Shown here in pieces: positions 1-64,000 of a DNA stretch of 64,000 bases. This stretch comes from Gammaproteobacteria bacterium (lineage in GTDB: Bacteria > Pseudomonadota > Gammaproteobacteria > Pseudomonadales > Pseudohongiellaceae). How positions within the stretch are numbered: the first letter of the stretch is position 1; each line of letters opens with the position of its first letter. The notes beneath the pieces are model-generated. The model was not told the origin of the DNA and made no database searches. It saw only the letters and a list, made by a program, of their open reading frames with translations. The position numbers and the translations under genes are program-made. The stretch is taken from the NCBI GenBank assembly GCA_019654215.1, contig BPDI01000002.1, forward strand, positions 84,007 to 148,006. The letters run 5' to 3'.

Positions 1-2
1 TA

Positions 3-401
3 AGCGCATCCGTTGGGCAGGAAAGAATTAATACGGACATGGCAGGAGAGACTGAAGCCGCACATTTAACGCCGATTCAATTGGAAATGTCAATTCGCAC
101 ACCCTGGCTGAAAATTGACGATGTGTTTTATGAAGCGAGAGGAGCAAGCTGGGCCTTAATGCATTTTCTACTGGCGGTGAGAACAGATTTCGAGCCGGTA
201 CTGGAAGACAAGAATGCTATGGCCAGTCTCAACCAGATCATTCGCGAATTGGAAGCTAGTCAGCGCACATTATTTTTTCCGGTAATACTTAACGGCTCTG
301 GGTTTGGAATCTTCGCCAATCATTCACTTACTATGGCGAACTACATCTCTCGGGCAAATGCTGCCATTATTGATTTACGTAATTTACTGGAACAAGGATA
401 G
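3..401 (+). CDS. DUF2333 family protein, C-terminal part
   Basis: The reading frame is open to the left edge of the window, so only the last ~132 residues are present and the ATG at 39 is probably internal. The sequence has the conserved tail I associate with DUF2333 proteins of gammaproteobacteria: a segment around YEARGASWALMHFLL, then PVILNGSGFGIFANHS and MANYISRANAAIIDLR near the end. Full-length members are a few hundred residues with an N-terminal membrane segment, which would lie upstream of this window. Function is unknown in the family. It is followed by a DUF2937 gene on the same strand after 66 bases. Family recognition is from memory of the motif, so moderately sure. Confidence 0.68.
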   Translation, partial: SASVGQERINTDMAGETEAAHLTPIQLEMSIRTPWLKIDDVFYEARGASWALMHFLLAVRTDFEPVLEDKNAMASLNQIIRELEASQRTLFFPVILNGSGFGIFANHSLTMANYISRANAAIIDLRNLLEQG

Positions 402-467
402 AACTAAATCCCCATTTTTGCTGTCAAAATTACAGATCCAGCAATCGGTTCTAGTTATTGCCCTCTC

Positions 468-1004
468 ATGTTTTTAACCTCAATATTCCGTGCCTATAGC
501 CGCCTGGCCGTGTTTGCGGTTGGTATCCTGTTGGGAATTCAGGTGCCGAGCTTTGTGGAACAATATAACCAGCGGATCGACGCTCATTTTCGCGAGGTAA
601 ATATTAATATCAGTGGATTTCAGGATACCGCTGACCGGCTATTTGATGGAGATCTTGAAGCGCTGATCGCTTATTATGCGAATAGCAATGATGCAGTGTT
701 TGAAAGTGATGCCGGAAGTATTCGTTTAGTCGTTACTCGCTATAATCGGTTACTCGTAGAAAGAAGCGCATTGGACAGCAATGCTTTTGCAGTTGCCATG
801 CATGTCATGTTTGCTGCCGATCAAGAATTCTATCAAGAGGCAATGAGGCAATATTCATATACCGTGCCTTTGAATTCGATTGCGATACAATGGGGTTTAG
901 CAGTTGCGATTTTCATAACACTGATCTTAGACCTGACTATTTTCATTTTTCGGAAATACTATGGTTTGGCTAAGCTGCGAAAATCGAACGTAGCGCATAA
1001 TTAG
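468..1004 (+). CDS. DUF2937 family membrane protein
   Basis: This 178-residue protein has one hydrophobic helix at the N-terminus (about residues 12-27, with GILLGIQVPSFVEQY), a soluble middle, and a second strong helix at about 139-163 followed by basic residues. The GIQVPSFVEQYNQRIDAHF and GFQDTADRLF segments match DUF2937, a gammaproteobacterial family of unknown role. I would expect both termini in the cytoplasm and about 110 residues in the periplasm. No good Shine-Dalgarno sequence precedes the ATG, so the start is not certain. It lies between the DUF2333 gene and a SulP transporter, all on the plus strand, but the spacing does not prove co-transcription. Confidence 0.7.
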   Translation: MFLTSIFRAYSRLAVFAVGILLGIQVPSFVEQYNQRIDAHFREVNINISGFQDTADRLFDGDLEALIAYYANSNDAVFESDAGSIRLVVTRYNRLLVERSALDSNAFAVAMHVMFAADQEFYQEAMRQYSYTVPLNSIAIQWGLAVAIFITLILDLTIFIFRKYYGLAKLRKSNVAHN

Positions 1005-1019
1005 AAAACGAGTATAGTT

Positions 1020-2731
1020 TTGAAGAATAGATTTTCGTTGAAATGTTACTTCCCAATTTTAGCTTGGGGTCCTCAATACACCAATAACAAGTTTGCAGAT
1101 GACATGGTAGCTGCATTGATAGTCGCTATTATGTTAATTCCGCAAGCGCTTGCCTATTCGCTCTTGGCAGGGCTTCCAGTAGAAACTGGTTTATATGCAA
1201 GTATTATTGGCTTATCTGTTTACGCTATTTTCGGCACAAGCAATACCTTATCTGTCGCCCCAGTTGCAGTACTTTCCTTAATGACTGCAGCGGCATTGGC
1301 CAAACTATCATTGCCGAATCCAGAGGAAATGGTTACCGCTGCATTAGCGCTTACCTTTTTGTCTGGAGTGTTCCTGTTATTGCTGGGTCTACTGCGTTTA
1401 GGCTTTATGGCAAACTTTCTCTCCCATCCAGTCATTAGCTCTTTCGTTACAGCGTCAGCACTAATTATCGGTTTCAGTCAGATGCAATACATATTAGGAG
1501 TGTCCGCCAACGGCCAAAACTTTCTGGAGATAATAGTTTCCTTAGTGCGAGAAGCACCTAACACCAATTTATTGACGCTGGCCCTGGGTGCTGGATCTAT
1601 TGTGTTTATTGTGTTTTGGAAAACGATGATTAAGAGTAGGCTACTTAAACTCGGTCTCGACAGTCGAATTGCAACTACGTTTTCGCGTGCAGGTCCTTTG
1701 TTAATTGCTTTGATAACTGGATTTCTTGCCTATGCACTTCGGCTTGATCAACAAGGTATCCAATTATTGGGTGAAGTCCCACAAGGATTGCCTGTTTTTG
1801 GATTGCCCGATATGTCTGTTGACTTACTAGGAGCTTTGGTGGGTTCTGCTTTGCTTATTTCGATTTTTGGTTTCGTAGAATCCATTTCCGTTGCCCAGAC
1901 ACTGGCGGCGAAAAGGCGAGAACGAGTCGACCTTGATCAGGAGCTGGTAGGCTTGGGTACGGCCAATCTTGCCTCTTCTTTTAGTGGTGGCTTTCCGATT
2001 AGCGGTGGATTCTCGCGCTCTGTAGTTAACTTTGAGGCGGGGGCCGCAACTCCAGCGGCAGGATTTTTCACGGCAATCTTAATAACTATTGTTGCATTGT
2101 TTTTTACACCAGCGTTGTTCTGGCTTCCTCGCGTTACATTGGCTGCAATTATTATCGTTGCTATTTACGGGCTGATTGATTTTTCAGTAGTAAGAAAAGC
2201 CTGGAAATACTCAAAGGCAGATTTTGCCGCAGTGTTTATTACTTTGTTATTAACTTTAACAGTAGGAGTGGAAGCAGGAATCGGTGCTGGCGTACTTGCT
2301 TCTATCCTAATTCACTTATATAAAACTTCACAACCTCATGTTGCGGTAATCGGACGAGTGAAGGGCACGAGCATTTCAGAAGTGTTGACCTGCACACCGT
2401 TGAAACTTTTGAAAACCAACTCTCGATCCGAATCGATGAAAGCCTGTACTTCGCCAATACTCGCTACCTGGAAGAACTCATTTTCAATCTGATTTCACAT
2501 AAACCAAAACTAGAGCATGTGATTCTTATGTGCACCGCGGTTAATAAGATTGACATGAGCGCACTGGAAACTCTGGAAAAGATTAATCAGACACTGATTG
2601 AATCAGGATCAAGTCACCTTTCGGAAGTAAAAGATCCAATTATGGGCAAGCTGGCCATTACAGATTTCTTTAAGTCCCTGTCTGGAAATAATTATCTATC
2701 CCAGAACCAGGCAGTGGAAGACTTGCGTTAA
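1020..2731 (+). CDS. SulP family inorganic anion transporter with STAS domain (frameshifted)
   Basis: Inner-membrane anion permease of the SLC26/SulP family, which moves sulfate, bicarbonate or similar anions. The N-terminal part has the sulfate-transporter core beginning DMVAALIVAIMLIPQALAY, with LAGLPVETGLYAS and about ten or more membrane helices to residue ~440. The frame then breaks at about 2367, where one base (probably a G in cacgGagc) is missing. In the next frame the STAS domain continues smoothly (TEHFRSVDLHTVETF to NKIDMSALETLEKIN) and ends at 2731. The ORF track splits this into 1020..2492 and 2519..2731. Restored length is about 570 residues, normal for the family. The start is a TTG at 1020 in the track; a later in-frame start is possible. 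Substrate cannot be read. Confidence 0.85.
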
Positions 2732-2762
2732 AGAACCTTCCTATCTTAAACTTGGTTTGGAC

Positions 2763-3766
2763 TCAAAGTTTGACGATCATTTTTCCGAAATTGTCACCTG
2801 TAAAAGGGCTAGAAATGCGTCGACTGCGTTATCTAAGCCTTCGACGATAGTTTCCTTGGTTTTAATCTTTCCTTCGCTCACCCAAGACTCCATGTCTGAA
2901 AGAAACTGCGTTCGCATATCATTGTGATCAAACACGATAAAGCCTTTTATGCGTACCTTCTTGCCGACAATAAGCATTAGATTATTTGGGCCAGGTGCGG
3001 GCTCTGCGTTGTTATAAGTTGCTATCATGCCGCACGCCGCGATGCGACCGAAATGGTTCATGACATTGAGGGCTGCTTGCAGATGTTTACCGCCGACTTT
3101 TCAAAATATACATCTACGCCATTCGGTGTTGCTTTGTTAATGCTTCAGTTAAGTCACCACAGGTTTTGTAATTGATGACTGCATCAACACTGCATTCATC
3201 CAACAGCCATTGTGCTTTGTCATTACTACCAACGGAACCTACAACATTACATCCTAAGTTTTTTGCAATCTGACAAACTTTGCGCCAACAGCGCCGGATG
3301 CTGCGGATACAAAAACCGTTTCACCAGGTTTCGGTTCACCGAACCGCAATAGGCCAACATAGGCAGTCATACCAGGCATGCCTAATGTGCCTAGATAGAG
3401 AGATAAACGATCCATATCGAAAGGGGTAAATTTATTCACGGTCGATGCATCTGCTAAGAAGTTGTCTTGCCAAGCTGCGCCATTCAAAACTATGTCGCCC
3501 ACTTCAAATCCTTCTGCATTTGATTTCAATACTTCGCCCACAGCACCTCCATGCATTGGCTGATTCAGAGCGTAGGGTTCAGCATAGACGCCTTGCGCTC
3601 GCATACGTCCGCGCATGTATGGATCAACCGACATGTAATGGTTCTTAATCAGAACCTGTCCGTCGCCTGGGGCTGGTAGTTCGACCTCAACGGTAGCGAA
3701 ATGATCATGATTTGGCATGCCGTCAGGTCGGCTTACCAGGTGAATTTGTCTGGGTGTGATACTCAT
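2763..3766 (-). CDS. NADP-dependent oxidoreductase, medium-chain MDR family (curcumin reductase/LTB4DH-like), frameshifted
   Basis: The N-terminal frame (3254..3766) carries the MDR fold with the motif NHYMSVDPYMRGRM and LGMPGMTAYVGLL typical of CurA/leukotriene B4 12-hydroxydehydrogenase-like NADPH enzymes, which reduce enone double bonds and need no zinc. The nucleotide-binding part is VFVSAASGAVGA. The rest is scattered over other frames: VCQIAKNLGCNVVGSVGS, ALTKATPNGVDVYFEKVGGKHLQAAL, then MNHFGRIAACGMIATYN. At least four single-base losses are needed (about 3275, 3140, 3105 and 2785). The restored end is ..NFGKMIVKL at 2763. Its ATG directly follows the extended stop of the TRAP permease, so it belongs to that operon. 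Function in the operon is unknown. Confidence 0.8.
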
Positions 3767-5809
3767 TTATTTCTCTTGATAGTAGTTGTCTTGTTTGGTA
3801 CCAGGCGCGGGAGCAATAGTGCTACTACGTTTTTGAAAAATTACGATTGTGAGCAATAAGGTGGCACCGGCAATGTGATAATAAATCGGGAAAGGTGTCC
3901 ACATTAACAAGGCTGCACTAATTACTAATGCCGCTGCAATAAAGCATTAATCTTCGTTTCCAAATGCCACTGCAGTAATCCCGGCCATGGCATAGAGGCC
4001 GAGGCAGGACCAGAAGAATACTTCGATTCGTTCTGGCCAGGTGCCCGAAATCAAGGGGGAATAAGCGAACAGCACCGGCACTAGGTATAAGCCCTTAGCA
4101 ATTTTCCAGCTGGTTAAGCCTGTAGCCATGGGCCGTGTTCCAGCAATACCTGCAGCTGCAAATGAAGCAAGGCAAACCGGTGGAGTTACATTACTGTCTT
4201 GAGAAAGCCAGAAAATGATCAAGTGTGCGCTTAATAGCATGCCGGTTAGTAATTCTGGATCCAACATTTCCTGACGGATGAGCTGCTTCATCTCTAATGG
4301 CATTTCTTGTAATGCAACAACCGGGTCACCGCCGAACAATCCTATAGTTGCAGTAACATTGCTGGGCAAGTTGCCTGATTGTAATGCTTCTAATAAAGCA
4401 GATTGACTGATTAAATCGAAAATAAGTGGCGCGGAAAGAGTTGCTAATACAATATAGGAAGCGGTAACCGGTAACCCCATACCGAGCACTAAGGATGCAA
4501 GCGCGACCAGAACCAAGGTTACTAATAAATTACCCTGCGCCCATTCCACGATCATTAATGAGAAGGCATTACCTACACCGGTGGTTGTAACCACATTGAT
4601 AATGATGCCAACAGCAACGAGAAGTAAAGCAGTTGAAACCATGGTTTTCACGCCACCTACCACTGCTTCAAAAACATCATTCAGGCGCATGGGGTTTGGT
4701 GATAACCAGGATGCTGCGATTACGCTGATAATGGCAAAGGCTGCTGAAGTAGTGGGTGTGCGACCCGCAACCAAAAATCCAACAAGTACAGAAAGCGGAA
4801 TTATAAAATGCCAACCATTTTTTAAAACATCGGAAATTTTTTCACTATTCTCATCTTCTATTGGTTTAAGACCAATTCGCTTGGCTTCAATACGTACGAA
4901 ATAAGAAACGGTTAAGAAATAGAGCAGTGCAGGCAGTGCGGAGGCTGCGATAATTGTTAAATATGATATTTGTGTATAGCTGGCTAATACAAAGGCACCT
5001 GCACCCATTACCGGAGGCATAAGGGCGCCACCGGTTGATGCTGCTGCCTCAACACCTGCCGCGAAGCGTGGCGAAAAACCTGAGCGTTTCATCATCGGAA
5101 TTGTGATTACACCAATAGAGACGGTATTGGCGACTGCAGAACCGGAAATTGAACCCATCATGCCGGAACCAACTACTGAAACGAATCCCGCGCCACCGGT
5201 TAAGCGGCGAGTCATGGTTTGAGCGACTTGCACGATGAAATCGCCGGCTCCGGATTTCAGTAAGAAAGAGCCAAAGATAATAAACATAAATACAAAGGTG
5301 GAAGATATCTGTGCGGTTAGCCCGAACATTCCTTCGCTGGTAAAGAAGGTCCGATATAGAACAGTTTCCAAGCTCAAGCCTGGGAAGGCAAAAACGCCAG
5401 AAATGTAGCGGCCCAAGAATAAAATATAAGAAAGGCTCACCACGATTAGTATTGGCATGAACCAACCGGTAGTGCGTCTCGTAAATTCAATAGCCAATCC
5501 GACAGCGATTAAAGAAAAGATATAGTCGCTGAGAATGTATTCTGTTTCTCGAGCGTAAAGCGCATTCTCAAACAAGATTAAGTAAAAGGAAGTTGCGACT
5601 GCTAATAGTGCGAGCCCAATATTTATCCAGTATCGTAAAGAGTTGCGGCTTACTTCTTCTTCCTCGTTAGCCATGAGTGCGCAAATAGCAACGAAGCCAC
5701 CGAAGTGAATCGCGGAAAGCCAGAGCTCAGAGATACTGGCGAATACGTTGCAATAAATATGAAAGACCGCGAATAAGAAAGCTATCCATTTTAGGTAAGT
5801 CGATTTCAT
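3767..5809 (-). CDS. TRAP transporter fused permease (DctQM type, TAXI family) with an in-frame stop
   Basis: Large inner-membrane permease with many hydrophobic helices, of the fused 4TM/12TM TRAP type that pairs with TAXI solute-binding proteins for sodium-driven uptake of organic acids. Typical segments are SGMMGSISGSAVANTVSIG, GGALMPPVMGAGAF and LGMGLPVTASYIVLA. The tracked ORF ends at a TAA at 3947-3949, but the same frame stays open for 59 more codons (CFIAAALVISAALLMW.., one further helix or two) and stops at 3767, immediately abutting the ATG of the oxidoreductase. That fit suggests the TAA is an error or a recent nonsense mutation rather than the native end. The solute-binding gene lies just upstream with a 10-base gap. 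Confidence 0.85.
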
Positions 5810-5819
5810 AAACTACTAA

Positions 5820-6845
5820 CTAGGCTCCTTCGTCTGAATTTTCTTCTTCATTAATTAGTAGTCGATCCGGAATGTCCAGACCAACTTCGCGATAATAGCG
5901 TAAAGCACCTGTATGGAGAGGTGCGCCTAGACCATCGATTGCAATTTCTGGACGCATATCATTAGTTGCGCCATGGATTTCTTGTAGTGTTGCCAGATTT
6001 TCCCATATTACTTTTGTTATGTTATAGACCACTTCTTCTGGAATATCCACTCGCGTCACTAAGACATTGGGTGATGCAACCGTGCGAATATTTTCGGTCT
6101 GGCTGGGGTAGGTACCGGGAGGAAAATCATACCAATCCCATAGAGGATAGCGGGCATTTAATTTATCCAGGGAGTCTTGAGTCCAATTCAATATAGTCAT
6201 GCGTTCGCCCATGAATGCATAGGCTCGGGTAATTGCACTCACGGGCGCGCCGGCTGGAATATTCATGCCAACAATATTGCCATCCTGAATCGCATTCGAG
6301 GTTGGTCCATATCCCATATAGGCAAGATTGAATTTTTCTTCGTAGTCGATACCGAGGGTATCTAAAATAAATCTTCCGGTTTGTTCCGCGCCGGAGTTTC
6401 TTGCGCCCAGCACATAGCGTTCGTCATCCAGGCGATCCAAATCCATCATAAATTTGGTATCGGTTAGTTCAGTGAGCAAGACAAAATGTTCAACGTTCTT
6501 CCATAGTGCGCTAACACTACGAATATGAGTTTGTGGCCTACTTACAGGTCCTTCTCCAGTCCAGGACCAAGCTCCGAATGGCCCCTGCAAGATTGCGAAC
6601 TGCACTTGGTTGTCGCGCAACAGCTTTAAGTTTTCCATTGAGCCAGCTGAACTAATCGCCGTTAGAGATATTCCTTCCGATTCGTAAAGTTGCGCATGGG
6701 TCAAAGTGGCAATGGCGACACCAACAGGATAAAAAGTTCCACCGGTGGTGGCAGTGGTGAGGACGTAAGGTCTTGCTCTGGAAAGTTCATCGCTACAGGA
6801 ACTGAGCGTAATCGCGAAAGTCAGTGCTACAACTAGTTTCTTCAT
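5820..6845 (-). CDS. TAXI family TRAP transporter solute-binding lipoprotein
   Basis: Periplasmic substrate-binding subunit of the TRAP system. The N-terminus is a lipoprotein signal (KKLVVALTFAITLSSC, lipobox LSSC), so the protein is expected to be tethered to the membrane by a lipidated cysteine at about residue 17. The mature protein begins with the TAXI signature TTATTGGTFYPVGVAIATL and has ISSAGSMENLKLL and FAILQGPFGAWSW. Length (341 residues) is normal. It is the first gene of the minus-strand set binding protein, fused permease, oxidoreductase. The 378-base region upstream should hold the operon promoter. TAXI members bind glutamate, dicarboxylates or unknown acids; the ligand here cannot be told. 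Confidence 0.88.
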   Translation of the reverse strand: MKKLVVALTFAITLSSCSDELSRARPYVLTTATTGGTFYPVGVAIATLTHAQLYESEGISLTAISSAGSMENLKLLRDNQVQFAILQGPFGAWSWTGEGPVSRPQTHIRSVSALWKNVEHFVLLTELTDTKFMMDLDRLDDERYVLGARNSGAEQTGRFILDTLGIDYEEKFNLAYMGYGPTSNAIQDGNIVGMNIPAGAPVSAITRAYAFMGERMTILNWTQDSLDKLNARYPLWDWYDFPPGTYPSQTENIRTVASPNVLVTRVDIPEEVVYNITKVIWENLATLQEIHGATNDMRPEIAIDGLGAPLHTGALRYYREVGLDIPDRLLINEEENSDEGA

Positions 6846-7223
6846 TCAGAGTCCGTCGCGATTGCTTTGTTTTTTATTCTTAGGTTTCGAATTCTGCTCT
6901 TTATTTGGCTTCGGATGAAACCATATTTGTCTAGAAATCACAATAAACTCACTAGGTTACGGTGTCTGCATATGGGTGTTTGATAGCTGGCTAATTGTCT
7001 GATTTTTCTTAAATGTAGAGAGTTACTGTGGGAGAAACAGTGGAACCACTCTGGCGATGAATTCTAGGTGGTTTTAGTTGCGCACTGTCACTGTTCAGGG
7101 GGAAAGTGTTGTAAGCAGATTGAATGCGCTATCATTTGCGATCCGGGAATAAAAGTAAAACGCATTAGTGCTGGTAGCAACAATTATTCTAGCTATTAGC
7201 GGGATCTTCACGGAAGTAACTAC
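6846..7223. other. Intergenic region upstream of the TRAP operon
   Basis: 378 bases without a convincing coding frame. Both flanking genes are on the minus strand, so this stretch should hold the promoter of the TRAP operon and the 3' end of the small membrane protein transcript. I see no clear rho-independent terminator and no confident -35/-10 pair. Short AT-rich segments occur at about 6900-6960 and 7140-7200. Confidence 0.4.
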
Positions 7224-7487
7224 TTAATCTGCTTTCCTTCTATCGGCGCCTAGAGTGTCTTTTACATGACCGGAAAGAGGGACTTCTTCATCCATTTTGG
7301 AAACTAGTATCGTCGCACCCGCTAATACCGATGCGCCAATAGTGACGCCGACGATAAGCGCAATCCTTAATAGCATATGAACATGAATACCGGTGTAGTA
7401 CTCACCGACTTCAGCGATGACATTAACCAGTACCAGAGCAATACCGAAGGATGTCCAGATTGCTTTTTGCATGGTGAAAGCGCTCAT
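7224..7487 (-). CDS. Small two-helix membrane protein, unknown
   Basis: An 87-residue protein with two hydrophobic segments (about residues 8-26, IWTSFGIALVLVNVIAEVG, and about 37-64, HMLLRIALIVGVTIGASVLAGATILV) and a short charged, lysine/arginine/aspartate-rich tail. I do not recognise a family. It is the last gene of the long minus-strand run that starts near 18.1 kb and lies 24 bases downstream of the second FG-GAP gene, so it may be co-transcribed. The length and hydrophobic pattern support a real protein; the role is unknown. Confidence 0.55.
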   Translation of the reverse strand: MSAFTMQKAIWTSFGIALVLVNVIAEVGEYYTGIHVHMLLRIALIVGVTIGASVLAGATILVSKMDEEVPLSGHVKDTLGADRRKAD

Positions 7488-7511
7488 AACTGGCGCTCGC
7501 GGAAATGGATG

Positions 7512-9167
7512 TTAATTCGAGAGTAACAGTATTCCTTGAACCTGACTACTGTCGTGTTGGGTAAATACAAATACATCGTCAAGAGAATCTGCATTTAGTC
7601 GAACCGGGATGATGTCGCCGTTTTCTGCAGTTGTGCCAAGATCAATGACGATATCTGGATTACGGTCATCAATTAATGTGAGATGAGGATTACCACCAAT
7701 AACGATATTGTCGATGATTTCACGAAGATTTATTTCGTAGCTATCTTGATCGCGGCTGTAGTCCAATGCGCCGAGAAATTCTTCGGAATCGTCTTCTGGC
7801 TCAATACTGTTAAGAAATAATTCCACCTGATTATTAACCAAGACTAATAAATCTTCCTGATCGAAAGCATCATCGAGATTGCCTACATTAGTTGGAATAA
7901 ATTCGTCAGTATGAATCTCTCTTGCTTCCGATGCCAGGTCCTGGAAAGTTGTAGCGAGTCGAATAACGGAAGGAAAGCGCAGATCGACAGTAAGTTTACG
8001 TGCTGGTCGGCGGGCAAAACGTTCTCCATCATTGGGATAAACAAAAGCTTCTATGGCAACGCTGCCGGAAATCGCTAGCCAGACAAAGATATCTCCAACT
8101 GAAATGGGCTCTACTCGCCAAAGCCAGAGATCTTTCAAACCGTCTCCATTTTCATCGTAGAGAAACGTGCTTAAGACATTGCCACCCGAACGTAATACCT
8201 GTCGTGGTTGTTCCAAATTCATGCCGGTGTAAGTGCCACCGAACAGTGAAACTTTACCGCCTTCTCGTAGCAGTAAGTCTTCGATGCCATCACCGTCTAC
8301 GTCGTCTAACACTTCTTCGTGAGTGAGTGCGAGTACGCCGGTCAAATTGGAAAAGTCGAGATTATCGATATCGAAATCACCCAGACGTTCTTCTATTTCA
8401 GCAATGTCGATGGAGTAAGAAGCACCACTGGAGAAATAAGCATCGCCAATTTCATCAGCGATAAAGACATCGAGCCGTTCATCGGTTCGAGAAATCAAAT
8501 CATCATAGCCGTCACTGTTTACGTCTCGCAGCTCCATAAAGGGAATTCGCACGGCTTGGCCGGTTCGCCGTTCCAGAGCATTAGGTTGCAGCATTGTACG
8601 CATGCGGTTTTCAGATTCTATGGTTAGCCCGGATTGATAACTGTAATTAGCGCCGGCAATAAACACATGTAAGTTGCCTGCACCGGGGATAATGAGGTCT
8701 TCATAACTATCGCCGTTTATATCCCGCGAAAAATAAAGTCTGTTCACACCTTTGCTTAGAAAGCCTTGCAGCCCTGATTTGATTAGTTGAGGTTCTTGGA
8801 TTGCTTCATCTTCAACTGGCCAAACATAGGCATCGGTACCATTAACTAGAGCAATGATAGACGCGCGATCGTTATCACCGTAGTTAGTGCTCAGATCCCA
8901 GCCCACAGCCTGTCCGGAAAAATCAATCTCTTTAAAACCGTTATCGAAATCGAATCCGTCTTCTCGTTGGAAATAAATGCGCAGGGATTCATCGATTACC
9001 GTAATCAACTCATTTAACGAATCGCCATTAAGGTCCGCAACGATTAACTGTTCGCTTTCTACTGGCAGGGTGAACGGTAGCTGAGTATATGTGGGGGTAT
9101 TGGCAAATGTCAGGCCAAAACTTGCGCATGAATATAAAAGAAGAAAGACTTTGCTGAAAGCTTTCAC
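7512..9167 (-). CDS. Secreted FG-GAP/VCBS-repeat protein (second of a pair)
   Basis: 551-residue exported protein with an N-terminal signal peptide (KAFSKVFLLLYSCASFGLTFA). It has repeated acidic calcium-binding loops of the FG-GAP/VCBS type, for example ADLNGDSLNELI, RDINGDSYEDLI, RDVNSDGYDDLI, DVDGDGIEDLLL and DENGDGLKDLWL, so a seven-bladed beta-propeller is likely over much of the chain. Such propellers bind other proteins or polysaccharides; none of the visible segments suggests an enzyme. The start codon overlaps the stop of the upstream paralogue by four bases (ATGA), which indicates translational coupling and probably a working pair. It is intact, unlike many neighbours. Confidence 0.8.
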   Translation of the reverse strand: MKAFSKVFLLLYSCASFGLTFANTPTYTQLPFTLPVESEQLIVADLNGDSLNELITVIDESLRIYFQREDGFDFDNGFKEIDFSGQAVGWDLSTNYGDNDRASIIALVNGTDAYVWPVEDEAIQEPQLIKSGLQGFLSKGVNRLYFSRDINGDSYEDLIIPGAGNLHVFIAGANYSYQSGLTIESENRMRTMLQPNALERRTGQAVRIPFMELRDVNSDGYDDLISRTDERLDVFIADEIGDAYFSSGASYSIDIAEIEERLGDFDIDNLDFSNLTGVLALTHEEVLDDVDGDGIEDLLLREGGKVSLFGGTYTGMNLEQPRQVLRSGGNVLSTFLYDENGDGLKDLWLWRVEPISVGDIFVWLAISGSVAIEAFVYPNDGERFARRPARKLTVDLRFPSVIRLATTFQDLASEAREIHTDEFIPTNVGNLDDAFDQEDLLVLVNNQVELFLNSIEPEDDSEEFLGALDYSRDQDSYEINLREIIDNIVIGGNPHLTLIDDRNPDIVIDLGTTAENGDIIPVRLNADSLDDVFVFTQHDSSQVQGILLLSN

Positions 9168-10726
9168 GGCGCACCTACCAAGAGAGAAGTAGTTGTACCA
9201 TGGCGCAGCACCAGATCAGGAATCGAATCAGAATTCAGTGTAAGCACTTCAAATTCGAATACCGAGCGGGGAGATACGTACTCCCAAAACGGTGTGTCGC
9301 CAATTTGTAGCTGTGCGTCTATTTTCTTCGCGGCCAGCGTTCCATGTTCAGTGATATATAGAGCGTCATTTGTACCGTCGCCGTCTACATCATATTGCAG
9401 CGACATTTGTTCCGATAAGCTCCGTACATTGGCTGCAGAAAAACTTTCTTCCAAGCGGGAGTTTGGCCGGCGAGCAAACAGCTGGCCTGGTTCTGCTGAT
9501 GCGGTGCTGTAAAGAAGCTGGGTGCGATTGATGCTGGCATTGCGAATGGCATCCACTACCGGGATGGTGTAATAGCTCACGTTCAGAACAGGCTTGTCTT
9601 CGTAGGCTAAATCAACAAACTCTAGTCTTACGTCGTAGCCCGAGAAACGCATGATCTGATTCGGCTGCTGCAGATCGAATTTACCGCTGGAGTTGAGATA
9701 GAAACGTGCATCCCATTCATTGCCTTCGCCAGTTAATCGCAACAGGTCCTGATAACCGTCATTATTCACGTCTACTAGGCGGATATCGCCACGACTTTCC
9801 ATTGAACCCTTCCAATTCGCACTCTTAGAAAAACCGCTTGAGATGTCTTGATAATGAATATTAAGTTGTCCTAATCCGTCATCACCAACATTTAGATAGA
9901 TTAAATCTTTCAATTCATCGCCATTTAGTTCGGCGAGTAGTGCTGTAGGCATCCAGTTTGCGGTTCGCAGTAATGCTCGAGAATCCGTAGATTTTGGTTC
10001 CCAGGTTTCTATGAATCCGGTAAAGGGGGAAGGGGTTTCTGCGCGCAATTCCACCGTTACACCTTTGTCGGGATTGATTCCAATGCTGGCACTTAAGTCT
10101 GCTTCCTGATTATTACGTTGTGCAACGGTCAGATTTTCATTAATGGTTTGTATGGTCGTAACCAATTCAAATTGCTCATTACCTTTGCCAGCAAAGAATC
10201 CGAAAGCCTCTTGTCCTGGCAATAGAAAATCGATTTCGCCGTCACCATTAATATCTTCAATGCTGTTTAGAAATTCGACTTCTTCTTGATCGGGAATTGC
10301 CGCAACTAAGTCCCATTGGAATAGAAGTTTTATGTTGCCAGTGTAACCTTCAACCGCAGTTGAGAGACTAAATACGCCGTTATTAGCTAACAGGACTAAT
10401 TCTTTACCGGGATCAGAACGCAAATCGGCGAAAGCGACTGCGATTATTTCGGTTTTGATTTCGACTCGTTGGGGAGTTGTAGCGAAATTACCGTCTTCCT
10501 GTTGGTGATGAATATGTAGTTCTCTACCAATTGCGGAATCGTAGTGACTGAAGATTAAGTCTTTGGCACCATCGCCGTTGACGTCTTCGGTGATTAATCG
10601 CTCCCAATTATTCTCTCGATCTAATTCGAAAGTGACATAATTATTTTGAGCAAGACAAACACCGGTAAGCAAAACTGCCGGCAGCATTGCAATCTTTGCG
10701 ATAAGTGTAGTGTCGACCCTTCTCAT
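9164..10726 (-). CDS. Secreted FG-GAP/VCBS-repeat protein (first of a pair)
   Basis: 520-residue exported protein with a signal peptide (about residues 1-26, ending LLTGVCLAQ). Repeated acidic loops, EDVNGDGAKDLIF, EDINGDGEIDFLL, AELNGDELKDLIY, VDVNNDGYQDLLR and YDVDGDGTNDALY, are the Asp-rich calcium sites of FG-GAP propeller blades. It is similar in size and architecture to the next gene and shares a four-base ATGA overlap with it, so the two probably arose by duplication and act together outside the inner membrane. It begins seven bases after the PDZ lipoprotein, placing it in the ABC exporter/PDZ operon. No catalytic signature is visible. Confidence 0.8.
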   Translation of the reverse strand: MRRVDTTLIAKIAMLPAVLLTGVCLAQNNYVTFELDRENNWERLITEDVNGDGAKDLIFSHYDSAIGRELHIHHQQEDGNFATTPQRVEIKTEIIAVAFADLRSDPGKELVLLANNGVFSLSTAVEGYTGNIKLLFQWDLVAAIPDQEEVEFLNSIEDINGDGEIDFLLPGQEAFGFFAGKGNEQFELVTTIQTINENLTVAQRNNQEADLSASIGINPDKGVTVELRAETPSPFTGFIETWEPKSTDSRALLRTANWMPTALLAELNGDELKDLIYLNVGDDGLGQLNIHYQDISSGFSKSANWKGSMESRGDIRLVDVNNDGYQDLLRLTGEGNEWDARFYLNSSGKFDLQQPNQIMRFSGYDVRLEFVDLAYEDKPVLNVSYYTIPVVDAIRNASINRTQLLYSTASAEPGQLFARRPNSRLEESFSAANVRSLSEQMSLQYDVDGDGTNDALYITEHGTLAAKKIDAQLQIGDTPFWEYVSPRSVFEFEVLTLNSDSIPDLVLRHGTTTSLLVGAP

Positions 10727-10733
10727 TTTTATC

Positions 10734-11671
10734 TTAATCTTCTAACTCGGTTAGTTCGCCGTAGTCGCTGGTTATATTGAATAGACCGAAAATATTGTGC
10801 GATCGTTCACCTTCAATTCTTGAGTAGCTGTATACGGCAAACAACCAGAAATCCAGCAGTGAGAAAGTCTCACTAGAAGGAACTAAGGATGACTCGTATT
10901 GCAGCAATGGTCCTATATTTATACGACTGATTCGTCTGCCTGGATCCCAGAGTAGCACTGTTGTTTCAACCACATCGTCGCCATTATAAACAGTCAGAGC
11001 GACTTCTTCGCCAAGTTCATGATCCCTGATTATACGGGTTATCAGATCCTGAGCGGAGTTTAGATTCACACCATTCAGTCGCAGAATCACATCGTCTATA
11101 GCAATACCCGCCTGGGGTAGTGGGCTTTCGGGAAATAGTTCCACAACCCGCGTTGCTGCTATGGTTTCATTGTTTATAGAAACCATTTCGCTTCTGTAAC
11201 CTGCACGGGTGGCAATGGGATCGATGCGATAAAGCTCTTCCGGTGCAGTGCTACTGCTTATTGCTCTGCCTTCAACCGTGGTTTCGAATACCGTCGTGTT
11301 TCTTTGAGCACGGAATTCAAATGTCGATTTAGCAGCGGCTTGTTGCAGAGTTTTGATTGTATCTGGGTGATTAGTTTCCATTCCATCAATGGCAAGAATG
11401 ACATCACCAATCTGAATGCCTGCTGAATCTGCTGCGCCATTATGACAACGTTGCGTACCCGAACTCCTGGCAACACTTCGACGCTGAGTAAAGAATCACT
11501 CTCGTTAAGGCCGAGTTGTAGACCAAAATCGACTCGCAGGTTTCATCTCGATCCGGGATAAGGGCTGACTTCCTCAGACGAGAGAGAAATGGTTGGTGTC
11601 AAAATTGCCGTGTCGTAGTTTACACAGGCAGCCAATGGTGTCAGAAATATTAAGACCATATACGATTTCAC
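10734..11671 (-). CDS. PDZ-domain lipoprotein (frameshifted)
   Basis: Restored from the 10734..11381 ORF plus upstream sequence. The likely start is the GTG at 11671, preceded by AGGAG seven bases away; it opens a lipoprotein signal (SYMVLIFLTPLAAC). The chain then has two PDZ-like segments. The first is broken: VRVDFG..LSVEVLPGVRVRNV, then in another frame NGAADSAGIQIGDVILAIDG. The second is intact: VVELFPESPLPQAGIAIDDVILRLNGVN. Frame breaks lie at a TGA (11543-11545) and near 11435. No trypsin-like protease domain is visible, so this is a PDZ scaffold rather than a DegP-type protease. Gene order (ABC ATPase, permease, PDZ lipoprotein, FG-GAP pair) suggests a periplasmic partner of the exporter. 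Confidence 0.7.
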
Positions 11672-11692
11672 CCGGTTTCTCCTGTAAGACCT

Positions 11693-12547
11693 TCATATCT
11701 TTTTACGTTGAATAACCACAAGTGTTACAGAAACAAATATTATCAAAGTCGGAATCGGCACCCATAGATTCATCTGTAACAAATTCTCATCCACTAAGAC
11801 ATCGGAATACCCCGAACTATGCGGGAGGCATCCTGCAAATACGATGCATCAATAAGTGAAGGTTGGAAGCGGGCGTAAAGAAAATTTGCATAGTCTCCTA
11901 GCATGGATTTGAAGATATCGATGGCTAAAGTTACACCTAGGGCGGTTGTAACCGCCTGAGTGGCAGATTGAGCGCAGACGGAAATTAATAATCCAAACGC
12001 TATTGCCGCAGGAAGCGGCACTATAGCCAAGTGCAATCCCGTCTGAATCTCAAACAGGATTTCATCTTCGCTAATTAATTCAAAGCCGTCTTCTACGATA
12101 GGCCCAAATTGCCAAAACAAATCGCTGAAGATGTAGGCAGTGATTAATAAAACTATAAATGAAAGGAGCGCGAGTAAATGCAGATGTACAAGTTTAGCCA
12201 AACTAAGGCAGGTCGGCTAATACGTCGAATTAATAGGTGCCGCACGAGACCAGTATCTCTATCGAAACTAAAACTGTAAGCGGCCAGGGCAACTAATAAA
12301 AACCTAGCATGGTGAGCCCGGTACTCATGCTGTCGACGAAGTAACCGTAGGCATTAGAACTAACTACTTCATCGAAACTAGGACTGCCCATTAAGCTATC
12401 TCTTGCAGCTTGTCCAGTTTCCGTTATCCATAACAAAACATTCTGTAGAATAACCACTAGGGCGGGTGCTAGTAGAATTAATTTACTCGCAAAAGTGCGC
12501 AGCGCTATGAACAGTTCTGATTTTAAGGCGGTTACAAACCCGTTCAT
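11693..12547 (-). CDS. ABC-2 type transporter permease (frameshifted)
   Basis: Inner-membrane partner of the upstream ATPase. The N-terminal frame (12293..12547) has a cytoplasmic start and a helix (FASKLILLAPALVVILQNVLLW). The next piece, in another frame, reads AYSFSFDRDTGLVRHLLIRR, the amphipathic segment typical of ABC-2 permeases (compare D-R-E-x-G-T-L-x-x-L-L), then 11794..12201 gives several helices (LHLLALLSFIVLLITAYIF and more). A third frame ends ..NLWVPIPTLIIFVSVTLVVIQRKKI at 11693, a final helix. At least three single-base errors are needed. Restored length is about 285 residues. ATG at 12547 overlaps the ATPase stop by four bases. Substrate is unknown; it could be an exporter or an envelope-machinery ABC system. 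Confidence 0.7.
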
Positions 12548-13473
12548 GATTCGCCCTTGCTTGTGATAGAGCGGAATAGATTGCCTAAAGATGCTCTTTG
12601 TAGAATGAGCTCACTGACTGCGATGTTGTTTGTGACAAGTTGGCGATTTAGCTCGGAAGAATCTAGTACAGCAGTTTCTAATTGAATGTACCCGTTAGCA
12701 TCTGGATTTATGACAGTTATGTTCTCAAGTTGTTTGAGAAAACTGAGTGCATCTGAGGGAGGTTCAGATCGCAATAACAAGGTGTGTTTTTAATCTTGGA
12801 GCAAGTTTTCAATAGTGCCACTTACTGCAATTGCTCCTTCATGAAGGATTGCGATATGACTGCAGATACTTTCTAGGTAGGGCAATTGATGGCTAGAGAG
12901 TAGAAAAGTAGTTCCCTCTTCTTTATTAAGTCGCTGAATCAATTCTAGTACATCGTCAACGCCTCCAGCATCGAGCCCATTGAATGGTTCGTCTAATACA
13001 ATAAAATCAGGATTGCTTAATAAGGCATGAGCTAAAGAAGCGCGGCGTTTATTCCCCAGGGATAGATGTCTAATTTTAAAGGTCGTAAATTGTTTAATAC
13101 TTAGTAGTTCTTCTACTTGCTCTGGTGAACGGACCTGATTCTCAGTTAAGAGCGCGGCATGCTCCAGGCTTTGTCTTAAGGTGAGATTCGGGTGTAGACT
13201 CGACGTATCAAAAATGCCAACGATCTTCCCTTTGGGGTTTTTATGCAAATTTCGGGGTGAGTAATCGAATAAAGTTATAGAGCCGCTATTACTTGCTTGT
13301 AATCCCAGAATGCATTCGATTGTGGTGGTCTTGCCGGAACCATTAAGTCCTACCAATCCAAGAATGGATTCTTGTTGAATCGAAAGATCTAAGTTTTTTA
13401 ATACTTCGAATGATCCGTAACTTTTATTAAGTCCGTTTACGGATAAGGCAAGTGCACTATTGGCTACGCTCAT
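12544..13473 (-). CDS. ABC transporter ATP-binding protein (with in-frame stop)
   Basis: Cytoplasmic ATPase of an ABC-2 system. Walker A is GLNGSGKTT (about residues 42-50), signature LSLGNKRR, Walker B FIVLDEPFNGLDAGG, and the H-loop is LLSSHQL. The tracked ORF stops at a TAA at 12790-12792, but the same frame continues for about 80 codons (KHTLLLRSEPPSDALSFL to SITSKGES) and ends at 12544. This matches the extra C-terminal domain common in this ATPase class. The extension ends in an ATGA overlap with the permease, which argues that it is the native end and that the TAA is an error or mutation. It heads the operon ATPase, permease, PDZ lipoprotein, FG-GAP pair. Confidence 0.82.
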
Positions 13474-13556
13474 TTGTGCAAATCACTAATAAAAAGAGGC
13501 TCGAATTTATTGATTACATGAGCGGTGCTGCATAAGCAACACCACTTTCCGCTTGT

Positions 13557-16531
13557 TTAGTCGACGAATAGCTGCCCCACCTGAATTTCTTCGACTGTTC
13601 CAAATTTTTCAAGTTCCTCAGTGTCTATGATAGAAAGATCACCAACAATGGAAATAAGTTTTGGTCGGCCCTGTACATGCTCCTGTTGAAATTCGACGAG
13701 GTCATCAAGACTTGCTGTTTGCAGTTCCTGATAACGCTGTATTCTTGGATCAGTTTCGAAGCCAAGGCGTTCCCAGCTTCGAACTGCGCCAATCACTTCT
13801 CTGAAGTTCAACTTTGATGTGCGATAACGATTCAATTGTGAATTGACTGCTTCTTCGAATCGCTCAGATGAAGAGGGCATGTTATCGATAAGATCGATAA
13901 AGGCTTCGAGAGCATCGACTGTTTTGTCAGTTTGGGTGCCGATGGCGCCGAGCATTAAGTTTTCTGCGTTTTCCCGACCGCCCTGTGCATAGCGTGCCTG
14001 AGCAGAGTAGGCCAAGGCGCGGGCTTCACGCAGTTCCTGGAATACGACACTGGACATGCCGCTACCAAAATAATTGGTATATATGGAAGACATGACTGAA
14101 TCGTCAGAATTGTAAACGCCATCAGCAAACTCTATGCGAACCTGAGCCTGTGCAGTTTGTTGGTCCACAACCAGGAGCTCAGTATCATTTACCTGGCGCG
14201 CTGTTCTGAAACGATATTCTGGGGTGTCTTGCAGCTCACCTTCGATAGCGTGATGGCGGCGAAGTACCTCAACCAAATCTTCCAGCGGCATTGAGCCGGT
14301 GTAGGCAATGGTGTGGTTATAGTTAAGCAGTTCTGCCGGCAAGGACATTAGTTCGTCCAAACCAGTATCGACAATTTCCTGCGTGGTTAATGCTTCAAGT
14401 AATGGTGATTCTTCGCCGTAACGATTGTAAAGATATAATGCTTGAGTGATTGCAGGCGGAGAACTCTTTCTATCTTCGCGAGACTTAATAAGAATACCTT
14501 TTAACTGTTCAAGGGTTTGTTCATCGGCCGCTGGTGTTTTTACCAATTCCATCATCAACGCTAGAGAATCTTCAAACTGCTCATCCAGACCTGAAACAGA
14601 AAATGCGGAAGAGTTCTCACCGGAACCGAAGCGGAACTCCGATCCCATCCGATACCACTCTTTCTGTAGCTCTTCATTGGTCATGTTTTGGGTACCGGCA
14701 ACATCCATCAATGCGGCAGATAAACCCAGCTTTTCGTTTTCCTCGGTACCTACTTCAACGTTAATGGAAAACGTAAACAAGTCATTGAGTGGGTTAGGTG
14801 CATAATAAAGCTCAACGCCATCAGCAAACTCGATAACCCGGTAGTCTGTGTCGGCTTCTACAAAGGAAGGCTCAATTTCATCATATTCCATCGCCAGAAT
14901 GTTGGCTGCGAATACTGATTGACGAGTCGGATCGATACTTACCGGATCGATTTGTGGTTTCTCAACTGGAGGAACGACATGTTGATCATCAACTCGGTAC
15001 ACCGAAACATAGTCATCACCAAAGTATTTGATGGCTACCGCAACCACATCGTCTTTGGTTAGTTGCTCCATGCGCTCGATTTCGGCGATGTGGTAGTCCC
15101 ATTCCGATCCTTCAATAAATGAAGAACGCATCATGCTTACTCGTGCAGTATTAAACTCCAGGCTGGCTTTTTCGTTCTTTTTAAAGTCGTTAATAATTGC
15201 TGCAATAATCCACTCTTCGAAATTACCTTTTTTAATATTGTCTATTTGATCAAGCAGAAGTTGTTCGACTTCCTCTAGAGTTTGGTCTTGCTTGGGTACC
15301 CCATAGAGGTTTTGCGAACCATAATCATTTAGGAAAAGCGGCGATGATCCGGCATTAGAAACTAATTGTTGTTGATTGAGATTCAGGTTGATTAAACCGG
15401 CAGTGCGGTTATCCAGAATCATGTCCACGAGAATAAGTGCTTCTTTATCTTCATGACCGTTCTCTGCCGTGCGAAATGCAATGGAGACTTGTTCTTCACC
15501 TGGATATTGAACGGTGCGTCGTTCTGAGCCCTGCAGTGGCGGCTCCTCCCAGGGTCCAACCTCTGGAATTTCTTTAGCTTCCCAGCGACTGAACTCATCA
15601 CTAATTAGGGCAATCGTTTCTTCTATATTGATGTCTCCACTAATAAAGATGCCCATTTGTTTGGTACATAGTAGATATCGAAATAATCTTGGATATATAC
15701 CAGTGATGGATTCTTGAGGTGATCCACTGTGCCAATGGTTGGCTGTTGTCCATAAGGGTGGATTTTATAAAGCAACTCGTCGATTGCAGTGCCGATAATG
15801 CGACCGCCATTATCTAGAGTGCGGTTCTTTTCTTCATAAACAGTTTCGAGTTCGGTATGGAACAGTCTAAAGACTGGATTAACAAAACGATCTGATTCGA
15901 TTTCAGCCCATTGATGTAGACGATTGGATGGCAATCCCACTTTATATACTGTTTCCTCGTACCAGGTGTGGGCGTTAAGACCGCTGCCACCCATGCTGTT
16001 ATAAAGCTTGTCTATTTCATTTGGTACTGCGAACTCCGCTGCCCGTTGTGCAACGCGATTAATCTCGCTATAAATCTCAGCCCGTCTATCTTCATCGGTT
16101 TCGACAAAATGCTGTTCGTATAGCTCTACGATTTCATCCAAATAAGGTTTTTCCGCTTCGTAATTCAAAGTTCCCAGGTTTTCATTACCTTTGAATAATA
16201 GGTGTTCAAGGTAGTGGGCAAGGCCAGTTCCATCTGCAGGATCATGTTTGCTGCCCGCTCGAACCGCGATTTCCGCATAGAATCTTGGCTCTTCATGATT
16301 TTCGGTGAGGTATACCCGCAATCCGTTATCCAACTCAAAGATGTGAGCATCTAGGGGATCGTTTTCGTTGGGTTCATTAATTCGAGTATAGCCAAGACTG
16401 ACTTCTGGCTCGGATTGGCCATTTTCAGTGGTAGTTAGCTCCGTTACTTCGCCACAGGTAGCAAGCACGGTTGCTATAAATAGAGCGAGGAAGAGCCTTG
16501 GCCATTCCTTTACGTTAATACGGATAATCAT
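13557..16531 (-). CDS. M16 family zinc metalloprotease lipoprotein (frameshifted)
   Basis: Two ORFs form one chain of about 990 residues. The N-terminal ORF (15623..16531) has a lipoprotein signal (FLALFIATVLATC) and the inverted zinc motif HYLEH in GLAHYLEHLLFKGN, with the later glutamate in ELETVYEEKNR. The frame shifts by one base at about 15655 (..YYVPNK then MGIFISGDINIEET) and continues as 13557..15656, with a second M16 domain that lacks HxxEH and contains FQELREARALAYSA. This is the pitrilysin-like arrangement of an active and an inactive half clamping a peptide. It is probably tethered in the periplasm and degrades or processes peptides. It lies 84 bases upstream of the ABC ATPase, on the same strand. 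Confidence 0.85.
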
Positions 16532-16589
16532 GGTGAAACTCCTTGAGTTCTTTGCGGCCAGCTATTCTACGCTGATCTGGTCCAGGCTC

Positions 16590-17624
16590 CTAGTTTGGTA
16601 GGTTCTCGGCGCTAGCAGCATATCTCAGGACTTGTACATTACCGGCACCGTCTTCACGGGTCTCCATCACCAGATCTACTGTACCTTCCTGACTCTGGAT
16701 AAAGCCATCAAGTTGCGCGAATTGATCTGCGTTTAAGTCAACTTCCAGCCGATTTCGAGCTCGATCAAATGCGTCGAGTTTGTCTTCATAAGCACGGGTC
16801 ATGCTGCCATTGCTGGCAACCAGTGCGCCGTAATTATTCTGTTCGGAGAACAATTCATCTAATAGAACATCCATTACCAAGTCATGAGATTCACCAGAAA
16901 TTGCACTGCCACTGCTTTCAATCATTTCTGAATAGACCGTGCGCGCTGCTTCTTGATTAACTCCAAGATCGTAAGCACCTAACTCTGCAGCTTGTTCTGG
17001 AGTGAGAAGATCAGAAAGACGGTCCATCATGGCATCCGGGCCGAAGATTAAAGCGGCCTGATCGTTAGTAAGATTTCCTGCCATCAATCGGCCAAGCATT
17101 TGATATCGCTCATCATTGAAATCCACCATCGCTGCATAGATACCATCCATTTCTGACGAGCTGATTCCAAGACCTTCAAGATAATCTACAAATTGCCCGG
17201 CAGTACGATCTTCTGCCATCTTGCGCGTGGTTGCTGGATTTGAAAATACACTGAAAACACCAGCAGGTGCGGGGCGTTGTTGATTGGCAGCTGCGGCTAC
17301 CTCCAGCCTTGCTTGTTCTAATAGGGCTTCATATTCCGGATTGACGCGTTGTTCAGCCTCCATAAGCGCCGAGTCCAAGCTTCTAACTTGTGATGCTGTT
17401 TCTAGCAAGTCGTCTTCAAGCTCTACCAAGCGTGCTTCAAATTCTAAACGTTGGCGTGTGTTTAGTTCGGTTTGCTCCTGTAATTGCTGTTGGTAACTCA
17501 TAGCAGTTTGCAACTGCTCTTCTAAACGTGAATTTGCATATTGCAATGTGATCGCAGCATAAGCGAGCCCGCCAATTATTACGGAAACGGTAGCAATGAT
17601 TGCTGTTTTCATATCTAACTTCAT
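16590..17624 (-). CDS. Membrane-anchored coiled-coil protein, unknown
   Basis: 344 residues. An N-terminal membrane anchor (AIIATVSVIIGGLAYAAITLQY, about residues 8-29) is followed by a glutamine/glutamate-rich coiled coil to about residue 110 (SRLEEQLQTAMSYQQQL.. ELEDDLLETASQVRSL). The C-terminal ~230 residues are mostly helical and contain LTNDQAALIFGPDAMMDRLSDLLTPEQAAEL, which resembles no family I know. Topology should be mainly periplasmic. The gene lies 58 bases upstream of the M16 protease and downstream of a short paralogue with the same anchor and coiled-coil plan. Together they may form a scaffold of the envelope system. The ORF is intact. Confidence 0.65.
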   Translation of the reverse strand: MKLDMKTAIIATVSVIIGGLAYAAITLQYANSRLEEQLQTAMSYQQQLQEQTELNTRQRLEFEARLVELEDDLLETASQVRSLDSALMEAEQRVNPEYEALLEQARLEVAAAANQQRPAPAGVFSVFSNPATTRKMAEDRTAGQFVDYLEGLGISSSEMDGIYAAMVDFNDERYQMLGRLMAGNLTNDQAALIFGPDAMMDRLSDLLTPEQAAELGAYDLGVNQEAARTVYSEMIESSGSAISGESHDLVMDVLLDELFSEQNNYGALVASNGSMTRAYEDKLDAFDRARNRLEVDLNADQFAQLDGFIQSQEGTVDLVMETREDGAGNVQVLRYAASAENLPN

Positions 17625-17747
17625 AGGTATTTAATTACTGCAAATTTTCCTAATACTCTTTCTTTTATTCTTCAATTTATTTAATCAAACAGAAAGGAAA
17701 AACGGTCTTGCTCCCCGATATTGTCCAGATGGATCCGCTAATTTTCC

Positions 17748-18077
17748 TCAGTTTGCTGATTCGGTTTCTGCTTCTATTACTTTTCGCGAAGCTTCAAGGT
17801 CGGAGAAATAATTTTCCCTGGCATCTTGTAATGCAGAGGACAAAATTGAAATCTGTACAGTAGCAGACGAAAGATTACTTTCCAGAGATTCGACATAACT
17901 TTCGAAATCCTGCCGTTGCTGTTGGTTAAGCGTATCTGTTGCCGCCAGCTCTGCGCGAAGCTGTTCGAGCTCAGCCTGTAACTCCGCCACATGCTGATTT
18001 TCTCTATATTGATAAAGCGCTGCCGCGGCCAGCACGACCACTACAAAGGCAGTAAACAGAGAGGTTTTATTCTGCAT
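17748..18077 (-). CDS. Short membrane-anchored coiled-coil protein, paralogue of the next gene
   Basis: About 109 residues from the ATG at 18077, chosen because AAGGGG lies seven bases before it; the track's longer start at 18101 is a TTG. It has an anchor helix (LFTAFVVVVLAAAALYQY) then a coiled coil (HVAELQAELEQLRAELAA.. YVESLESNLSSATVQISILSSALQDAREN). The pattern anchor, Gln/Glu coil, SALxxAxxx matches the first ~115 residues of the 344-aa protein downstream, so this looks like a duplicate lacking the C-terminal domain. It is the first gene of the minus-strand run and faces the divergent tripartite exporter across about 170 bases. Confidence 0.6.
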   Translation of the reverse strand: MQNKTSLFTAFVVVVLAAAALYQYRENQHVAELQAELEQLRAELAATDTLNQQQRQDFESYVESLESNLSSATVQISILSSALQDARENYFSDLEASRKVIEAETESAN

Positions 18078-18246
18078 GCTAGTACCCCTTCGATTTGTCA
18101 ATATGGTAAGGAAAAAGGGACTAAAATCATATTGCTATCCCTCCTACAGGGCGAGCGATTGGTTTCTAAGAATAGACTGGAAAAGCGGATTCCTGCGTAT
18201 AATCCTATACTTACTTAATAATAAGTTGAGTGTATTGGAAGTACTT
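18078..18246. promoter_or_regulatory. Divergent intergenic region between coiled-coil genes and exporter operon
   Basis: About 170 bases separate the minus-strand coiled-coil gene (ATG at 18077) from the proposed GTG start of the TolC-like gene (18247). Promoters for both directions should lie here. On the minus strand TTGACA occurs at about 18096-18101, but it is too close to the start to be a confident -35. No operator repeat stands out. Confidence 0.35.
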
Positions 18247-19934
18247 GTGGCTTTAATTCGTAAGCGATTGATTTTATTATGTATTACTAAGTAATACTGG
18301 GGTGTTCTGCGCCCTCATTTAAGCGCAGCGCCGATGAAGAGAGCTATGGAGCGATCTCTCAGAAGGCAAATTTAGTCCCTGGCATGACCTCTCAGGTCGT
18401 GCTTGATGAAATCAGTGAGCTGAATTTGGAGGGATTCGAGCTAAACAATCTCTCTTTCGATTTTCTCGATAACGAAGCCGGAGTGAGATCGGCGCCAGCA
18501 TTTTAACTTTGAACGATGTCCTCGATATTGCCTTCCAACGCAGTAAAGATTATCAAACCCAGAAGGAGCTGCTTTACCTGGAAGCTCTCGCGCTTACTTT
18601 TGATCGCTATCGTTATACGCCAGTATTTAGCGCAGCAGGTAGCAGTAATTATCAATGGGACAATCGCGACCAGTTTGTTCAAGACATGCAGGACTTACAG
18701 GAATGCAAAATGTCGAAACTGACGAGTCGACATTTTCCAATACCAGCCTCGGAGCTCGTTATATATTAAAAAGCGGTGGCGCGGTTGCATTAAACCTTAC
18801 TAATAACTTTACGCGTTTTTTATCCGGTAACATTAGTGAGTTCGGCACCAATGCCTTAATCGGTTCTTTTACTCAACCACTGATTCGAGATTTTGGTGTC
18901 GATATTGAAACTGAAGTCTCATGCAGGCCGAACGTGATTTACTTTATCGTTTAAAAGACTTCACTCGCTTCCGAAAATCATTCGCAGTGCGAGTTGCTTC
19001 GAATTACTATTTGGTATTATTAAACCGTGAAACTGCACGAAACAATTTTGCGGGCCTTAACGCAACCAATCTTTCTTTAGAAAGAGAACAGGCATTTCAG
19101 GCGGAAGGTCTAACAACTCTGTTGGAAGTTGGCCGCTTGGAACAATCTTCATTACAAGCCGACTTACGCTGGACTTCTTCCATTACTCGTTACAAGCGCA
19201 GTCTGGATAATTTCAAGATTCTTATCGGTCTAACCGCAGAGGACAATATCATTCTCGATGACAACGAGATGAATTTGATTAGCGAGACGGGAATGGATAG
19301 TCCTGATATCAGTTTGGAGCAGGCCACTGAAATGGCGATTCAGACTCGCCTTGATCTGTATAACTCGCTGGACAGGGTTCAGGACAGTGCCCGGAAAATT
19401 GAAGTAGCAGCGAACGCGTTGAATCCCACCGTCGATATCACTCTCGTGGCGTCGGTACCTGATGCTAACAATGGCAATATTGGAGAGCTGGATTTCGAAA
19501 ACGCACTTTACACCGCTGGCTTGGATTTCGATCTGCCCCTGGATACGATGTTCGAGCGCAACAACTATCGGCGCTCATTAATCGATTATGATTCGTCCTC
19601 GAGAGACTATCTGCTGTCTCTGGATACTGTAAAATTAGAGGTATTAGATACCTGGAGGCGCATGAATGAGGCTCGAAAAAGTTATGATATATCAGTAACT
19701 AGCGTGGAAATTAACGAGCGCCGAGTCGAAGAGGCCCAATTGCGGGCTGAGTTAGGTTTAGGAGACATCCAAGATACTGTAGATTCACAGAACGACTTAA
19801 CGGCTGCCCGCACGGAGTTGGTGAGTTCTATCGTAGAACACAATATTGCCAAGCTGGAATTTTGGCGAGATTTAGGATTGCTTTATGTGGATGACACGGG
19901 GCAATGGGAGGAAGGTATAGATGGGCCCAGCTGA
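18247..19934 (+). CDS. TolC family outer membrane efflux lipoprotein (frameshifted)
   Basis: Outer-membrane channel of the tripartite exporter. The likely start is the GTG at 18247 with GGAAG five bases upstream, giving a lipoprotein signal (RKRLILLCIT..VILGCS) after a one-base correction near 18290. Segments then continue in successive frames: SFKRSADEESYGAI, ILTLNDVLDIAFQRSKDYQ, TSLGARYILKSGGAVALNLT, and finally the long intact ORF 18921..19934 with helices such as ASNYYLVLLNRETARNN and EAQLRAELGLGDIQDTVDSQNDL. About four indels are needed. Restored length (~560 residues) and the internal repeat of helical hairpins suit TolC/OEP. Its stop overlaps the adaptor gene start by 14 bases. It is the first gene of the adaptor/MacB-like operon. 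Confidence 0.8.
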
Positions 19935-22020
19935 TCAGAAAGTATGGGAAAAACTTCTAGATAAAGTACCGACCCCGGTTAAGGACTATATCGGTATTTT
20001 GAAAGAGCGATTCCTCACCGCGAAAAAATCTACCCAATACGCCATCGGTAGCGCTGGAGTGTTGGTGCTCGCTTTGCTTTTAACTGTCTTTGGCGGCGAT
20101 GCCAACGTCGAATCCAGCATTACTTTTGAAGCCCGTCGCGGCGGCTTGGAAATCACTGTTCTGGAGGGTGGTTCTTTAGAAGCGCTGCAATCTCAAGAAA
20201 TTCGCTCCCGTATTAAGGGACGGGAAGGCGTCAAAATTCTAAATATTGTTGAAGAAGGATACCAGGTCACCCCAGAAGACGTAGATGCAGGATTAGTTCT
20301 TGTTGAGTTAGATAAAGCTGCATTAATCGATCAACAGCTCAATCAGGAAATCGCAGTAGAAACTGCAGAAGCAACTTACATTGAGCGTCGTGCCGAATAC
20401 GAAATCCAATTGAACGAAAATATGACGGCATTAAACGATGCGCGTCAGGAAATGCGTTTTGCTCGTTTAGAGTTTGAAAAGTTCCTCGGCGGTAATTTAG
20501 TCAGTGGCATTATTAGGCGACTCGAAATTGAAGAACGATTAGCAAAAGCTGAAGCTGAAGATTTGGAAGCAATGTCTCGGAGTTTACCTTCCAGTCGCAA
20601 CTCAATTGAAGAAATTGCCGAAGAACGTGCACCGCGACCAGCTTTCGATCCCACAGATTTAAATTCCATGCCACCACCTGTGCGAGAGCGTATTGAACAA
20701 ATGATGGCGGAAAACGGTGGCGAATTGCCACCTGAAATGTTGGAACGCATGCAACAGTTTGCCCAAAGTGGCTTTCCTAGAGGCGGCCCATTTGGTGGGC
20801 AGGGTCGAGGAAGAGGGAGCGGGGGAGCAGTTAGGGATGGGCCAGCTATCGCTGAAGAAGCACCTGAATTAAGACTGGAACTATTGGAACCAGAGCCACT
20901 AAATACAGAAGTCACCTTGCTCATGGACGATAGCTATATGGCGATTCGTGACCAGCTGGATTTCTCACAGTATGCAGACATGGAAGCCTTGGAAGACGGG
21001 GAAGCTAAGCAGGAACTTCGTCGCTTGCAAGATGAACTACAAGTTTCCCAGGAAGAATATTTGTTAGCGCAGGATCGCATCGAAGGTCAGCGCCGCCTAG
21101 AAGCTAGAGGGTTTATTACTCCAACTGAATTAGAAGCAGAGGAATTAAATCTTAGTAAGGCTCGTAATAAAGAAGCAGAAAAAGAAACTGCGCTTAGCCT
21201 TTATATTCAATACTCTTTCCCGAAAGACGCAGAAGAAAAGTTATCTGATTATGAAAACGCCATCATGGCCTATCAGCGTCAACTAAAAGAAAATATTGCG
21301 GAAAAGGCACAAGAAGAAGCGCGCTTTAGTTCGGCAGAGCGCAAATACAATCTGGAGCGAGTGAAACTTGCTGATGTTGAAGAACAAATCGACCTGGCAA
21401 CTATCGTTGCGGAGCGTCCCGGACTTGTTGTTTACGGCGCTGCCGATCAGAATCAAATGCGTTATCGTGGTAGTAGTTCTCAGGAAGCGATTCAGGAAGG
21501 TGCGACAGTAAGAGAGCGACAGGCTATTCTTACAATTCCTGATATGCGGGAAATGGCTGTTAAAACCAATATTCATGAATCTGCTGTACAAAGAGTAGGA
21601 GTAGGTCAATCGGTGAAAGTTTCCATCGATGCCTTTCCAGATGTGAGCCTTACCGGTGTGGTTACTAAAGTGGCGGTAGTTGCTGACTCAGCAAACGCAT
21701 TCATGAATCCTGATTTGAAAGTCTATCCAACAACTATCAAGATCCATGGTGTGCATGATTGGCTGCGCCCTGGTATGAGTGCCGAAGTGGAAATCCTGGT
21801 AGATCAGCTTTCTGACACAGTATACGTGCCTTTGCAGGCAGTTACCTATTGGGATGATAAGCGAGTTGTCTATGTCGATAACATCGGCAATCCCGAACGC
21901 AGGGAAGTGGAAACTGGAACCTTCTCAGATTCTTTTATAGAGATTAGGTCTGGTCTGCGGGAAGGCGAAAAAGTTTTATTATTGCCCCCTCAACAAAGCA
22001 TCATGGAAATTGGTGTTTAG
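19921..22020 (+). CDS. HlyD/MacA-like periplasmic adaptor (membrane fusion protein) with Gly/Pro-rich insert
   Basis: 699 residues, much longer than the ~370-450 usual for MacA. There is an inner-membrane anchor at about residues 40-58 (YAIGSAGVLVLALLLTVFGG), then a barrel-sandwich start (ITVLEGGSLEALQSQEIRS), a long coiled-coil hairpin, and the beta-barrel end (VKVSIDAFPDVSLTGVVTKVAVVADSAN, YVPLQAVTYWDDKRVVYV). Between the coils lies a segment of about 70 residues rich in Pro, Met and Gly (DLNSMPPPVRERIEQMM.. GGPFGGQGRGRGSGGAV) that I do not recognise in this family. It bridges the TolC-like channel and the MacB-like ABC pair. The frame is intact. Confidence 0.82.
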   Translation: MGPADQKVWEKLLDKVPTPVKDYIGILKERFLTAKKSTQYAIGSAGVLVLALLLTVFGGDANVESSITFEARRGGLEITVLEGGSLEALQSQEIRSRIKGREGVKILNIVEEGYQVTPEDVDAGLVLVELDKAALIDQQLNQEIAVETAEATYIERRAEYEIQLNENMTALNDARQEMRFARLEFEKFLGGNLVSGIIRRLEIEERLAKAEAEDLEAMSRSLPSSRNSIEEIAEERAPRPAFDPTDLNSMPPPVRERIEQMMAENGGELPPEMLERMQQFAQSGFPRGGPFGGQGRGRGSGGAVRDGPAIAEEAPELRLELLEPEPLNTEVTLLMDDSYMAIRDQLDFSQYADMEALEDGEAKQELRRLQDELQVSQEEYLLAQDRIEGQRRLEARGFITPTELEAEELNLSKARNKEAEKETALSLYIQYSFPKDAEEKLSDYENAIMAYQRQLKENIAEKAQEEARFSSAERKYNLERVKLADVEEQIDLATIVAERPGLVVYGAADQNQMRYRGSSSQEAIQEGATVRERQAILTIPDMREMAVKTNIHESAVQRVGVGQSVKVSIDAFPDVSLTGVVTKVAVVADSANAFMNPDLKVYPTTIKIHGVHDWLRPGMSAEVEILVDQLSDTVYVPLQAVTYWDDKRVVYVDNIGNPERREVETGTFSDSFIEIRSGLREGEKVLLLPPQQSIMEIGV

Positions 22021-22047
22021 CACTTTTATCTAGACACTCCGGTCAAT

Positions 22048-22785
22048 ATGACTACCCTCGACACAAGTTCAAATATCGGTGCAGTAGCGCCACCATCTTT
22101 GGCGGCTGGATCGATGGTTGCCAGCCTGAAAGAGATTACCAAAACTTATTACATGGGGACTCTCTCTGTAGAAGTCTTACACGGTATCTCGTTAGATTTT
22201 TACTCCGGAGACTACATCAGCATCATGGGTCCTTCCGGCTGCGGCAAGTCCACTTTGATGAACATCCTGGGCTGTCTCGACCAACCTACTTCCGGTAAAT
22301 ACTTACTCGGCAGTGAAGACACTTCAGAAATGGAAGACGATGAGTTGTCTACAATTCGTGGAGCACGACTGGGGTTTATTTTTCAGTCCTACAACTTAAT
22401 TCAACAGCTCGATGTTCTAGAAAATATTGAAATGCCTTTGTTCTATCAGGGCTATACCGAAGTAGAGAGTCATGAGATTGCCATGGGTCTCGCTACTCGA
22501 GTCGGTCTAGAAGATCGGGTGAATCATAAGCCCTTTGAATTATCCGGTGGCCAACAACAGCGCGTAGCGATTGCTCGCGCGCTTGCTGTAGATCCTTTGA
22601 TTATTCTAGCAGATGAGCCTACCGGTAACTTGGATTCGAAATCCGGTGCAGAAATTCTCAATTTGTTTGATGAATTACATGCTCAGGGTAAGACATTGCT
22701 ATTGGTGACTCACTCAGATGAGTTAGCAGAACGCTCCAAGCGTGAAATTAAATTAATGGATGGCAGAGTAGAAAGTGATGAATGA
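22048..22785 (+). CDS. MacB/LolD-type ABC transporter ATP-binding protein
   Basis: 245-residue ATPase. Walker A is GPSGCGKST, the signature [15 protein letters not shown], Walker [14 protein letters not shown], and the H-loop histidine is in [38 protein letters not shown] is typical of the MacB/LolD/FtsE class of ATPases that drive mechanotransmission exporters rather than translocating substrates through the membrane. The N-terminus has about 30 extra residues before the ABC domain ([21 protein letters not shown]). It lies 27 bases after the adaptor gene and overlaps the permease gene by 11 bases, so the operon is clear. Confidence 0.9.
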
Positions 22786-24138
22786 TTTCACACTTGATGG
22801 GGTAGATAACCCAGCCGTTTTGTTAACTCGATCCAATGCGCGATCGAAGTTCACTATCACTCGTCTGAAAAAAATTACCCATGTCGGTGTAAAAAGTATT
22901 TTCTCTCACGGCTTACGTTCGATGTTGACGGTCTTGGGTATCGTAATTGGTGTTGCTGCCGTTATCGCAATGTTGGCAGTAAGCGAAGGTGCTAGCTTTG
23001 AGGCACAACAACAGTTTCGAGATCTCGGCGCCACCAATATCTTGTTAAAGAGTGTTAAACCTGCTGAAGTAGAAGAGAGCGCCCGACAAGGATTTGGGCC
23101 ACCTCAGGCTGTTGTCTATGGATTAACACAAGCGGATATCAAAACTATTCGGGATACCATTCCTGGTGTTTCAAATGTTATCGCTTCACGTATTGTGAAA
23201 AAGAATGTGTGGAATCTTGGCTTATCTACGAATACCGACGTAGTTGGTACTTCGGTGGATTATCCGAGCTCCCGTAACTACAACTTACGCGTTGGTCGTT
23301 TCTTTAGCCAAACAGAAGTGCGGGACCATTCCAACGTTGTAGTGTTAAGCGATGAAGTAGCCGACACATTATTCCCGATCGACAACCCGCTAGGTCAATC
23401 CATCAAGATCGATAGCGACTACTACAACATTGTTGGCATTATGGAGTCAGAAGGTTTTTCAAACCTGGGGCAGAACCAGGCAGGATCTCGAATTCAGCTC
23501 CCACCAGAATTTTTATTCCTTTTACTTCATCAAAGAGTCGTTTTGGCGAAACAACTACAAGGCAAACTGCCGGTGGTATGGAATCAGAAACCGTTGAACT
23601 GCATGAGGCAATTATTCAGATAAACGATCAGGAAACAGTTATTGAAGTAGGGGAAATAATTGACCAGATCTTACAACGACGTCACCGTGATGCAGACTAC
23701 TCCATCGAAATTCCCCTCGCGTTATTAAGACAAGCCGAGGCCAGTGCGCTCAGAGATCAGATAGTTGCTGGTGCCATCGCAGGAATCTCATTATTGGTTG
23801 GTGGTATTGGCATTATGAATATCATGCTGGCCAGCGTAACCGAGCGTACGCGAGAAATCGGAATTCGCCGTGCACTCGGTGCGAAGAAAAAAGACATCAT
23901 CGCTCAGTTCCTGATAGAAGCTGTTATTCTTTCCGGTGTAGGGGGTCTTATCGGTGTTGTCCTTGGCATTATCATTCCGTTTATCATTTCTACATTCTGG
24001 GGCATGACAACAATAGTTACGCCTATTGCGCCAATTCTAGCCTTCTCAATTTCTGCAATGATCGGAGTTATCTTTGGTATTTATCCGAGTATGCGGGCGG
24101 CAGATATGGATCCTGTCGAAGCATTAAGGCATGAATAA
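22775..24138 (+). CDS. MacB-like ABC transporter permease (frameshifted)
   Basis: Four-helix permease with a large periplasmic domain. The N-terminal ORF (22775..23623) has the first helix in SMLTVLGIVIGVAAVIAMLAVSEGA, the usual MacB start, and a periplasmic core (GATNILLKSVKP). At about 23490 the frame changes; the next frame gives NSAPTRIFIPFTSSKSRFGETTT and runs into ORF 23578..24138, with GIGIMNIMLASVTERTREIGIRRALGAKKKDI and two more helices, ending MDPVEALRHE. One single-base error suffices. Restored length ~454 residues. With the TolC-like, adaptor and ATPase genes it forms a complete MacAB-TolC-type exporter. Substrates of such systems include macrolides, siderophores, peptides and lipoproteins; the substrate here is unknown. 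Confidence 0.85.
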
Positions 24139-24237
24139 CATTTTAGATGACACTCCTGTTCGGTCCTTCGTTGCAGCTCGAGCAGTGCGCGAGTTTATTT
24201 TCAGTAACCCCTCCTCACCTCATCGAAGCTTTTAAGT

Positions 24238-25891
24238 ATGAATAAAAGTTTAGTCGTAGTTTTTATAACTTCATTTGTTACTTTATTAGCTACTGCTGCA
24301 GAAAATTCACGAACTTGGGAGCGCTACGACGAGAGTGCAGATCTCGCGCTTCTAGGTCAGCATGAAAACGAACGTATGCACTTTAAGTTGTTAAATTCGA
24401 AAGTGCTGGATAAGAATTTTTTGTGGGCTCCATTCGCAGATGATCTTGCAAATTTTTCAGAAGCAACCTACATAAGCATGAAGCCAATGATTCTGGATCG
24501 CTCTATTGGGGAGCTCCAGCAATCAGTTAGTTCAGGCGCTCTAACTTACGAACAGTTAGTTACTTTTTACATCTATCGCATTCGCGAAATTGAATCGGAT
24601 AATTCCCTATATCTAAATGGTGTAATCGCGCTAAACCCTGACGCCATTAATCGTGCACGTCGTCTGGATGAATTCCGACAGCTAGGAACCGCTGTTCTTG
24701 ACGACTCTATTTTTGGCATTCCCGTTTTACTAAAAGACAACATCAATGTCGCAGGCATGGCGACAACTGCAGGTGCCATAGCGCTACAAAATAACTTTGC
24801 GGATAACGCATTTATAACTGAACGTCTGCTGGAAAAAGGAGCAGTCATTATTGGTAAGGCGAATTTAAGTGAATGGGCCTACTTTTTCTGTAACGATTGC
24901 CCATCCGGCTACAGTGCTATGGGCGGTCAAACTTTAAATCCCTATGGTCGTTTTCAATTTGGTACTGGTGGTTCCAGCTCAGGCAGTGGCGCATCGACAG
25001 CGGCAAATTATGCAACTGTTGCGGTAGGATCAGAAACTTCCGGTTCGATTCTCTCTCCTTCCAGCGCTAACTCTTTGGTAGGTTTGAAACCCACAACCGG
25101 TTCCATCAGTCGGACTGGTGTAGTACCAATTTCGGCAAGTCTCGATACTACCGGGCCTATGACCCGATCGGTTGCCGATCTAGTTATCTTGTTTAATGCT
25201 ATGGCGGGATACGATTCAGCTGATACTGCAATGCCACTAATAAGTGCAGATATGCAATTAGTCTATCGTGAAGTAAGTTTGGCGGGTAAACGTTTAGGTG
25301 CGCAAGTTCGTTATGCCGATAATGAGCTTTATCAAAATGCTCTTATGCTTTTATCTGCGAATGAAGCATCAATAGTGGATGTTAATTTTGAAGCCCAAAG
25401 ACAACCTCAGTTCGGAGAATTTCTTGGAGTAGAAATGAAAAGAGACCTTGCCCTCTATTTAGAACAGCATGCGGGCGATGAGATCTTAATCGATTCTATT
25501 GCCAGTTTAAAAGTATTCAACGAACAGGATATGGATATACGTGCACCTTATGGTCAGGCGGAAATTGATATGATGGATGAGTTGAATTACAACGGGGCTG
25601 AAATCGAAGAACTGCGCGCAGAGATACAGGGCAATGCTAGATTTCAACTCGATAGGATATTCGAGGAATTAAATATCGATGTTTTGATTAGCGTAAACAA
25701 TCAGCAGGCTGGAATCGCAGCTCTAGCCAATTATCCTGCTTTAACCATACCCATGGGTTACGAAGAAGACGGTCGACCTATCTCGATTACTTTTATTGCC
25801 CCGTCTTTTCAAGAGCAGCTTTTTAAACGATGTAGGAGTGCAATTTGAGCGGTTGACAGAAGCACGTCAAACTCCTACCGATTATATGTAA
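24238..25891 (+). CDS. Exported amidase-signature family protein (C-terminal frameshift)
   Basis: Amidase of the GatA/amidase-signature family, with a signal peptide (SLVVVFITSFVTLLATAAEN), so it acts outside the cytoplasm. Catalytic elements are visible: the lysine in PVLLKDNINV, the Ser-rich loop TGGSSSGSGASTAA and the nucleophile region GSETSGSILSPSSANSLVGLKPT. The tracked ORF ends at 25848 with an unlikely tail (KRCRSAI); one base earlier the other frame reads LNDVGVQFERLTEARQTP and stops at 25891, the normal family end. Restored length ~550 residues. It follows the exporter operon after 100 bases on the same strand. The natural amide substrate is unknown; peptide amidase-like members exist. 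Confidence 0.85.
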
Positions 25892-26039
25892 CTTTCTGAA
25901 ATATTGAGTTCGTAGTGATTTGGCACAAACTCAACCATTAGATTATGAGAGTGGCGGTGACGGCAGTGATGGGGATGAGGCAGGATAGGTAAAAACGGTA
26001 ATAGAAAAAAGAATACGATGTGTCTAGTTTGTAGAAGTG

Positions 26040-26786
26040 CTACCAGTAGTTTTCAATTTTGATATGCCCTGGTGTTCGACGACGGTTTTTAGAGAAAACC
26101 CCTTTCTTTTAAGATTCCACTGCGTCTTTAACCATATCGGGGTTGCCGCATAACATGAAGTGAGATTTATTTACGTCGAGATTCAGTCCAACACTTTCTT
26201 CCCGCGATCCATCTTTAATTGTTATGGGAATTCTTCCAGTAATACTGCCTTCAACGACTTCGCGACTTACATAGGCCTGAAATAAGAAGCGATCACCGTA
26301 TTTTGTTTTAAGAGCTTCGACCATTTCTTGATAACGCAAATCGGCTAATGTTCGCACTGCATGAACTAGCACGATTTTCTTGAATCGCTGCCAGGGCTCT
26401 TCAGTGTTTAAGATTGAAAAAAATGGAGCTATTCCTGTTCCGGTTCCCAGCATCCACATCTCTTCACACTCAGGTATTTCTCTTAAAACAAAGAATCCAT
26501 TGGATTGTTGTTTTACCCAAACTTTATCCCCTGCTTCTAATTTAACCAGCGCGTTAGAAAGAATACCGTCGGTGGCGGTATAAAAGAAAAATTCCAATAG
26601 TTGGTCTTGTGGAGAACTCAGGTAGGAGTATGGGCGAGCGACTCTTTCACCATTCACATCAAGTGCAAGGCTAGTAAATTGACCAGCAGTGAAATCATCT
26701 ACATCGGCATCGATTTTCAAAGTAAACAGATTTTCTGTCCAATGAATATTTTCGACTATTGTTCCTTCTAACCACCGCGCCATCAA
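26040..26786 (-). CDS. fpr: Ferredoxin/flavodoxin-NADP+ reductase (C-terminal frameshifts)
   Basis: FAD enzyme that exchanges electrons between NADPH and ferredoxin or flavodoxin. It follows the E. coli Fpr pattern throughout: FTAGQFTSLALDVNGERVARPYSY (FAD site RxYS), NGFFVLREIPECEEMWMLGTGTGIAPFFSIL, KKIVLVHAVRTLADLRY and HFMLCGNPDMVKD. The tracked ORF stops at 26109; across two one-base shifts the tail reads LKERGF..KNRRRTPGHIKIENYW and stops at 26040, giving the normal ~248 residues and the expected final Tyr-Trp. That a housekeeping enzyme needs two corrections supports sequencing error as the cause of breaks. It is divergent from the symporter gene. Regulation (for example SoxR/FinR) cannot be read. 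Confidence 0.88.
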
Positions 26787-26930
26787 TCAGATCCACCTAC
26801 TCTTTGTTAAAGCTGGAAGTATGTTATGAATTTCTATAGTCTCCTAGCAAGTACAAAAGCATATATATAGGAATATACCAATTCGGATTTATCTTGATTT
26901 CTAATACTAAGAATTTGTTGGAACAACTTT

Positions 26931-28163
26931 ATGAGTAGTGGTTTGAAATAGCACTCTGGAAACGAATTCTAGGCGCCATGATTTTGGGCGTCATTGGGCG
27001 GTGTAATCTTTGGTGACGGAGTGACATCCATCGCATGGATCGGAGACCTCTTCATTCGACTGATTCGAATGGTGGTTGTGCCATTGGTTTTCGTAACGCT
27101 TGTTTCAGGTGTTATTTCTATGGGCGATCCAAGTAAGTTGGGGTCATTAGGTGCTCGAACCCTCGGTTTGTATTTGTTTACAACATTAGTGGCCATTACG
27201 ATTGGATTAACCCTTGCCGCAATCTTGCAGCCTGGAGTAGGCGTCGACCTTTCCGCAGTGGCACCAAGCGCAGTGCAAGAAGCAGTTCCTCTAAGCGAAC
27301 GCTTAATGGGCATCGTTCCGGAAAATCCAATTGCTGCTATGGCAGATGGCAATATTCTTGCCATTATCTTTTTTGCACTTCTAATTGGTGTAAGTCTTTT
27401 AACTATCGGTGAAACTGGTAAGCCTGTTGCGGATTTTATGGCCGCTGCTGCTGAAGCAATGTTGCGCATCACTCATTGGATCATGGAAGCCGCTCCATTC
27501 GGAGCATTTGCTTTAATTGCGCAACTAGCAGGAACTGCTGGTGTGGGTGCGTTGATTGATGTGCTCACTTTGGCATTAGCGGTAGTTATCGGTTGTGCGG
27601 CGCACATGATTTTCATGCACGGGTTTATCGTTATGCGGGTTTTGTTGAAGCTGTCCGGAATGAATTTTTTCCGTGGCGCTCGTGATGCCATGTTGATGGC
27701 TTTCTCTACATCATCCAGTTCTGCCACCTTGCCAATTTCAATGTCTTGTGCAGAAGAAAACCTAGGTGTGAAACCTGTGATTGCATCAACAGTATTGCCG
27801 CTGGGAGCAACTATTAATATGGATGGAACGGCATTGTATGTAGGCATTGTATCGGTGTTTGCAGCTCAGGCGTTCGGTATCGATTTAAGTCTCGCGGATT
27901 ATATTCTAATCGCTGGATCTACCACTCTTGTTTCAATTGGCACTGCAGCGGTTCCAGGAGCATCACTGTTTTTGATTTCAGCAGTGATGGACACGATAGG
28001 GATGTCCCCACAACAAAATGCAGCAGTGGTGGGATTTATTCTTGCATTCGATCGTCCGCTGGATATGTTGCGCACCAGCGTCAATGTTGGTGGTGATCTC
28101 TCGGTTTCAACAGCGGTTGCCAATTGGGAAGGAGAATTCGATAAGGAGATTTTCGACCGATAG
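26931..28163 (+). CDS. Dicarboxylate/amino acid:cation symporter (DAACS family), 5' frameshifts
   Basis: Sodium- or proton-coupled uptake carrier of the glutamate/C4-dicarboxylate (GltP/DctA) family. Family motifs are seen: RLIRMVVVPLVFVTLVSGV, AFSTSSSSATLPISMSCAEENLGV (serine-rich hairpin 1), VLPLGATINMDGTALY (NMDGT) and FILAFDRPLDMLRTSVNVGGD. About eight membrane helices. The track starts at 26994 within the first helix; upstream in other frames IALWKRILGAMILGV precedes it, and an ATG at 26931 (SSGLK..) is the likely native start, needing two one-base corrections. Restored length ~410 residues. Fpr lies divergently across about 145 bases. Substrate is uncertain between aspartate/glutamate and dicarboxylates. 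Confidence 0.85.
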
Positions 28164-28171
28164 CTCAAGTA

Positions 28172-29593
28172 CTAGAACGAGTAACTAATAGTTGTGCCAA
28201 TTCTTAAATCTTCGTCGAAGAAAATTAGTGGAGAATTACTATTGGAATTGATACTTATGACTTGAGCTTCGACTGTCCAGTTATCATCAATCGTATAGTT
28301 CACCGATAGCATGGCCAATAAAGAATCTCCTTCCAGATCCCCTTGTAGGGTCGAAGCTAAGGTAAGGTCATTGTTTAAGAAGATATTGCTATAGCGCACT
28401 AGCCAACTTCCGAAGACACCTTCGTTGACCAGCTGCTGCCCTGGCAAAAGACCTTTATCTTCGTCTAATACTTTTTGAGCTTGGATGCCTAGGCTCAAAC
28501 TTTGATCATTATCTGGAGCCCATTCAAAGCCGAATGAAGTACCGATTTGATCTTTCTCCAAATCTAAAGGTGAAGCAAGCGAAGAGATTCCCGGTAAATT
28601 AAAATTGTCTGCCAATACATTGTGACTAAAAGCCAAATCAAAATTCAGTAATAATCTCCCTATAGCCCTATTCGCGCTAAAACCTAGAAGAATGAAATCA
28701 TTTTTTTTTGCCAATGCGTCGCCGATATTGTTGATGGGGTCTTCATAACGCAATTGGTTCTCATACAAGTAGGCAGCCATAAAACTGATATCACTAAGAT
28801 CAAATGATTTGCGCCACTGAGTGCCAACCTCAAAAATCGCATCGCCATCGCGCTTATAGTCAGTTAAGTTAAATTGTGGTTCGAAAAAAAACGGGCTGCC
28901 TCGCACTGGTGCAGGATTAAACTCGGGGTAAAGATTAATAAAGCTAGACCAGTTGCTATCTTCACCGAAGTAATCCCATACCACCATCCATTGATTAAGA
29001 CGTGCATCTTCAATGTCGATGATGGTCATGTCCCGAAACTCGATGTGGTTGATGACATCCAACACCGAGTTTCCCACAGTTTCGCCCCACACCACAGTTT
29101 GTCTTCCAAACTTAAAGCTGTTTTGTTCGAAACTGCGTTGAAGAAAAAATTCGTTAACCCGGTATTCCGCATCAATCTTGCCGCCGTTGGCACGGTATTC
29201 ATAGTCCTCATTCCAGTAGGCCCTCGCCTGTCCACTAGCTTGTAGTAACCAGCCAGGCGCAAATGCATTTTGATAGCGGATATTTAGACCTAGCCGGTTG
29301 TTTTCCATTTCTGCTTTACGCGGAAACGAAAAACCTGGCAATGGTTCTACGGAATGGTTGTTGACTTGCCCGTAAAATTGTTGGCTGACGCGAACAGTAA
29401 AGCCTTCCAGCCAGGACTCTTCATTATTATTGGGTGATTCGTCAAAAATATTACCAAAGAGGTTGTCATCAAAAATGATTTCGTCGCTTAATAAATCTTC
29501 TCCTCCAAGATTGGGCTCTTCTTCCTGTTGAGATAGCGCAATTGGAGTGACGAATATCAGAATTAAGCCGGCCCTTTTGCAGAAGCGCGACAT
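28172..29593 (-). CDS. Outer membrane beta-barrel protein, DUF1302-like
   Basis: 473 residues with a signal peptide (CKRAGLILIFVTPIALSQQ), an acidic linker, then many alternating-residue beta strands ending in an aromatic C-terminal residue (DLRIGTTISYSF), as expected for an outer-membrane barrel. The segment FKFGRQTVVWGETVGNSVLDVINHIEFRD resembles the conserved GRQ..WGE..N..N..D stretch of DUF1302 proteins. It is the last gene in the operon RND transporter, LolA-like protein, barrel. I know this trio as a recurring set in which the barrel is the likely outer-membrane exit or receiver. The exact family is likely but not proven. Confidence 0.7.
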   Translation of the reverse strand: MSRFCKRAGLILIFVTPIALSQQEEEPNLGGEDLLSDEIIFDDNLFGNIFDESPNNNEESWLEGFTVRVSQQFYGQVNNHSVEPLPGFSFPRKAEMENNRLGLNIRYQNAFAPGWLLQASGQARAYWNEDYEYRANGGKIDAEYRVNEFFLQRSFEQNSFKFGRQTVVWGETVGNSVLDVINHIEFRDMTIIDIEDARLNQWMVVWDYFGEDSNWSSFINLYPEFNPAPVRGSPFFFEPQFNLTDYKRDGDAIFEVGTQWRKSFDLSDISFMAAYLYENQLRYEDPINNIGDALAKKNDFILLGFSANRAIGRLLLNFDLAFSHNVLADNFNLPGISSLASPLDLEKDQIGTSFGFEWAPDNDQSLSLGIQAQKVLDEDKGLLPGQQLVNEGVFGSWLVRYSNIFLNNDLTLASTLQGDLEGDSLLAMLSVNYTIDDNWTVEAQVISINSNSNSPLIFFDEDLRIGTTISYSF

Positions 29594-29613
29594 ATTAAAT
29601 TAGTAATTCCAGG

Positions 29614-30507
29614 TTAATTAAGTTGAGCTCGAAGATTTTCCAATTCGGTTTCTCTATACGCAGCATCAGTTAACGTGCGCTGAGTCAGAAATTCGTCTTG
29701 AATGTCTAAGTCTGTATAGATCTCTACAAATGCCATATTGGATAAACGATTAGTAACGAGGTTCATCATAGTTAATGAGCGCGCCATCCATATATCATTT
29801 ACGAGTTCCACTCTTGACGCCATTAGTCTTTTAACTTCTTTGCCATATTGATCGTACATTTCTGATCGTAGACCAACGTATCTTTCTTTATCTATGTAGT
29901 GCACCTGACGCGAATAACGAGTCTTCCTTGCTCTCTCTTCGTTTGGAATCATTTCTATTTTCCAAACATCCCGCCCGGCTGTTGTAGTCTCTTCGAGAAT
30001 ATTGATGGTATATTCTTCCAGCTTTCCCGTTTCGGTGTCTTCGGTTGTGAATTCAGAGCCAAATAATGATGCTGGTTCAGTTTCTTCATCTGAATCACCG
30101 CTTGCGATACGTTTAACTCTTCCAAGGGCAGAAAGGTATAGCCAGGTTTCATTGTCTCGCCCCGTTTCATCGTAGGCAAAGCTAAGCATACCGACTCCTC
30201 GCTCTGCAGCCGGCTCAATGGTAATTGTTACGCTCTTAGTATCCATCAGCTCTGGGCCATAATTTTTTGCGACAGATTCTAGAGACTTAACTCGAGGCCT
30301 TTCGGCGCAAGTTATGCGTCCATCCGTCACGCCGAATTTGCAGCTAGATAGCTGCATCCTATTAAATGATGAATCATTGCTTGCACGCTGTGCGTCATCG
30401 ACTAATTTCATGATGTCAAAGCCATTGAGGTCTTGACCAAGGATATTGCCGGCGAAGGTTATTAGAAAGATTGACCCTGCCACCAGTTTAATTCCTCTTG
30501 ATATCAT
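29614..30507 (-). CDS. Periplasmic outer membrane lipoprotein-sorting (LolA-like) protein
   Basis: 297 residues with a signal peptide (VAGSIFLITFAGNILG). The core has the pattern of the LolA-fold proteins that accompany RND/MMPL transporters: FNRMQLSSCKF.., LSFAYDETGRDNETWLYLSALGRVKRIASGD, LFGSEFTTEDTE and DVWKIEMIPN. Such proteins are thought to carry a lipid or lipophilic cargo across the periplasm. Its ATG overlaps the stop of the RND gene by four bases, and the barrel gene follows after 20 bases, so the three form one operon. No specific cargo can be named. Confidence 0.8.
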   Translation of the reverse strand: MISRGIKLVAGSIFLITFAGNILGQDLNGFDIMKLVDDAQRASNDSSFNRMQLSSCKFGVTDGRITCAERPRVKSLESVAKNYGPELMDTKSVTITIEPAAERGVGMLSFAYDETGRDNETWLYLSALGRVKRIASGDSDEETEPASLFGSEFTTEDTETGKLEEYTINILEETTTAGRDVWKIEMIPNEERARKTRYSRQVHYIDKERYVGLRSEMYDQYGKEVKRLMASRVELVNDIWMARSLTMMNLVTNRLSNMAFVEIYTDLDIQDEFLTQRTLTDAAYRETELENLRAQLN

Positions 30508-33201
30508 GCGGTCACTCCTTGGTAATTAATTTCTGTATTTACGTTTTTAACACCAAATTTTGGTTTAAAAATTATGATCATTGCAGGAATGAGGAAAAGG
30601 TCACAAAGCAATGCGACAAAAATTGCCATTGAACCGAAGAAACCAATCTTTGCCATCCCTAGATAATCTGAAAAACTCAGTACCGCAAATCCAAGCCCTA
30701 TAACCATCGTGGTGAACATCACAGCTTGCCCTACCTCTTTAATAGCACTTTCCAGAGCTGCTGCTATGCTTCCAGTTTTGCTTAATTCTACCCTGTAGTG
30801 AGTCATAAAATGAATGGTGTCATCTACAGCAATACCTAAAATTATAGGCGCTATTAATAGAGTGTCAGTATCCAATGGGATTCCAAAAAGCCCCATCAAC
30901 CCAAATGCCAGAAAAGCTGGTATGGCATTCGGCACCATTCCCATAGTGCCGGCTTGTAAAGATCCCAGCGAGAAAATCATAATTATGCTAACTATTAGTA
31001 AGGCCAAGGCGAAGCTATTAAACTGAGAGGTTGCAACTTCATCAGCCATTACCATTAAAGTTGCCATAGTGCCTGTTAGATTGACATCCAAGCCTGGAAA
31101 GTCGTTCTCAATTTCTGCGAACGTTTCTTGAACATCTAATGCAATGTCTTCAAAGAACTCTTTGTATTCATATGAGCCTAAATTTCTTGCCGTGACACTT
31201 ATATGTGAACGGCTGTAGTCGTCCGAAACTAAACTTCGGCGATCTTCCGGATTTGCGCTGTTGAACATGAACAATAATTGGGAAATGGCTTGGTCTGATT
31301 CCGGGATTCTATAAAATTCCGGATTATCATCGTTCATAATTTGGTTTGTATCTTTAACGATATTAGCCAAGGAATTAGTTCGACCAATAATTTCAGGGTA
31401 GCTGCTCTCGATTCGAGTCTGTAGATTATCTACCGCAGTAAGTAGCTCGGCATCGAACATCCCGTCGCTCACTTTGGTGTCGATCATTATTTCCATATTT
31501 TGAGCACCTGACATATTCTGATCGACTACTTCTACAGCGATACTTAGAGGATGATCGGCTTTAAACATTTCAGCGATGTTAGTGTCGATCAGAATTTTGG
31601 TTGCACCATATGCACAGAGAATAAATCCAGACCCGAAAATAGCTAATATTAGGTAGGGTGACCTTTCGACAATAGCAGGAACTCGTGCAAGTATTTCTTT
31701 TTGATAGTTAATAATCCAGTAAGTTAGAGCGATAACGAAATTAATAAAAGCGCCAACCATTAGGCCTAGCGACAAAAAAACTAGTAGCGCAGTGCCTGTG
31801 CCTATAAATATCTTTCTTTTAAACCTTATAGAGTTCCACTTGGCACCTAGTTTTGTTGCAAAGCTGGGGTTTTCCTTGCTTTCGGCTGCGTTGGGATGCC
31901 AGAGATCCAGTAAAACGGGGAGTAATACCATGGTAAAGAAAAATGCCAATATGACGCCGAGAGCAGACATTAAAGCGAAAACCTTAATAGGCTCTAAATT
32001 TGAGGTTGCTAGTACTGATACGCCCGCCGATGTGGTTAACGTCGTAAGTAAAATTGCTAAGCCGACTTTTTCGTAAGAATGTGAGAGAGCGGTATAATGT
32101 TCTTGCCCATCTCGCCTAAAGCTAAAATAGGCACTCATCACATGAACGCAGTCTGCAATGCCGACTGCAAAAACAAGGAGCACGGTTAGGGCAACCATTG
32201 TAGATACAGTGATGCCCATCCAGACTGTTATACCCCAACACCAAGCTACGCTAAGTGCTATAGTGACCATCGACCAGATTAAAGCGCTTCCTGAACGGAA
32301 TAAGACCCATAAAAGCAGAGAAAAAATCAATACCATCAATGTGCCCAACACTGCCATCTGGTTGAGTACGCCTTGCATTTGCCCCATCATGGAGGGCGTG
32401 CCAACCGGATAAAAGTTTAGTTCACTTGCATATTTTTGATAAACCGCAGTTAAGGCCTCGTCGAAAGAAAAGTAAGCAAGCTGGTCGGTATCCTGAAATT
32501 CAACGTCTTGAACAACAGCATTGTCATCAAAAGTGAGCTCAAAGTTTGCGAATCCATCATCCAGCTCAATACCGGCAACGTCCACGACGGGTTCGTATCC
32601 TTCTACTGGAATGGTTCCGTAATCTGTCTGGACCAGTATTGCGCCATATTCACCGTCTTCGGAGTAGAAGGCACCTATATAATCTTGCTGGTTTAAAGCT
32701 TTAGTTCTGAGCGCTTGGAGCTCAGTATCACTGGTAGGTAGCTGTCTGGGAATTAACCTGCCTGATAGCAACGTATCTCCTACACTTTCCTGGAAGCGGA
32801 TATTTGCAAGTGATTGAATTCTTCGAATATGGGACAGCTCGTCCCAGGGAATTTCAGGATATTCGTCTCTATTAAGATCTTGCCAGTTAACTAGGTCATC
32901 GGTTAATTGTTGAACTGCCGTCAAAGATTCCCGAGAGAAAACGTTCCGTCTTTCGGGGCATAAATAATAAACACTGAATCATCCCCCGAATTGTCGGCGA
33001 AACTCTCGAGTGCTACTTGGGCAGGATTTTCTTCCTCCAAGAAACTGTCAGTGGACATATCAAAAACGGTGAGGGTAAAAATCCCATAAAAAAGAAATAG
33101 CGATAAGGCGGAGAGACTAATTAGTACCTGTTTCTTATAATGCAGGATAAAGTTTGGCGTCTTTCCAAATAAATCTGTCAGTTTAGGAGAGTTTTTTCCA
33201 T
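30504..33201 (-). CDS. RND/MMPL superfamily transporter (5' frameshifts)
   Basis: Large inner-membrane exporter. The tracked ORF (30504..32924) lacks the first helix; in other frames upstream the sequence reads FILHYKKQVLISLSALSLFLFYG then TDSFLEEENPAQVALESF, and an ATG at 33201 is the probable start, after one-base corrections near 33185 and 32935. The body has two repeats of six-helix bundles with conserved acidic and histidine residues, VGIADCVHVMSAYFSFR and LGIAVDDTIHFMTHYRVEL, the second being the usual GIxVDxxIHF motif of lipid-type RND (MmpL/HpnN-like) proteins. Restored length ~900 residues. It is driven by proton flux and probably moves a lipid, with the LolA-like and barrel proteins encoded next. 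Confidence 0.85.
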
Positions 33202-33280
33202 AGTCAAATCCGTTAGTCCGTTTTCCGTTTTATTTACTTTGGGTTTTAGGAATAGGCTTTGTGTCTTATAGCAATGGGCT

Positions 33281-33597
33281 CTAGTCCGGGCAGCGATAAA
33301 CACCGAAAGACTGCCTTCCTTCTTCTATCACCGATTCGGGAACAATGACGTTGCCGCCAAGGTCGCCAGCTTCATTACGAGCTAAACGGATCAGTTCATC
33401 TTGCAACCGCTCTCCGCCACGCTCAACAACTACCAAGCGACTTAGGTTTGGGCCTGAGCGCTGCCAACACGCTGGCAATTGGCGGTCTCATTACCAGACG
33501 CTAATCTCACGGGCTCTCCTTCACTAGTTACCTGCACCCAGCTATTACAGCTACTTAAAATAACTAGAAGCGAAGAAAAGAGAATTATGCGATTCAT
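33281..33597 (-). CDS. DUF4156-like lipoprotein (frameshifted)
   Basis: Assembled from two frames. The start at 33597 gives a lipoprotein signal (NRIILFSSLLVILSSC), then NSWVQVTSEGEPVRLASGNETANCQRVGSAQAQT. After a one-base shift near 33450 it continues LSRLVVVERGGERLQDELIRLARNEAGDLGGNVIVPESV and ends GVYRCPD at 33281, total ~105 residues. The pattern WV..T.EGE.V......C..VG and late N-E-A...GGN resembles the small DUF4156 lipoproteins. Role unknown. It stands between the RND operon and the divergent FAD oxidase gene. Confidence 0.65.
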
Positions 33598-33756
33598 ATT
33601 TGGCTCCGAGCGATTTAATAGATAAATGAAATCGGAAGTTATTTTACCAGTTTTATTAGCAGTTGCGGACATCTTCTGCTGAGTCGATTCATCCCTTAGA
33701 TGAAGGGCTAGTATGGTACCATCCGGTGTTTTTCGAAACTTGTCTGAGATTACAAA

Positions 33757-35152
33757 ATGGCAATTATAGAAGACTCTGAACTTATTGATCAGCTGAAGGA
33801 TATTGTTGGTCCTAGCGGTTATCGCGAAGCCGAAGATATCGATATCAAAAACTACAAGGACATGATGGGGGCTCGTTCCATTAAACCACCCTTGTTGTTG
33901 CGACCGCAGAGCACCCAAGAAGTTTCTCAGATTTTAAGAGCGTGCAATGATGCCAAGCAACCCATCACTCCGCAGGGAGGAATGACCGGACTTGTTTCTG
34001 GTGCTGCTCCTCTAGGTGGTGAGATCGTACTGAGCTTTGAACGTATGAAGCAGGTGGTAGAGGTGGACAAATTTACCTCAACCATGACGGTTCAGGCTGG
34101 AGTGGAATTGCAAACCATTCAGGAAACCGCTGAGGAAAATAATTTGTTGTTTCCGTTAGATCTCGGTGCCAGGGGTAGCTGCACTATCGGCGGCAATCTG
34201 GCTACCAATGCTGGCGGTAATCGAGTTATTCGATACGGTATGATTCGCGACATGGTCATTGGTGTAGAAGCAGTGCTTGCGGATGGCAGTGTAATCGAAG
34301 GTCTGCACAAGCTGCGTAAAAACAACACTGGTTATGATTTGAAGCAACTATTTATTGGCAGTGAAGGTACGTTGGGAGTTATTACCAAGGCTGTATTAAA
34401 GCTTGCCCCTAAACCTAATAGTCAAGCTGTCGCCTTATGCGGAGTAAAAAGTTTTGATGAGGTTGCGAATTTTCTTGTGCATGCTCAGTCGAGTTTAGGC
34501 TCTAACTTAAGCGCATTTGAAGTCTTGTGGAATAACACCTACGCATTAATTGATGAATATGTTCCCAGCGTTAACGTGCCACTTCCCGATTCCTATGGTT
34601 TTTATGTACTGATTGAAAGCATGGGATCGAATACCGAAAGAGATCTTGAGCTATTTCTGGATTGCCTTAATCAGGCTAATGAGCAGGGACTAATAGAGGA
34701 GGTCGTTGTTGCAGATTCCGATGCCAAGATTAAAAAAATCTGGGATGTTCGTGACGGTGCTGCAGAAGTAATTGGTGCCGGATATATGCATGCCTTCGAT
34801 GTTTCACTCAATATTGATGCCATGGGTTACTTCGGGGAAGAAGTAGAAAAACGTATTCGGGAAAAATTTGAAGATACGACTATTGGGCTTTTTTGGGCAT
34901 GTCGGTGACGGTAATGTACACATTATTGTCAACGTCGGGCCAGAAACTCGAAACGTGCATCTTGATATAGACGAAATTGTTTATGCTTTGATCAAGGAAT
35001 TGAATGGTTCTATATCTGCAGAGCATGGAATTGGCATAATGAAGAAACAGTTTTTAAACTACAGCAAGAGCGATCCTGAAATTGGTTTAATGAAGACGCT
35101 TAAACAAACAATGGATCCCAACGGGATATTGTCCCCAGGAAGAATTTTTTAG
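33757..35152 (+). CDS. FAD-linked oxidase (D-2-hydroxyacid dehydrogenase/GlcD-like), frameshifted
   Basis: Flavoprotein of the VAO/PCMH family that oxidises D-lactate, glycolate or D-2-hydroxyglutarate-like acids. The FAD domain has TPQGGMTGLVSGAAPLGG and ARGSCTIGGNLATNAGGNRVIRYG, with LKQLFIGSEGTLGVIT. The tracked ORF breaks at about 34890 (..TTIGLF); the next frame continues GHVGDGNVHIIVNVG, ISAEHGIGIMKKQFL and MDPNGILSPGRIF, the C-terminal domain typical of the family. One inserted base (tttt) explains the break. Restored length ~464 residues, normal. It is followed after nine bases by an SDR gene on the same strand, so a short oxidative operon is likely. Confidence 0.88.
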
Positions 35153-35161
35153 GAGTGGTAA

Positions 35162-35887
35162 ATGACCGATAATAATCTATCAGGCAAAAATGTTGTAATC
35201 ATCGGTGGCACTGCTGGCATCGGGCTCGCTACTGCGATTGCTGCCAGTGAAATGGGTGCGAATGTCTGGGCGGCCGGGCGCGGTGAAACTAACATTGAAA
35301 ACGCCAAAGCTTCGAGCAATGGTAAATTTGAAGTAAGACAGGCAGATACTCACAACGCCAATCAGTTACACGATATTTTTAAAGAAGCGGGCACTGTCGA
35401 TCATCTGGTTTCAGCTGCAATCGGTGGGGAACGCACCCTAAAGCCTTTTGTCGAACAATCCGAAGAGCAATTTCAGGCGGCTTATGGCAAGTTGTGGGGC
35501 TATGCCAAAGTAGTACGGGAAGGACATTCCTATGTGCCCGAAGATGGCGCTATAACTTTGGTGAGCGGATCCCCTGCAAGAAAAATTTCACCGAGCACGT
35601 CAGCGTTAAGTTGTGTAGGGGGAGCCGTGGAAAACATGGTGCGCTGTCTTGCTGTAGAATTGGCACCAATACGAGTAAATGTAGTGTCACCTGGTACTAT
35701 CTCAACGGCAATGTTCGATCATTTTGGTGATGATAAAGAAGAAAAACTGAAAGCTGCGACTCAAGGACATCTAATTAACCGAGCAGGAACCGCCGAAGAA
35801 GTTGCAGAAGGACTAATTTTTGTAATGAACAATCGCTTTGTAACTGGAACGACTGTCGAGATCGATGGTGGCCGAATTTTAAGCTAA
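35162..35887 (+). CDS. Short-chain dehydrogenase/reductase, atypical active site
   Basis: 241-residue Rossmann protein. The nucleotide site is GGTAGIG (residues 15-21), and the C-terminal part has LAVELAPIRVNVVSPGTIST and VTGTTVEIDGGRIL, so the SDR fold is clear. The usual catalytic YxxxK is not visible: the matching region reads STSALSCVGGAVENMVRCLAVE, with serine where tyrosine is expected and no lysine four residues on. A subfamily with this loss exists, and the chemistry may be different or absent. The gene has GGAG-type SD sequence (aggagtggta) and lies between the FAD oxidase and the nitroreductase. Confidence 0.82.
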   Translation: MTDNNLSGKNVVIIGGTAGIGLATAIAASEMGANVWAAGRGETNIENAKASSNGKFEVRQADTHNANQLHDIFKEAGTVDHLVSAAIGGERTLKPFVEQSEEQFQAAYGKLWGYAKVVREGHSYVPEDGAITLVSGSPARKISPSTSALSCVGGAVENMVRCLAVELAPIRVNVVSPGTISTAMFDHFGDDKEEKLKAATQGHLINRAGTAEEVAEGLIFVMNNRFVTGTTVEIDGGRILS

Positions 35888-35965
35888 CTAGCCGCGCTCG
35901 CGACGCTGGTGAATCTCAGTATTGATATTTTTAATTATTAGATAAAATTATTTGGTACGCATTTA

Positions 35966-36685
35966 ATGAATAACATGAACACTAAATCGGAAGTAGCAGA
36001 ATCTGTAGTAACTGACCCAGACATGAGTCTGATCGATGCGATTTATGGACGCAGGTCAGTTAGAGGATTTTTGGATAAGGAAATCCCTAAGGATGTACTT
36101 AATCGGGTTTTTGAAATCGCACAAAAATCACCATCAAATTGTAACGTGCAACCTTGGAAAGTATATGTTGCTTCTGGCGAATTAAAAGAGCGACTCAAGA
36201 AGCAAATGGTAGAGAAGGTTGTTTCTGGTGTTGAAGCGAATCCGGATTATCCCTATCGCAGTACTTTTGAAAATGAATATCGCAAGCGGCAGGTAGAGTG
36301 TGCTGTTGCGCTTTATTCGTCGATGGATATTGGCCGAGATGATAAAGAAGGACGTATGCGTGCCTCTTTAAGAAACTTCGAATTCTTTGATGCCCCCTAT
36401 ATTGCATTTATTGGAATGGATCCATCGTTTGGAACCACAGTTGCATTAGATGTAGGCATGTGGGCTCAATCCCTAATGCTGACCATGGTTAGTTTCGGAA
36501 TTCATAGTTGTCCAATGGGCACTATGCGTAACTATCCTGATTTGGTTCGTGACGCGTTTGATATCCAGGATGAACACAAATCTTATTCGGGATAAGCTTG
36601 GTTAGAAGACGCGGATGTATCTGCGAATAATACCCGCACTACTCGTGAAGAAATTTCAGCGAATATAACGTTTCGATCAAGCTAG
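35966..36685 (+). CDS. Nitroreductase family protein (C-terminal frameshift)
   Basis: FMN-dependent NAD(P)H oxidoreductase. The N-terminus shows the family pattern YGRRSVRGFLDKEIPKDVLNRVFEIAQKSPSNCNVQPWKVYVASG (FMN phosphate RRSxR and SNxQPW), and the middle has LDVGMWAQSLMLTMVSFGIHSCPMG. The tracked ORF ends at 36595 after HKSYSG. Two one-base shifts restore ILFGISLG and LEDADVSANNTRTTREEISANITF, ending at 36685, giving ~239 residues and the family C-terminus. It may reduce nitroaromatic or quinone-type compounds; the native substrate is unknown. A pseudo-receiver gene follows after seven bases. Confidence 0.85.
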
Positions 36686-36692
36686 AAACTTT

Positions 36693-37178
36693 ATGGGCTT
36701 TAAACCTGTCGTATTGTTTTATGATTTAAACAATGAACTCGTGGATGAGTGTGCTCACCTTTTGGGCAGACTGGTCTCTTTACTACTATCAACACTTACA
36801 ACGAAGCCAATGCATTGGAAGCTATGCAAACATAAATCGCGGCTTCAGTTTGTTAACCAATCGTTTGTCCTGCGTGATAACCGGGTGGAACAGTTACAAG
36901 AAGCCCCGCGACAATTTCTCTTCTCGATTCGCGGTGAAGAAAATCGTAGTCCTTTTCGAGGTCCGACCCCGATAATAATCATTACTGAAGACCACCGCAC
37001 GGATCTAAAGCAAATTGCACTTGATCCTACTGATGGTAATGTCGCTGCATACCTCCACGTTGATAATTTCCACGACATCATCGTCGATACGTTGAACAAA
37101 GTTGTGTTCGGTAATCGCGCGCAAGAGATGAACTCTATAGCTTACGCACAATTGCAACAGGAAAATCACCCCGAATAG
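36693..37178 (+). CDS. Degenerate receiver-like protein (frameshifted)
   Basis: The track gives 161 residues whose ends read like a receiver-type fold, GFKPVVLFYDLNNELVDECAHLL at the start and GPTPIIIITEDHRTDLKQIALDPTDGNVAAYLHVDNFHDII near the end. The middle of the tracked frame looks random. Other frames give the missing part: TGLFTTINTYNEANALEAMQT and NRGFSLLTNRLSCVITGW. So at least two compensating indels are present. The expected phosphoacceptor aspartate position reads CVITGW, so phosphorylation is unlikely if the alignment is right. This may be a pseudo-receiver adaptor. The family assignment is inferred from alternating hydrophobic strands and is weak. Confidence 0.45.
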   Translation: MGFKPVVLFYDLNNELVDECAHLLGRLVSLLLSTLTTKPMHWKLCKHKSRLQFVNQSFVLRDNRVEQLQEAPRQFLFSIRGEENRSPFRGPTPIIIITEDHRTDLKQIALDPTDGNVAAYLHVDNFHDIIVDTLNKVVFGNRAQEMNSIAYAQLQQENHPE

Positions 37179-37281
37179 CTCTCCATCACCTCACTGATGC
37201 TGGTTGACCCACTTTGGCTAGGGGCGTAGCATCGGTATGAATCAAAATTTTTAAGTAAAAGACTTCAATTGGAGGTTGAGA

Positions 37282-38115
37282 ATGAAGCGAATAACTACTT
37301 TAGTTATGGCCACAGTCATTGTCCTCGGTGGCAGCTTTGCGAGCGCTCAGGAAAACGAGGGGAAATTTGTGCGCTATTCCATGAATGATGGTGAGATCTA
37401 CTGGGGAATGATTCATGGTGACACTGTGTGGCAGTTGGCGGGAGCTCCCTATGAAACTATGGAGCATACCGGACTAACTCACCCACAGGATTCCGTGAAA
37501 CTGGAAGCACCAGTGGATCCCACACTGGTATTCATGACTGCATTTAATTTCCGCAGCCATATAACGGGTGAACCGGCAGAGTACCCAGGGCTGTTTGTCG
37601 TGCCTCCAAGTTCGATCGTTGGTCCGCAAGATCCAATCGTTCGTCCAGCCGAATCACAAAATCTTCATTACGAAGCAGAAATGGCGGTAGTAATCGGTAA
37701 GACCGCAGAAAATGTTTCAGTAGAAGATGCTCATGAATATATTTTCGGAGTAACTGCTGGCAATGACGTCAGTGAACGAGCATGGCAGGGTGGCGACATT
37801 CAGTGGGTTCGGGCAAAAGGATCTCGGGGATTCAACGCAGTAGGACCTTATTTAGTAAAGGATGCAGATCATAAGAATCTTCAGATCACTGGCCGCCATA
37901 ATGGAGAAGTAGTACAAACTCAAAATAGTAATGATTTGATATTTAACATGGAACAGATGGTAAGTTATATTTCTCAGTACTTTACGCTTCAGCCAGGTGA
38001 TATGATCTGGTCAGGAACAATGGGTAGTACTCGAGCTATGGTTCCTGGTGATGTCTATGAAGTTGAAATTGAAAATGTTGGAGTGCTTCGCAACGAAGTT
38101 GTTCAGGGTAATTAA
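37282..38115 (+). CDS. Exported fumarylacetoacetate hydrolase (FAH) family protein
   Basis: The ATG at 37282 is chosen because GGAGG lies six bases upstream; the track starts at an upstream TTG. The first residues are a clear signal peptide (RITTLVMATVIVLGGSFASAQ), so the enzyme should be periplasmic, which is unusual for this family. The FAH core is complete: NFRSHI, LHYEAEMAVVIGK (metal-binding glutamates), FGVTAGNDVSERAWQ (aspartate), WVRAKGSRGFNAVGP and PGDMIWSGTMGSTRAMVPGD. Family members hydrolyse or decarboxylate beta-diketo acids in aromatic degradation using Mg2+ or Mn2+. The substrate is unknown. A strong terminator follows 57 bases after the stop. Confidence 0.85.
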   Translation: MKRITTLVMATVIVLGGSFASAQENEGKFVRYSMNDGEIYWGMIHGDTVWQLAGAPYETMEHTGLTHPQDSVKLEAPVDPTLVFMTAFNFRSHITGEPAEYPGLFVVPPSSIVGPQDPIVRPAESQNLHYEAEMAVVIGKTAENVSVEDAHEYIFGVTAGNDVSERAWQGGDIQWVRAKGSRGFNAVGPYLVKDADHKNLQITGRHNGEVVQTQNSNDLIFNMEQMVSYISQYFTLQPGDMIWSGTMGSTRAMVPGDVYEVEIENVGVLRNEVVQGN

Positions 38116-38171
38116 CCAAATAAAGGTTTGAGCATTTCAATTATTAGTTAATCGACAGCGCAAAGAAAGTA

Positions 38172-38206
38172 AAACCCGGCCTCTGCAAAGTGGTCGGGTT
38201 TTTGTT
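38172..38206 (+). terminator. Rho-independent terminator after the FAH gene
   Basis: The inverted repeat aaacccggcc ... ggtcgggttt (one G.T pair) has a 10-base loop and is followed by ttttg. It lies between the plus-strand FAH gene and the minus-strand VOC gene, so it may serve both directions. Confidence 0.8.
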
Positions 38207-38233
38207 GCAAGTAACTAAGTTTTATTCGGCTTA

Positions 38234-38605
38234 TTACGACATACAGTATACACATAGCTTATTGCCATCTAGATCTCGAAAGTACCCAGCGTAAAAACCG
38301 CTGTCTCCCCGTGGGCCGGGGCCGCCTTCATCATTCGCACCGAGCTCCATTGCTTTGGCATAGATTGATTCCACTTTAGTAGTGGAATCAACGACCAGTG
38401 CAACCATTGCTCCATTGCCGACAGTGGCGGCATTGCCATCGAATGGTTTAGTGATAGATAACCCAGGTAGTTTCGGATTGGTGGCCCAGGCGATAAAGGA
38501 TTCCATTTCCATAAAACGACTCGCACCCAACTCTGCTAATAGGGCATCGTAAAACGCCGCCGATTTTTCTATATCGTTGCTTCCGAGTGTTATGTATCCA
38601 ATCAT
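38234..38605 (-). CDS. VOC family (glyoxalase/bleomycin-resistance fold) protein
   Basis: 123 residues, the usual length for a single-chain VOC protein with two beta-alpha-beta-beta-beta modules. The start MIGYITLGSNDIEKSAAFYDALLAELGA is typical, as is the C-terminal YAGYFRDLDGNKLCVYC. A strong SD (GGAGGAGA) precedes the ATG. Members bind a metal or a small molecule and may act as dioxygenases, isomerases or resistance proteins; nothing here fixes the function. It lies 35 bases downstream of tag on the same strand. Confidence 0.8.
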   Translation of the reverse strand: MIGYITLGSNDIEKSAAFYDALLAELGASRFMEMESFIAWATNPKLPGLSITKPFDGNAATVGNGAMVALVVDSTTKVESIYAKAMELGANDEGGPGPRGDSGFYAGYFRDLDGNKLCVYCMS

Positions 38606-38640
38606 ATTATTCTCCTCCAGGTTCTAGATGTTTGTTTAAT

Positions 38641-39207
38641 TCAGCTTTTCAATTGTTTGTAACGAAAACAATTATGTGTATGGTCATTGACTAAGCCAGC
38701 AGCTTGCATATACGCATAGCAAATAGTGCTGCCGACAAATTTGAAGCCACGCTTTTTGAGGTCCTTTGACATGGCATCACTTTCCGATGTCGTGGCCGGT
38801 ACTTGTTTTTCAGTTTTGTATTTGCCATCAATTGTCTCTCCATTGACAAATGACCAGATATATTTTTCAAAACTTCCAAATTCTTTTTGAATAGCAAGAA
38901 AGGCTTTCGCGTTAGTGCGGATGGAGTAAAGTTTTAATCGATTACGAATTAAACCAGGATCCTGCAATAGATTTTCAATTGTGCCATCAGTTAGTCGCGC
39001 GACTTTGTTAACGTCGAAATTCTTAAAGCATTTCCTATAATGATTGCGCTTCTTGAGTACCGTAATCCAGCTTAACCCAGCCTGCTGGCCTTCAAGACAT
39101 AGAAATTCAAACAGTAATTGATCGTCTCGAATCGGAACTCCCCACTCGTCATCGTGATAGGCAATATAATCAGGGTCATTCCCTGCCCACCAACAACGTT
39201 CTGGCAT
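38641..39207 (-). CDS. tag: DNA-3-methyladenine glycosylase I
   Basis: Base-excision repair enzyme that removes 3-methyladenine from alkylated DNA. It matches Tag across its length: start ERCWWAGNDPDYIAYHDDEWG, LFEFLCLEGQQAGLSWITVLKKR (catalytic glutamate in CLEG), VNKVARLTDGTIENLLQDPGLIRNRLKL, GFKFVGSTICYAYMQAAGLVNDHTHNC. The zinc ligands (Cys near the start, His in YHDDEW, His and Cys in HTHNC) are present. At 188 residues it has the normal length and the frame is intact. The neighbouring VOC gene may be co-transcribed. Confidence 0.95.
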   Translation of the reverse strand: MPERCWWAGNDPDYIAYHDDEWGVPIRDDQLLFEFLCLEGQQAGLSWITVLKKRNHYRKCFKNFDVNKVARLTDGTIENLLQDPGLIRNRLKLYSIRTNAKAFLAIQKEFGSFEKYIWSFVNGETIDGKYKTEKQVPATTSESDAMSKDLKKRGFKFVGSTICYAYMQAAGLVNDHTHNCFRYKQLKS

Positions 39208-39421
39208 TAGATTCTTCGCTCCTGTATCAGTTGATTTTCTTGCTTTAATCTTTGATCGTCAGGGCGCTCATGCTAGCAATGGAATACTGCAAAGTCGTTA
39301 CTTATTGGCCTCGGGGCAAAAGCGGCTGGAAGTATTCTTGCCCGGGTAGTGGCAGAGAGTTTTTTCGGCAGCGAATTGAGTGAGAATCTATCCAGAACTT
39401 AATAATAAGGAGGGTAGAGTA

Positions 39422-39858
39422 GTGATTACTCTAAATCGTGCAAGACTATTAGTCATGTTTCTTTTATTGAGTGTGCCGGATTAGTTGGTGCGCAAGATAA
39501 AAGCTTTATCAATCCAAGTCATGCTTCCGGTGATGGCCCGCCGTTTAGTGGCGCAGTCATGGTGGGAGACACTTTATATTTAGCAGGTATGTTGGGCTTA
39601 GATAATGGTCAGGTTCCTAATACACCTGAGGAAGAAGCCGTCTTATATGGAGCAATTCAAAGCCACATTAGAAGAGGCTGGTATGCCCATGGATGATCTG
39701 GTAAGCGTTACTATCTATTGTTCTGATGTTTCTCACTATGCGGCGTTTAACAGTGTCTATCGACCTATTTACAGGTAATTATCCAGCCCGGCCTTCATTG
39801 GGTCAGGTAACTTGCTATTCGATGCCCGTTTGAAATGCAGGGTATTGCCTCTAAATAA
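39422..39858 (+). CDS. Exported RidA (YjgF/UK114) family protein, heavily frameshifted
   Basis: Not in the ORF track. Reading across frames gives a signal peptide (RARLLVMFLLLSVP..LVGAQ), then SFINPSHASGDGPPFSGAVMVGDTLYLAGMLGLDNGQVPNTPEEEA, FKATLEEAGMPMDDLVSVTIYCSDVSHYAAFNSVYR, LFTGNYPARPSLGQ and FEMQGIASK before TAA at 39858. The LAGMLG, EEAGM..DLV..T and YPARP motifs are diagnostic of RidA proteins, which deaminate reactive enamines/imines. About four to six indels are needed. The start is a GTG at 39422 eight bases after AAGGAGGG. An exported RidA is unusual; exported paralogues with related functions are known in some bacteria. A decayed pseudogene is possible. Confidence 0.7.
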
Positions 39859-40046
39859 TCTCTAGTTTGCGACCTAAAAAGGAATTTTTGGTCGCAGATT
39901 ACTATCTCACTTTCTACAGTAACAAACTATTACAACTCAGCCCTTCAGCTCCCCGGAAGTGGTTGATATTGGTCTATGTTTCAACTACTGTACGCGATTT
40001 TGTTGGCATCAAACCGGGCCAGAATAATTTCTAGATTCAGATAAAT

Positions 40047-42272
40047 ATGCTGCGCATTTCAATTCACATCCAAACAGTTCTTTATATCATCGTGGGACTT
40101 GCTTAATTCCATTTCCTCCGCACAAGAGCTGTTCACTCAAGAAGTCACGCCCACTACCATGGCTTATGAGCTAAGAAGTGTCCCGCTATAGATGGAGAAG
40201 TACTTGGTGAGATGCTTGGTTTGATGTCACTCCCACCGGTGGCTTTTCCAGGTTCCCCCCGATGAAGGTCAACCCTCTACTCAAAAAACTGAGGTTTTTT
40301 TGGGCTACACAGAGGAATCTCTTTACATTGGTGTTGTGGCTTATGATACCAATCCGGAAGGAATTACCTTTACCGATGCCCGACGGGATTCTCTTTAGAA
40401 GACACTGATAGTTTTCAGGTAATTATCGACGGTCTATTAGATCGGCAGAGTGGTTTTATTTTTGGTACCACTCCAGGGGGATTGGAATATGATGCTCAGG
40501 TCGTAAATGAAGGTGCATCTTCAGGATTTCGAGGATCCAATGGTGGTATTAATGTTAACTGGGATACTACTTGGGAAGTTAGCGCAGCAATTTCTGACAT
40601 TGGTTGGAGTGCAGAAATGGAGATTCCATTTTCTGCTTTGCGTTATAGCAATGAAGAATTCAAACCTGGGGGGATAAACTTTCAGGAAACATTCGCCGTA
40701 ATAACGAAGTTACTTATTGGGCCCACTTGATCGTCAATATAATTTGAATCGTGTTTCAGAAGCAGGTTATGTAGAAGGGATACGCGCGCCAGCCAACAGT
40801 TCCTGCAGTTCACTCCTTATGCATTAGGCTCCTCATCCCGAGGCGGCACTCTTATATCTGGAACTGAAAATAACGAAGAATATGGCTTTGATGTTAAATA
40901 CTCCGTAACACCTTCTTTAACCCTCGATGTCACTTACAATACTGATTTCGCGCAAGTAGAAGCTGATGATCTGCAAGTTAACTTGGACAGATTTAGTTTG
41001 TTCTTTCCCGAGAAACGACCTTTCTTCCTGGAAAACTCCGGTCAATTTGCTGTTGGTAATCCGCGCGAAGTAGAACTCTTCTTCAGTCGGCGCATTGGTG
41101 GTCGGTGCTGGAGGTGCGCAATTGCCAATCGACGGTGGATTACGGCTAACTGGTAAGTCGGAGAGAATACTAACGTTGGATTAATCGGTATGCGTACCGA
41201 AGGGATTACCGGAATTGCTTCAGAAAATGACTTTACTGTCGCGCGCGGTAAGTCAGGATCTTGCCCAATCGTTCCTCAATCGGTTTTATGTATGTGGAGC
41301 CGAGATGGCGATGGTTCAGTTCTGAATAACAAAGGAGACGACTACAACCGCACATTCGCAGTTGATGGTCGTTGGGGTATAGGGGATGAAACCCTGATTA
41401 CTGGCTGGGCTGCGGCAACCGATACGCCAGGTTTATCCGGTCGTGATGGGGCTGGTGGCATCGATGCAAACTACGTTTCACCAGAATGGAACATAAGTGC
41501 TGGCTATTCTCAGGTTGGCGAAAACTTTAATCCAGAAGTAGGTTTCTTGCAGCGTCGCGGATTCCGAAAGTATACCGCGGGGATAAGGCGTTCTATACGC
41601 CCAAATAATTTATGGGGTCTGCATGAACTTCGACCTCACATTAATTATCGAGGTTATTGGGGATTCGATGGTTTTCAGGAAACTGGCTATTTACATGTAG
41701 ATAACCATTGGGAATTTGATACTGGTATGGAAATTCATACGGGTATGAACTTTACCCAGGAAGGTGTAAGAGAGCCTTTCGAAATTGTAAATGGTGTTAC
41801 AGTGCCGGTTGGTGAATATGAACATGAAGAAGGCCAGTTTGTATTCTGGACTAACCAAGGTGCGCCTCTCAGCATTAATATTCGTAGCAATATCGGCGGA
41901 TTCTTCGGAGGGGATCGCGTCAACGTGGAACCAACTCTCCGTTATCGCACCGGAGAGAAATTCAGTACCGAATTATCTTGGAGTCATAGTGACATAGATT
42001 TGCCGGTTCCTGGTGGTGACTTTGAAGTAGACCTGGCGCGTTTGCGTCTGTCATATTCATTTACGCCAAGAATGTCTATTCAAACTTTAGTCCAATATAA
42101 CAAGCGAGATGACGTAGTTGCTACCAACTTGAGATTTGCCTGGTTGCAATCTGCAAATGCCGGATTGTATTTGGTTTACAACGAAGTGGATGAAAGCGGG
42201 TTGGGCGCACCGCGGCGCGATGCCCAACAGTTCATTATTAAGTACAGCCGAATCTTAGACTTATTTAACTAG
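40047..42272 (+). CDS. DUF5916-like outer membrane protein with CBM9-like N-terminal domain, heavily frameshifted
   Basis: Restored from several frames. After a signal peptide (from ATG 40047) come TTMAYELRSVPAIDGEVLG and QKTEVFLGYTEESLYIGVVAYD, the pattern of CBM9-like domains, then ORF 40482..40730 (ISDIGWSAEMEIPFSALRY). The barrel part reads VTYNTDFAQVEADDLQVNLDRFSLFFPEKRPFFLENSG and ORF 41190..42272 gives many amphipathic strands (LRPHINYRGYWGFDGF, FVFWTNQGAPLSINIRSN). This matches the carbohydrate-binding family 9/DUF5916 proteins common in marine bacteria. About six or more indels occur, mostly before 41200. Function is unknown; presumably an outer-membrane barrel with a periplasmic or surface ligand domain. 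Confidence 0.72.
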
Positions 42273-42472
42273 GTTTTGTCTAGTTTATTTTCCTCAAAAT
42301 GTTGTCGAACAGTCGGCATAGACGCCGCAGAAAAGTCATCAACTGAAACTGATGCGGTGCTATCAGTAGTCATTTCAGTGATCGTGAGGATCTTCTGAGC
42401 ATTTTGAGAGTTAGACCCCAGATTAGCTTTGAAGGTTGATGATTGCTGCGTAGCTCTATCTTTGCGATGCAG

Positions 42473-42491
42473 TGAAGTCTTAAAGACTTCA
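42473..42491. repeat. Perfect 9-bp palindrome upstream of tRNA-Arg
   Basis: TGAAGTCTT, one base, AAGACTTCA. It lies just before the tRNA promoter. A related arm pair (AAAGACT...AGTCTTT) follows the tRNA at 42645-42671. It could be a terminator stem for the barrel gene transcript (no clear U tract) or a binding site. Confidence 0.6.
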
Positions 42492-42521
42492 GTGACGGAT
42501 TTCTTCCCAAATCGCTATAAT
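42492..42521 (+). promoter_or_regulatory. Probable sigma-70 promoter of tRNA-Arg
   Basis: GTGACG (-35 like) and a perfect TATAAT (42516-42521) with an 18-base spacer, about 25 bases before the tRNA 5' end. The following bases (CGAGGGTCC) are G/C-rich, as in stringently controlled stable-RNA promoters. Confidence 0.65.
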
Positions 42522-42546
42522 CGAGGGTCCGCAAGCACTTGCATAT

Positions 42547-42623
42547 GCGCCCGTAGCTCAGCTGGATAGAGTAACTGGCTTCGAACCAGTTGGTCGGGAG
42601 TTCGAATCTCTCCGGGCGTGCCA
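42547..42623 (+). tRNA. tRNA-Arg (anticodon TCG)
   Basis: A 77-base cloverleaf. The acceptor stem GCGCCCG pairs with CGGGCGT (one G.U), the D arm is GCTC/GAGT, the anticodon stem ACTGG/CCAGT closes the loop CTTCGAA (anticodon TCG), and the T arm GGGAG TTCGAAT CTCTC is normal. CCA is encoded. The flanking minus-strand ORF with PERFELPTNWF is the familiar false translation of a tRNA. Confidence 0.95.
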
Positions 42624-42842
42624 TCTTCTAAAGCTAACCACTTGAAAGACTTCGAAAACTTCAGAGTCTTTGGAGCAAGGGTGACCAAACAGTAGACTAC
42701 GTTTTCGAGCATCTAGCAGGACATTCTTTGATTCGTTGTATTTAAGTACATTTGTTGTTGAACTTTAAGCTCAAGTCCTATTATTCTTTCGGTTCCTTTT
42801 AAAACGTTTACTTCGATAACTCTAAAAATGAGGCAGTAACTA

Positions 42843-43319
42843 ATGAAGAGTAAATTTTACGGTTATGTAATTTTAGTTCTACTTTTTATACCAACAGCGA
42901 CAACATTGGCCCAAAATGAAGAGAGCCTGATGACTTATGATCTGGCCACAAGCGCCATGGATGCCGCTGAGACTTATGCACGAGAGCAGGGGTGGAACGT
43001 AACGATACTGATCACAGATCAGAACAACAATCCGGTGATGCTGCGACGTATCGATGGGGCTGGTGGTCGTACTTTTAACTTCGCAACCGCCAAGGCATTG
43101 GTCGTCAACGAAACTGGTCTCACCTCTGGCGAGTATGGCCGCAGGGTGGAAGCAGGCGATATGGAAGAAATTGAGGGTGGAGTCACATTTGCAGGCGGGG
43201 TTCCTGTTTACCGCGCCGGCCAACGAATCGGCGCCATTTCAACCAGTGGTGTTAGAGCAGCCCAAGATGAAGAGGTCTCCATTGCTGGTGCAGAAGTGAT
43301 TGGCAGTATTTCAAATTAG
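42843..43319 (+). CDS. Secreted GlcG/HbpS-like haem-binding protein
   Basis: 158 residues with a signal peptide (YVILVLLFIPTATTLAQ). The mature domain has DLATSAMDAAETYAREQGWNVTILITDQNNNPVMLRRIDGA, RTFNFATAKALVVNETG and GGVPVYRAGQRIGAISTSGVRAAQDEEVSIAGAEVI, the GlcG/HbpS fold. HbpS binds haem extracellularly; GlcG members occur in glycolate loci with unknown roles. It is intact and preceded by the tRNA. Whether it binds haem here is inferred from the family only. Confidence 0.85.
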   Translation: MKSKFYGYVILVLLFIPTATTLAQNEESLMTYDLATSAMDAAETYAREQGWNVTILITDQNNNPVMLRRIDGAGGRTFNFATAKALVVNETGLTSGEYGRRVEAGDMEEIEGGVTFAGGVPVYRAGQRIGAISTSGVRAAQDEEVSIAGAEVIGSISN

Positions 43320-43541
43320 ACAAGCATTAAAAGAAAGGCTAACAGAGGGGTTTGATCAAAATGCAGGATCGTACTTTTGCTCCGATTCTTTTATGAATGT
43401 CCAAATGCGATTCCAGGAAAGACGCTTGCACGAGTAATAAAAGTAGCCGGCTAGATATATGTTTCATACAAATCTTTACAATTGCCCATGATTAAAGGGG
43501 AAGAATATTGGCTGAAACCTCCGAATTAGGAAATTTCAACT

Positions 43542-44546
43542 TCACCACCGGGGCCGAGTGCTGACGTAATCTGGATCATCAGTAAGTTGCATGACTTCAC
43601 CACTGTGAATATGAAGCTTGAAAATTTCCCAGTTACCGGTTCGATCTGATTCGAAAAGCAGCCATTCGCTATCCCGCGAAAAAAAGGGGTGGCCGTCATT
43701 GGCTGGGGATTTTGTGATTCGTACTGGCATGGCATTGAGTTCGTTCAAGTCGAGTATTAGGATATCGTCCTTTTCTCCTCCAGTAGTCGAATTGGTTTGC
43801 CAAGCCACGAAATTTCCATTCTGAGAAATTGTCGCTCTCCGATTTCTATACTCCCAATCAGTAATTTGACGGTCGGTTCTGTTTCCCTGTTTATCAAACT
43901 CCGACAGCACTATTGCAATTCTCCGACCCGATTGTTCCCCGGGTGGCTTTTCATTCTGGTATACCACTTTGCTTCCAGCACTCATACCATTGCCGGATCT
44001 ACTTCTAAGCTCAACGGGATCGACTACGATCTTCAGATTTCCAAGCTCCGTTACCAGCGAACGATTACGACCGCAATCCCGATTGTAGGTTAGATCTTTA
44101 TCGTCCAGAGATAGCGTCGCATGGTGAATGGCGCAATCAGCCTGTTCACGAATTACAATGCGCTCTTGAGTCTGCAGGTTTTCCTTATACAGACGCGCTT
44201 CACCTCGTCGGCCGATCTCGGCATTTTCGAATTCAGCATAAATCACATACTGAGCATCACTGCTTACTGAGGGATGATCCAAATGTTTTGCGTTTAGTCC
44301 GCGTCCGGGATGTCTCAGTAATTTGAGACTACTTCCATCCGACTCCATCACCCATATGCTCGCTCCTCCATAGAATCCGGGAATATCAGGGGTAGCAGCA
44401 TTTGTTTCGGTATTTTCAAAGCGTTGAAATACCACAGGATTTGAATAGGTGGATTGATCAGCAGTCATGTTGTCGATATCAATTTCCTGTCCATAAGAAA
44501 CATAGGCAAGCGACATTAGGAAGGGTGTGGTGATTAGTTTCTTCAT
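43542..44546 (-). CDS. Exported TolB-like WD40/PD40 beta-propeller protein
   Basis: 334 residues with a signal peptide (KLITTPFLMSLAYVSYGQ). Repeats of the TolB PD40 type are visible: ASIWVMESDGSSLKLLRHPG, LDHPSVSSDAQYVIYAEFE, ATISQNGNFVAWQTNST, GHPFFSRDSEWLLFESDRTGNWEIFKLHIHSGEVMQLTDDP. No peptidase domain follows, so this is a stand-alone propeller, probably periplasmic and involved in binding. The ORF is intact. It has the same strand as the PPOX operon upstream, separated by about 65 bases. Confidence 0.8.
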   Translation of the reverse strand: MKKLITTPFLMSLAYVSYGQEIDIDNMTADQSTYSNPVVFQRFENTETNAATPDIPGFYGGASIWVMESDGSSLKLLRHPGRGLNAKHLDHPSVSSDAQYVIYAEFENAEIGRRGEARLYKENLQTQERIVIREQADCAIHHATLSLDDKDLTYNRDCGRNRSLVTELGNLKIVVDPVELRSRSGNGMSAGSKVVYQNEKPPGEQSGRRIAIVLSEFDKQGNRTDRQITDWEYRNRRATISQNGNFVAWQTNSTTGGEKDDILILDLNELNAMPVRITKSPANDGHPFFSRDSEWLLFESDRTGNWEIFKLHIHSGEVMQLTDDPDYVSTRPRW

Positions 44547-44610
44547 GTAGATACTACCTGCAGCAGATGAATCCCTGTGACTATAAAAGAGAGGGGAAAG
44601 ACAAATATTT

Positions 44611-44991
44611 CTATGCCTTATATACTGTTCCTGACCAGGTTAATGTCTCAAGAGCCATATGACTCTCAGAGTAAACTTCACCATCTCTTGAATCTCGACC
44701 TCTCAATGTTATTTTGATTCTGTGGTTACCGTCTTTCTGCCAAGTTCCTTTTTTTAATCCTATTATGCGAGTTCCATCCGTCAACATACCTTGCCCTGCC
44801 ATACTAATTTCCCCGGATTCTGCATCTGGGTCATTTATGTTATGCGTAAAAGTGGTAGTAACAAAAGCAGCCCCATAAATCTCGTGATCGGACTCGGTCG
44901 CCCAGTTTACGTCTACAACTAAGTTGTCACCGTCTTGCCTCTGAGAACTGCTTTGGAATTTAAGTTCAAAATCAGATATTTTTTCACTCAT
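44611..44991 (-). CDS. Hypothetical protein, unknown
   Basis: The track starts at 45057, but the ATG at 44991 has AGAGGT upstream and starts a soluble protein (SEKISDFELKFQSSSQRQDGD) of 126 residues. It appears beta-rich, with YGAAFVTTTFTHNIND, GQGMLTDGTRIIGLKKGTWQKDGNHRIKITLRGRD. I do not recognise a family. It has no signal peptide from this start. It lies downstream of the PPOX gene on the same strand and may be in that operon. Confidence 0.55.
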   Translation of the reverse strand: MSEKISDFELKFQSSSQRQDGDNLVVDVNWATESDHEIYGAAFVTTTFTHNINDPDAESGEISMAGQGMLTDGTRIIGLKKGTWQKDGNHRIKITLRGRDSRDGEVYSESHMALETLTWSGTVYKA

Positions 44992-45083
44992 TTTTATACC
45001 TCTTAAAAATTTTATTAAAAAATTAGTAAATGCAGTCTTCATAATTTCTTGACCCAAAATAGAGACCGCTGCGATTTTTTTAG

Positions 45084-45709
45084 TTAATACATTCGTTCCT
45101 TGGTGTCATTTTCGATGCCGTCATCGAGCTCTTGACTCATATCTTGATCCAGGTTCAGGTGATCCGACATTAGCTGAGCCAATGAGGGTGCATGTTCTTT
45201 GGATTTATAGTCTACATCCCAGAGTTTTGATCGGCGATAGGCTTTTGAACAGTGTCCAAGTGCCTCTTCGACGGCTACTACTATACAAAGTTCAGGTAGC
45301 TTTCCGTTAATAGGAAATAGTTCAAGAAGGTCCGGATCGGTTGAGATGATCGCGGAGCCATTGATCCTAACAGTCTCGAGCACATCAGGAATCATAAATA
45401 AAAGAGACATCTTGGGTTGGTTAATGATGTTGATTACACTATCGAGACGTTTGTTTCCTGGTCTTTCGGGAAGTACTAGGGTTTTTTTTCATCTTTAATA
45501 TGCACCCAACCAGGAGGGTCGCCTCTCGGACTGACGTCGCTGGAACCGTCAGGCGCGTGAGTTGCAAGAGCCGCAAATGGCGACATTTCAATATATTTCT
45601 TGATTGAAGGGGTTAATATGGCCGTACTTTTAGCTACAACGAGCGGGTGTATGGGGTCCCCCAAGAGTGCTCTGAGTTGATCTTCGGAAGTGATCTGGTG
45701 CTCTGTCAT
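45084..45709 (-). CDS. Pyridoxamine 5'-phosphate oxidase family (MSMEG_1061-type FMN-binding) protein, frameshifted
   Basis: Two ORFs form one protein of about 208 residues. The first has FAALATHAPDGSSDVSPRGDPPGWVHIKDEK; a run of eight A bases at about 45481-45488 shifts the frame, after which TLVLPERPGNKRLDSVINIINQPK joins MSLLFMIPDVLETVRINGSAIIST. This is the split-barrel FMN-binding fold of PPOX-like proteins, and the SPRGDPPG, PERPGNKR and ETVRINGSA motifs match the MSMEG_1061 subfamily. An excess A in the homopolymer explains the break. SD AAGGAGG precedes the ATG. Role is unknown; such proteins bind FMN or F420 and may reduce small molecules. Confidence 0.82.
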
Positions 45710-45729
45710 ACATCCTCCTTGCTTAAGTT

Positions 45730-45855
45730 TTATCCTAGCCCTGCTAATGATCTTAATAAGAAGCGTTCAATGATGTTGCTAGCATCAGGCACAGCAAAGA
45801 CAACTAGCACGACTAAGGCTAGAAAAATAGCTAATCCCATATATGAAGATTTCAC
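45730..45855 (-). CDS. Small single-helix membrane protein (41 aa), unknown
   Basis: Too short for the ORF track. A GTG at 45855 overlaps the stop of the upstream gene by four bases (GTGA) and has GGAG seven bases before it. The product KSSYMGLAIFLALVVLVVFAVPDASNIIERFLLRSLAGLG has one hydrophobic helix. It ends 20 bases before the PPOX start. Overlap, SD and helix support a real gene, but it could be a remnant of the neighbouring gene. Confidence 0.5.
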   Translation of the reverse strand: MKSSYMGLAIFLALVVLVVFAVPDASNIIERFLLRSLAGLG

Positions 45856-46409
45856 CTTATATCTCCATTTATTTCTTGATTGTTTGGTGCCAATTCGAAG
45901 AGCCAAAGCTCCTCGGCTTCAACCTCAGCAGGCGTCATCGTTACTGGATACTTTTCGGAGAAAGCCTGAGTAACGTCATTCACGATCGGGCCTGATTTTA
46001 TCCGGATAAGATTACGCTGATATCTTTTACCATCAATACGCATTATTGCTCGACCATCTCGTTCAGCTTGTTCTGGCCATCTTTTCCATAGACGTTGGCG
46101 AATTCCACCCATGTAATTTGAATTCAGATATAACTTACCGTTATGCTCCACGATCCAAAGAGTTCTTGAACGGGCGGGGCTCATCAGTTGTAATTCAAAA
46201 GTTCTAATGTTGCGAACGAAACTCCAGTCCGGTTCTTGGCCAGTCATCATTTCTCCAGAAATAAGCGGGCCGCCGCTGAATAACACAGAAGGGCCATCCG
46301 AGAAACTTGTTTTTATTGCAAGAGATCCGAATAGTGTTAGTGGGACTAAAGTTATAGTCAGGCATACAAACAGCAATTTTTGTTTAATACTTGTGCTAGA
46401 TTTAATCAT
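45852..46409 (-). CDS. Membrane-anchored hypothetical protein, unknown
   Basis: 185 residues. One N-terminal helix (KQKLLFVCLTITLVPLTLFGSLAI) anchors a soluble domain rich in aromatic and basic residues, with SVLFSGGPLISGEMMTGQEPDWSFV, ELQLMSPARSRTLWIVEHNGKLYL and DGRAIMRIDGKRYQRNLIRI. The second part resembles a split-barrel flavin or F420 type domain (strand, R-T-L-W, then NGKLY), but the similarity is my inference. I do not know a named family. It is the first gene of a run: this protein, the 41-aa helix, PPOX protein and the 126-aa protein. Confidence 0.6.
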   Translation of the reverse strand: MIKSSTSIKQKLLFVCLTITLVPLTLFGSLAIKTSFSDGPSVLFSGGPLISGEMMTGQEPDWSFVRNIRTFELQLMSPARSRTLWIVEHNGKLYLNSNYMGGIRQRLWKRWPEQAERDGRAIMRIDGKRYQRNLIRIKSGPIVNDVTQAFSEKYPVTMTPAEVEAEELWLFELAPNNQEINGDIR

Positions 46410-46521
46410 TATTTTATCCGCAGAGCGCTCTATTAAGACAACTATTCCAAAATTACGGGTTTATAAACAGCCACATTTGCTACAACTGATCATTCTAAAT
46501 AAAGTCTTTCCGCAATAAAAC

Positions 46522-46935
46522 TTACTCTCTAGGTATTCGAGGAAAATATTCGAGAGACCCGTCAACTTGACTCCAAACAGGAGCACTTTCAGGGCAATGA
46601 TTTGATAAGGGTTTAAAATGATCTTTATGGTCTAAAGCAAAGGCATTAACGCTAGCTAAGCCAAGTTCATCAATCTGCGCCCATATTCTGCTTCCACAAT
46701 CCGGGCAAAACCGTCGTGAATTTACCCTTCCCGAATCAGCGGCAATGTCAAATACTTTCGGTTCACCTTTAATCAAGATAATACTTTCTATTGGCACGCC
46801 GTAAGCCGCAAAACATGCTGCGCCACTTATTGCCTGACAGTCTGTGCAATAACAAAGCAGTTGATAACTTGACTCCGATGTAGTTCGAAATCGGATGTTG
46901 CCGCATAGGCAACCTCCTTCTATTGTTTGTGACAT
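46522..46935 (-). CDS. GFA family (glutathione-dependent formaldehyde-activating/CENP-V-like) zinc protein
   Basis: 137 residues, the normal length. The cysteine pattern of the family is complete: GGCLCGNIRF, LCYCTDCQAISG and RRFCPDCGSRIWAQ, which bind zinc. An SD (ttaagaggat) precedes the ATG. GFA proteins are diverse; only a few act on formaldehyde-glutathione adducts, so function is open. The upstream palindrome at 46968-46990 may be part of its promoter. Confidence 0.88.
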   Translation of the reverse strand: MSQTIEGGCLCGNIRFRTTSESSYQLLCYCTDCQAISGAACFAAYGVPIESIILIKGEPKVFDIAADSGRVNSRRFCPDCGSRIWAQIDELGLASVNAFALDHKDHFKPLSNHCPESAPVWSQVDGSLEYFPRIPRE

Positions 46936-46967
46936 TTTTTATCCTCTTAATGAGTTTTTGGCATCTA

Positions 46968-46990
46968 TCCATATAGTAGAACTATATGGA
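46968..46990. repeat. Perfect 9-bp inverted repeat upstream of GFA gene
   Basis: TCCATATAG, TAGAA, CTATATGGA lies about 33 bases upstream of the minus-strand GFA start. No T tract follows on either strand, so an operator or an RNA hairpin in the 5' leader is more likely than a terminator. The regulator is unknown. Confidence 0.55.
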
Positions 46991-47163
46991 GGAAAAATTG
47001 AGCTTCTAGCTATTTGTTGGATGTCAAATTCAAAAACGATCGAAAATTAATCAAATCAACCTAATTGGCGGGCTACTATATCGGGCTAGTACCGGATATT
47101 TCTGTGTAATATGATCTACTCGCCACGACGGCAATCTGTTGCGCATAAATATGAGGTAAGCCT

Positions 47164-48079
47164 ATGCTAAATCGTCGCGAGTTCCTGCTTTCATCTTTGG
47201 CTACACCCTTAGTTCTGCCGAGTTCTATTTTCAAGCACAAACCGCTGCTTCAGGAAAAATGCTCTTGGCCATGCATCAAAACACGTCCCGTGCGGCAGGA
47301 TTTCGAGGATCCCTGGAAGGCTGGTCTCGTGCCGGCATCGAGTATGTTGAGCTCAATGATACAGCGCTTGACGGTTTTCTCGAAAATGACACGCTGACCG
47401 GCGCAAGCAATCTGCTTAATGATCTTGGCTTAACCCCAGTCTGTGCGGCGGCGGCGTTACCAGACCTCTGGATTCCAGGACCTGCTCGTGAGACATCATT
47501 AGAAGCATGGCGCATGCGTTGCGATCAATTCGCGAATCTGGGTTTGGAGAAAATCTATTCGCCCGCAGTAACGAACCGCCCTGTAACATTGGAAGATTAT
47601 GCCGCTACACCGGAAGCCATTCGAGAGGTAGCAGAAATCTCTAGCGAATACGATCTCACTTGTATGATTGAGTTCTTACGGACTTCAACCCATCTCGCTA
47701 CTCTGCCAACTGCGCTTACTATGATTAGGGCTGCCGATCATCCAAATATTCGGCCCATGATCGACTTTTTTCATTTTTGGTCTGGATTAAGTAAATTTGA
47801 CGATCTGAATATGCTTGAGCCGGGCGAGCTTGCTCATTGTCACTTTCAGGACTTGTTAGATGCGCCAAGAGAGCTTACGGATAACAGCTACCGCGTTATA
47901 CCTGGTGATGGCATCGCACCTCTAATCGCAATTATTCGCATGCTCGCAGAAAAGGAATATAACGGGCGCTCTCAGTCGAATTGTTCAGACAAGAACTTGT
48001 TAACGGCGATCCCTTTGAAGTAGCCACAGAAATAAAACAAAAAGCTGAAACGGTAATGGGCGCGGCTCAAGTTTTGTAG
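47164..48079 (+). CDS. Sugar phosphate isomerase/epimerase-type TIM-barrel protein with Tat-like signal (frameshifted)
   Basis: The N-terminus NRREFLLSSLATPLVLPSS holds an RRxFL twin-arginine motif, so the protein may be exported folded. After a one-base shift near 47230 it reads QAQTAASGKMLLAMHQNTSRAAGF and follows ORF 47259..48023 with the AP-endonuclease-2/xylose isomerase-like barrel: GIEYVELND, ETSLEAWRMRCDQFANLGLEKI, SEYDLTCMIEFL, NIRPMIDFFHFWSG, GELAHCHFQDL, RVIPGDGI. A second shift near 47970 gives ALSVELFRQELVNGDPFEVATEIKQKAE, ending at 48079. Likely residues for divalent metal (E, D, H, E) are present. Substrate is unknown. Confidence 0.8.
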
Positions 48080-48301
48080 GTGTAAGATACATAGGTGAAG
48101 AGATAAAAGCTCTGAATTAGTGCGCCTATAATGAATATAAAGATCGAAAAGCAGTTTTCAGTCGAAGTGTATTTAATTTGGTATTAGTGCAGACTAAACA
48201 AGCGGGATAAGTTTTCTTTATATTTGAAAAGGAAAGATTAAAAAGGGATAGCTGACACATAATTGTTGTACCAGTGCTTAGAAAAAAGATTCTTTGGAAT
48301 A

Positions 48302-50257
48302 CTATTTTGCACTTTTCAGCGTTAATGCGAATGTCACACCATTATCGCGCTCAAGCAGTTTCAGATCTCCGCCCAGCATGCGCATATAATGGCGTGAAAT
48401 AAACAGCCCTATGCCCTGATTACTACCTTCTTTCTTCGAAGCCATATTGCTGTCGGGATAGCGCAGATTAAATACCGTTTCCATCTTATCGTTTGGTATG
48501 GCGGGCCCATCATTGGATATCAAAATCTGACATCCTTCTTCACTTCCCTGAACTTCAACTTTGATAGGAGACTCTTTGCTGGTTCGAAAACGATCTGCGT
48601 TGGTAATAATATTGTCCAGCACCAACCAAAGTAGTAATCCACGTATCTCTATGTCAACGTTTGCGTTGGACTGTAACAATACATTGCTAACATCTTCTTT
48701 GTTGTCGATATACTTCTTCAAGTATTCAGAGATATTGACTATAAATACTTCATCTGAAGAACTCTGTACTGCCTGATCAATTCGTAGAATAGCCTCCAAT
48801 GCAGTATCGATACGAGCAATATCAATACTGTCGGAGTATTTGTTTTTCAAGTTGTGAAATGGCGATTTAATCTCGTGCGCGATAATAGAATTGATGTTGC
48901 GATCCCGCTCGGATTTCAACTGCAATTCAGCTGCTAACTTGCGTTCCCGGTTGAGTTGTTTACGCATTTTTAATAATACGTAGCGGAACGCTTTTGCAAC
49001 CGTACCGATCTCGTGTCTTGATTTCACATAGGGAATATCAATTGGCGTTTCAGGATCCCAATTCCTGGGCTTAATCAGTCCGGCAGTGAGATGCACTAAC
49101 GGCCTACCCAATAACAAATAAACAACTAACACAGCAGCTAGTAAGGCAAGGATGCTATAGCCTACGATTGGTAACATGGTGTTCAAGTAATTTACGGGAG
49201 TCACTAAATTAATTTCTGCACTGCGCTCATAACTTAGCCAAATATAGTTTTGAGGAGTTGCGCAGTGGCTGCTCGATTGATAGCCGAAAAGCGCTCGGGC
49301 GACGGAGTCTTGAATTGCTGAAGATGGTTCAAAAGCCAAAGGCTCTGAATCTATAAATGAAGTGCTTCCACTAAAACAGTCGCAGGGGCCAGTAGTTGGG
49401 CAGCGGCCGAAGTAGACAGACTCGCCGCTATCCAATACACGATGAGGCATTTACATTGGGTCCACGACTAGTGCCTCTGTGTTTTCAGTGCTAATGCCTT
49501 CGTTGCCGAGGCTAGATTTCTCGAAAAATTTATCAGTACTGCATGTATCCAATCTTCAAATGTTCACTACTGATTGGGCGCGGACATTGCTCTCTGCGGG
49601 GGAAAGTTGCGCAGGCCTCCATTTGCAAGCGTAAGCGTTGTTTCGGTTTGCTATCGAGACAGCGCTGGCTGGGATCTACTGGCTCCCAGAATTCGGCATA
49701 AATACTGTCTTCTCTTGAGTCGCCACGAGTACCCAAGCGCTTAATGTCTGTCATTCCAAGGTGGTCAACATCCAGACTCCAACTCTTGTTTCCCCCAGGT
49801 GTGGTTAAAGCTAGGTAAATACGTCATCAGGATCTTTACCATGCAATCCTTGAGTGCAGTAATCAATGTAAAAGAACAGGTGATCGACGTTTCTTTCCAT
49901 TGAAACGAAATAGGCAACACAGATCTCAAAACGCTTAGGGTTTTGCAGCTCCCCAAATTGCTGAAAGCAATCTTCTGATGGTTGTACGTTGGTATTAGCG
50001 CCATGTAGTGAAATATCTTGTGGTCTAACTCTCGCGGCTCGTATGCGTCCGCTGTGCAAATTTAAATCGACGATGTCGATAGGGTTGGCTTCATCGAATA
50101 GCAGCTGCTGAAAATCGGAATTTTGGCATCACGGTCTTCAGCTTCCGTTTGTTGGAATGCCATCCACGCTGCAAAAAAGCAGGCGTAATAGATAGAATAA
50201 AGAGGAGTATGATTACTCCCGAAGGCGAGGGAAACGACCGAGTAGATAGCTTTTCAT
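48302..50257 (-). CDS. Membrane sensor histidine kinase (5' half frameshifted)
   Basis: The C-terminal ORF (48302..49450) has a membrane helix (TMLPIVGYSILALLAAVLVVYLLL), a HAMP-like segment, the phosphoacceptor histidine in NSIIAHEIKSPFHNLKN, the N box DNIITNADRF and the ATP lid NQGIGLFISRHYMRMLGGDL. Upstream fragments in other frames give an N-terminal helix and periplasmic sensor of roughly 230 residues: ACFFAAWMAFQQTEAEDRD, DEANPIDIVDLNLHSGRIRA, FEICVAYFVSMERNVDHLFFY and RPISSEHLKIGYMQY. The start is the ATG at 50257. At least five indels are needed. It lies 93 bases downstream of a response regulator on the same strand, forming a two-component system. The ligand is unknown. Confidence 0.8.
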
Positions 50258-50349
50258 AGCAAACCTATTTATTCCAATTTTTAACAGGCCCTTAATAATT
50301 CTTACTTACTCGAATTTGCGGCCAATTTATCATGCGCTTATTTTTATGT

Positions 50350-51090
50350 TTATTCTTCAAGCCAGCTGTACCCGCCTCCTCCAGGCCTGGTTTTGATTGG
50401 TAAGGCGGCATCGCTTGAAACAAATTGACGGAATTCTTTTCTCAGTTCTGCGATATGGACAGCAACAGCTTCTGTCGTTGGTTTTAAAGTTGGCAGTGCT
50501 TCTTTAAGTTTTCTTATCTCTACCGGATTAGGAGAATTTTGTGCAAGTATCACCAGCAAACGCATTTGCGTTAACGTGCACTTAATTTCGTTTCCTTTCC
50601 AGGTTGAGCTTCCAGTTAAAGGTGAGAGTCGGAGAGAACCAATTTCAGTCGTCATGCCATCCAGGATGGGATTGCTTGGTGATTTAGATTGCAATTGTAA
50701 TCCCAAGCGCACTGCACGTAGATAATCAGCCGCCGAATGAGGTTTGGAAAGCGTATCTACAACTTTTAAAGCGCGCATAAAGCCTTCCACTTCAGAGCTG
50801 AACTCTCGACCTGACACTACTATAACCGTGGAGCGTAAATCTGGGCTCATTTCGGTAAGCAAACGAATGCCCCCGTCTTTGTCGAGCTCGGGATCACCTC
50901 CGCTTAAGTCTAGGTCCAGAGTAATCAAATCATAGGTTTCGCCTGCTGCTTTTTTACGATCGAACATCGTCCGAGCTTGATCTTCATTGAATAGCTGATC
51001 AATTGCTACATCGTCCCAAGCGGCTTCGAGTAAATCGCGATACTGTTGACTCTCGTCCTCAGAGTCTTCGACTATGGCTATATGAATCAT
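50350..51090 (-). CDS. Response regulator with C-terminal winged-helix DNA-binding domain
   Basis: From the ATG at 51090 the protein begins IHIAIVEDSEDESQQYRDLLE, a receiver domain start with the acidic pair ED. The phosphoacceptor aspartate is in LITLDLDLSGGD and the conserved threonine/serine and lysine appear in VIVVSGREF and TLSKPHSA. The C-terminal part (about residues 150-245) reads STWKGNEIKCTLTQMRLLVILAQNS and AVAVHIAELRKEFRQFV, ending TRPGGGGYSWLEE, the OmpR-type winged helix. It likely controls transcription after activation by the kinase encoded next. The track's longer start (51222) is not supported. Confidence 0.85.
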   Translation of the reverse strand: MIHIAIVEDSEDESQQYRDLLEAAWDDVAIDQLFNEDQARTMFDRKKAAGETYDLITLDLDLSGGDPELDKDGGIRLLTEMSPDLRSTVIVVSGREFSSEVEGFMRALKVVDTLSKPHSAADYLRAVRLGLQLQSKSPSNPILDGMTTEIGSLRLSPLTGSSTWKGNEIKCTLTQMRLLVILAQNSPNPVEIRKLKEALPTLKPTTEAVAVHIAELRKEFRQFVSSDAALPIKTRPGGGGYSWLEE

Positions 51091-51313
51091 TCCAGTACTC
51101 ACTCTCATCATGGCAGTGAGGTTAAACCCCACGATATTAACTTTCTTTGCTTTCAGTCTAAGGATTTCCTTATGAGATCTCACGCTTAAGGAAATCTTTA
51201 CCCTGGTAAGCACAAACTCCATTCTAACTGCTTTTTTACTTAGCGAAGTTGTCGAATTATTTCACCGTCAAAAAGTTGTTACCTTGCTATTGCTCGATCC
51301 AAGGATAATCTTA

Positions 51314-51466
51314 ATGAAATCAACAACATTGGGAAGGGCCCTGCAAATACTCGTGTTGAGTGGCTATCTAGCTGCCGGCACCTCAGTTGGAAATGATGAA
51401 TCCAGCGCGCTTTTGCCAGATTCAAAGCAGGATCAAATGGCCTTGTCAGAGCTCTTCATCGACTAG
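51314..51466 (+). CDS. Small secreted protein, unknown
   Basis: 50 residues from the ATG at 51314 (AAGGAT at about nine bases upstream). It starts with a signal peptide (KSTTLGRALQILVLSGYLAAGTSVG) followed by ~25 acidic and polar residues (NDESSALLPDSKQDQ). It is divergent from the two-component genes across about 220 bases, which could make it a target. It may be a fragment of a longer gene cut by an indel, though no continuation is evident. I do not recognise a family. Confidence 0.45.
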   Translation: MKSTTLGRALQILVLSGYLAAGTSVGNDESSALLPDSKQDQMALSELFID

Positions 51467-51635
51467 TACTGCCTTCCGTGAAGATAGTCACATCGATTCG
51501 ATGAATTAGTCCAATGAGGGCAGTTCTTCACAATCCAGTTATCTCCCGCATGGGCTCAATTTCAGTCCTTGCATTTCTCTATAATTAGTTAAAATACGAT
51601 CTCCACAAAAATTCTTACGTATCTAAGGAACAAAA

Positions 51636-52829
51636 ATGTTTAACATTTTGAATGGATTTCGCGTCCTCGATTTAACCACGGTTGTGCTAGGGCCGTTTTC
51701 AACTCAGATGCTTGGAGATTTCGGCGCCGAAGTTATCAAGATTGAAAATCTCGGCGGCGACATGATGCGTGCTGTGCGTCCAGGAAAATCTGACGAGATG
51801 GGGGCTGGTTTTGTTAATTGCAATCGCAATAAGGATTGCGTTGCGATCAATCTGAAAACAGAGCAAGGTAAAGAAATTTTTTATCGTCTGGTGAAGAGTG
51901 CAGATGCTGTCGTTCACAACATGCGGAATAAGACCGCGGTTAATCTTGGAATTGGCTATGAAGATCTAAAAGTCATTAAGCCCGATATTGTTTATTGCGG
52001 GGCACAAGGATTTGGCGAAAAAGGACCGAGTTCTGATATTCCTGCCTATGACGACATCATTCAAGCTGCTAGTGGCTTGTCTTATTTAAATTCTGATGAA
52101 CAGGGACGTCCTCGCTATTTACCAACAATTGTGGCAGACAAAGTGTCGGGGCTGCAGTTAACTGCAGCAGTGTTAGGGGGGTTGATAAATAAATTGCGCA
52201 CCGGCAAAGGCTGTTTTATCGAATCGCCTATGTTTGAAGGCCTGGTCGCTTTTCTGATGACAGAGCAATTAGCTGGCCACAGCTATATACCAAGCACTGG
52301 AACCACTGGCTACGATCGTTTAACTGCGCCTTATCGAAGACCATATCCAACTAAAGATGGCTACATGGCGATTCTGCCTTACAGCACGAAAAACTGGGTG
52401 GATTTTTTCACCATGGTGGGTCGACCGGAATGGGCCAACTGGGAAATAGTCAGAGATCCAATAAAGCGCAGTGAAAATATAAACACGCTTTACGAGAAGC
52501 TTTATGAAATTGCACCTGAGAAAACTACTGAAGAGTGGGATGAATTGTTGCGCCATGCAAACATTCCTCATACCAAAGTTAATCGTTTAGATGACTTACT
52601 AGATAACAAGCATTTAAAGGAAGTGGGGTTGTTTAGGGAATACGAGCATCCTAGCGAAGGCTCAATGCGACAGGTGCGCTCCCATTACACTATGGAAGGA
52701 ATTGAGCAGGCAGAAGACAAACCTACTCAACTCATCGGGGAATCCACTGAAAAAGTTTTATTAGCTGCTGGTTATACCAGTGATGAAATTAACAACTTCA
52801 CAAATGATAATGTTATCAAGTGTCAGTAA
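51636..52829 (+). CDS. CaiB/BaiF family CoA-transferase (class III)
   Basis: Class III CoA-transferase that moves CoA between carboxylic acids. It shows the usual features: LNGFRVLDLTTVVLGPFSTQMLGDFGAEVIKIE, NRNKDCVAINLKTEQGKEIF, DAVVHNMRNKTAVNLGIGYEDLK, VYCGAQGFGEKGPSSDIPAYDDIIQAASG (catalytic aspartate in AYDD), and YRRPYPTKDGYMAILP. At 397 residues it is full length and intact. It lies alone on the plus strand, convergent with the PHP-type gene. The acyl substrate is not predictable, but it fits an organic acid catabolic island. Confidence 0.92.
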   Translation: MFNILNGFRVLDLTTVVLGPFSTQMLGDFGAEVIKIENLGGDMMRAVRPGKSDEMGAGFVNCNRNKDCVAINLKTEQGKEIFYRLVKSADAVVHNMRNKTAVNLGIGYEDLKVIKPDIVYCGAQGFGEKGPSSDIPAYDDIIQAASGLSYLNSDEQGRPRYLPTIVADKVSGLQLTAAVLGGLINKLRTGKGCFIESPMFEGLVAFLMTEQLAGHSYIPSTGTTGYDRLTAPYRRPYPTKDGYMAILPYSTKNWVDFFTMVGRPEWANWEIVRDPIKRSENINTLYEKLYEIAPEKTTEEWDELLRHANIPHTKVNRLDDLLDNKHLKEVGLFREYEHPSEGSMRQVRSHYTMEGIEQAEDKPTQLIGESTEKVLLAAGYTSDEINNFTNDNVIKCQ

Positions 52830-52879
52830 GGCGTTAAACCTTTCTGTTATCTAATAGTTCGTGCATCTAGTTTGATTGA

Positions 52880-54994
52880 CTAATTTTCGATCCAGACTGG
52901 CTGGGTGAAAGCACCGTTTCGAGCGATATCCCAAACTTCGATGCGGACCCAGCTTCGATTAGATAAATCCATATTTCTATCTATAGTTTCTGAATCAAAT
53001 TCAGTGGTATGAGATAGATCGATTCGATCTCTATAGATCGTGGTGCCATCGCCACTGATGATTTCCATATAAGAAAGCGGGTAGGTCCACTCCAAGTCCG
53101 CGATTAACTTGGCAGACTCATTTTTGTTAATTGTTTCGCCACTTTCCATACCCTCGACCGAAAAGTCTACGATGAGAACTTCGCCAGTCGTAACAAAGAA
53201 TTTTCCATTGGCAAGGGCATCAACTACTGGTTGCCAGCCGTCTTCGTAGTCAGGAATTTCATCCAGCCTTAAATAGTTAATGTTCATGGTGCCAAAGAGT
53301 TCGTAGTCTTCATAGATCTTAAAAATATCTACTTCGCCGAGAATGTACTTTCTTGCTCCCCAGTTCGCCATGTCATCTTCAAGATCCAGCACACGCCATC
53401 CCAACATTTCTCTCGAATAATCTGCCGGCATGGCTTTCCAGGCGCCACCAAGAAAATGTTCGCTTAGAAAAAAATCCTGATCGTTGTAGCCATCAGGGAA
53501 ACCTGTCGAGCCTTTAACTCGAGGATGAGCTGTCCAGGCTAACCCGTCCTCTTGTTCTAAAAGATTAAGCACGTCATCGGCACTTCCTACGTGATACACA
53601 GTGCCGTAACCTGGTATGTCTTGCACGAACGGTTGTCCCTGATTCTGATTTAGTACCCAATACACGGGCTTAGGAAACATGCTTAACCAGTGACTGTTCA
53701 AATGTACGTTGGGCTCTTCCCCTGGGATAAGCAAAAAATCGTCTCCGGACAAACGCGCAAATTCATCATGCATGACTTTCAATTCAGCCAGGCGTTGATC
53801 GGTTTCAGTTCCAGGGGTGCGACCAAAATGAAACTCGGCCATATGCACCATATCCACACCCATGCGCTTAAAGAAATTCACGAAGTCAGGGTCTTCTAAG
53901 CCAGCCGGTACGCCTATTGTATTTTGTTCCTGCTGCATATTGATGAAATCCATTGAATGTTCGTGATGATAATGGCTGGATAAAGTCTTATAACCTTCGA
54001 GAGCTTTAAAGGAATCGCTACGCGTATAACGTTTAACGATTTCTAAATTATCTAAACCTGATTGCTCAGACAGAAATAACAGAACCCCTAATTTTTGAAC
54101 TGATGATGGTTGTGCGTTTACCCAGGGGACGAAACGACGATCCCCCATGGGCGGTTGCCTTACACCAAAGGCGAAACCATCGATCATGTCTAAGTATTCC
54201 GCTCCCGCCCAGTTATAGCCATAGTTGTCTGCAAAATCTAAGGGATACAAATACTGATGGGGGAAAGGGGATATGACTAGAGATCCATTAGTATTTGATA
54301 AAGCTAAACTGCGATAACGTGTCTTATAAACACTGGCAGTAGAATTTAAGATCGGATCAATGTGAGGATTGTCGTGAGCATCAAACCACTCAACATGGTG
54401 GCCTTCGGTTTCTGGTTTCGCCAGTCCGACATGGTATAGAAACGCTGTTGCAGGACGTTCGGTCGAAACTCTTGCTTCCATGTGCACGAATGGACTGTCG
54501 TGATAAAGGATAAAGGCAAGGGAACCAGCGAAGTTAGTACTACTCAGACCTTCGATTTCAATTGTAGCGCGGCCACCTTCTGTAGATACGTTTACGCTTT
54601 CTGGGATCAAATAGCCTTTTTCAACAGAGTAAGGACGTGTAGGCACTCGATCAAAAAATATTTCCCAGCCATCCCTCAGTTCCAGGTCTCTATCGCCTAT
54701 CCAAAACAAATAGTTCGGATCGACTTCTTCGATGATGGATTCGCCGTTAATACCCAGTTCTCGAATTAGTGGTGCTGCCGCGCTGTTACCTCGGCGGGGA
54801 ATGAATTGCAGATCTATATAGGCTCTTCCTTCTGGTGCATTCCATTGCAGCACTAAACCATCATCGCGTGTAGTTAAATCAAAATCACCGTTGGCCATGA
54901 ATCCTTGTTGAGTAATGTCTGCAGCAAGAATAACTGTTGAGAAAGACGCTAAAGTCAGAGCAAAGAAAGTCGCAATCAATTGCCTCATGTTCAC
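52880..54994 (-). CDS. Secreted PHP-superfamily metallohydrolase-like protein (CehA/McbA-like)
   Basis: 704 residues with a signal peptide (QLIATFFALTLASFSTVILAADI). The first ~330 residues are beta-rich with many aromatic residues. The C-terminal half has histidine/aspartate clusters typical of PHP/CehA-McbA metallohydrolases: LSSHYHHEHSMDF, VDMVHMAEFHFG, LLIPGEEPNVHLNSHW and LAWTAHPRVKG, which could hold two or three divalent metals. The final ~120 residues form a beta domain (TYPLSYMEIISGDGTTIYRD). It probably hydrolyses an ester or phosphoester in the periplasm. It lies 11 bases downstream of the TonB-like lipoprotein and the receptor, suggesting that uptake and hydrolysis go together. 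Substrate unknown. Confidence 0.75.
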   Translation of the reverse strand: MNMRQLIATFFALTLASFSTVILAADITQQGFMANGDFDLTTRDDGLVLQWNAPEGRAYIDLQFIPRRGNSAAAPLIRELGINGESIIEEVDPNYLFWIGDRDLELRDGWEIFFDRVPTRPYSVEKGYLIPESVNVSTEGGRATIEIEGLSSTNFAGSLAFILYHDSPFVHMEARVSTERPATAFLYHVGLAKPETEGHHVEWFDAHDNPHIDPILNSTASVYKTRYRSLALSNTNGSLVISPFPHQYLYPLDFADNYGYNWAGAEYLDMIDGFAFGVRQPPMGDRRFVPWVNAQPSSVQKLGVLLFLSEQSGLDNLEIVKRYTRSDSFKALEGYKTLSSHYHHEHSMDFINMQQEQNTIGVPAGLEDPDFVNFFKRMGVDMVHMAEFHFGRTPGTETDQRLAELKVMHDEFARLSGDDFLLIPGEEPNVHLNSHWLSMFPKPVYWVLNQNQGQPFVQDIPGYGTVYHVGSADDVLNLLEQEDGLAWTAHPRVKGSTGFPDGYNDQDFFLSEHFLGGAWKAMPADYSREMLGWRVLDLEDDMANWGARKYILGEVDIFKIYEDYELFGTMNINYLRLDEIPDYEDGWQPVVDALANGKFFVTTGEVLIVDFSVEGMESGETINKNESAKLIADLEWTYPLSYMEIISGDGTTIYRDRIDLSHTTEFDSETIDRNMDLSNRSWVRIEVWDIARNGAFTQPVWIEN

Positions 54995-55005
54995 TCCTTT
55001 TTGTT

Positions 55006-55755
55006 TTAATCGGGAAGCTGCCAGTCGAATCTATATTGTACATTATCAACTCGAACAGAGCCGTCAAAGATAATGCGCGGTTCAAAGCGTAATCGATAGG
55101 CGGAGTTGATGGCTTCATCGTTAAAGACACCCGGTGGTTGGCTTTCTACTATCGCAACATTTTCCACCATGCCCTGCTCAGTCACATCGAAGCTCACTAC
55201 AACATAGCCTTCAATACTCAGTTCTTCCGCGACGTCAGGATAGTTCGGTGTGATGAAGCGCATGGGAATGAGTTCACGAAATACCACTTCGTCGGACGGT
55301 GGTTCCACTAGTATGGAATTCTGTTCTTCTAATGCGTAGCGAAATACATAGCGAATATCGTCGAGGGTTTCTCCCCGAGTGTTGTCGAACATCATGCGCC
55401 GAGCTGCGTTTACCGCGGACTGTCGGAAATATCCGATAGGTTGTTCTTCAATCGCACGAATCGTATTACCAATCACTTCACCTTCTTCATCAACTGAAAA
55501 TTCAACCATCACCCAACCTTCGATTCCCAGATTGCGTGCCCTTAATGGGTAAAGGGGTTCAGCAACTCTGCGTGTTATCAACCCACGGGTGAAATTAGGA
55601 GGAGGAGTGAGCTCTGGAGAAGAGCTAGTAGAAACAGTTCGAGAGCCTTCGTCGACAACAACACAGCTGCCTAGCAAGAATAGACTTGCCAGTAGTGAGA
55701 AATGGTTGAGGTAATGCTTAATCCGTAGCCATTTTTTTAGGTAGTTAATCCCCAT
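55006..55755 (-). CDS. TonB-like lipoprotein with two TonB C-terminal domains
   Basis: About 249 residues from the ATG at 55755 (the track's start at 55788 is a TTG). A lipoprotein signal (FSLLASLFLLGSC, lipobox LLGSC) replaces the usual TonB membrane anchor, and there is no long proline-rich spacer. Two TonB C-terminal domains follow in tandem: VAEPLYPLRARNLGIEGWVMVEFSVDEEG and FITPNYPDVAEELSIEGYVVVSFDVTEQG, each ending in a conserved F-x-P/R region. Normal TonB has one such domain and an inner-membrane helix. It lies between the receptor and the metallohydrolase, so it probably interacts with the receptor's TonB box, although energy transduction from a lipoprotein is not established. Confidence 0.78.
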   Translation of the reverse strand: MGINYLKKWLRIKHYLNHFSLLASLFLLGSCVVVDEGSRTVSTSSSPELTPPPNFTRGLITRRVAEPLYPLRARNLGIEGWVMVEFSVDEEGEVIGNTIRAIEEQPIGYFRQSAVNAARRMMFDNTRGETLDDIRYVFRYALEEQNSILVEPPSDEVVFRELIPMRFITPNYPDVAEELSIEGYVVVSFDVTEQGMVENVAIVESQPPGVFNDEAINSAYRLRFEPRIIFDGSVRVDNVQYRFDWQLPD

Positions 55756-55791
55756 GGCTTTTTCTTTTAGCTTGTGTGAATTTATCAAATT

Positions 55792-57927
55792 TTAGAAAGT
55801 AGTTCTCACTCTTAGAGCCAGTTCCATCCCATTTCCGTTGCAGTAATCTTCAATTTCTCCCACCACGCCATCAACTGTCCGCCCCTTGAATCGTGTTCTC
55901 TTTCGGCAAAATTCATTTTCCGTAATGTTGCGAGATTCGAAACGGAAAGTAACATTACCAAAGGCTACTTTTTCAACGTAGGCAGAGAGATAGGGTTGGT
56001 TTATTTGTTCTTCTATATCGTCTATGTCGTAAGCCTTGCGCCCAGTACTACCATTGGAATTGTTGCCATAGTTAAAGCCATAAGTAAGTTGTTGGCTGGT
56101 TATGTCATGACGGAATCCCATATTCAATGACCAGCGGCCATTATTTCGCTGGCGTCGCTTAATTCTAAGGAACGGATCAGTAAATTCAGAATCTCTCAAT
56201 CTTATGCCTGTGGTAAGCAAAGCATTTTGAATGCTGAAACGATCTAATTTGGCACTTACATCAAGATTCAGGCCATAGCGGTATCCATCTCCTATATTGC
56301 CTCGAGCAGATTGCAGATTAACGGAAGATGGAGATACATCGACTTTGTCGATATGGTCCTCTACGTCGCGGTACCAAAATTGTGAATTCACGACGCCGGC
56401 ATCATCGGGTAATCGAAACTCCAGATTAAGTTCATAGCGCCAGGATTGCTCCTGAACGATTTCTGGATTTCCTGCCTGAGTGTTTTTATCTTCGTCGCTA
56501 CTATCAGTGGAAGCGCTGAAATCAGAAAAACTCAGTTGGTCTACATCTTTTTCAATTCCTGCTCGCAATTGGATTGAGGGAGTTATGTCATAGCGGTAAT
56601 CAATTTTGGGTTTTATAAAATCAAAATCTCTTTCCCTGTGCACATCCCCTGATTGCTCAATTGCAGAAGTTTCATAAAGCAGAGAGCTTTCTACTGCCAT
56701 GCGGCCATTGATCTGCCAATTATGAACGGCAAATGGTTCATAGCGAAACTCTTCGACAGTGGAGAAGCTGTTATCAACGCTAACTGGAACCAGGTTACCG
56801 AAATCAGCAGAAGGCGTTCCGGGGATGTCCAGCCCCATTCTTAAGCTAGAATCTCTAATGGTTTGCGCGCCTTCAATTCCCAGTTCTATGGCATGGGCGA
56901 GATCGAGGTCCCAGGTATAAGAGCTGCGGGCAATGCGTTCACGGTCCCTACCAGTTCCAGCAAGAAATAGATTGGGTTTTTCTAACATGTTTTCTAGATT
57001 AGAACGAACTCTGTCATAACCAAATTCGCGGTCATTGACAATAAATAAGAAGCGATACTTGGCGCCATTATCAAATGTGTATTCGTAATCTCCACCTATC
57101 TCCCAGTTGGTTCGATCGCTGTCACTCACCTCAGTTTGTATAAGGGAAGTATTATTAATCAGATCGTTGATTGTGCGAAAGCGGTCCTGTGGCGAGCGAG
57201 TGCGATCTTCTGCCAAAGCATTAAACTGAATCACACTGCGCTCCATGGTATAACCAAGGTTCATGCTGGCTGCAAACTCTGTGCGGTCCCGTGTTGTTTC
57301 TTCTTTTCGAGTTTCGATGAGGTTGCCAGCGCCATCGTAACTAAACTCTCTAGCGCGACTATTGCGGTAGTTAGGTTCGGCTTCAAAAGAAAATAAATAA
57401 TTGAGCCCCTCGGATTGGCCGCTAAGTGAAACGGAGCCACCTGGGTCTAAGGTACCGTCTTGTTTGCGATCAGTGCGCAACTCTACCGAAGTACTGGAAC
57501 GAGAAGGGCTATCCACCAAAACAACATTAACCACCTGGCCTCCGCTACGCACATCGAGTACTTCAGAAGTGCCACGAATAATCTCAATGTATTCAACTTG
57601 GTCTGCGGAAATGCGATTGAGTTGATCGCGACCTTCATTGTTTTTGCCGGTAATCCGCTGCCCGTTGATTAAAACTTCGCCTTCTCCAGAGCCAAGGCCG
57701 CGCCCGCTATTTCCTCCGCGCAATGCCAGGCCAATACCAGGAATCCGATTGAGCATGTCGTCAGCAGATACTGGGAAGTATTCGGCAAAATAACTGGCGG
57801 GGTAAACAACAGTAGAATCGTCCGAAGGAAATTCAGGTTGTACTAATTGCGCCGAAACTCCAGGTGCTGCAGTTAACAGCGAGAGTATGACTAATGCTTT
57901 TATACTTTTCGTAGGGTGAAATTTCAT
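55792..57927 (-). CDS. TonB-dependent outer membrane receptor
   Basis: 711 residues from the ATG at 57927, chosen because a signal peptide starts there (TKSIKALVILSLLTAAPGVSAQ). The plug domain has YFPVSADDMLNRIPGIGLALRGGNSGRGLGSGEGEVLINGQRITGKN and EYIEIIRGTSEVLDVRSGGQVVNVVL; a beta-barrel of many strands follows, ending in Phe (ALRVRTTF). It is intact. The same plug layout, with nearly the same motifs, recurs in the truncated gene at 63.0 kb. It heads an operon with the TonB-like lipoprotein and the metallohydrolase. Substrate unknown. Confidence 0.85.
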   Translation of the reverse strand: MKFHPTKSIKALVILSLLTAAPGVSAQLVQPEFPSDDSTVVYPASYFAEYFPVSADDMLNRIPGIGLALRGGNSGRGLGSGEGEVLINGQRITGKNNEGRDQLNRISADQVEYIEIIRGTSEVLDVRSGGQVVNVVLVDSPSRSSTSVELRTDRKQDGTLDPGGSVSLSGQSEGLNYLFSFEAEPNYRNSRAREFSYDGAGNLIETRKEETTRDRTEFAASMNLGYTMERSVIQFNALAEDRTRSPQDRFRTINDLINNTSLIQTEVSDSDRTNWEIGGDYEYTFDNGAKYRFLFIVNDREFGYDRVRSNLENMLEKPNLFLAGTGRDRERIARSSYTWDLDLAHAIELGIEGAQTIRDSSLRMGLDIPGTPSADFGNLVPVSVDNSFSTVEEFRYEPFAVHNWQINGRMAVESSLLYETSAIEQSGDVHRERDFDFIKPKIDYRYDITPSIQLRAGIEKDVDQLSFSDFSASTDSSDEDKNTQAGNPEIVQEQSWRYELNLEFRLPDDAGVVNSQFWYRDVEDHIDKVDVSPSSVNLQSARGNIGDGYRYGLNLDVSAKLDRFSIQNALLTTGIRLRDSEFTDPFLRIKRRQRNNGRWSLNMGFRHDITSQQLTYGFNYGNNSNGSTGRKAYDIDDIEEQINQPYLSAYVEKVAFGNVTFRFESRNITENEFCRKRTRFKGRTVDGVVGEIEDYCNGNGMELALRVRTTF

Positions 57928-58186
57928 GCGGAAACGGTGTTCTTTCTCTTTGATCTTTTGGATCTTTTCCTGATTTTCGTGGTTGCCTTGTGGTGCTACC
58001 AGTACTGGAATGAAATTGTACCGATTCCTATTCACTCAGTCTGTGACAATTTGTAGGGAAAAAACGAAGGAATTCTGACACTTGCGTCATAATTCGTTTG
58101 TTGTAAAAGAATGATTTTTAGAGATAAATTACGAGTGAAAAAATATCCCCACCAGATTACTGATCGGGATATTTTGAGAAACAAAG

Positions 58187-59103
58187 CTAGTTTGTTTCGT
58201 AGCTCGAAAAGCTGTCTTCGCCTTCGCCGCCGATAAAAACTGAATACTTGGCATCGCCGGTGAAGTTTGCTTTCAAGAACGCATAGACATATTTTCCTTG
58301 GGCTTCTAGCTCAGATCCTTGATTGGCGGGAATCATGTGTCCGCCTTCGGCAAATTCCATGTATACCTTCGAAGTTGAAGCATTAATGGAATCATAGAGC
58401 ATGCGTGCATGGGTATCTGGTGGGGCAATCGATCGTCAGCAGTTGCGATAATAAGCGTTGGGGTTGTAACACCATTCAAATCACCTTCGAATGACTGACC
58501 TAGTTCACAACAATAAGGAGTAAGAGGAAAGACCCCTTTAATTGCATCGCCTAACTCTTCGGCTGCTCTTAATGAGGCGCCGCCCCCTAAAGAATGCCCC
58601 ATGATGGCGATTTGGCTCTCATCGAGCTTGTTGGCGAGAGGGCTCTGGCTTGTTTGCGTTCTCGCGCTTAATCAATTCAATCCCGGCAATCAACGCGTTT
58701 TTTCTTTGTTCGAGATTATCTTCTGGCGTGTTGGTTTCAATAATCGCAGTGATTATGCCAACAGATGCCCGCATAGGACCCCACCAGTCATATACCTCTG
58801 GTGTGCCACGAAATCCTGGCGACATAACAACGGCACCGTTGGGGAGATCGAAACTCAAGGTCAGCGGATAGAAAATGGTCACACTGGCAAATTCGTCAAG
58901 ATCTGTGCCGGTCTCATAAGTGCGGGCTTCAAATAATCGATCATCGAAGAAATTTGCTGCATTTCTTGCAAATGTGCGTCCTTCAGGACGATATCGACCA
59001 GCGCTATTATCTTGGGCGGAAACCGTGAAAGCGGCAAGGTGCTTGCTATTAGAGCAATCCCCATTAGATAAGCCGTCAGGGATTTCATTCTCAGTAAATT
59101 CAT
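58187..59103 (-). CDS. Secreted alpha/beta-hydrolase resembling PET hydrolase/cutinase (frameshifted)
   Basis: Restored across about three to four indels. From ATG 59103 (AGAGGT upstream) a signal peptide ends near FTVSAQ, then GRYRPEGRTFARNAANFFDDRLFEARTY and TIFYPLTLSFDLPNGAVVMSPGFRGTPEVYDWWGPMRASVGI follow. The nucleophile elbow is GHSLGGG. FPLTPY, TPTLIIATADDRLAPPDTHARMLYDSI and YMEFAEGGHMIP give the expected acid (D) and histidine. The order and spacing match polyester hydrolases (compare GxSxGGG, PLTPW and the D/H pair of IsPETase), and the tail VYAFLKANFTGDAKYSVFI also fits. Close relatives among cutinases and dienelactone-hydrolase-type proteins make polyester activity unproven. Confidence 0.65.
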
Positions 59104-59396
59104 TTCAGTTAACCTCTCGTTTGTCATCGTGGTTAATCTAGAGCATTTTTATTTTTAGTCCTGGGTCAATGGGACCTGCAGAAAAATCAAATATAGCAAA
59201 GAGTTCAGGGGAGAGAAACAGAGTATAGATCCGGGCCCCGGGCCCCAAAATTGGGCTTTCAGCGCTTTCTTGGGGAGCCATGGACCTGAAATCTAATTCC
59301 TATTATTCTCAGTCTTCCTAAAAACAACTTGAAGTATCTATAAGTCATGAAGTTTTTGCTGAATTTCTTGTTAATTTGGACCCAAGTCCTGAGTAA

Positions 59397-60139
59397 ATGG
59401 TTAGTGTGGGTGTCACCCTCAGTTTAATCTTGGTTACCTCTGCTCAGGAATTGGGGGATCACACATACTCTACCGAGGCTATTGAGCGAGGAAGTCGAAT
59501 CTACTCCCGCGAATGCGCCTTATGCCACGGCCCTCAGGGGGATATCGTCGATGGTGTCAATCTTCGCACTGGCTATTTAGAAACGTGCGCTCAGATGAGG
59601 ACATACGCCGGGTGGTTATTCGGGCCCCGGGGGAAGGCCAAATGCCTGCGTTTGGATTAAGCGATAACGATCTCAATGCCATCGTTGCCTACATTAGAGC
59701 CGGGTTTGATCCTGAAGGAGTAGCATTCGCATTGGTGATCCGGCTCGTGGGCAAACTTTGTTCGAAGGAAAAGGAGAGTGTGCTAGTTGTCATCGTATTG
59801 ATGGTGTGGGACCAAGAACCGCGCCTGATTTATCAGAGATTGGTGCTATTCGCACACCGGCTTCATTACAAAGAAATTTATTGGATCCTGCTGCGGCGAT
59901 ACTACCAATTAACAGATCAATTCGGATCTAACACGGGATGAAGAGACTGTTACTGGTCGCGTTTGAATGAAGATACCTATACGGTCCAAGTAATTGATTC
60001 CAATGAGCAGCTTCGTTCGTTTCGAAAATCTGACTCGTCAATTATGAATCAGGTGCAGCCTAGTAAGTCACCAACCACATTAAACAGCGATGAGGTTGCA
60101 GATGTGGTTGGCTATTTATTAACTCTGCGAGGTCAATAA
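59397..60139 (+). CDS. Periplasmic dihaem cytochrome c (frameshifted)
   Basis: Restored across several frames from the ATG at 59397. A short signal (SLILVTSAQ) is followed by ERGSRIYSRECALCHGPQGDIVDGVNL, whose CxxCH binds the first haem. After a shift FRNVRSDEDIRRVVIRAPGEGQMPAFGLSDNDLNAIVAYI supplies the Met ligand (GQMPAFG). The second domain reads RIGDPARGQTLFEGKGECASCHRIDGVGPRTAPDLSEIG (second CxxCH) and ends DVVGYLLTLRGQ. At least four indels occur. Its stop overlaps the PQQ dehydrogenase start (TAATG), so it probably accepts electrons from that enzyme. Confidence 0.75.
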
Positions 60140-61789
60140 TGAACCAGTTAATTCTTTCTTACGCGACAAATTTTTTCATTGTCGGCCTAAGCACGGCGAT
60201 TCAGTTATCGCACAAGTTCCTTATGACAGAATCTTAAACGCCAACGAGGAACCGCATAACTGGTTGACCTATAACGGTGGTTATATGAGTCAACGTCATA
60301 GTTTGTTGGATCAGATAACTAAAGAGAATGTGGAAAACCTGGAGCTAAAGTGGGTTCTCCAAAATCAGGTATTCGGTGCTTGGCAATCTAATCCGATTAT
60401 CGTTGATGGCATCATGTATGTTACTGAAGACCTAATAGTGTGATGGCAGTTGATGCAGTAACCGGCAGGGTTTTTGGAAGTATCGTCATCAGAATGCGAA
60501 AACGCAGAGTTTGTTGTGGTGCAAACAATCGCGGAGTGGCGGTACTCAATGACAAAGTTTACATGGGAACCCTAGATGCAAATCTACTCGCTCTCGACCG
60601 TATTAATGGACAGCTTCTATGGAAAACTGAGGTCGGAGATGTAAACCTCGCCTACTCAATCACAATGGCTCCCTTAGCAGTTAAAGACAAAATAATGGTG
60701 GGCGTTGGCGGTGGAGAATTCGGCATTCGTGGTTATGTTGCCGCTTATGATGCTGAGACTGGCGAAGAGGCCTGGAAGACTTACACCATTCCTGGGCCTG
60801 GTGAGCCAGGCCATGACAGTTGGGAAGGAGATGATTGGGAACATGGCGGTGCGCCGGTTTGGATTACCGGTTCCTTTGACCCTGATCTAAATTTGACTTA
60901 CTGGGGGGTTGGTAACCCTGGTCCTGATTGGAATGCTGGACAACGTCCTGGAGACAATCTTTATTCAGATTCTGTCATTGCATTGGATGCGGACACCGGC
61001 GAATTAACCTGGCACTTTCAATTTACGCCTAATGAGGCTATGACTACGATTCGGTTCAGGTTCCTGTATTGGCCGATATGGTTTGGCGTGGTGAGGTGAA
61101 ACAACTAATGATGTGGGCTAACCGTAATGGTTATTTCTATGTACTAGATCGAACCAATGGTGAATTCTTGGAAGGAAAACCCTATGTGCGAGTGAATTGG
61201 TCTAGGGTCTGGATGAAAATGGCCGACCGATTCCGACGCCGCAACCAGAAGGAATGCCGACTTATCCAGGCAATCAGGGTGGGACTAATTGGTACCCACC
61301 TTCTTATAATCCTAATACTGGCTTGTTCTATTTTAGTGCCTGGGAAAACTACGCCACTATATACAGAGCAGAAGAATCAGAATACGTGCCGGGCCAGGCG
61401 TTTCTGGGAGGAGGATTCTCTGTTTAGCACCGTCACCCGGAGCACCTACTATTGGAATTGGGCGCACTAATCCGATTAACAATTGGACTGATGAAGTTGG
61501 ATACGCTTCATTAAAAGCTATGGATCCCCAAACTGGCGAACAAGTCTGGTCATATAATCAATTTGATGTCAGTGATAGTGGTATGTTGACTACTACTACC
61601 GATGTTTTGTTTACCGGCGGGCGTGAAGGTTATTTTCATGCAATCGATGCAGAGAGTGGCGAACTACTCTGGAATGTTGGTCTGGGTGGTCAGATCGTAA
61701 TGGCGCCAGTTACTTACATGGTAGGTGGCGTTCAATATGTTTCTGTGATTTCTGGAAACAGTTTGTCGACTTTTGCATTAGGAGACTAA
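60139..61789 (+). CDS. PQQ-dependent alcohol dehydrogenase-like quinoprotein (frameshifted)
   Basis: Fragments over several frames give one eight-bladed propeller of about 540 residues: NWLTYNGGYMSQRHSLLDQIT, VMAVDAVTGRVFW, AEFVCCGANNRGVAVLNDKV (the vicinal Cys-Cys of PQQ dehydrogenases), EPGHDSWEGDDWEHGGAPVW, YWGVGNPGPDWN, WHFQFTPNEAYDYD (catalytic aspartate region), LLWNVGLGGQIVMAPVTYMVGGVQYVSV. It starts at ATG 60139 with a signal-like N-terminus. Quinoprotein alcohol dehydrogenases oxidise alcohols or aldehydes in the periplasm and pass electrons to cytochrome c, here encoded just upstream. PQQ synthesis genes are not in the window. The substrate is unknown. About six indels are needed. 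Confidence 0.82.
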
Positions 61790-61820
61790 TTAATAGTCAT
61801 AAGGGGTCAGGATTAAAATT

Positions 61821-62825
61821 TTGAGGAAGGTGCTTCGATTTTAATTGTTACTTTTGTGAGCTTGGGCATTAATGCTCAGGTTAACGATCCGATTCACTCC
61901 CAGTGAAGACTTTGAAATCGACTATAACTTTTTCAAAATGCCTGTAGGAAGAGCTATTGGTTCGACTGCCGGCATAAGTTTGCATCCTGATGGCAGTAGT
62001 TTTTGGGTTTTCGATCGTTGTGGTGCGAATGACTGTGTTGGATCGGACCTCGATCCCATTATGCAGTTCGATTTAGATGGCAATCATCTTATTAGTTTTG
62101 GCGCCAACATGTTTGTGCGCCCTCACGGTGTATACGTGGACCATGAGGGCAATGTCTGGGTAACTGATGGAGAAGGGCCAAACGGTGAAGACCCTCGTAG
62201 AGATGGCAAAGGACACCAGGTTTTCAAATTCAGCCCAAGCGGTGAAGTTCTCATGGAGCTGGGTAAGCCTGGGGTTTCTGGAGATGGTCCTTATGAGTTT
62301 AACCAACCTTCCGCAGTTTTAGTTACCCCAAAAGGAGATATTTTCATCGGCGATGGTCATGGCGGCCGTTCCAATAGTCGCATCATGAAGTACAACTCCG
62401 AAGGAGAGTTCATTTTAAGCTGGGGAGCTCAAGGATCAGAACCTGGAAACTTTGCCGTACCCCATGACCTGGCCATGGACTCTCTCGGCAGATTGTTTGT
62501 CGGCGATCGCGGCAATAATCGAGTACAAGTATTCGATAAAGAGGGAAACTTTATTCTTGAATGGGAACAGTTTGGTAGACCCAGTGGAATATTTATCGAT
62601 GACAATGACATGCTTTATGTTACCGACTCATCTTCGACGCCGAGAAGCAATCCTGGTTTTGACGAAGGAATAAGAGTAGCTAGTGTGCACGATGGAAAAG
62701 TTACTCTGTTTCTAGATGATCCTCATGAAGATGGCACTCAAGAAGGCGTCGTGGTTGATAAGCAAGGCAATATTTACGGATCTCTTACCGCTGGTATGGC
62801 GCTACGGAAGTACGTATTGAAGTAA
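61821..62825 (+). CDS. Exported NHL-repeat protein, peptidyl-alpha-hydroxyglycine amidating lyase-like (5' frameshift)
   Basis: ORF 61872..62825 has NHL blades such as PHGVYVDHEGNVWVTDGEG, QPSAVLVTPKGDIFIGDGHGG, VPHDLAMDSLGRLFVGDRGNNRVQVFDKEGNF and RPSGIFIDDNDMLYVTDSSS. The two PH.. blades and the layout match bacterial proteins annotated as peptidyl-alpha-hydroxyglycine alpha-amidating lyase family, but such names are mostly by similarity. Upstream in other frames ILIVTFVSLGINAQVNDP gives a signal peptide, so the true start is near the TTG at 61821 (or an earlier codon). The restored length is about 330 residues. It lies 32 bases after the PQQ dehydrogenase, in the same orientation. Confidence 0.75.
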
Positions 62826-63019
62826 AGATTTGTTTTAGATGACCTTATGCTTGGTTGTCTGTTTCTCGGTAAAAATTCTTACTCGCTACCAGTCTTATTT
62901 CCTTCATTACTGAGTGCATTTCTATTCTCCTGGGCTGATCCAGCCGAATACAATTTATAACATCTGTGCGAGGAGGCTTATGTCATACTCGCCTCCAATT
63001 TGATTTACGCTAGGAAAAT

Positions 63020-64000
63020 ATGTTCTCAAAACAAGGCTTTATAACCCAACATCTTTTCTCTGTTGATCGTAGCGGTTAGTCAGGCTGCTTTCGCTCAGGA
63101 CAATCTCGGTGAGGATTCGACGGTGCGCTATCCCGCCATCTATTTTTCTGAGTGGGCTCCGGTTACCGCGCAAGATATGTTGGACCGTATTCCTGGTTTA
63201 GATGCTGGCGGTGGCTTTGGACCTCCCGGCGGCGGTGGTGGAGGATTCGGCGGTGGACCACCCGGGGCGGCGGATTCGGAGGAGGGCCTCCTCCGGGGTT
63301 TTTTGGTCGTGGTGGCGGTGGTGGCGGTGGTCGCGGATTCGGCGGCGGCAGTCGAGAGACTGAAATCCTCATTAATGGAAAGCGTACTGCAGGGAAAAAC
63401 AATAGCACGGGAGGACAGCTCACCCGCATCACCTCAGATCAAGTCGACTATATTGAAATTATACGTGGTACTTCAGGTGAGCTAGATGTGCGTGGCAGTG
63501 GCCAGGTAGTTAACGTAGTTTTATATGACACTTTTACTGATTCTACGATGCAGTATCAAGCGCAAGCTTCACAATCTGATAACAATACAATTTCTCCATC
63601 AGGAACTTTTTCCTACAGTGGGCAAATTGAAGGTTTAAATTTTTTAGTAAGTGCCAGCCACAGCGATAATTACTTTAAAAGTATTAGCAAGGAAAATTCT
63701 ATCCTCGGTGACTTTTCTCCTAATGATTTTATTCAAGAGATTCGTGAATCAGATGGGAAACAATTCAACTCTCAGTACTAATTTAGATTACGAAATAAAT
63801 GGAAATAGTTCTGCGCGTTTCAATGCCCTCTATTCTGATGGTGATCGACCTAGCGAATTAGTACGTCACACAATAGATCTAAGCGTGCAGCCCAACCTTA
63901 CAACTTATCAAAGAGAAGATGCACCGTCGGAGAATGATAATTGGGAGATTGGTGGCGACTATGAATATATTACCGAACAGGTAGTCGTTATAAAATTTTG
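63020..64000 (+). CDS. TonB-dependent receptor with Gly-rich plug insert, truncated by window end
   Basis: The start is an ATG at 63020 (AGGA before it). A signal peptide (VAVSQAAFAQ) follows a one-base correction. The plug domain reads STVRYPAIYFSEWAPVTAQDMLDRIPGL, then a stretch of about 45 residues that is nearly all Gly, Pro and Phe, broken by a frame error, then RETEILINGKRTAGKNN and VDYIEIIRGTSGELDVRGSGQVVNVVL. The barrel starts (TFSYSGQIEGLNFLVSASHSDN) and continues in another frame to the window end (NWEIGGDYEYITE). It is a paralogue of the receptor at 55.8-57.9 kb, which has only ~20 Gly-rich residues at this place. Confidence 0.8.

Follow-up and report, generated by a model that had tools for sequence, protein, structure and literature searches.

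A lipoprotein with two tandem TonB C-terminal domains encoded beside a TonB-dependent receptor in an OM182-clade genus

The lipoprotein gene and its neighbors

The window analyzed in the current study, a stretch of 64,000 nucleotides from contig BPDI01000002.1 of a Gammaproteobacteria bacterium (GCA_019654215.1), carries on its minus strand the gene of a tandem TonB_C lipoprotein of 249 aa (55006..55755, stop codon included), flanked on the same strand by a TonB-dependent receptor upstream and a metallohydrolase downstream. Alignment of orthologs placed the start at the ATG at 55755; the mechanical ORF could reach back to a TTG at 55788. Comparison with the nearest relative gave a dN of 0.054 and a dS of 0.369, and the ORF is therefore a real gene under purifying selection. 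Moreover, its core residues and lipobox are retained among relatives down to 43-55% identity.

The protein begins with a type II signal peptide (55663..55755, minus strand) ending in the lipobox LLGS-C31, at which lipidation of Cys31 is predicted. In all 16 orthologs with complete N-termini, the window's own included, a cysteine with leucine at -3 closes the hydrophobic signal peptide, the remainder of which is poorly conserved. A start-site error as the source of the lipobox, which would have refuted the original prediction, can thus be excluded, since the orthologs align to the same ATG and share the cysteine and the leucine. The residue at +2 is Val in the window, with no Asp retention signal, and among the orthologs it is V, I, E, T, S or G, with Asp in none of them. 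In Escherichia coli, lipoproteins bearing a residue other than Asp at +2 are exported to the outer membrane. Because +2 is never Asp, the protein is predicted to reach the outer membrane, with the sorting read from one residue position and the domains predicted to face the periplasm. The linker between the lipidated cysteine and the first domain (55582..55662, minus strand) comprises approximately 27 residues with a near-invariant PP-N-x-TRGL at its end, and AlphaFold assigned residues 30-55 a pLDDT below 50. Five to seven prolines occur within the first 45 residues of the lipoproteins, and a long periplasm-spanning Pro-rich region is absent. A linker of this length is far too short to cross the periplasm, so that both domains should remain close to the outer membrane.

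The remainder of the protein consists of two TonB C-terminal domains, D1 (55321..55581, approximately residues 59-145) and D2 (55009..55275, approximately residues 161-249), both on the minus strand. The model PF03544 (TonB_C) matched the lipoprotein in two stretches in hmmscan (E 2.8e-24, 85.8 bits), and when scored singly D1 and D2 reached 54.9 and 35.3 bits, both above the Pfam cut-off of 24.6 bits; TIGR01352 (tonB_Cterm) was also above its cut-off. In addition, D2 was matched by the solved structures of E. coli TonB in a sequence search (E 7e-10). The AlphaFold model, for which an alignment of 20 relatives was the input, had pLDDT values of approximately 84-93 across most of D1 and D2, with a poorly predicted interdomain linker and a helical signal peptide. 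All top matches of this model in a Foldseek search against the PDB were TonB C-terminal domains, including complexes with BtuB, FhuA and FoxA (TMt 0.84 for 1u07, 0.89 for 2gsk and 0.87 for 2grx), in a list that is silent on which domain was aligned; D1 and D2 resemble each other in secondary structure and confidence. A chance or weak match to TonB_C was excluded, given that both domains exceed the Pfam cut-off and that a TonB fold is confidently predicted. Taken together, the Pfam matches, the predicted fold and the ortholog N-termini bear out the anatomy originally proposed, with a lipobox in place of the anchor helix and a doubled C-terminal domain, and AlphaFold and Foldseek confidently predict a TonB C-terminal fold for both copies.

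The two domains differ at the site that corresponds to the receptor contact of TonB. Tyr163 and Pro164 of E. coli TonB are retained in both. At the position equivalent to Arg166, 29 of 34 TonBs and 14 of 18 D1 sequences have Arg (Arg72 in the window; Gln in the other four D1), and it is replaced in 18 of 18 aligned D2 sequences. Near this site, most D1 sequences have Glu or Gln at the Q160 position, at which D2 has Thr. The proposed contact of E. coli TonB Arg166 is Glu56 of the FhuA plug (PMC6118199). Because the Arg166 equivalent is mostly kept in D1 and absent from D2, D1 looks the more TonB-like of the two domains at the receptor contact, as judged from the alignment.

Upstream lies the cognate TonB-dependent receptor (55792..57927, minus strand), composed of a plug and a beta-barrel and 711 aa long if read from the start that aligns with relatives; the ORF is extendable to 58035. 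Its fold resembles that of FecA and other siderophore receptors, the matches in the fold search being general siderophore, heme and copper receptors only, and its sequence search against the PDB gave no match. A putative TonB box, D-S-T-V-V-Y-P-A (57796..57819, minus strand; residues 37-44), is located near the N-terminus of the mature protein and is conserved in alignments, its assignment resting on position and resemblance. Downstream, 11 bp from the lipoprotein gene, is an exported CehA/McbA-family metallohydrolase (52880..54994, minus strand). No ExbB/ExbD genes adjoin the lipoprotein gene, and sequences resembling promoters or terminators were no commoner here than in shuffled sequence, so that they do not fix the limits of an operon.

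Further upstream in the window, a PETase-like alpha/beta hydrolase (58187-59127, minus strand) is split over several short ORFs and is intact in relatives (L030, 4540-5457), while cytochrome-like and PQQ-dehydrogenase-like genes (59400-61790, plus strand) occur as pieces in different frames and are single intact ORFs in relatives. A TonB copy on another contig of the same assembly (C29 of G000) also holds stops. The broken genes at 59400-61790 and the stops in this TonB copy may reflect either assembly indels in the metagenome-assembled genome (MAG) or gene decay.

Distribution and pairing with the receptor

Full-length matches to the lipoprotein were found in 36 of 137 sampled genomes of the family, a count that takes in a few genomes having only secreted or M56-type paralogs, and all of them fall within one OM182-clade genus of eight. 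The named relatives are MAGs, including OM182 bacterium MED-G28 and Pseudomonadales and Gammaproteobacteria bins, which makes a marine gammaproteobacterium of the OM182 clade the most likely host. At the order level (295 genomes), the window itself was the only full-length match among the matches listed, and at the class level (369 genomes, E 1e-28) a full-length match was not found. The plasmid search returned single-domain matches only, and those with an annotation were labelled energy transducer TonB or TonB family protein.

Within this genus, a same-strand receptor of one subfamily (60-92% identity) was located upstream of the lipoprotein gene in all 32 genomes testable on their contigs, confirming the adjacency to a TonB-dependent receptor noticed in the window. 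The gap was at most approximately 160 bp in 30 of the 32 and reached 1.5 kb in G018 and 2.6 kb in G021. The other genes around the pair differ between genomes, upstream and downstream alike. The CehA/McbA-family hydrolase is the next gene downstream in about ten genomes, in which it is a probable operon partner of the pair, and unrelated genes take this place in others; as a conserved partner it was excluded, since it stands beside the pair in those ten or so genomes only. The combination of a lipobox and two TonB C-terminal domains beside a receptor, for which a search in other genomes had been suggested, thus recurs in other genomes of the genus.

Among the first 37 genomes of the genus, 13 carried both genes, six the receptor only, none the lipoprotein only and 18 neither (Fisher p 1e-5 for co-occurrence, with kinship among these genomes ignored). 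The receptor therefore stands without the lipoprotein in 6 of the 19 receptor-bearing genomes of this first sample. In the receptor tree, these lipoprotein-free receptors form two separate lineages nested in the lipoprotein-bearing group, a topology indicating that the lipoprotein was lost twice independently and that the receptor was kept both times. An obligatory receptor subunit is excluded by this finding, and a modulator fits better than an essential subunit. In one of these genomes (G036, locus L064), the receptor and the CehA/McbA-family hydrolase still adjoin and the intervening lipoprotein gene is gone. The branch of this receptor is long (0.51 vs. a median of 0.08), a single case that might reflect relaxed constraint.

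The receptor paralogs of the genus form a large family (44-57% identical), often with six to ten members per genome above the threshold used. No lipoprotein-type neighbor was seen beside the paralogous receptors inspected. The putative TonB box looks much alike whether or not the receptor is paired with the lipoprotein, and unpaired paralogs have a similar one. The original suggestion that the protein could be receptor-dedicated holds insofar as the same receptor subfamily accompanies it in every testable genome while other neighbors vary; it does not hold in the reverse direction, as the receptor is independent of the lipoprotein in the six genomes that lack it.

Relatives of the tandem module

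The doubled domain, originally contrasted with the single one of normal TonB, is present but not isolated. In this genus, the tandem TonB_C pair is also carried by secreted proteins that lack a lipobox (L049-L051) and, as a fusion, by M56 peptidases whose genes adjoin those of BlaI-type repressors (L052, L053). Related modules exist without an adjoining receptor. The two M56/BlaR1-type peptidases (L052, 7217-8875; L053, 7012-8676) have a Cys that follows their final hydrophobic stretch (LLSC and VVAC). In a domain tree built on 91 columns, and hence of limited resolution, the lipoprotein D1 and the M56 D1 were grouped at 99/86, with the secreted D1s adjoining (85/65), while the secreted D2 and the M56 D2 were joined at 96/86 and the lipoprotein D2 stood as a group of its own (95/76) within the same tree half. 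Separate domain duplications for the lipoprotein, secreted and M56 forms are disfavored by this arrangement, as the D1s cluster with D1s and the D2s lie in the other half, albeit on 91 columns only. The simplest reading of the tree is that one tandem module was reused in three settings. This reuse in lipoproteins, secreted proteins and M56 sensors means that a TonB annotation made from PF03544 alone can mislead.

One distant genome of the same order (L114) holds two- and four-domain TonB_C arrays that arose separately, with the two genes adjacent to each other and beside two single-domain TonBs (6412-8723, minus strand). In addition, two M56-like peptidases (L120, 1246-3954; L121, 3827-6631) combine an extended middle region with a single TonB_C domain at the C-terminus.

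A possible brake on the receptor, its alternatives and known systems

The reading that we favor, with a probability of roughly 0.4, is that the lipoprotein is a receptor-dedicated, motor-uncoupled binder of the TonB box in the outer membrane, acting as a brake or clamp on its receptor. As an outer-membrane lipoprotein facing the periplasm, it would serve one TonB-dependent receptor, and the short linker would keep both TonB-type domains near the membrane. There, D1 would pair with the TonB box of the adjoining receptor through beta-strand addition. With no inner-membrane helix or long spacer, the lipoprotein would lack coupling to ExbB/ExbD and could not pull the plug, and a TonB box that it occupied or held would be one for which docking of energized TonB is competed with, delayed or gated. 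The domain D2, without the plug-contacting arginine, might bind something else or steady D1. The gene, its lipobox, the two TonB folds, the pairing with the receptor and the asymmetry of D1 and D2 were established computationally. In this scheme we infer the outer-membrane location, the binding to the TonB box and the direction of the effect, and a brake is favored over an energizing or helping role because coupling to ExbB/ExbD would not be possible and because the protein has been dispensable over evolution. Synthesis of the periplasmic TonB domain was reportedly found by Howard et al. in 2001 (cited in PMC9769762) to inhibit transport through FecA and FhuA. Soluble, anchor-free TonB fragments also bind receptors (PMC11658791), and if a soluble domain binds and inhibits receptors, a tethered double domain encoded with one receptor would be expected to do likewise in cis. 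Against a brake, the pairing leaves no visible mark on the TonB box, and specificity for a single receptor is unexplained by the box sequence. The residues at the Q160 position, the tandem modules that lack an adjoining receptor and the reading of outer-membrane sorting from one residue position likewise count against it.

It is somewhat doubtful, though conceivable, that the lipoprotein amounts to a dedicated outer-membrane TonB mimic that, docked on the TonB box, gates one receptor without energy and makes it, among its many paralogs, individually controllable at the docking step. If true, this would add to TonB-dependent transport a control layer absent from the literature searched, and it would bear on the open question of how a small number of TonB molecules is divided among many receptors and how single receptors gain or lose access. 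A TonB domain that lacks a motor and comes naturally linked to a receptor would offer a tool ready for use and might supply an answer on receptor access, and the D1/D2 asymmetry together with the two natural losses make a small, testable system.

A positive adaptor is an unlikely alternative to the brake, in which the lipoprotein, tethered beside the receptor, would prevent the TonB box from being hidden or pass it on to energized TonB, for instance through a contact between D2 and TonB, raising uptake by a receptor that has many paralogs as competitors for limited TonB. That a single receptor, out of many paralogs, is so strictly paired would suit such a role, the asymmetry of D1 and D2 allows two different partners, and a busy Ton system is suggested by the four ExbD-type genes and several TonB-type proteins that the genome encodes. 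However, the receptor persists without the lipoprotein in two lineages, the literature searched yielded no known adaptor of this type, and the contact between D2 and TonB is a conjecture. Less likely still is a sensor or signalling module, in which the tandem TonB_C unit shared with M56/BlaR1-type proteins senses periplasmic ligands or proteins, with the lipoprotein signalling whether the receptor is occupied or the state of the envelope. The fusion of the same unit to M56 peptidases encoded next to BlaI-type repressors and the grouping of the two D1s at 99/86 point in this direction, but no conserved regulator gene was seen beside the lipoprotein in the neighborhoods compared, the lipoprotein has no cytoplasmic part, the tree is built on 91 columns only, and the M56 precedent itself has no assigned role for TonB_C.

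A structural tether that binds peptidoglycan or another envelope part and fixes the receptor in place, in a Pal-like manner, appears improbable. A peptidoglycan role has been suggested for TonB C-terminal domains, and a lipoprotein with periplasmic domains does adjoin an outer-membrane barrel; even so, D1 and D2 match TonB C-terminal domains by sequence and fold, and not OmpA-like or LysM domains. Finally, a degenerate TonB duplicate carried along with the receptor and with no function of its own, although consistent with the restriction to one genus and at least two losses, is very improbable given the residues kept at 43-55% identity, a dN well below dS and a receptor adjacency that outlasts the rearrangement of other neighbors.

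The TonB domain, the lipobox and the pairing with a receptor are each already known, and their combination was not found in the literature searched, in which we likewise found no tandem or lipoprotein TonB domains of such architecture and no direct match for OM182 and TonB. The TonB energy transducers (PF03544, TIGR01352; E. coli TonB) have in common with the lipoprotein the C-terminal fold, the YP and IEG motifs and, mostly in D1, the Arg166 equivalent, and differ from it in their inner-membrane helix and long spacer, in place of which it has a lipobox and two C-terminal domains. A role as an energy-transducing TonB is excluded, since the N-terminus is a lipoprotein signal peptide and the long spacer is absent. 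The M56/BlaR1 sensors L052 and L053 share the D1-D2 module by sequence, with D1s that cluster, but are inner-membrane peptidases, whereas the lipoprotein is the periplasmic module alone (TonB_C only, no Peptidase_M56) and stands beside a receptor. Like the lipoprotein, HasB and FusB are dedicated to one receptor system, as TonB paralogs, and the C-terminal domain of FusB was among the best fold matches. FusB is an inner-membrane-anchored transducer with a single C-terminal domain. HasB is an inner-membrane transducer with one C-terminal domain, unlike the lipoprotein (PMC3602595, PMC9008036). The periplasmic signalling domain of FecA can mask the TonB box (PMC11658791), and it has a different fold and lies inside the receptor itself, whereas here a TonB fold is placed on a separate protein. 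The MxcH-type receptors (NF038079), in which a TonB-like N-terminal domain is fused to the receptor, share the physical link between TonB domain and receptor, and the lipoprotein matched the N-terminal part of this model (E 2.8e-11, 42 bits vs. an equivalog cut-off of 925); these receptors are one fused chain, whereas the current locus encodes two separate ORFs (55006-55755 and 55792-57927), the first of them with two TonB domains.

Follow-up and report, generated by a model that had tools for sequence, protein, structure and literature searches.

The closest described relatives of the enzyme considered here are the type I and type II PET hydrolases, represented by IsPETase, LCC and 8eu0, and the type III enzymes PmC (2fx5), HaloPETase1 (9hl5) and R75estA. 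The defining features of type III, including the loop histidine essential in dsPETase05, are taken here from PMC12442448 and PMC13396203. According to the same sources, HaloPETase1, PmC and R75estA combine a tyrosine at the position of Trp185 (IsPETase numbering throughout) with a five-residue insertion at the place that concerns us below, and are active on PET. Among marine sequences, a 'functional PETase' motif termed M5 has been described, consisting of GGGG, Met after the nucleophile Ser and DxDxR(Y)xxFxC, and marine PETase-like proteins of groups M1-M4, which do not contain it, did not degrade PET (PMC12224614). Searches for plastic degraders in the ocean depend on family and motif matches of this kind, and the subfamily described here matches the family and fails the PET motif.

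A secreted hydrolase of the PET-hydrolase family

An earlier note, made from the DNA letters, had proposed a secreted hydrolase with PET hydrolase and cutinase motifs at 58187-59103 of the window, that is, the 64,000-nucleotide stretch of DNA analysed in this work. The gene (PF12740) lies on the minus strand, from an ATG (MNLLRMK...) at 59103 to a stop codon ending at 58187, and it is interrupted by three or four single-base indels, as the note had supposed, while being intact in orthologues. The motifs GHSLGGG, PLTPY, LIIATADDRL(APP) and GGHMIP occur on this strand in that order, split between two reading frames. GHSLGGG, the nucleophile elbow whose serine corresponds to IsPETase Ser160, was placed at 58579-58599 by translation and alignment column mapping.

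Three fragments of the gene matched PF12740 separately in the Pfam search (E 7e-9, 9e-7 and 3e-5), two of them alone scoring above the family cut-off (29 and 35.9 bits) and the third reaching 24 bits. Since these matches are independent and successive segments of the profile map onto successive DNA of the gene, the assignment is not due to chance. For L033, the closest intact orthologue, the PF12740 score rose to 162.5 bits against a curated cut-off of 28, thus answering the profile comparison that the note had suggested. Orthologues with 50-87% identity are found throughout the genus, a group of OM182/Pseudohongiella-related marine metagenome-assembled genomes; the gene is uninterrupted in dozens of congeners, with an open frame in about 60 orthologues, and the named carriers, which are MAGs of marine gammaproteobacteria, include OM182 bacterium MED-G28 as well as an uncultured Pseudohongiella. 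The export signal claimed previously was seen by eye at the N-terminus of orthologues, ending at ASA-QD or similar.

Structural comparisons led to the same family. The best PDB matches of the stitched window protein in a sequence search were PET hydrolases and cutinases, which again came first when a 21-sequence profile was used. An AlphaFold2 model was built for the intact, 87% identical L033 protein rather than for the stitched one (mean pLDDT 82.8), and the fold search with this model was headed by IsPETase structures, with a target-length TM of about 0.80 and an E-value of about 1e-21, the first fifty matches being IsPETase structures together with related PET hydrolases and cutinases. Dienelactone hydrolase, named earlier as the match that would speak against the proposal, was discarded, as L033 gave no DLH match at E 0.001 and its fold search was led by IsPETase; at the family level the proposal therefore held, with the pocket residues differing in subsite I. 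The orthologue in L056, a further intact locus, scored 135.8 bits against the BHET hydrolase model NF051441, under its equivalog cut-off of 520. As judged from these comparisons, the gene product is a real, conserved and secreted alpha/beta hydrolase of the PET-hydrolase family.

The active site and the YCCE insertion

Columns were mapped on an IsPETase reference that agreed in full with the PDB chain; the LCC reference differed at a few positions from PDB chain 8qrj, which looks like an engineered variant, and the HaloPETase1 and 8eu0 sequences were taken from printed alignments. The triad Ser160, Asp206 and His237 is conserved in the subfamily, as the note's proposed check of these positions had anticipated, and so are Trp96 and Trp97. 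The column of Tyr87 contains Tyr or Phe, the latter being the residue of the window, that of Ser214 contains His, and that of Ser238 contains Met or Asn in most members. Both substitutions announced earlier, His in the elbow at the column of Trp159 and Tyr for Trp185, were borne out by the mapping, the latter in every aligned sequence of the subfamily.

Directly after this tyrosine, six residues are inserted. The resulting signature, YCCELGQSFEGD, lies at 58480-58515 on the minus strand (contig 142486-142521) according to a DNA pattern match and the alignments. The insertion opens as YCCE[LP]G in all listed members except L019 (YCCERR), and its two adjacent cysteines are the only ones common to the whole subfamily in the alignments. 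Judging by the alignment and by the corresponding loop in type III, the insertion, which belongs to the loop of subsite I, would lie over the cleft, and its adjacent cysteines could perhaps form a vicinal disulfide that stiffens it. In a literature search pairing vicinal disulfides with PETase, no paper among those listed employed that term.

The hydrolase is about 31% identical to each of IsPETase and LCC. With type I/II enzymes it shares the fold, the triad, the aromatic residue at position 87 and secretion; the subfamily keeps the WWG motif of IsPETase and, as in LCC, a histidine before the nucleophile and His214. It differs from them in an incomplete aromatic clamp, where Tyr/Phe87 is kept but Trp185 is replaced and followed by the insertion, in the absence of cysteines 203, 239, 273 and 289, and hence of both IsPETase disulfides (C203-C239 and C273-C289), and in having GGGA in place of GGGG and Leu after the nucleophile, as in the window, or Met, as in part of the clade. 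Taken together, these changes make the clamp unlike that of type I/II and leave M5, examined as worded in the text of PMC12224614, unsatisfied: the window has GGGA and Leu after Ser, and the C-terminal motif has no cysteine in the alignment. The earlier likeness to PET hydrolases and cutinases thus holds for family, fold and triad, but it had overlooked the insertion in subsite I, the loss of disulfides, GGGA and the leucine.

The resemblance to type III lies in the tyrosine and in an insertion at the matching alignment position, which reads PYTIGLGH in type III and PYCCELGQ in the subfamily and comprises five and six residues, respectively. The common PYxxxLG pattern had prompted us to consider membership of type III, which was rejected because of the tree described below and three further differences: position 87 is Thr in type III, the elbow is GHSQG in type III versus GHS[LM]G here, and the type III disulfides are absent from the subfamily. 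In addition, Gln occupies the place of the essential loop histidine of dsPETase05, and identity to HaloPETase1 is 27%.

Phylogeny and distribution

A tree of 47 sequences united the YCCE subfamily in one clade with 100/100 support; it fell on the type I/II side, and its stem was long, at 1.09 changes per column. Its neighbours were PF12740 paralogues of the same genus that retain the tryptophan (L023, L026, L028-L031), the nearest sequences outside the subfamily, and one family-level relative. Unlike the subfamily, these paralogues preserve PW and GGGG, as well as GHSMG wherever it can be read, and have neither the insertion nor the cysteine pair in the cleft. PmC and HaloPETase1 appeared distant from the YCCE clade, each of the two groups being set apart on its own 100/100 branch. 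Although the root of this tree is arbitrary and its type III branch long, the distance makes convergence the simplest account of the likeness between the two loops.

The DNA pattern of the signature was found in 49 of the 84 genomes of the genus, and a slightly stricter pattern matched, among 274 genomes sampled from the class, only that of the window itself; control searches with reversed patterns gave zero matches. Within 295 order-level genomes, no match from outside the genus exceeded 44% identity, and the closest of them, L060, does not contain the signature. These searches place the subfamily, as found here, in a single marine genus (OM182/Pseudohongiella-related), and literature searches pairing OM182 or Pseudohongiellaceae with PET hydrolases returned nothing on it. 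A second, weaker PF12740-type homologue is present in about 26 genomes of the genus. The paralogues with tryptophan, present in part of the genus, are perhaps closer candidates for polyester activity, and likewise lack the C-terminal DxDxR(Y)xxFxC motif.

Gene neighbourhood

Divergently from the hydrolase, the plus strand carries a frameshifted di-haem cytochrome c gene (59382-60136; tblastn and Pfam, with two CxxCH in the intact L056 copy), a PQQ-dependent alcohol dehydrogenase of the methanol/ethanol family in five frameshifted pieces (60147-61780; recognized by locus comparison and from the intact L056 copy), an NHL-repeat beta-propeller protein (61890-62822; Pfam and locus comparison) and a second TonB-dependent receptor, also frameshifted and truncated where the contig stops (63045-64000; locus comparison). 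On the minus strand follow three intact genes, encoding a TonB-dependent receptor (55795-57927) and a protein with two TonB_C domains (55009-55755), both from Pfam and locus comparison, and a protein that weakly matches the CehA/McbA metallohydrolase model, below its cut-off (52883-54988; profile match and locus comparison). The receptor had been recognized before, while the supposed lipoprotein turned out to be the TonB_C protein and the supposed metallohydrolase the CehA/McbA-like one. In the intact arrangement the propeller, the dehydrogenase and the cytochrome c share one strand, with the hydrolase divergent and the receptor, the TonB_C protein and the CehA/McbA-like protein beyond it. In some relatives an additional hydrolase-like protein, which matched nothing in Pfam at E 0.001, is encoded between the receptor and the PETase-like gene (L056:11081-11863); its counterparts also occur near the PETase-like gene in L042-L044 and L047, and it is absent at that place in the window.

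The cytochrome c and dehydrogenase genes were divergent from and adjacent to the hydrolase in the window and in all ten distinct close loci, and flanked it in five of the nine loci of a clade of roughly 50% identity; two of these nine distant loci (L049 and L051) yielded no adjacent cytochrome c pair. The intact L056 dehydrogenase (L056:6972-8630) scored above the TIGR03075 cut-off, and its nearest PDB entries were the quinoprotein ethanol dehydrogenase structures 6zcv/6zcw. A TPNDxYDYD motif is conserved in every intact copy examined. The D-x-D it contains is, according to PMC11996626, a sign of lanthanide use, and the enzyme is predicted to be of the lanthanide type. For the earlier suggestion of an ester-using locus, this conserved pair, which it had not named, is a better basis than the genes it cited.

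Proposed function

The reading we consider the most probable, with reasonable though far from full confidence, is that of an esterase of the PETase/cutinase family, exported by Sec, with a rebuilt subsite I and acting on an ester other than PET, whose alcohol product would be passed to the PQQ dehydrogenase and then to the cytochrome c. The PF12740 protein would rely on the standard Ser-His-Asp mechanism; by homology, the backbone at [YF]87 and [LM]161 is expected to form the oxyanion hole. In subsite I, replacement of Trp185 by Tyr and the YCCExG insertion, perhaps stiffened by a disulfide, would have probably moved the specificity from PET to another ester, such as a natural polyester or oligoester. 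The released alcohol would probably be oxidised in the periplasm by the adjoining dehydrogenase, with electrons passing to the di-haem cytochrome c, as the conserved gene order suggests; alcohol oxidation by the PedE/PedH enzymes of Pseudomonas putida takes place in the periplasm in a similar fashion. This link to a predicted lanthanide-type dehydrogenase offers a concrete hypothesis for the natural role of the YCCE enzymes. Against such coupling, conservation of gene order inside a single genus may stem from common ancestry and not from function.

That objection belongs to the alternative with the next best standing, to which we give a minor but appreciable chance: a secreted ester or lipid hydrolase of a generic kind, functionally unconnected with polyesters and with the PQQ module, its gene order being merely inherited. 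The weaker Pfam matches to the PAF acetylhydrolase and acetyl xylan esterase families fit it, as does the failure of the marine M1-M4 proteins to degrade PET, whereas the adjacency of the cytochrome c and dehydrogenase genes has been kept over about 50% protein divergence in five of nine loci. A more ambitious version of events, which we regard as speculative and rather doubtful, would make the subfamily a fourth structural class of polyester hydrolase, one whose cleft contains a vicinal disulfide and which acquired the tyrosine and loop of type III independently, feeding a lanthanide-dependent alcohol dehydrogenase in the marine periplasm.

PET activity itself looks unlikely from the sequence, given the missing M5 motif, a judgement tempered by the type III enzymes, which are PET-active and yet fall outside M5 too. 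We would accordingly hold out little prospect for a functional PET hydrolase working in the manner of type III: the combination of Tyr for Trp185 with an extended loop is indeed that of the active HaloPETase1, PmC and R75estA, but the protein stands outside the type III clade, has none of Thr87, GHSQG, the type III disulfides and the histidine essential in dsPETase05, and departs from M5 in all three of its elements. The subfamily, which shows independently the Trp-to-Tyr and loop change of the PET-active type III enzymes, bears on whether this change marks polyester activity or just a different ester.

Frameshifts at the contig end

The source genome is a 73%-complete assembly of 71 contigs, and the contig ends where the window ends. 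In a comparison with L033, one aligner puts three single-base indels in the hydrolase, close to 59033, 58646 and 58432, and another counts four frame-changing ones. Indel density was measured solely by comparing the window with orthologous loci. Relative to L033, the second receptor, the propeller, the dehydrogenase, the cytochrome c and the hydrolase have 5, 2, 9, 7 and 4 frame-changing indels, which amounts to 27 over five genes in the final 6 kb of the contig versus 2 in the 5 kb before, the three genes ahead of the indel-rich part having 2, 0 and 0. The counts of 2 for the propeller and the first receptor are probably alignment effects, as each of these genes is a single open frame in the window. 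No compared gene showed nonsense substitutions with respect to L033, and the hydrolase differs from its orthologue by 143 silent and 36 replacement codon changes, in line with its intact neighbours. Because the indels are dense in the terminal 6 kb, nonsense substitutions are absent and the excess of silent changes is normal, errors of assembly or sequencing are the most likely source of the frameshifts. Genuine pseudogenisation of the hydrolase in this strain, as several frameshifts within one module (hydrolase, cytochrome c and dehydrogenase) adjoining intact genes might indicate, is very improbable in view of this substitution pattern and of a cluster of indels that includes the receptor gene and runs to the contig end.

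Pseudogene calls in the indel-dense part of the window (58140-64000) need the reads. Elsewhere in the window, between 38001 and 52000, long open frames cover little of the DNA (0.36-0.65 per 2 kb), which may reflect further frameshifts or real non-coding stretches.
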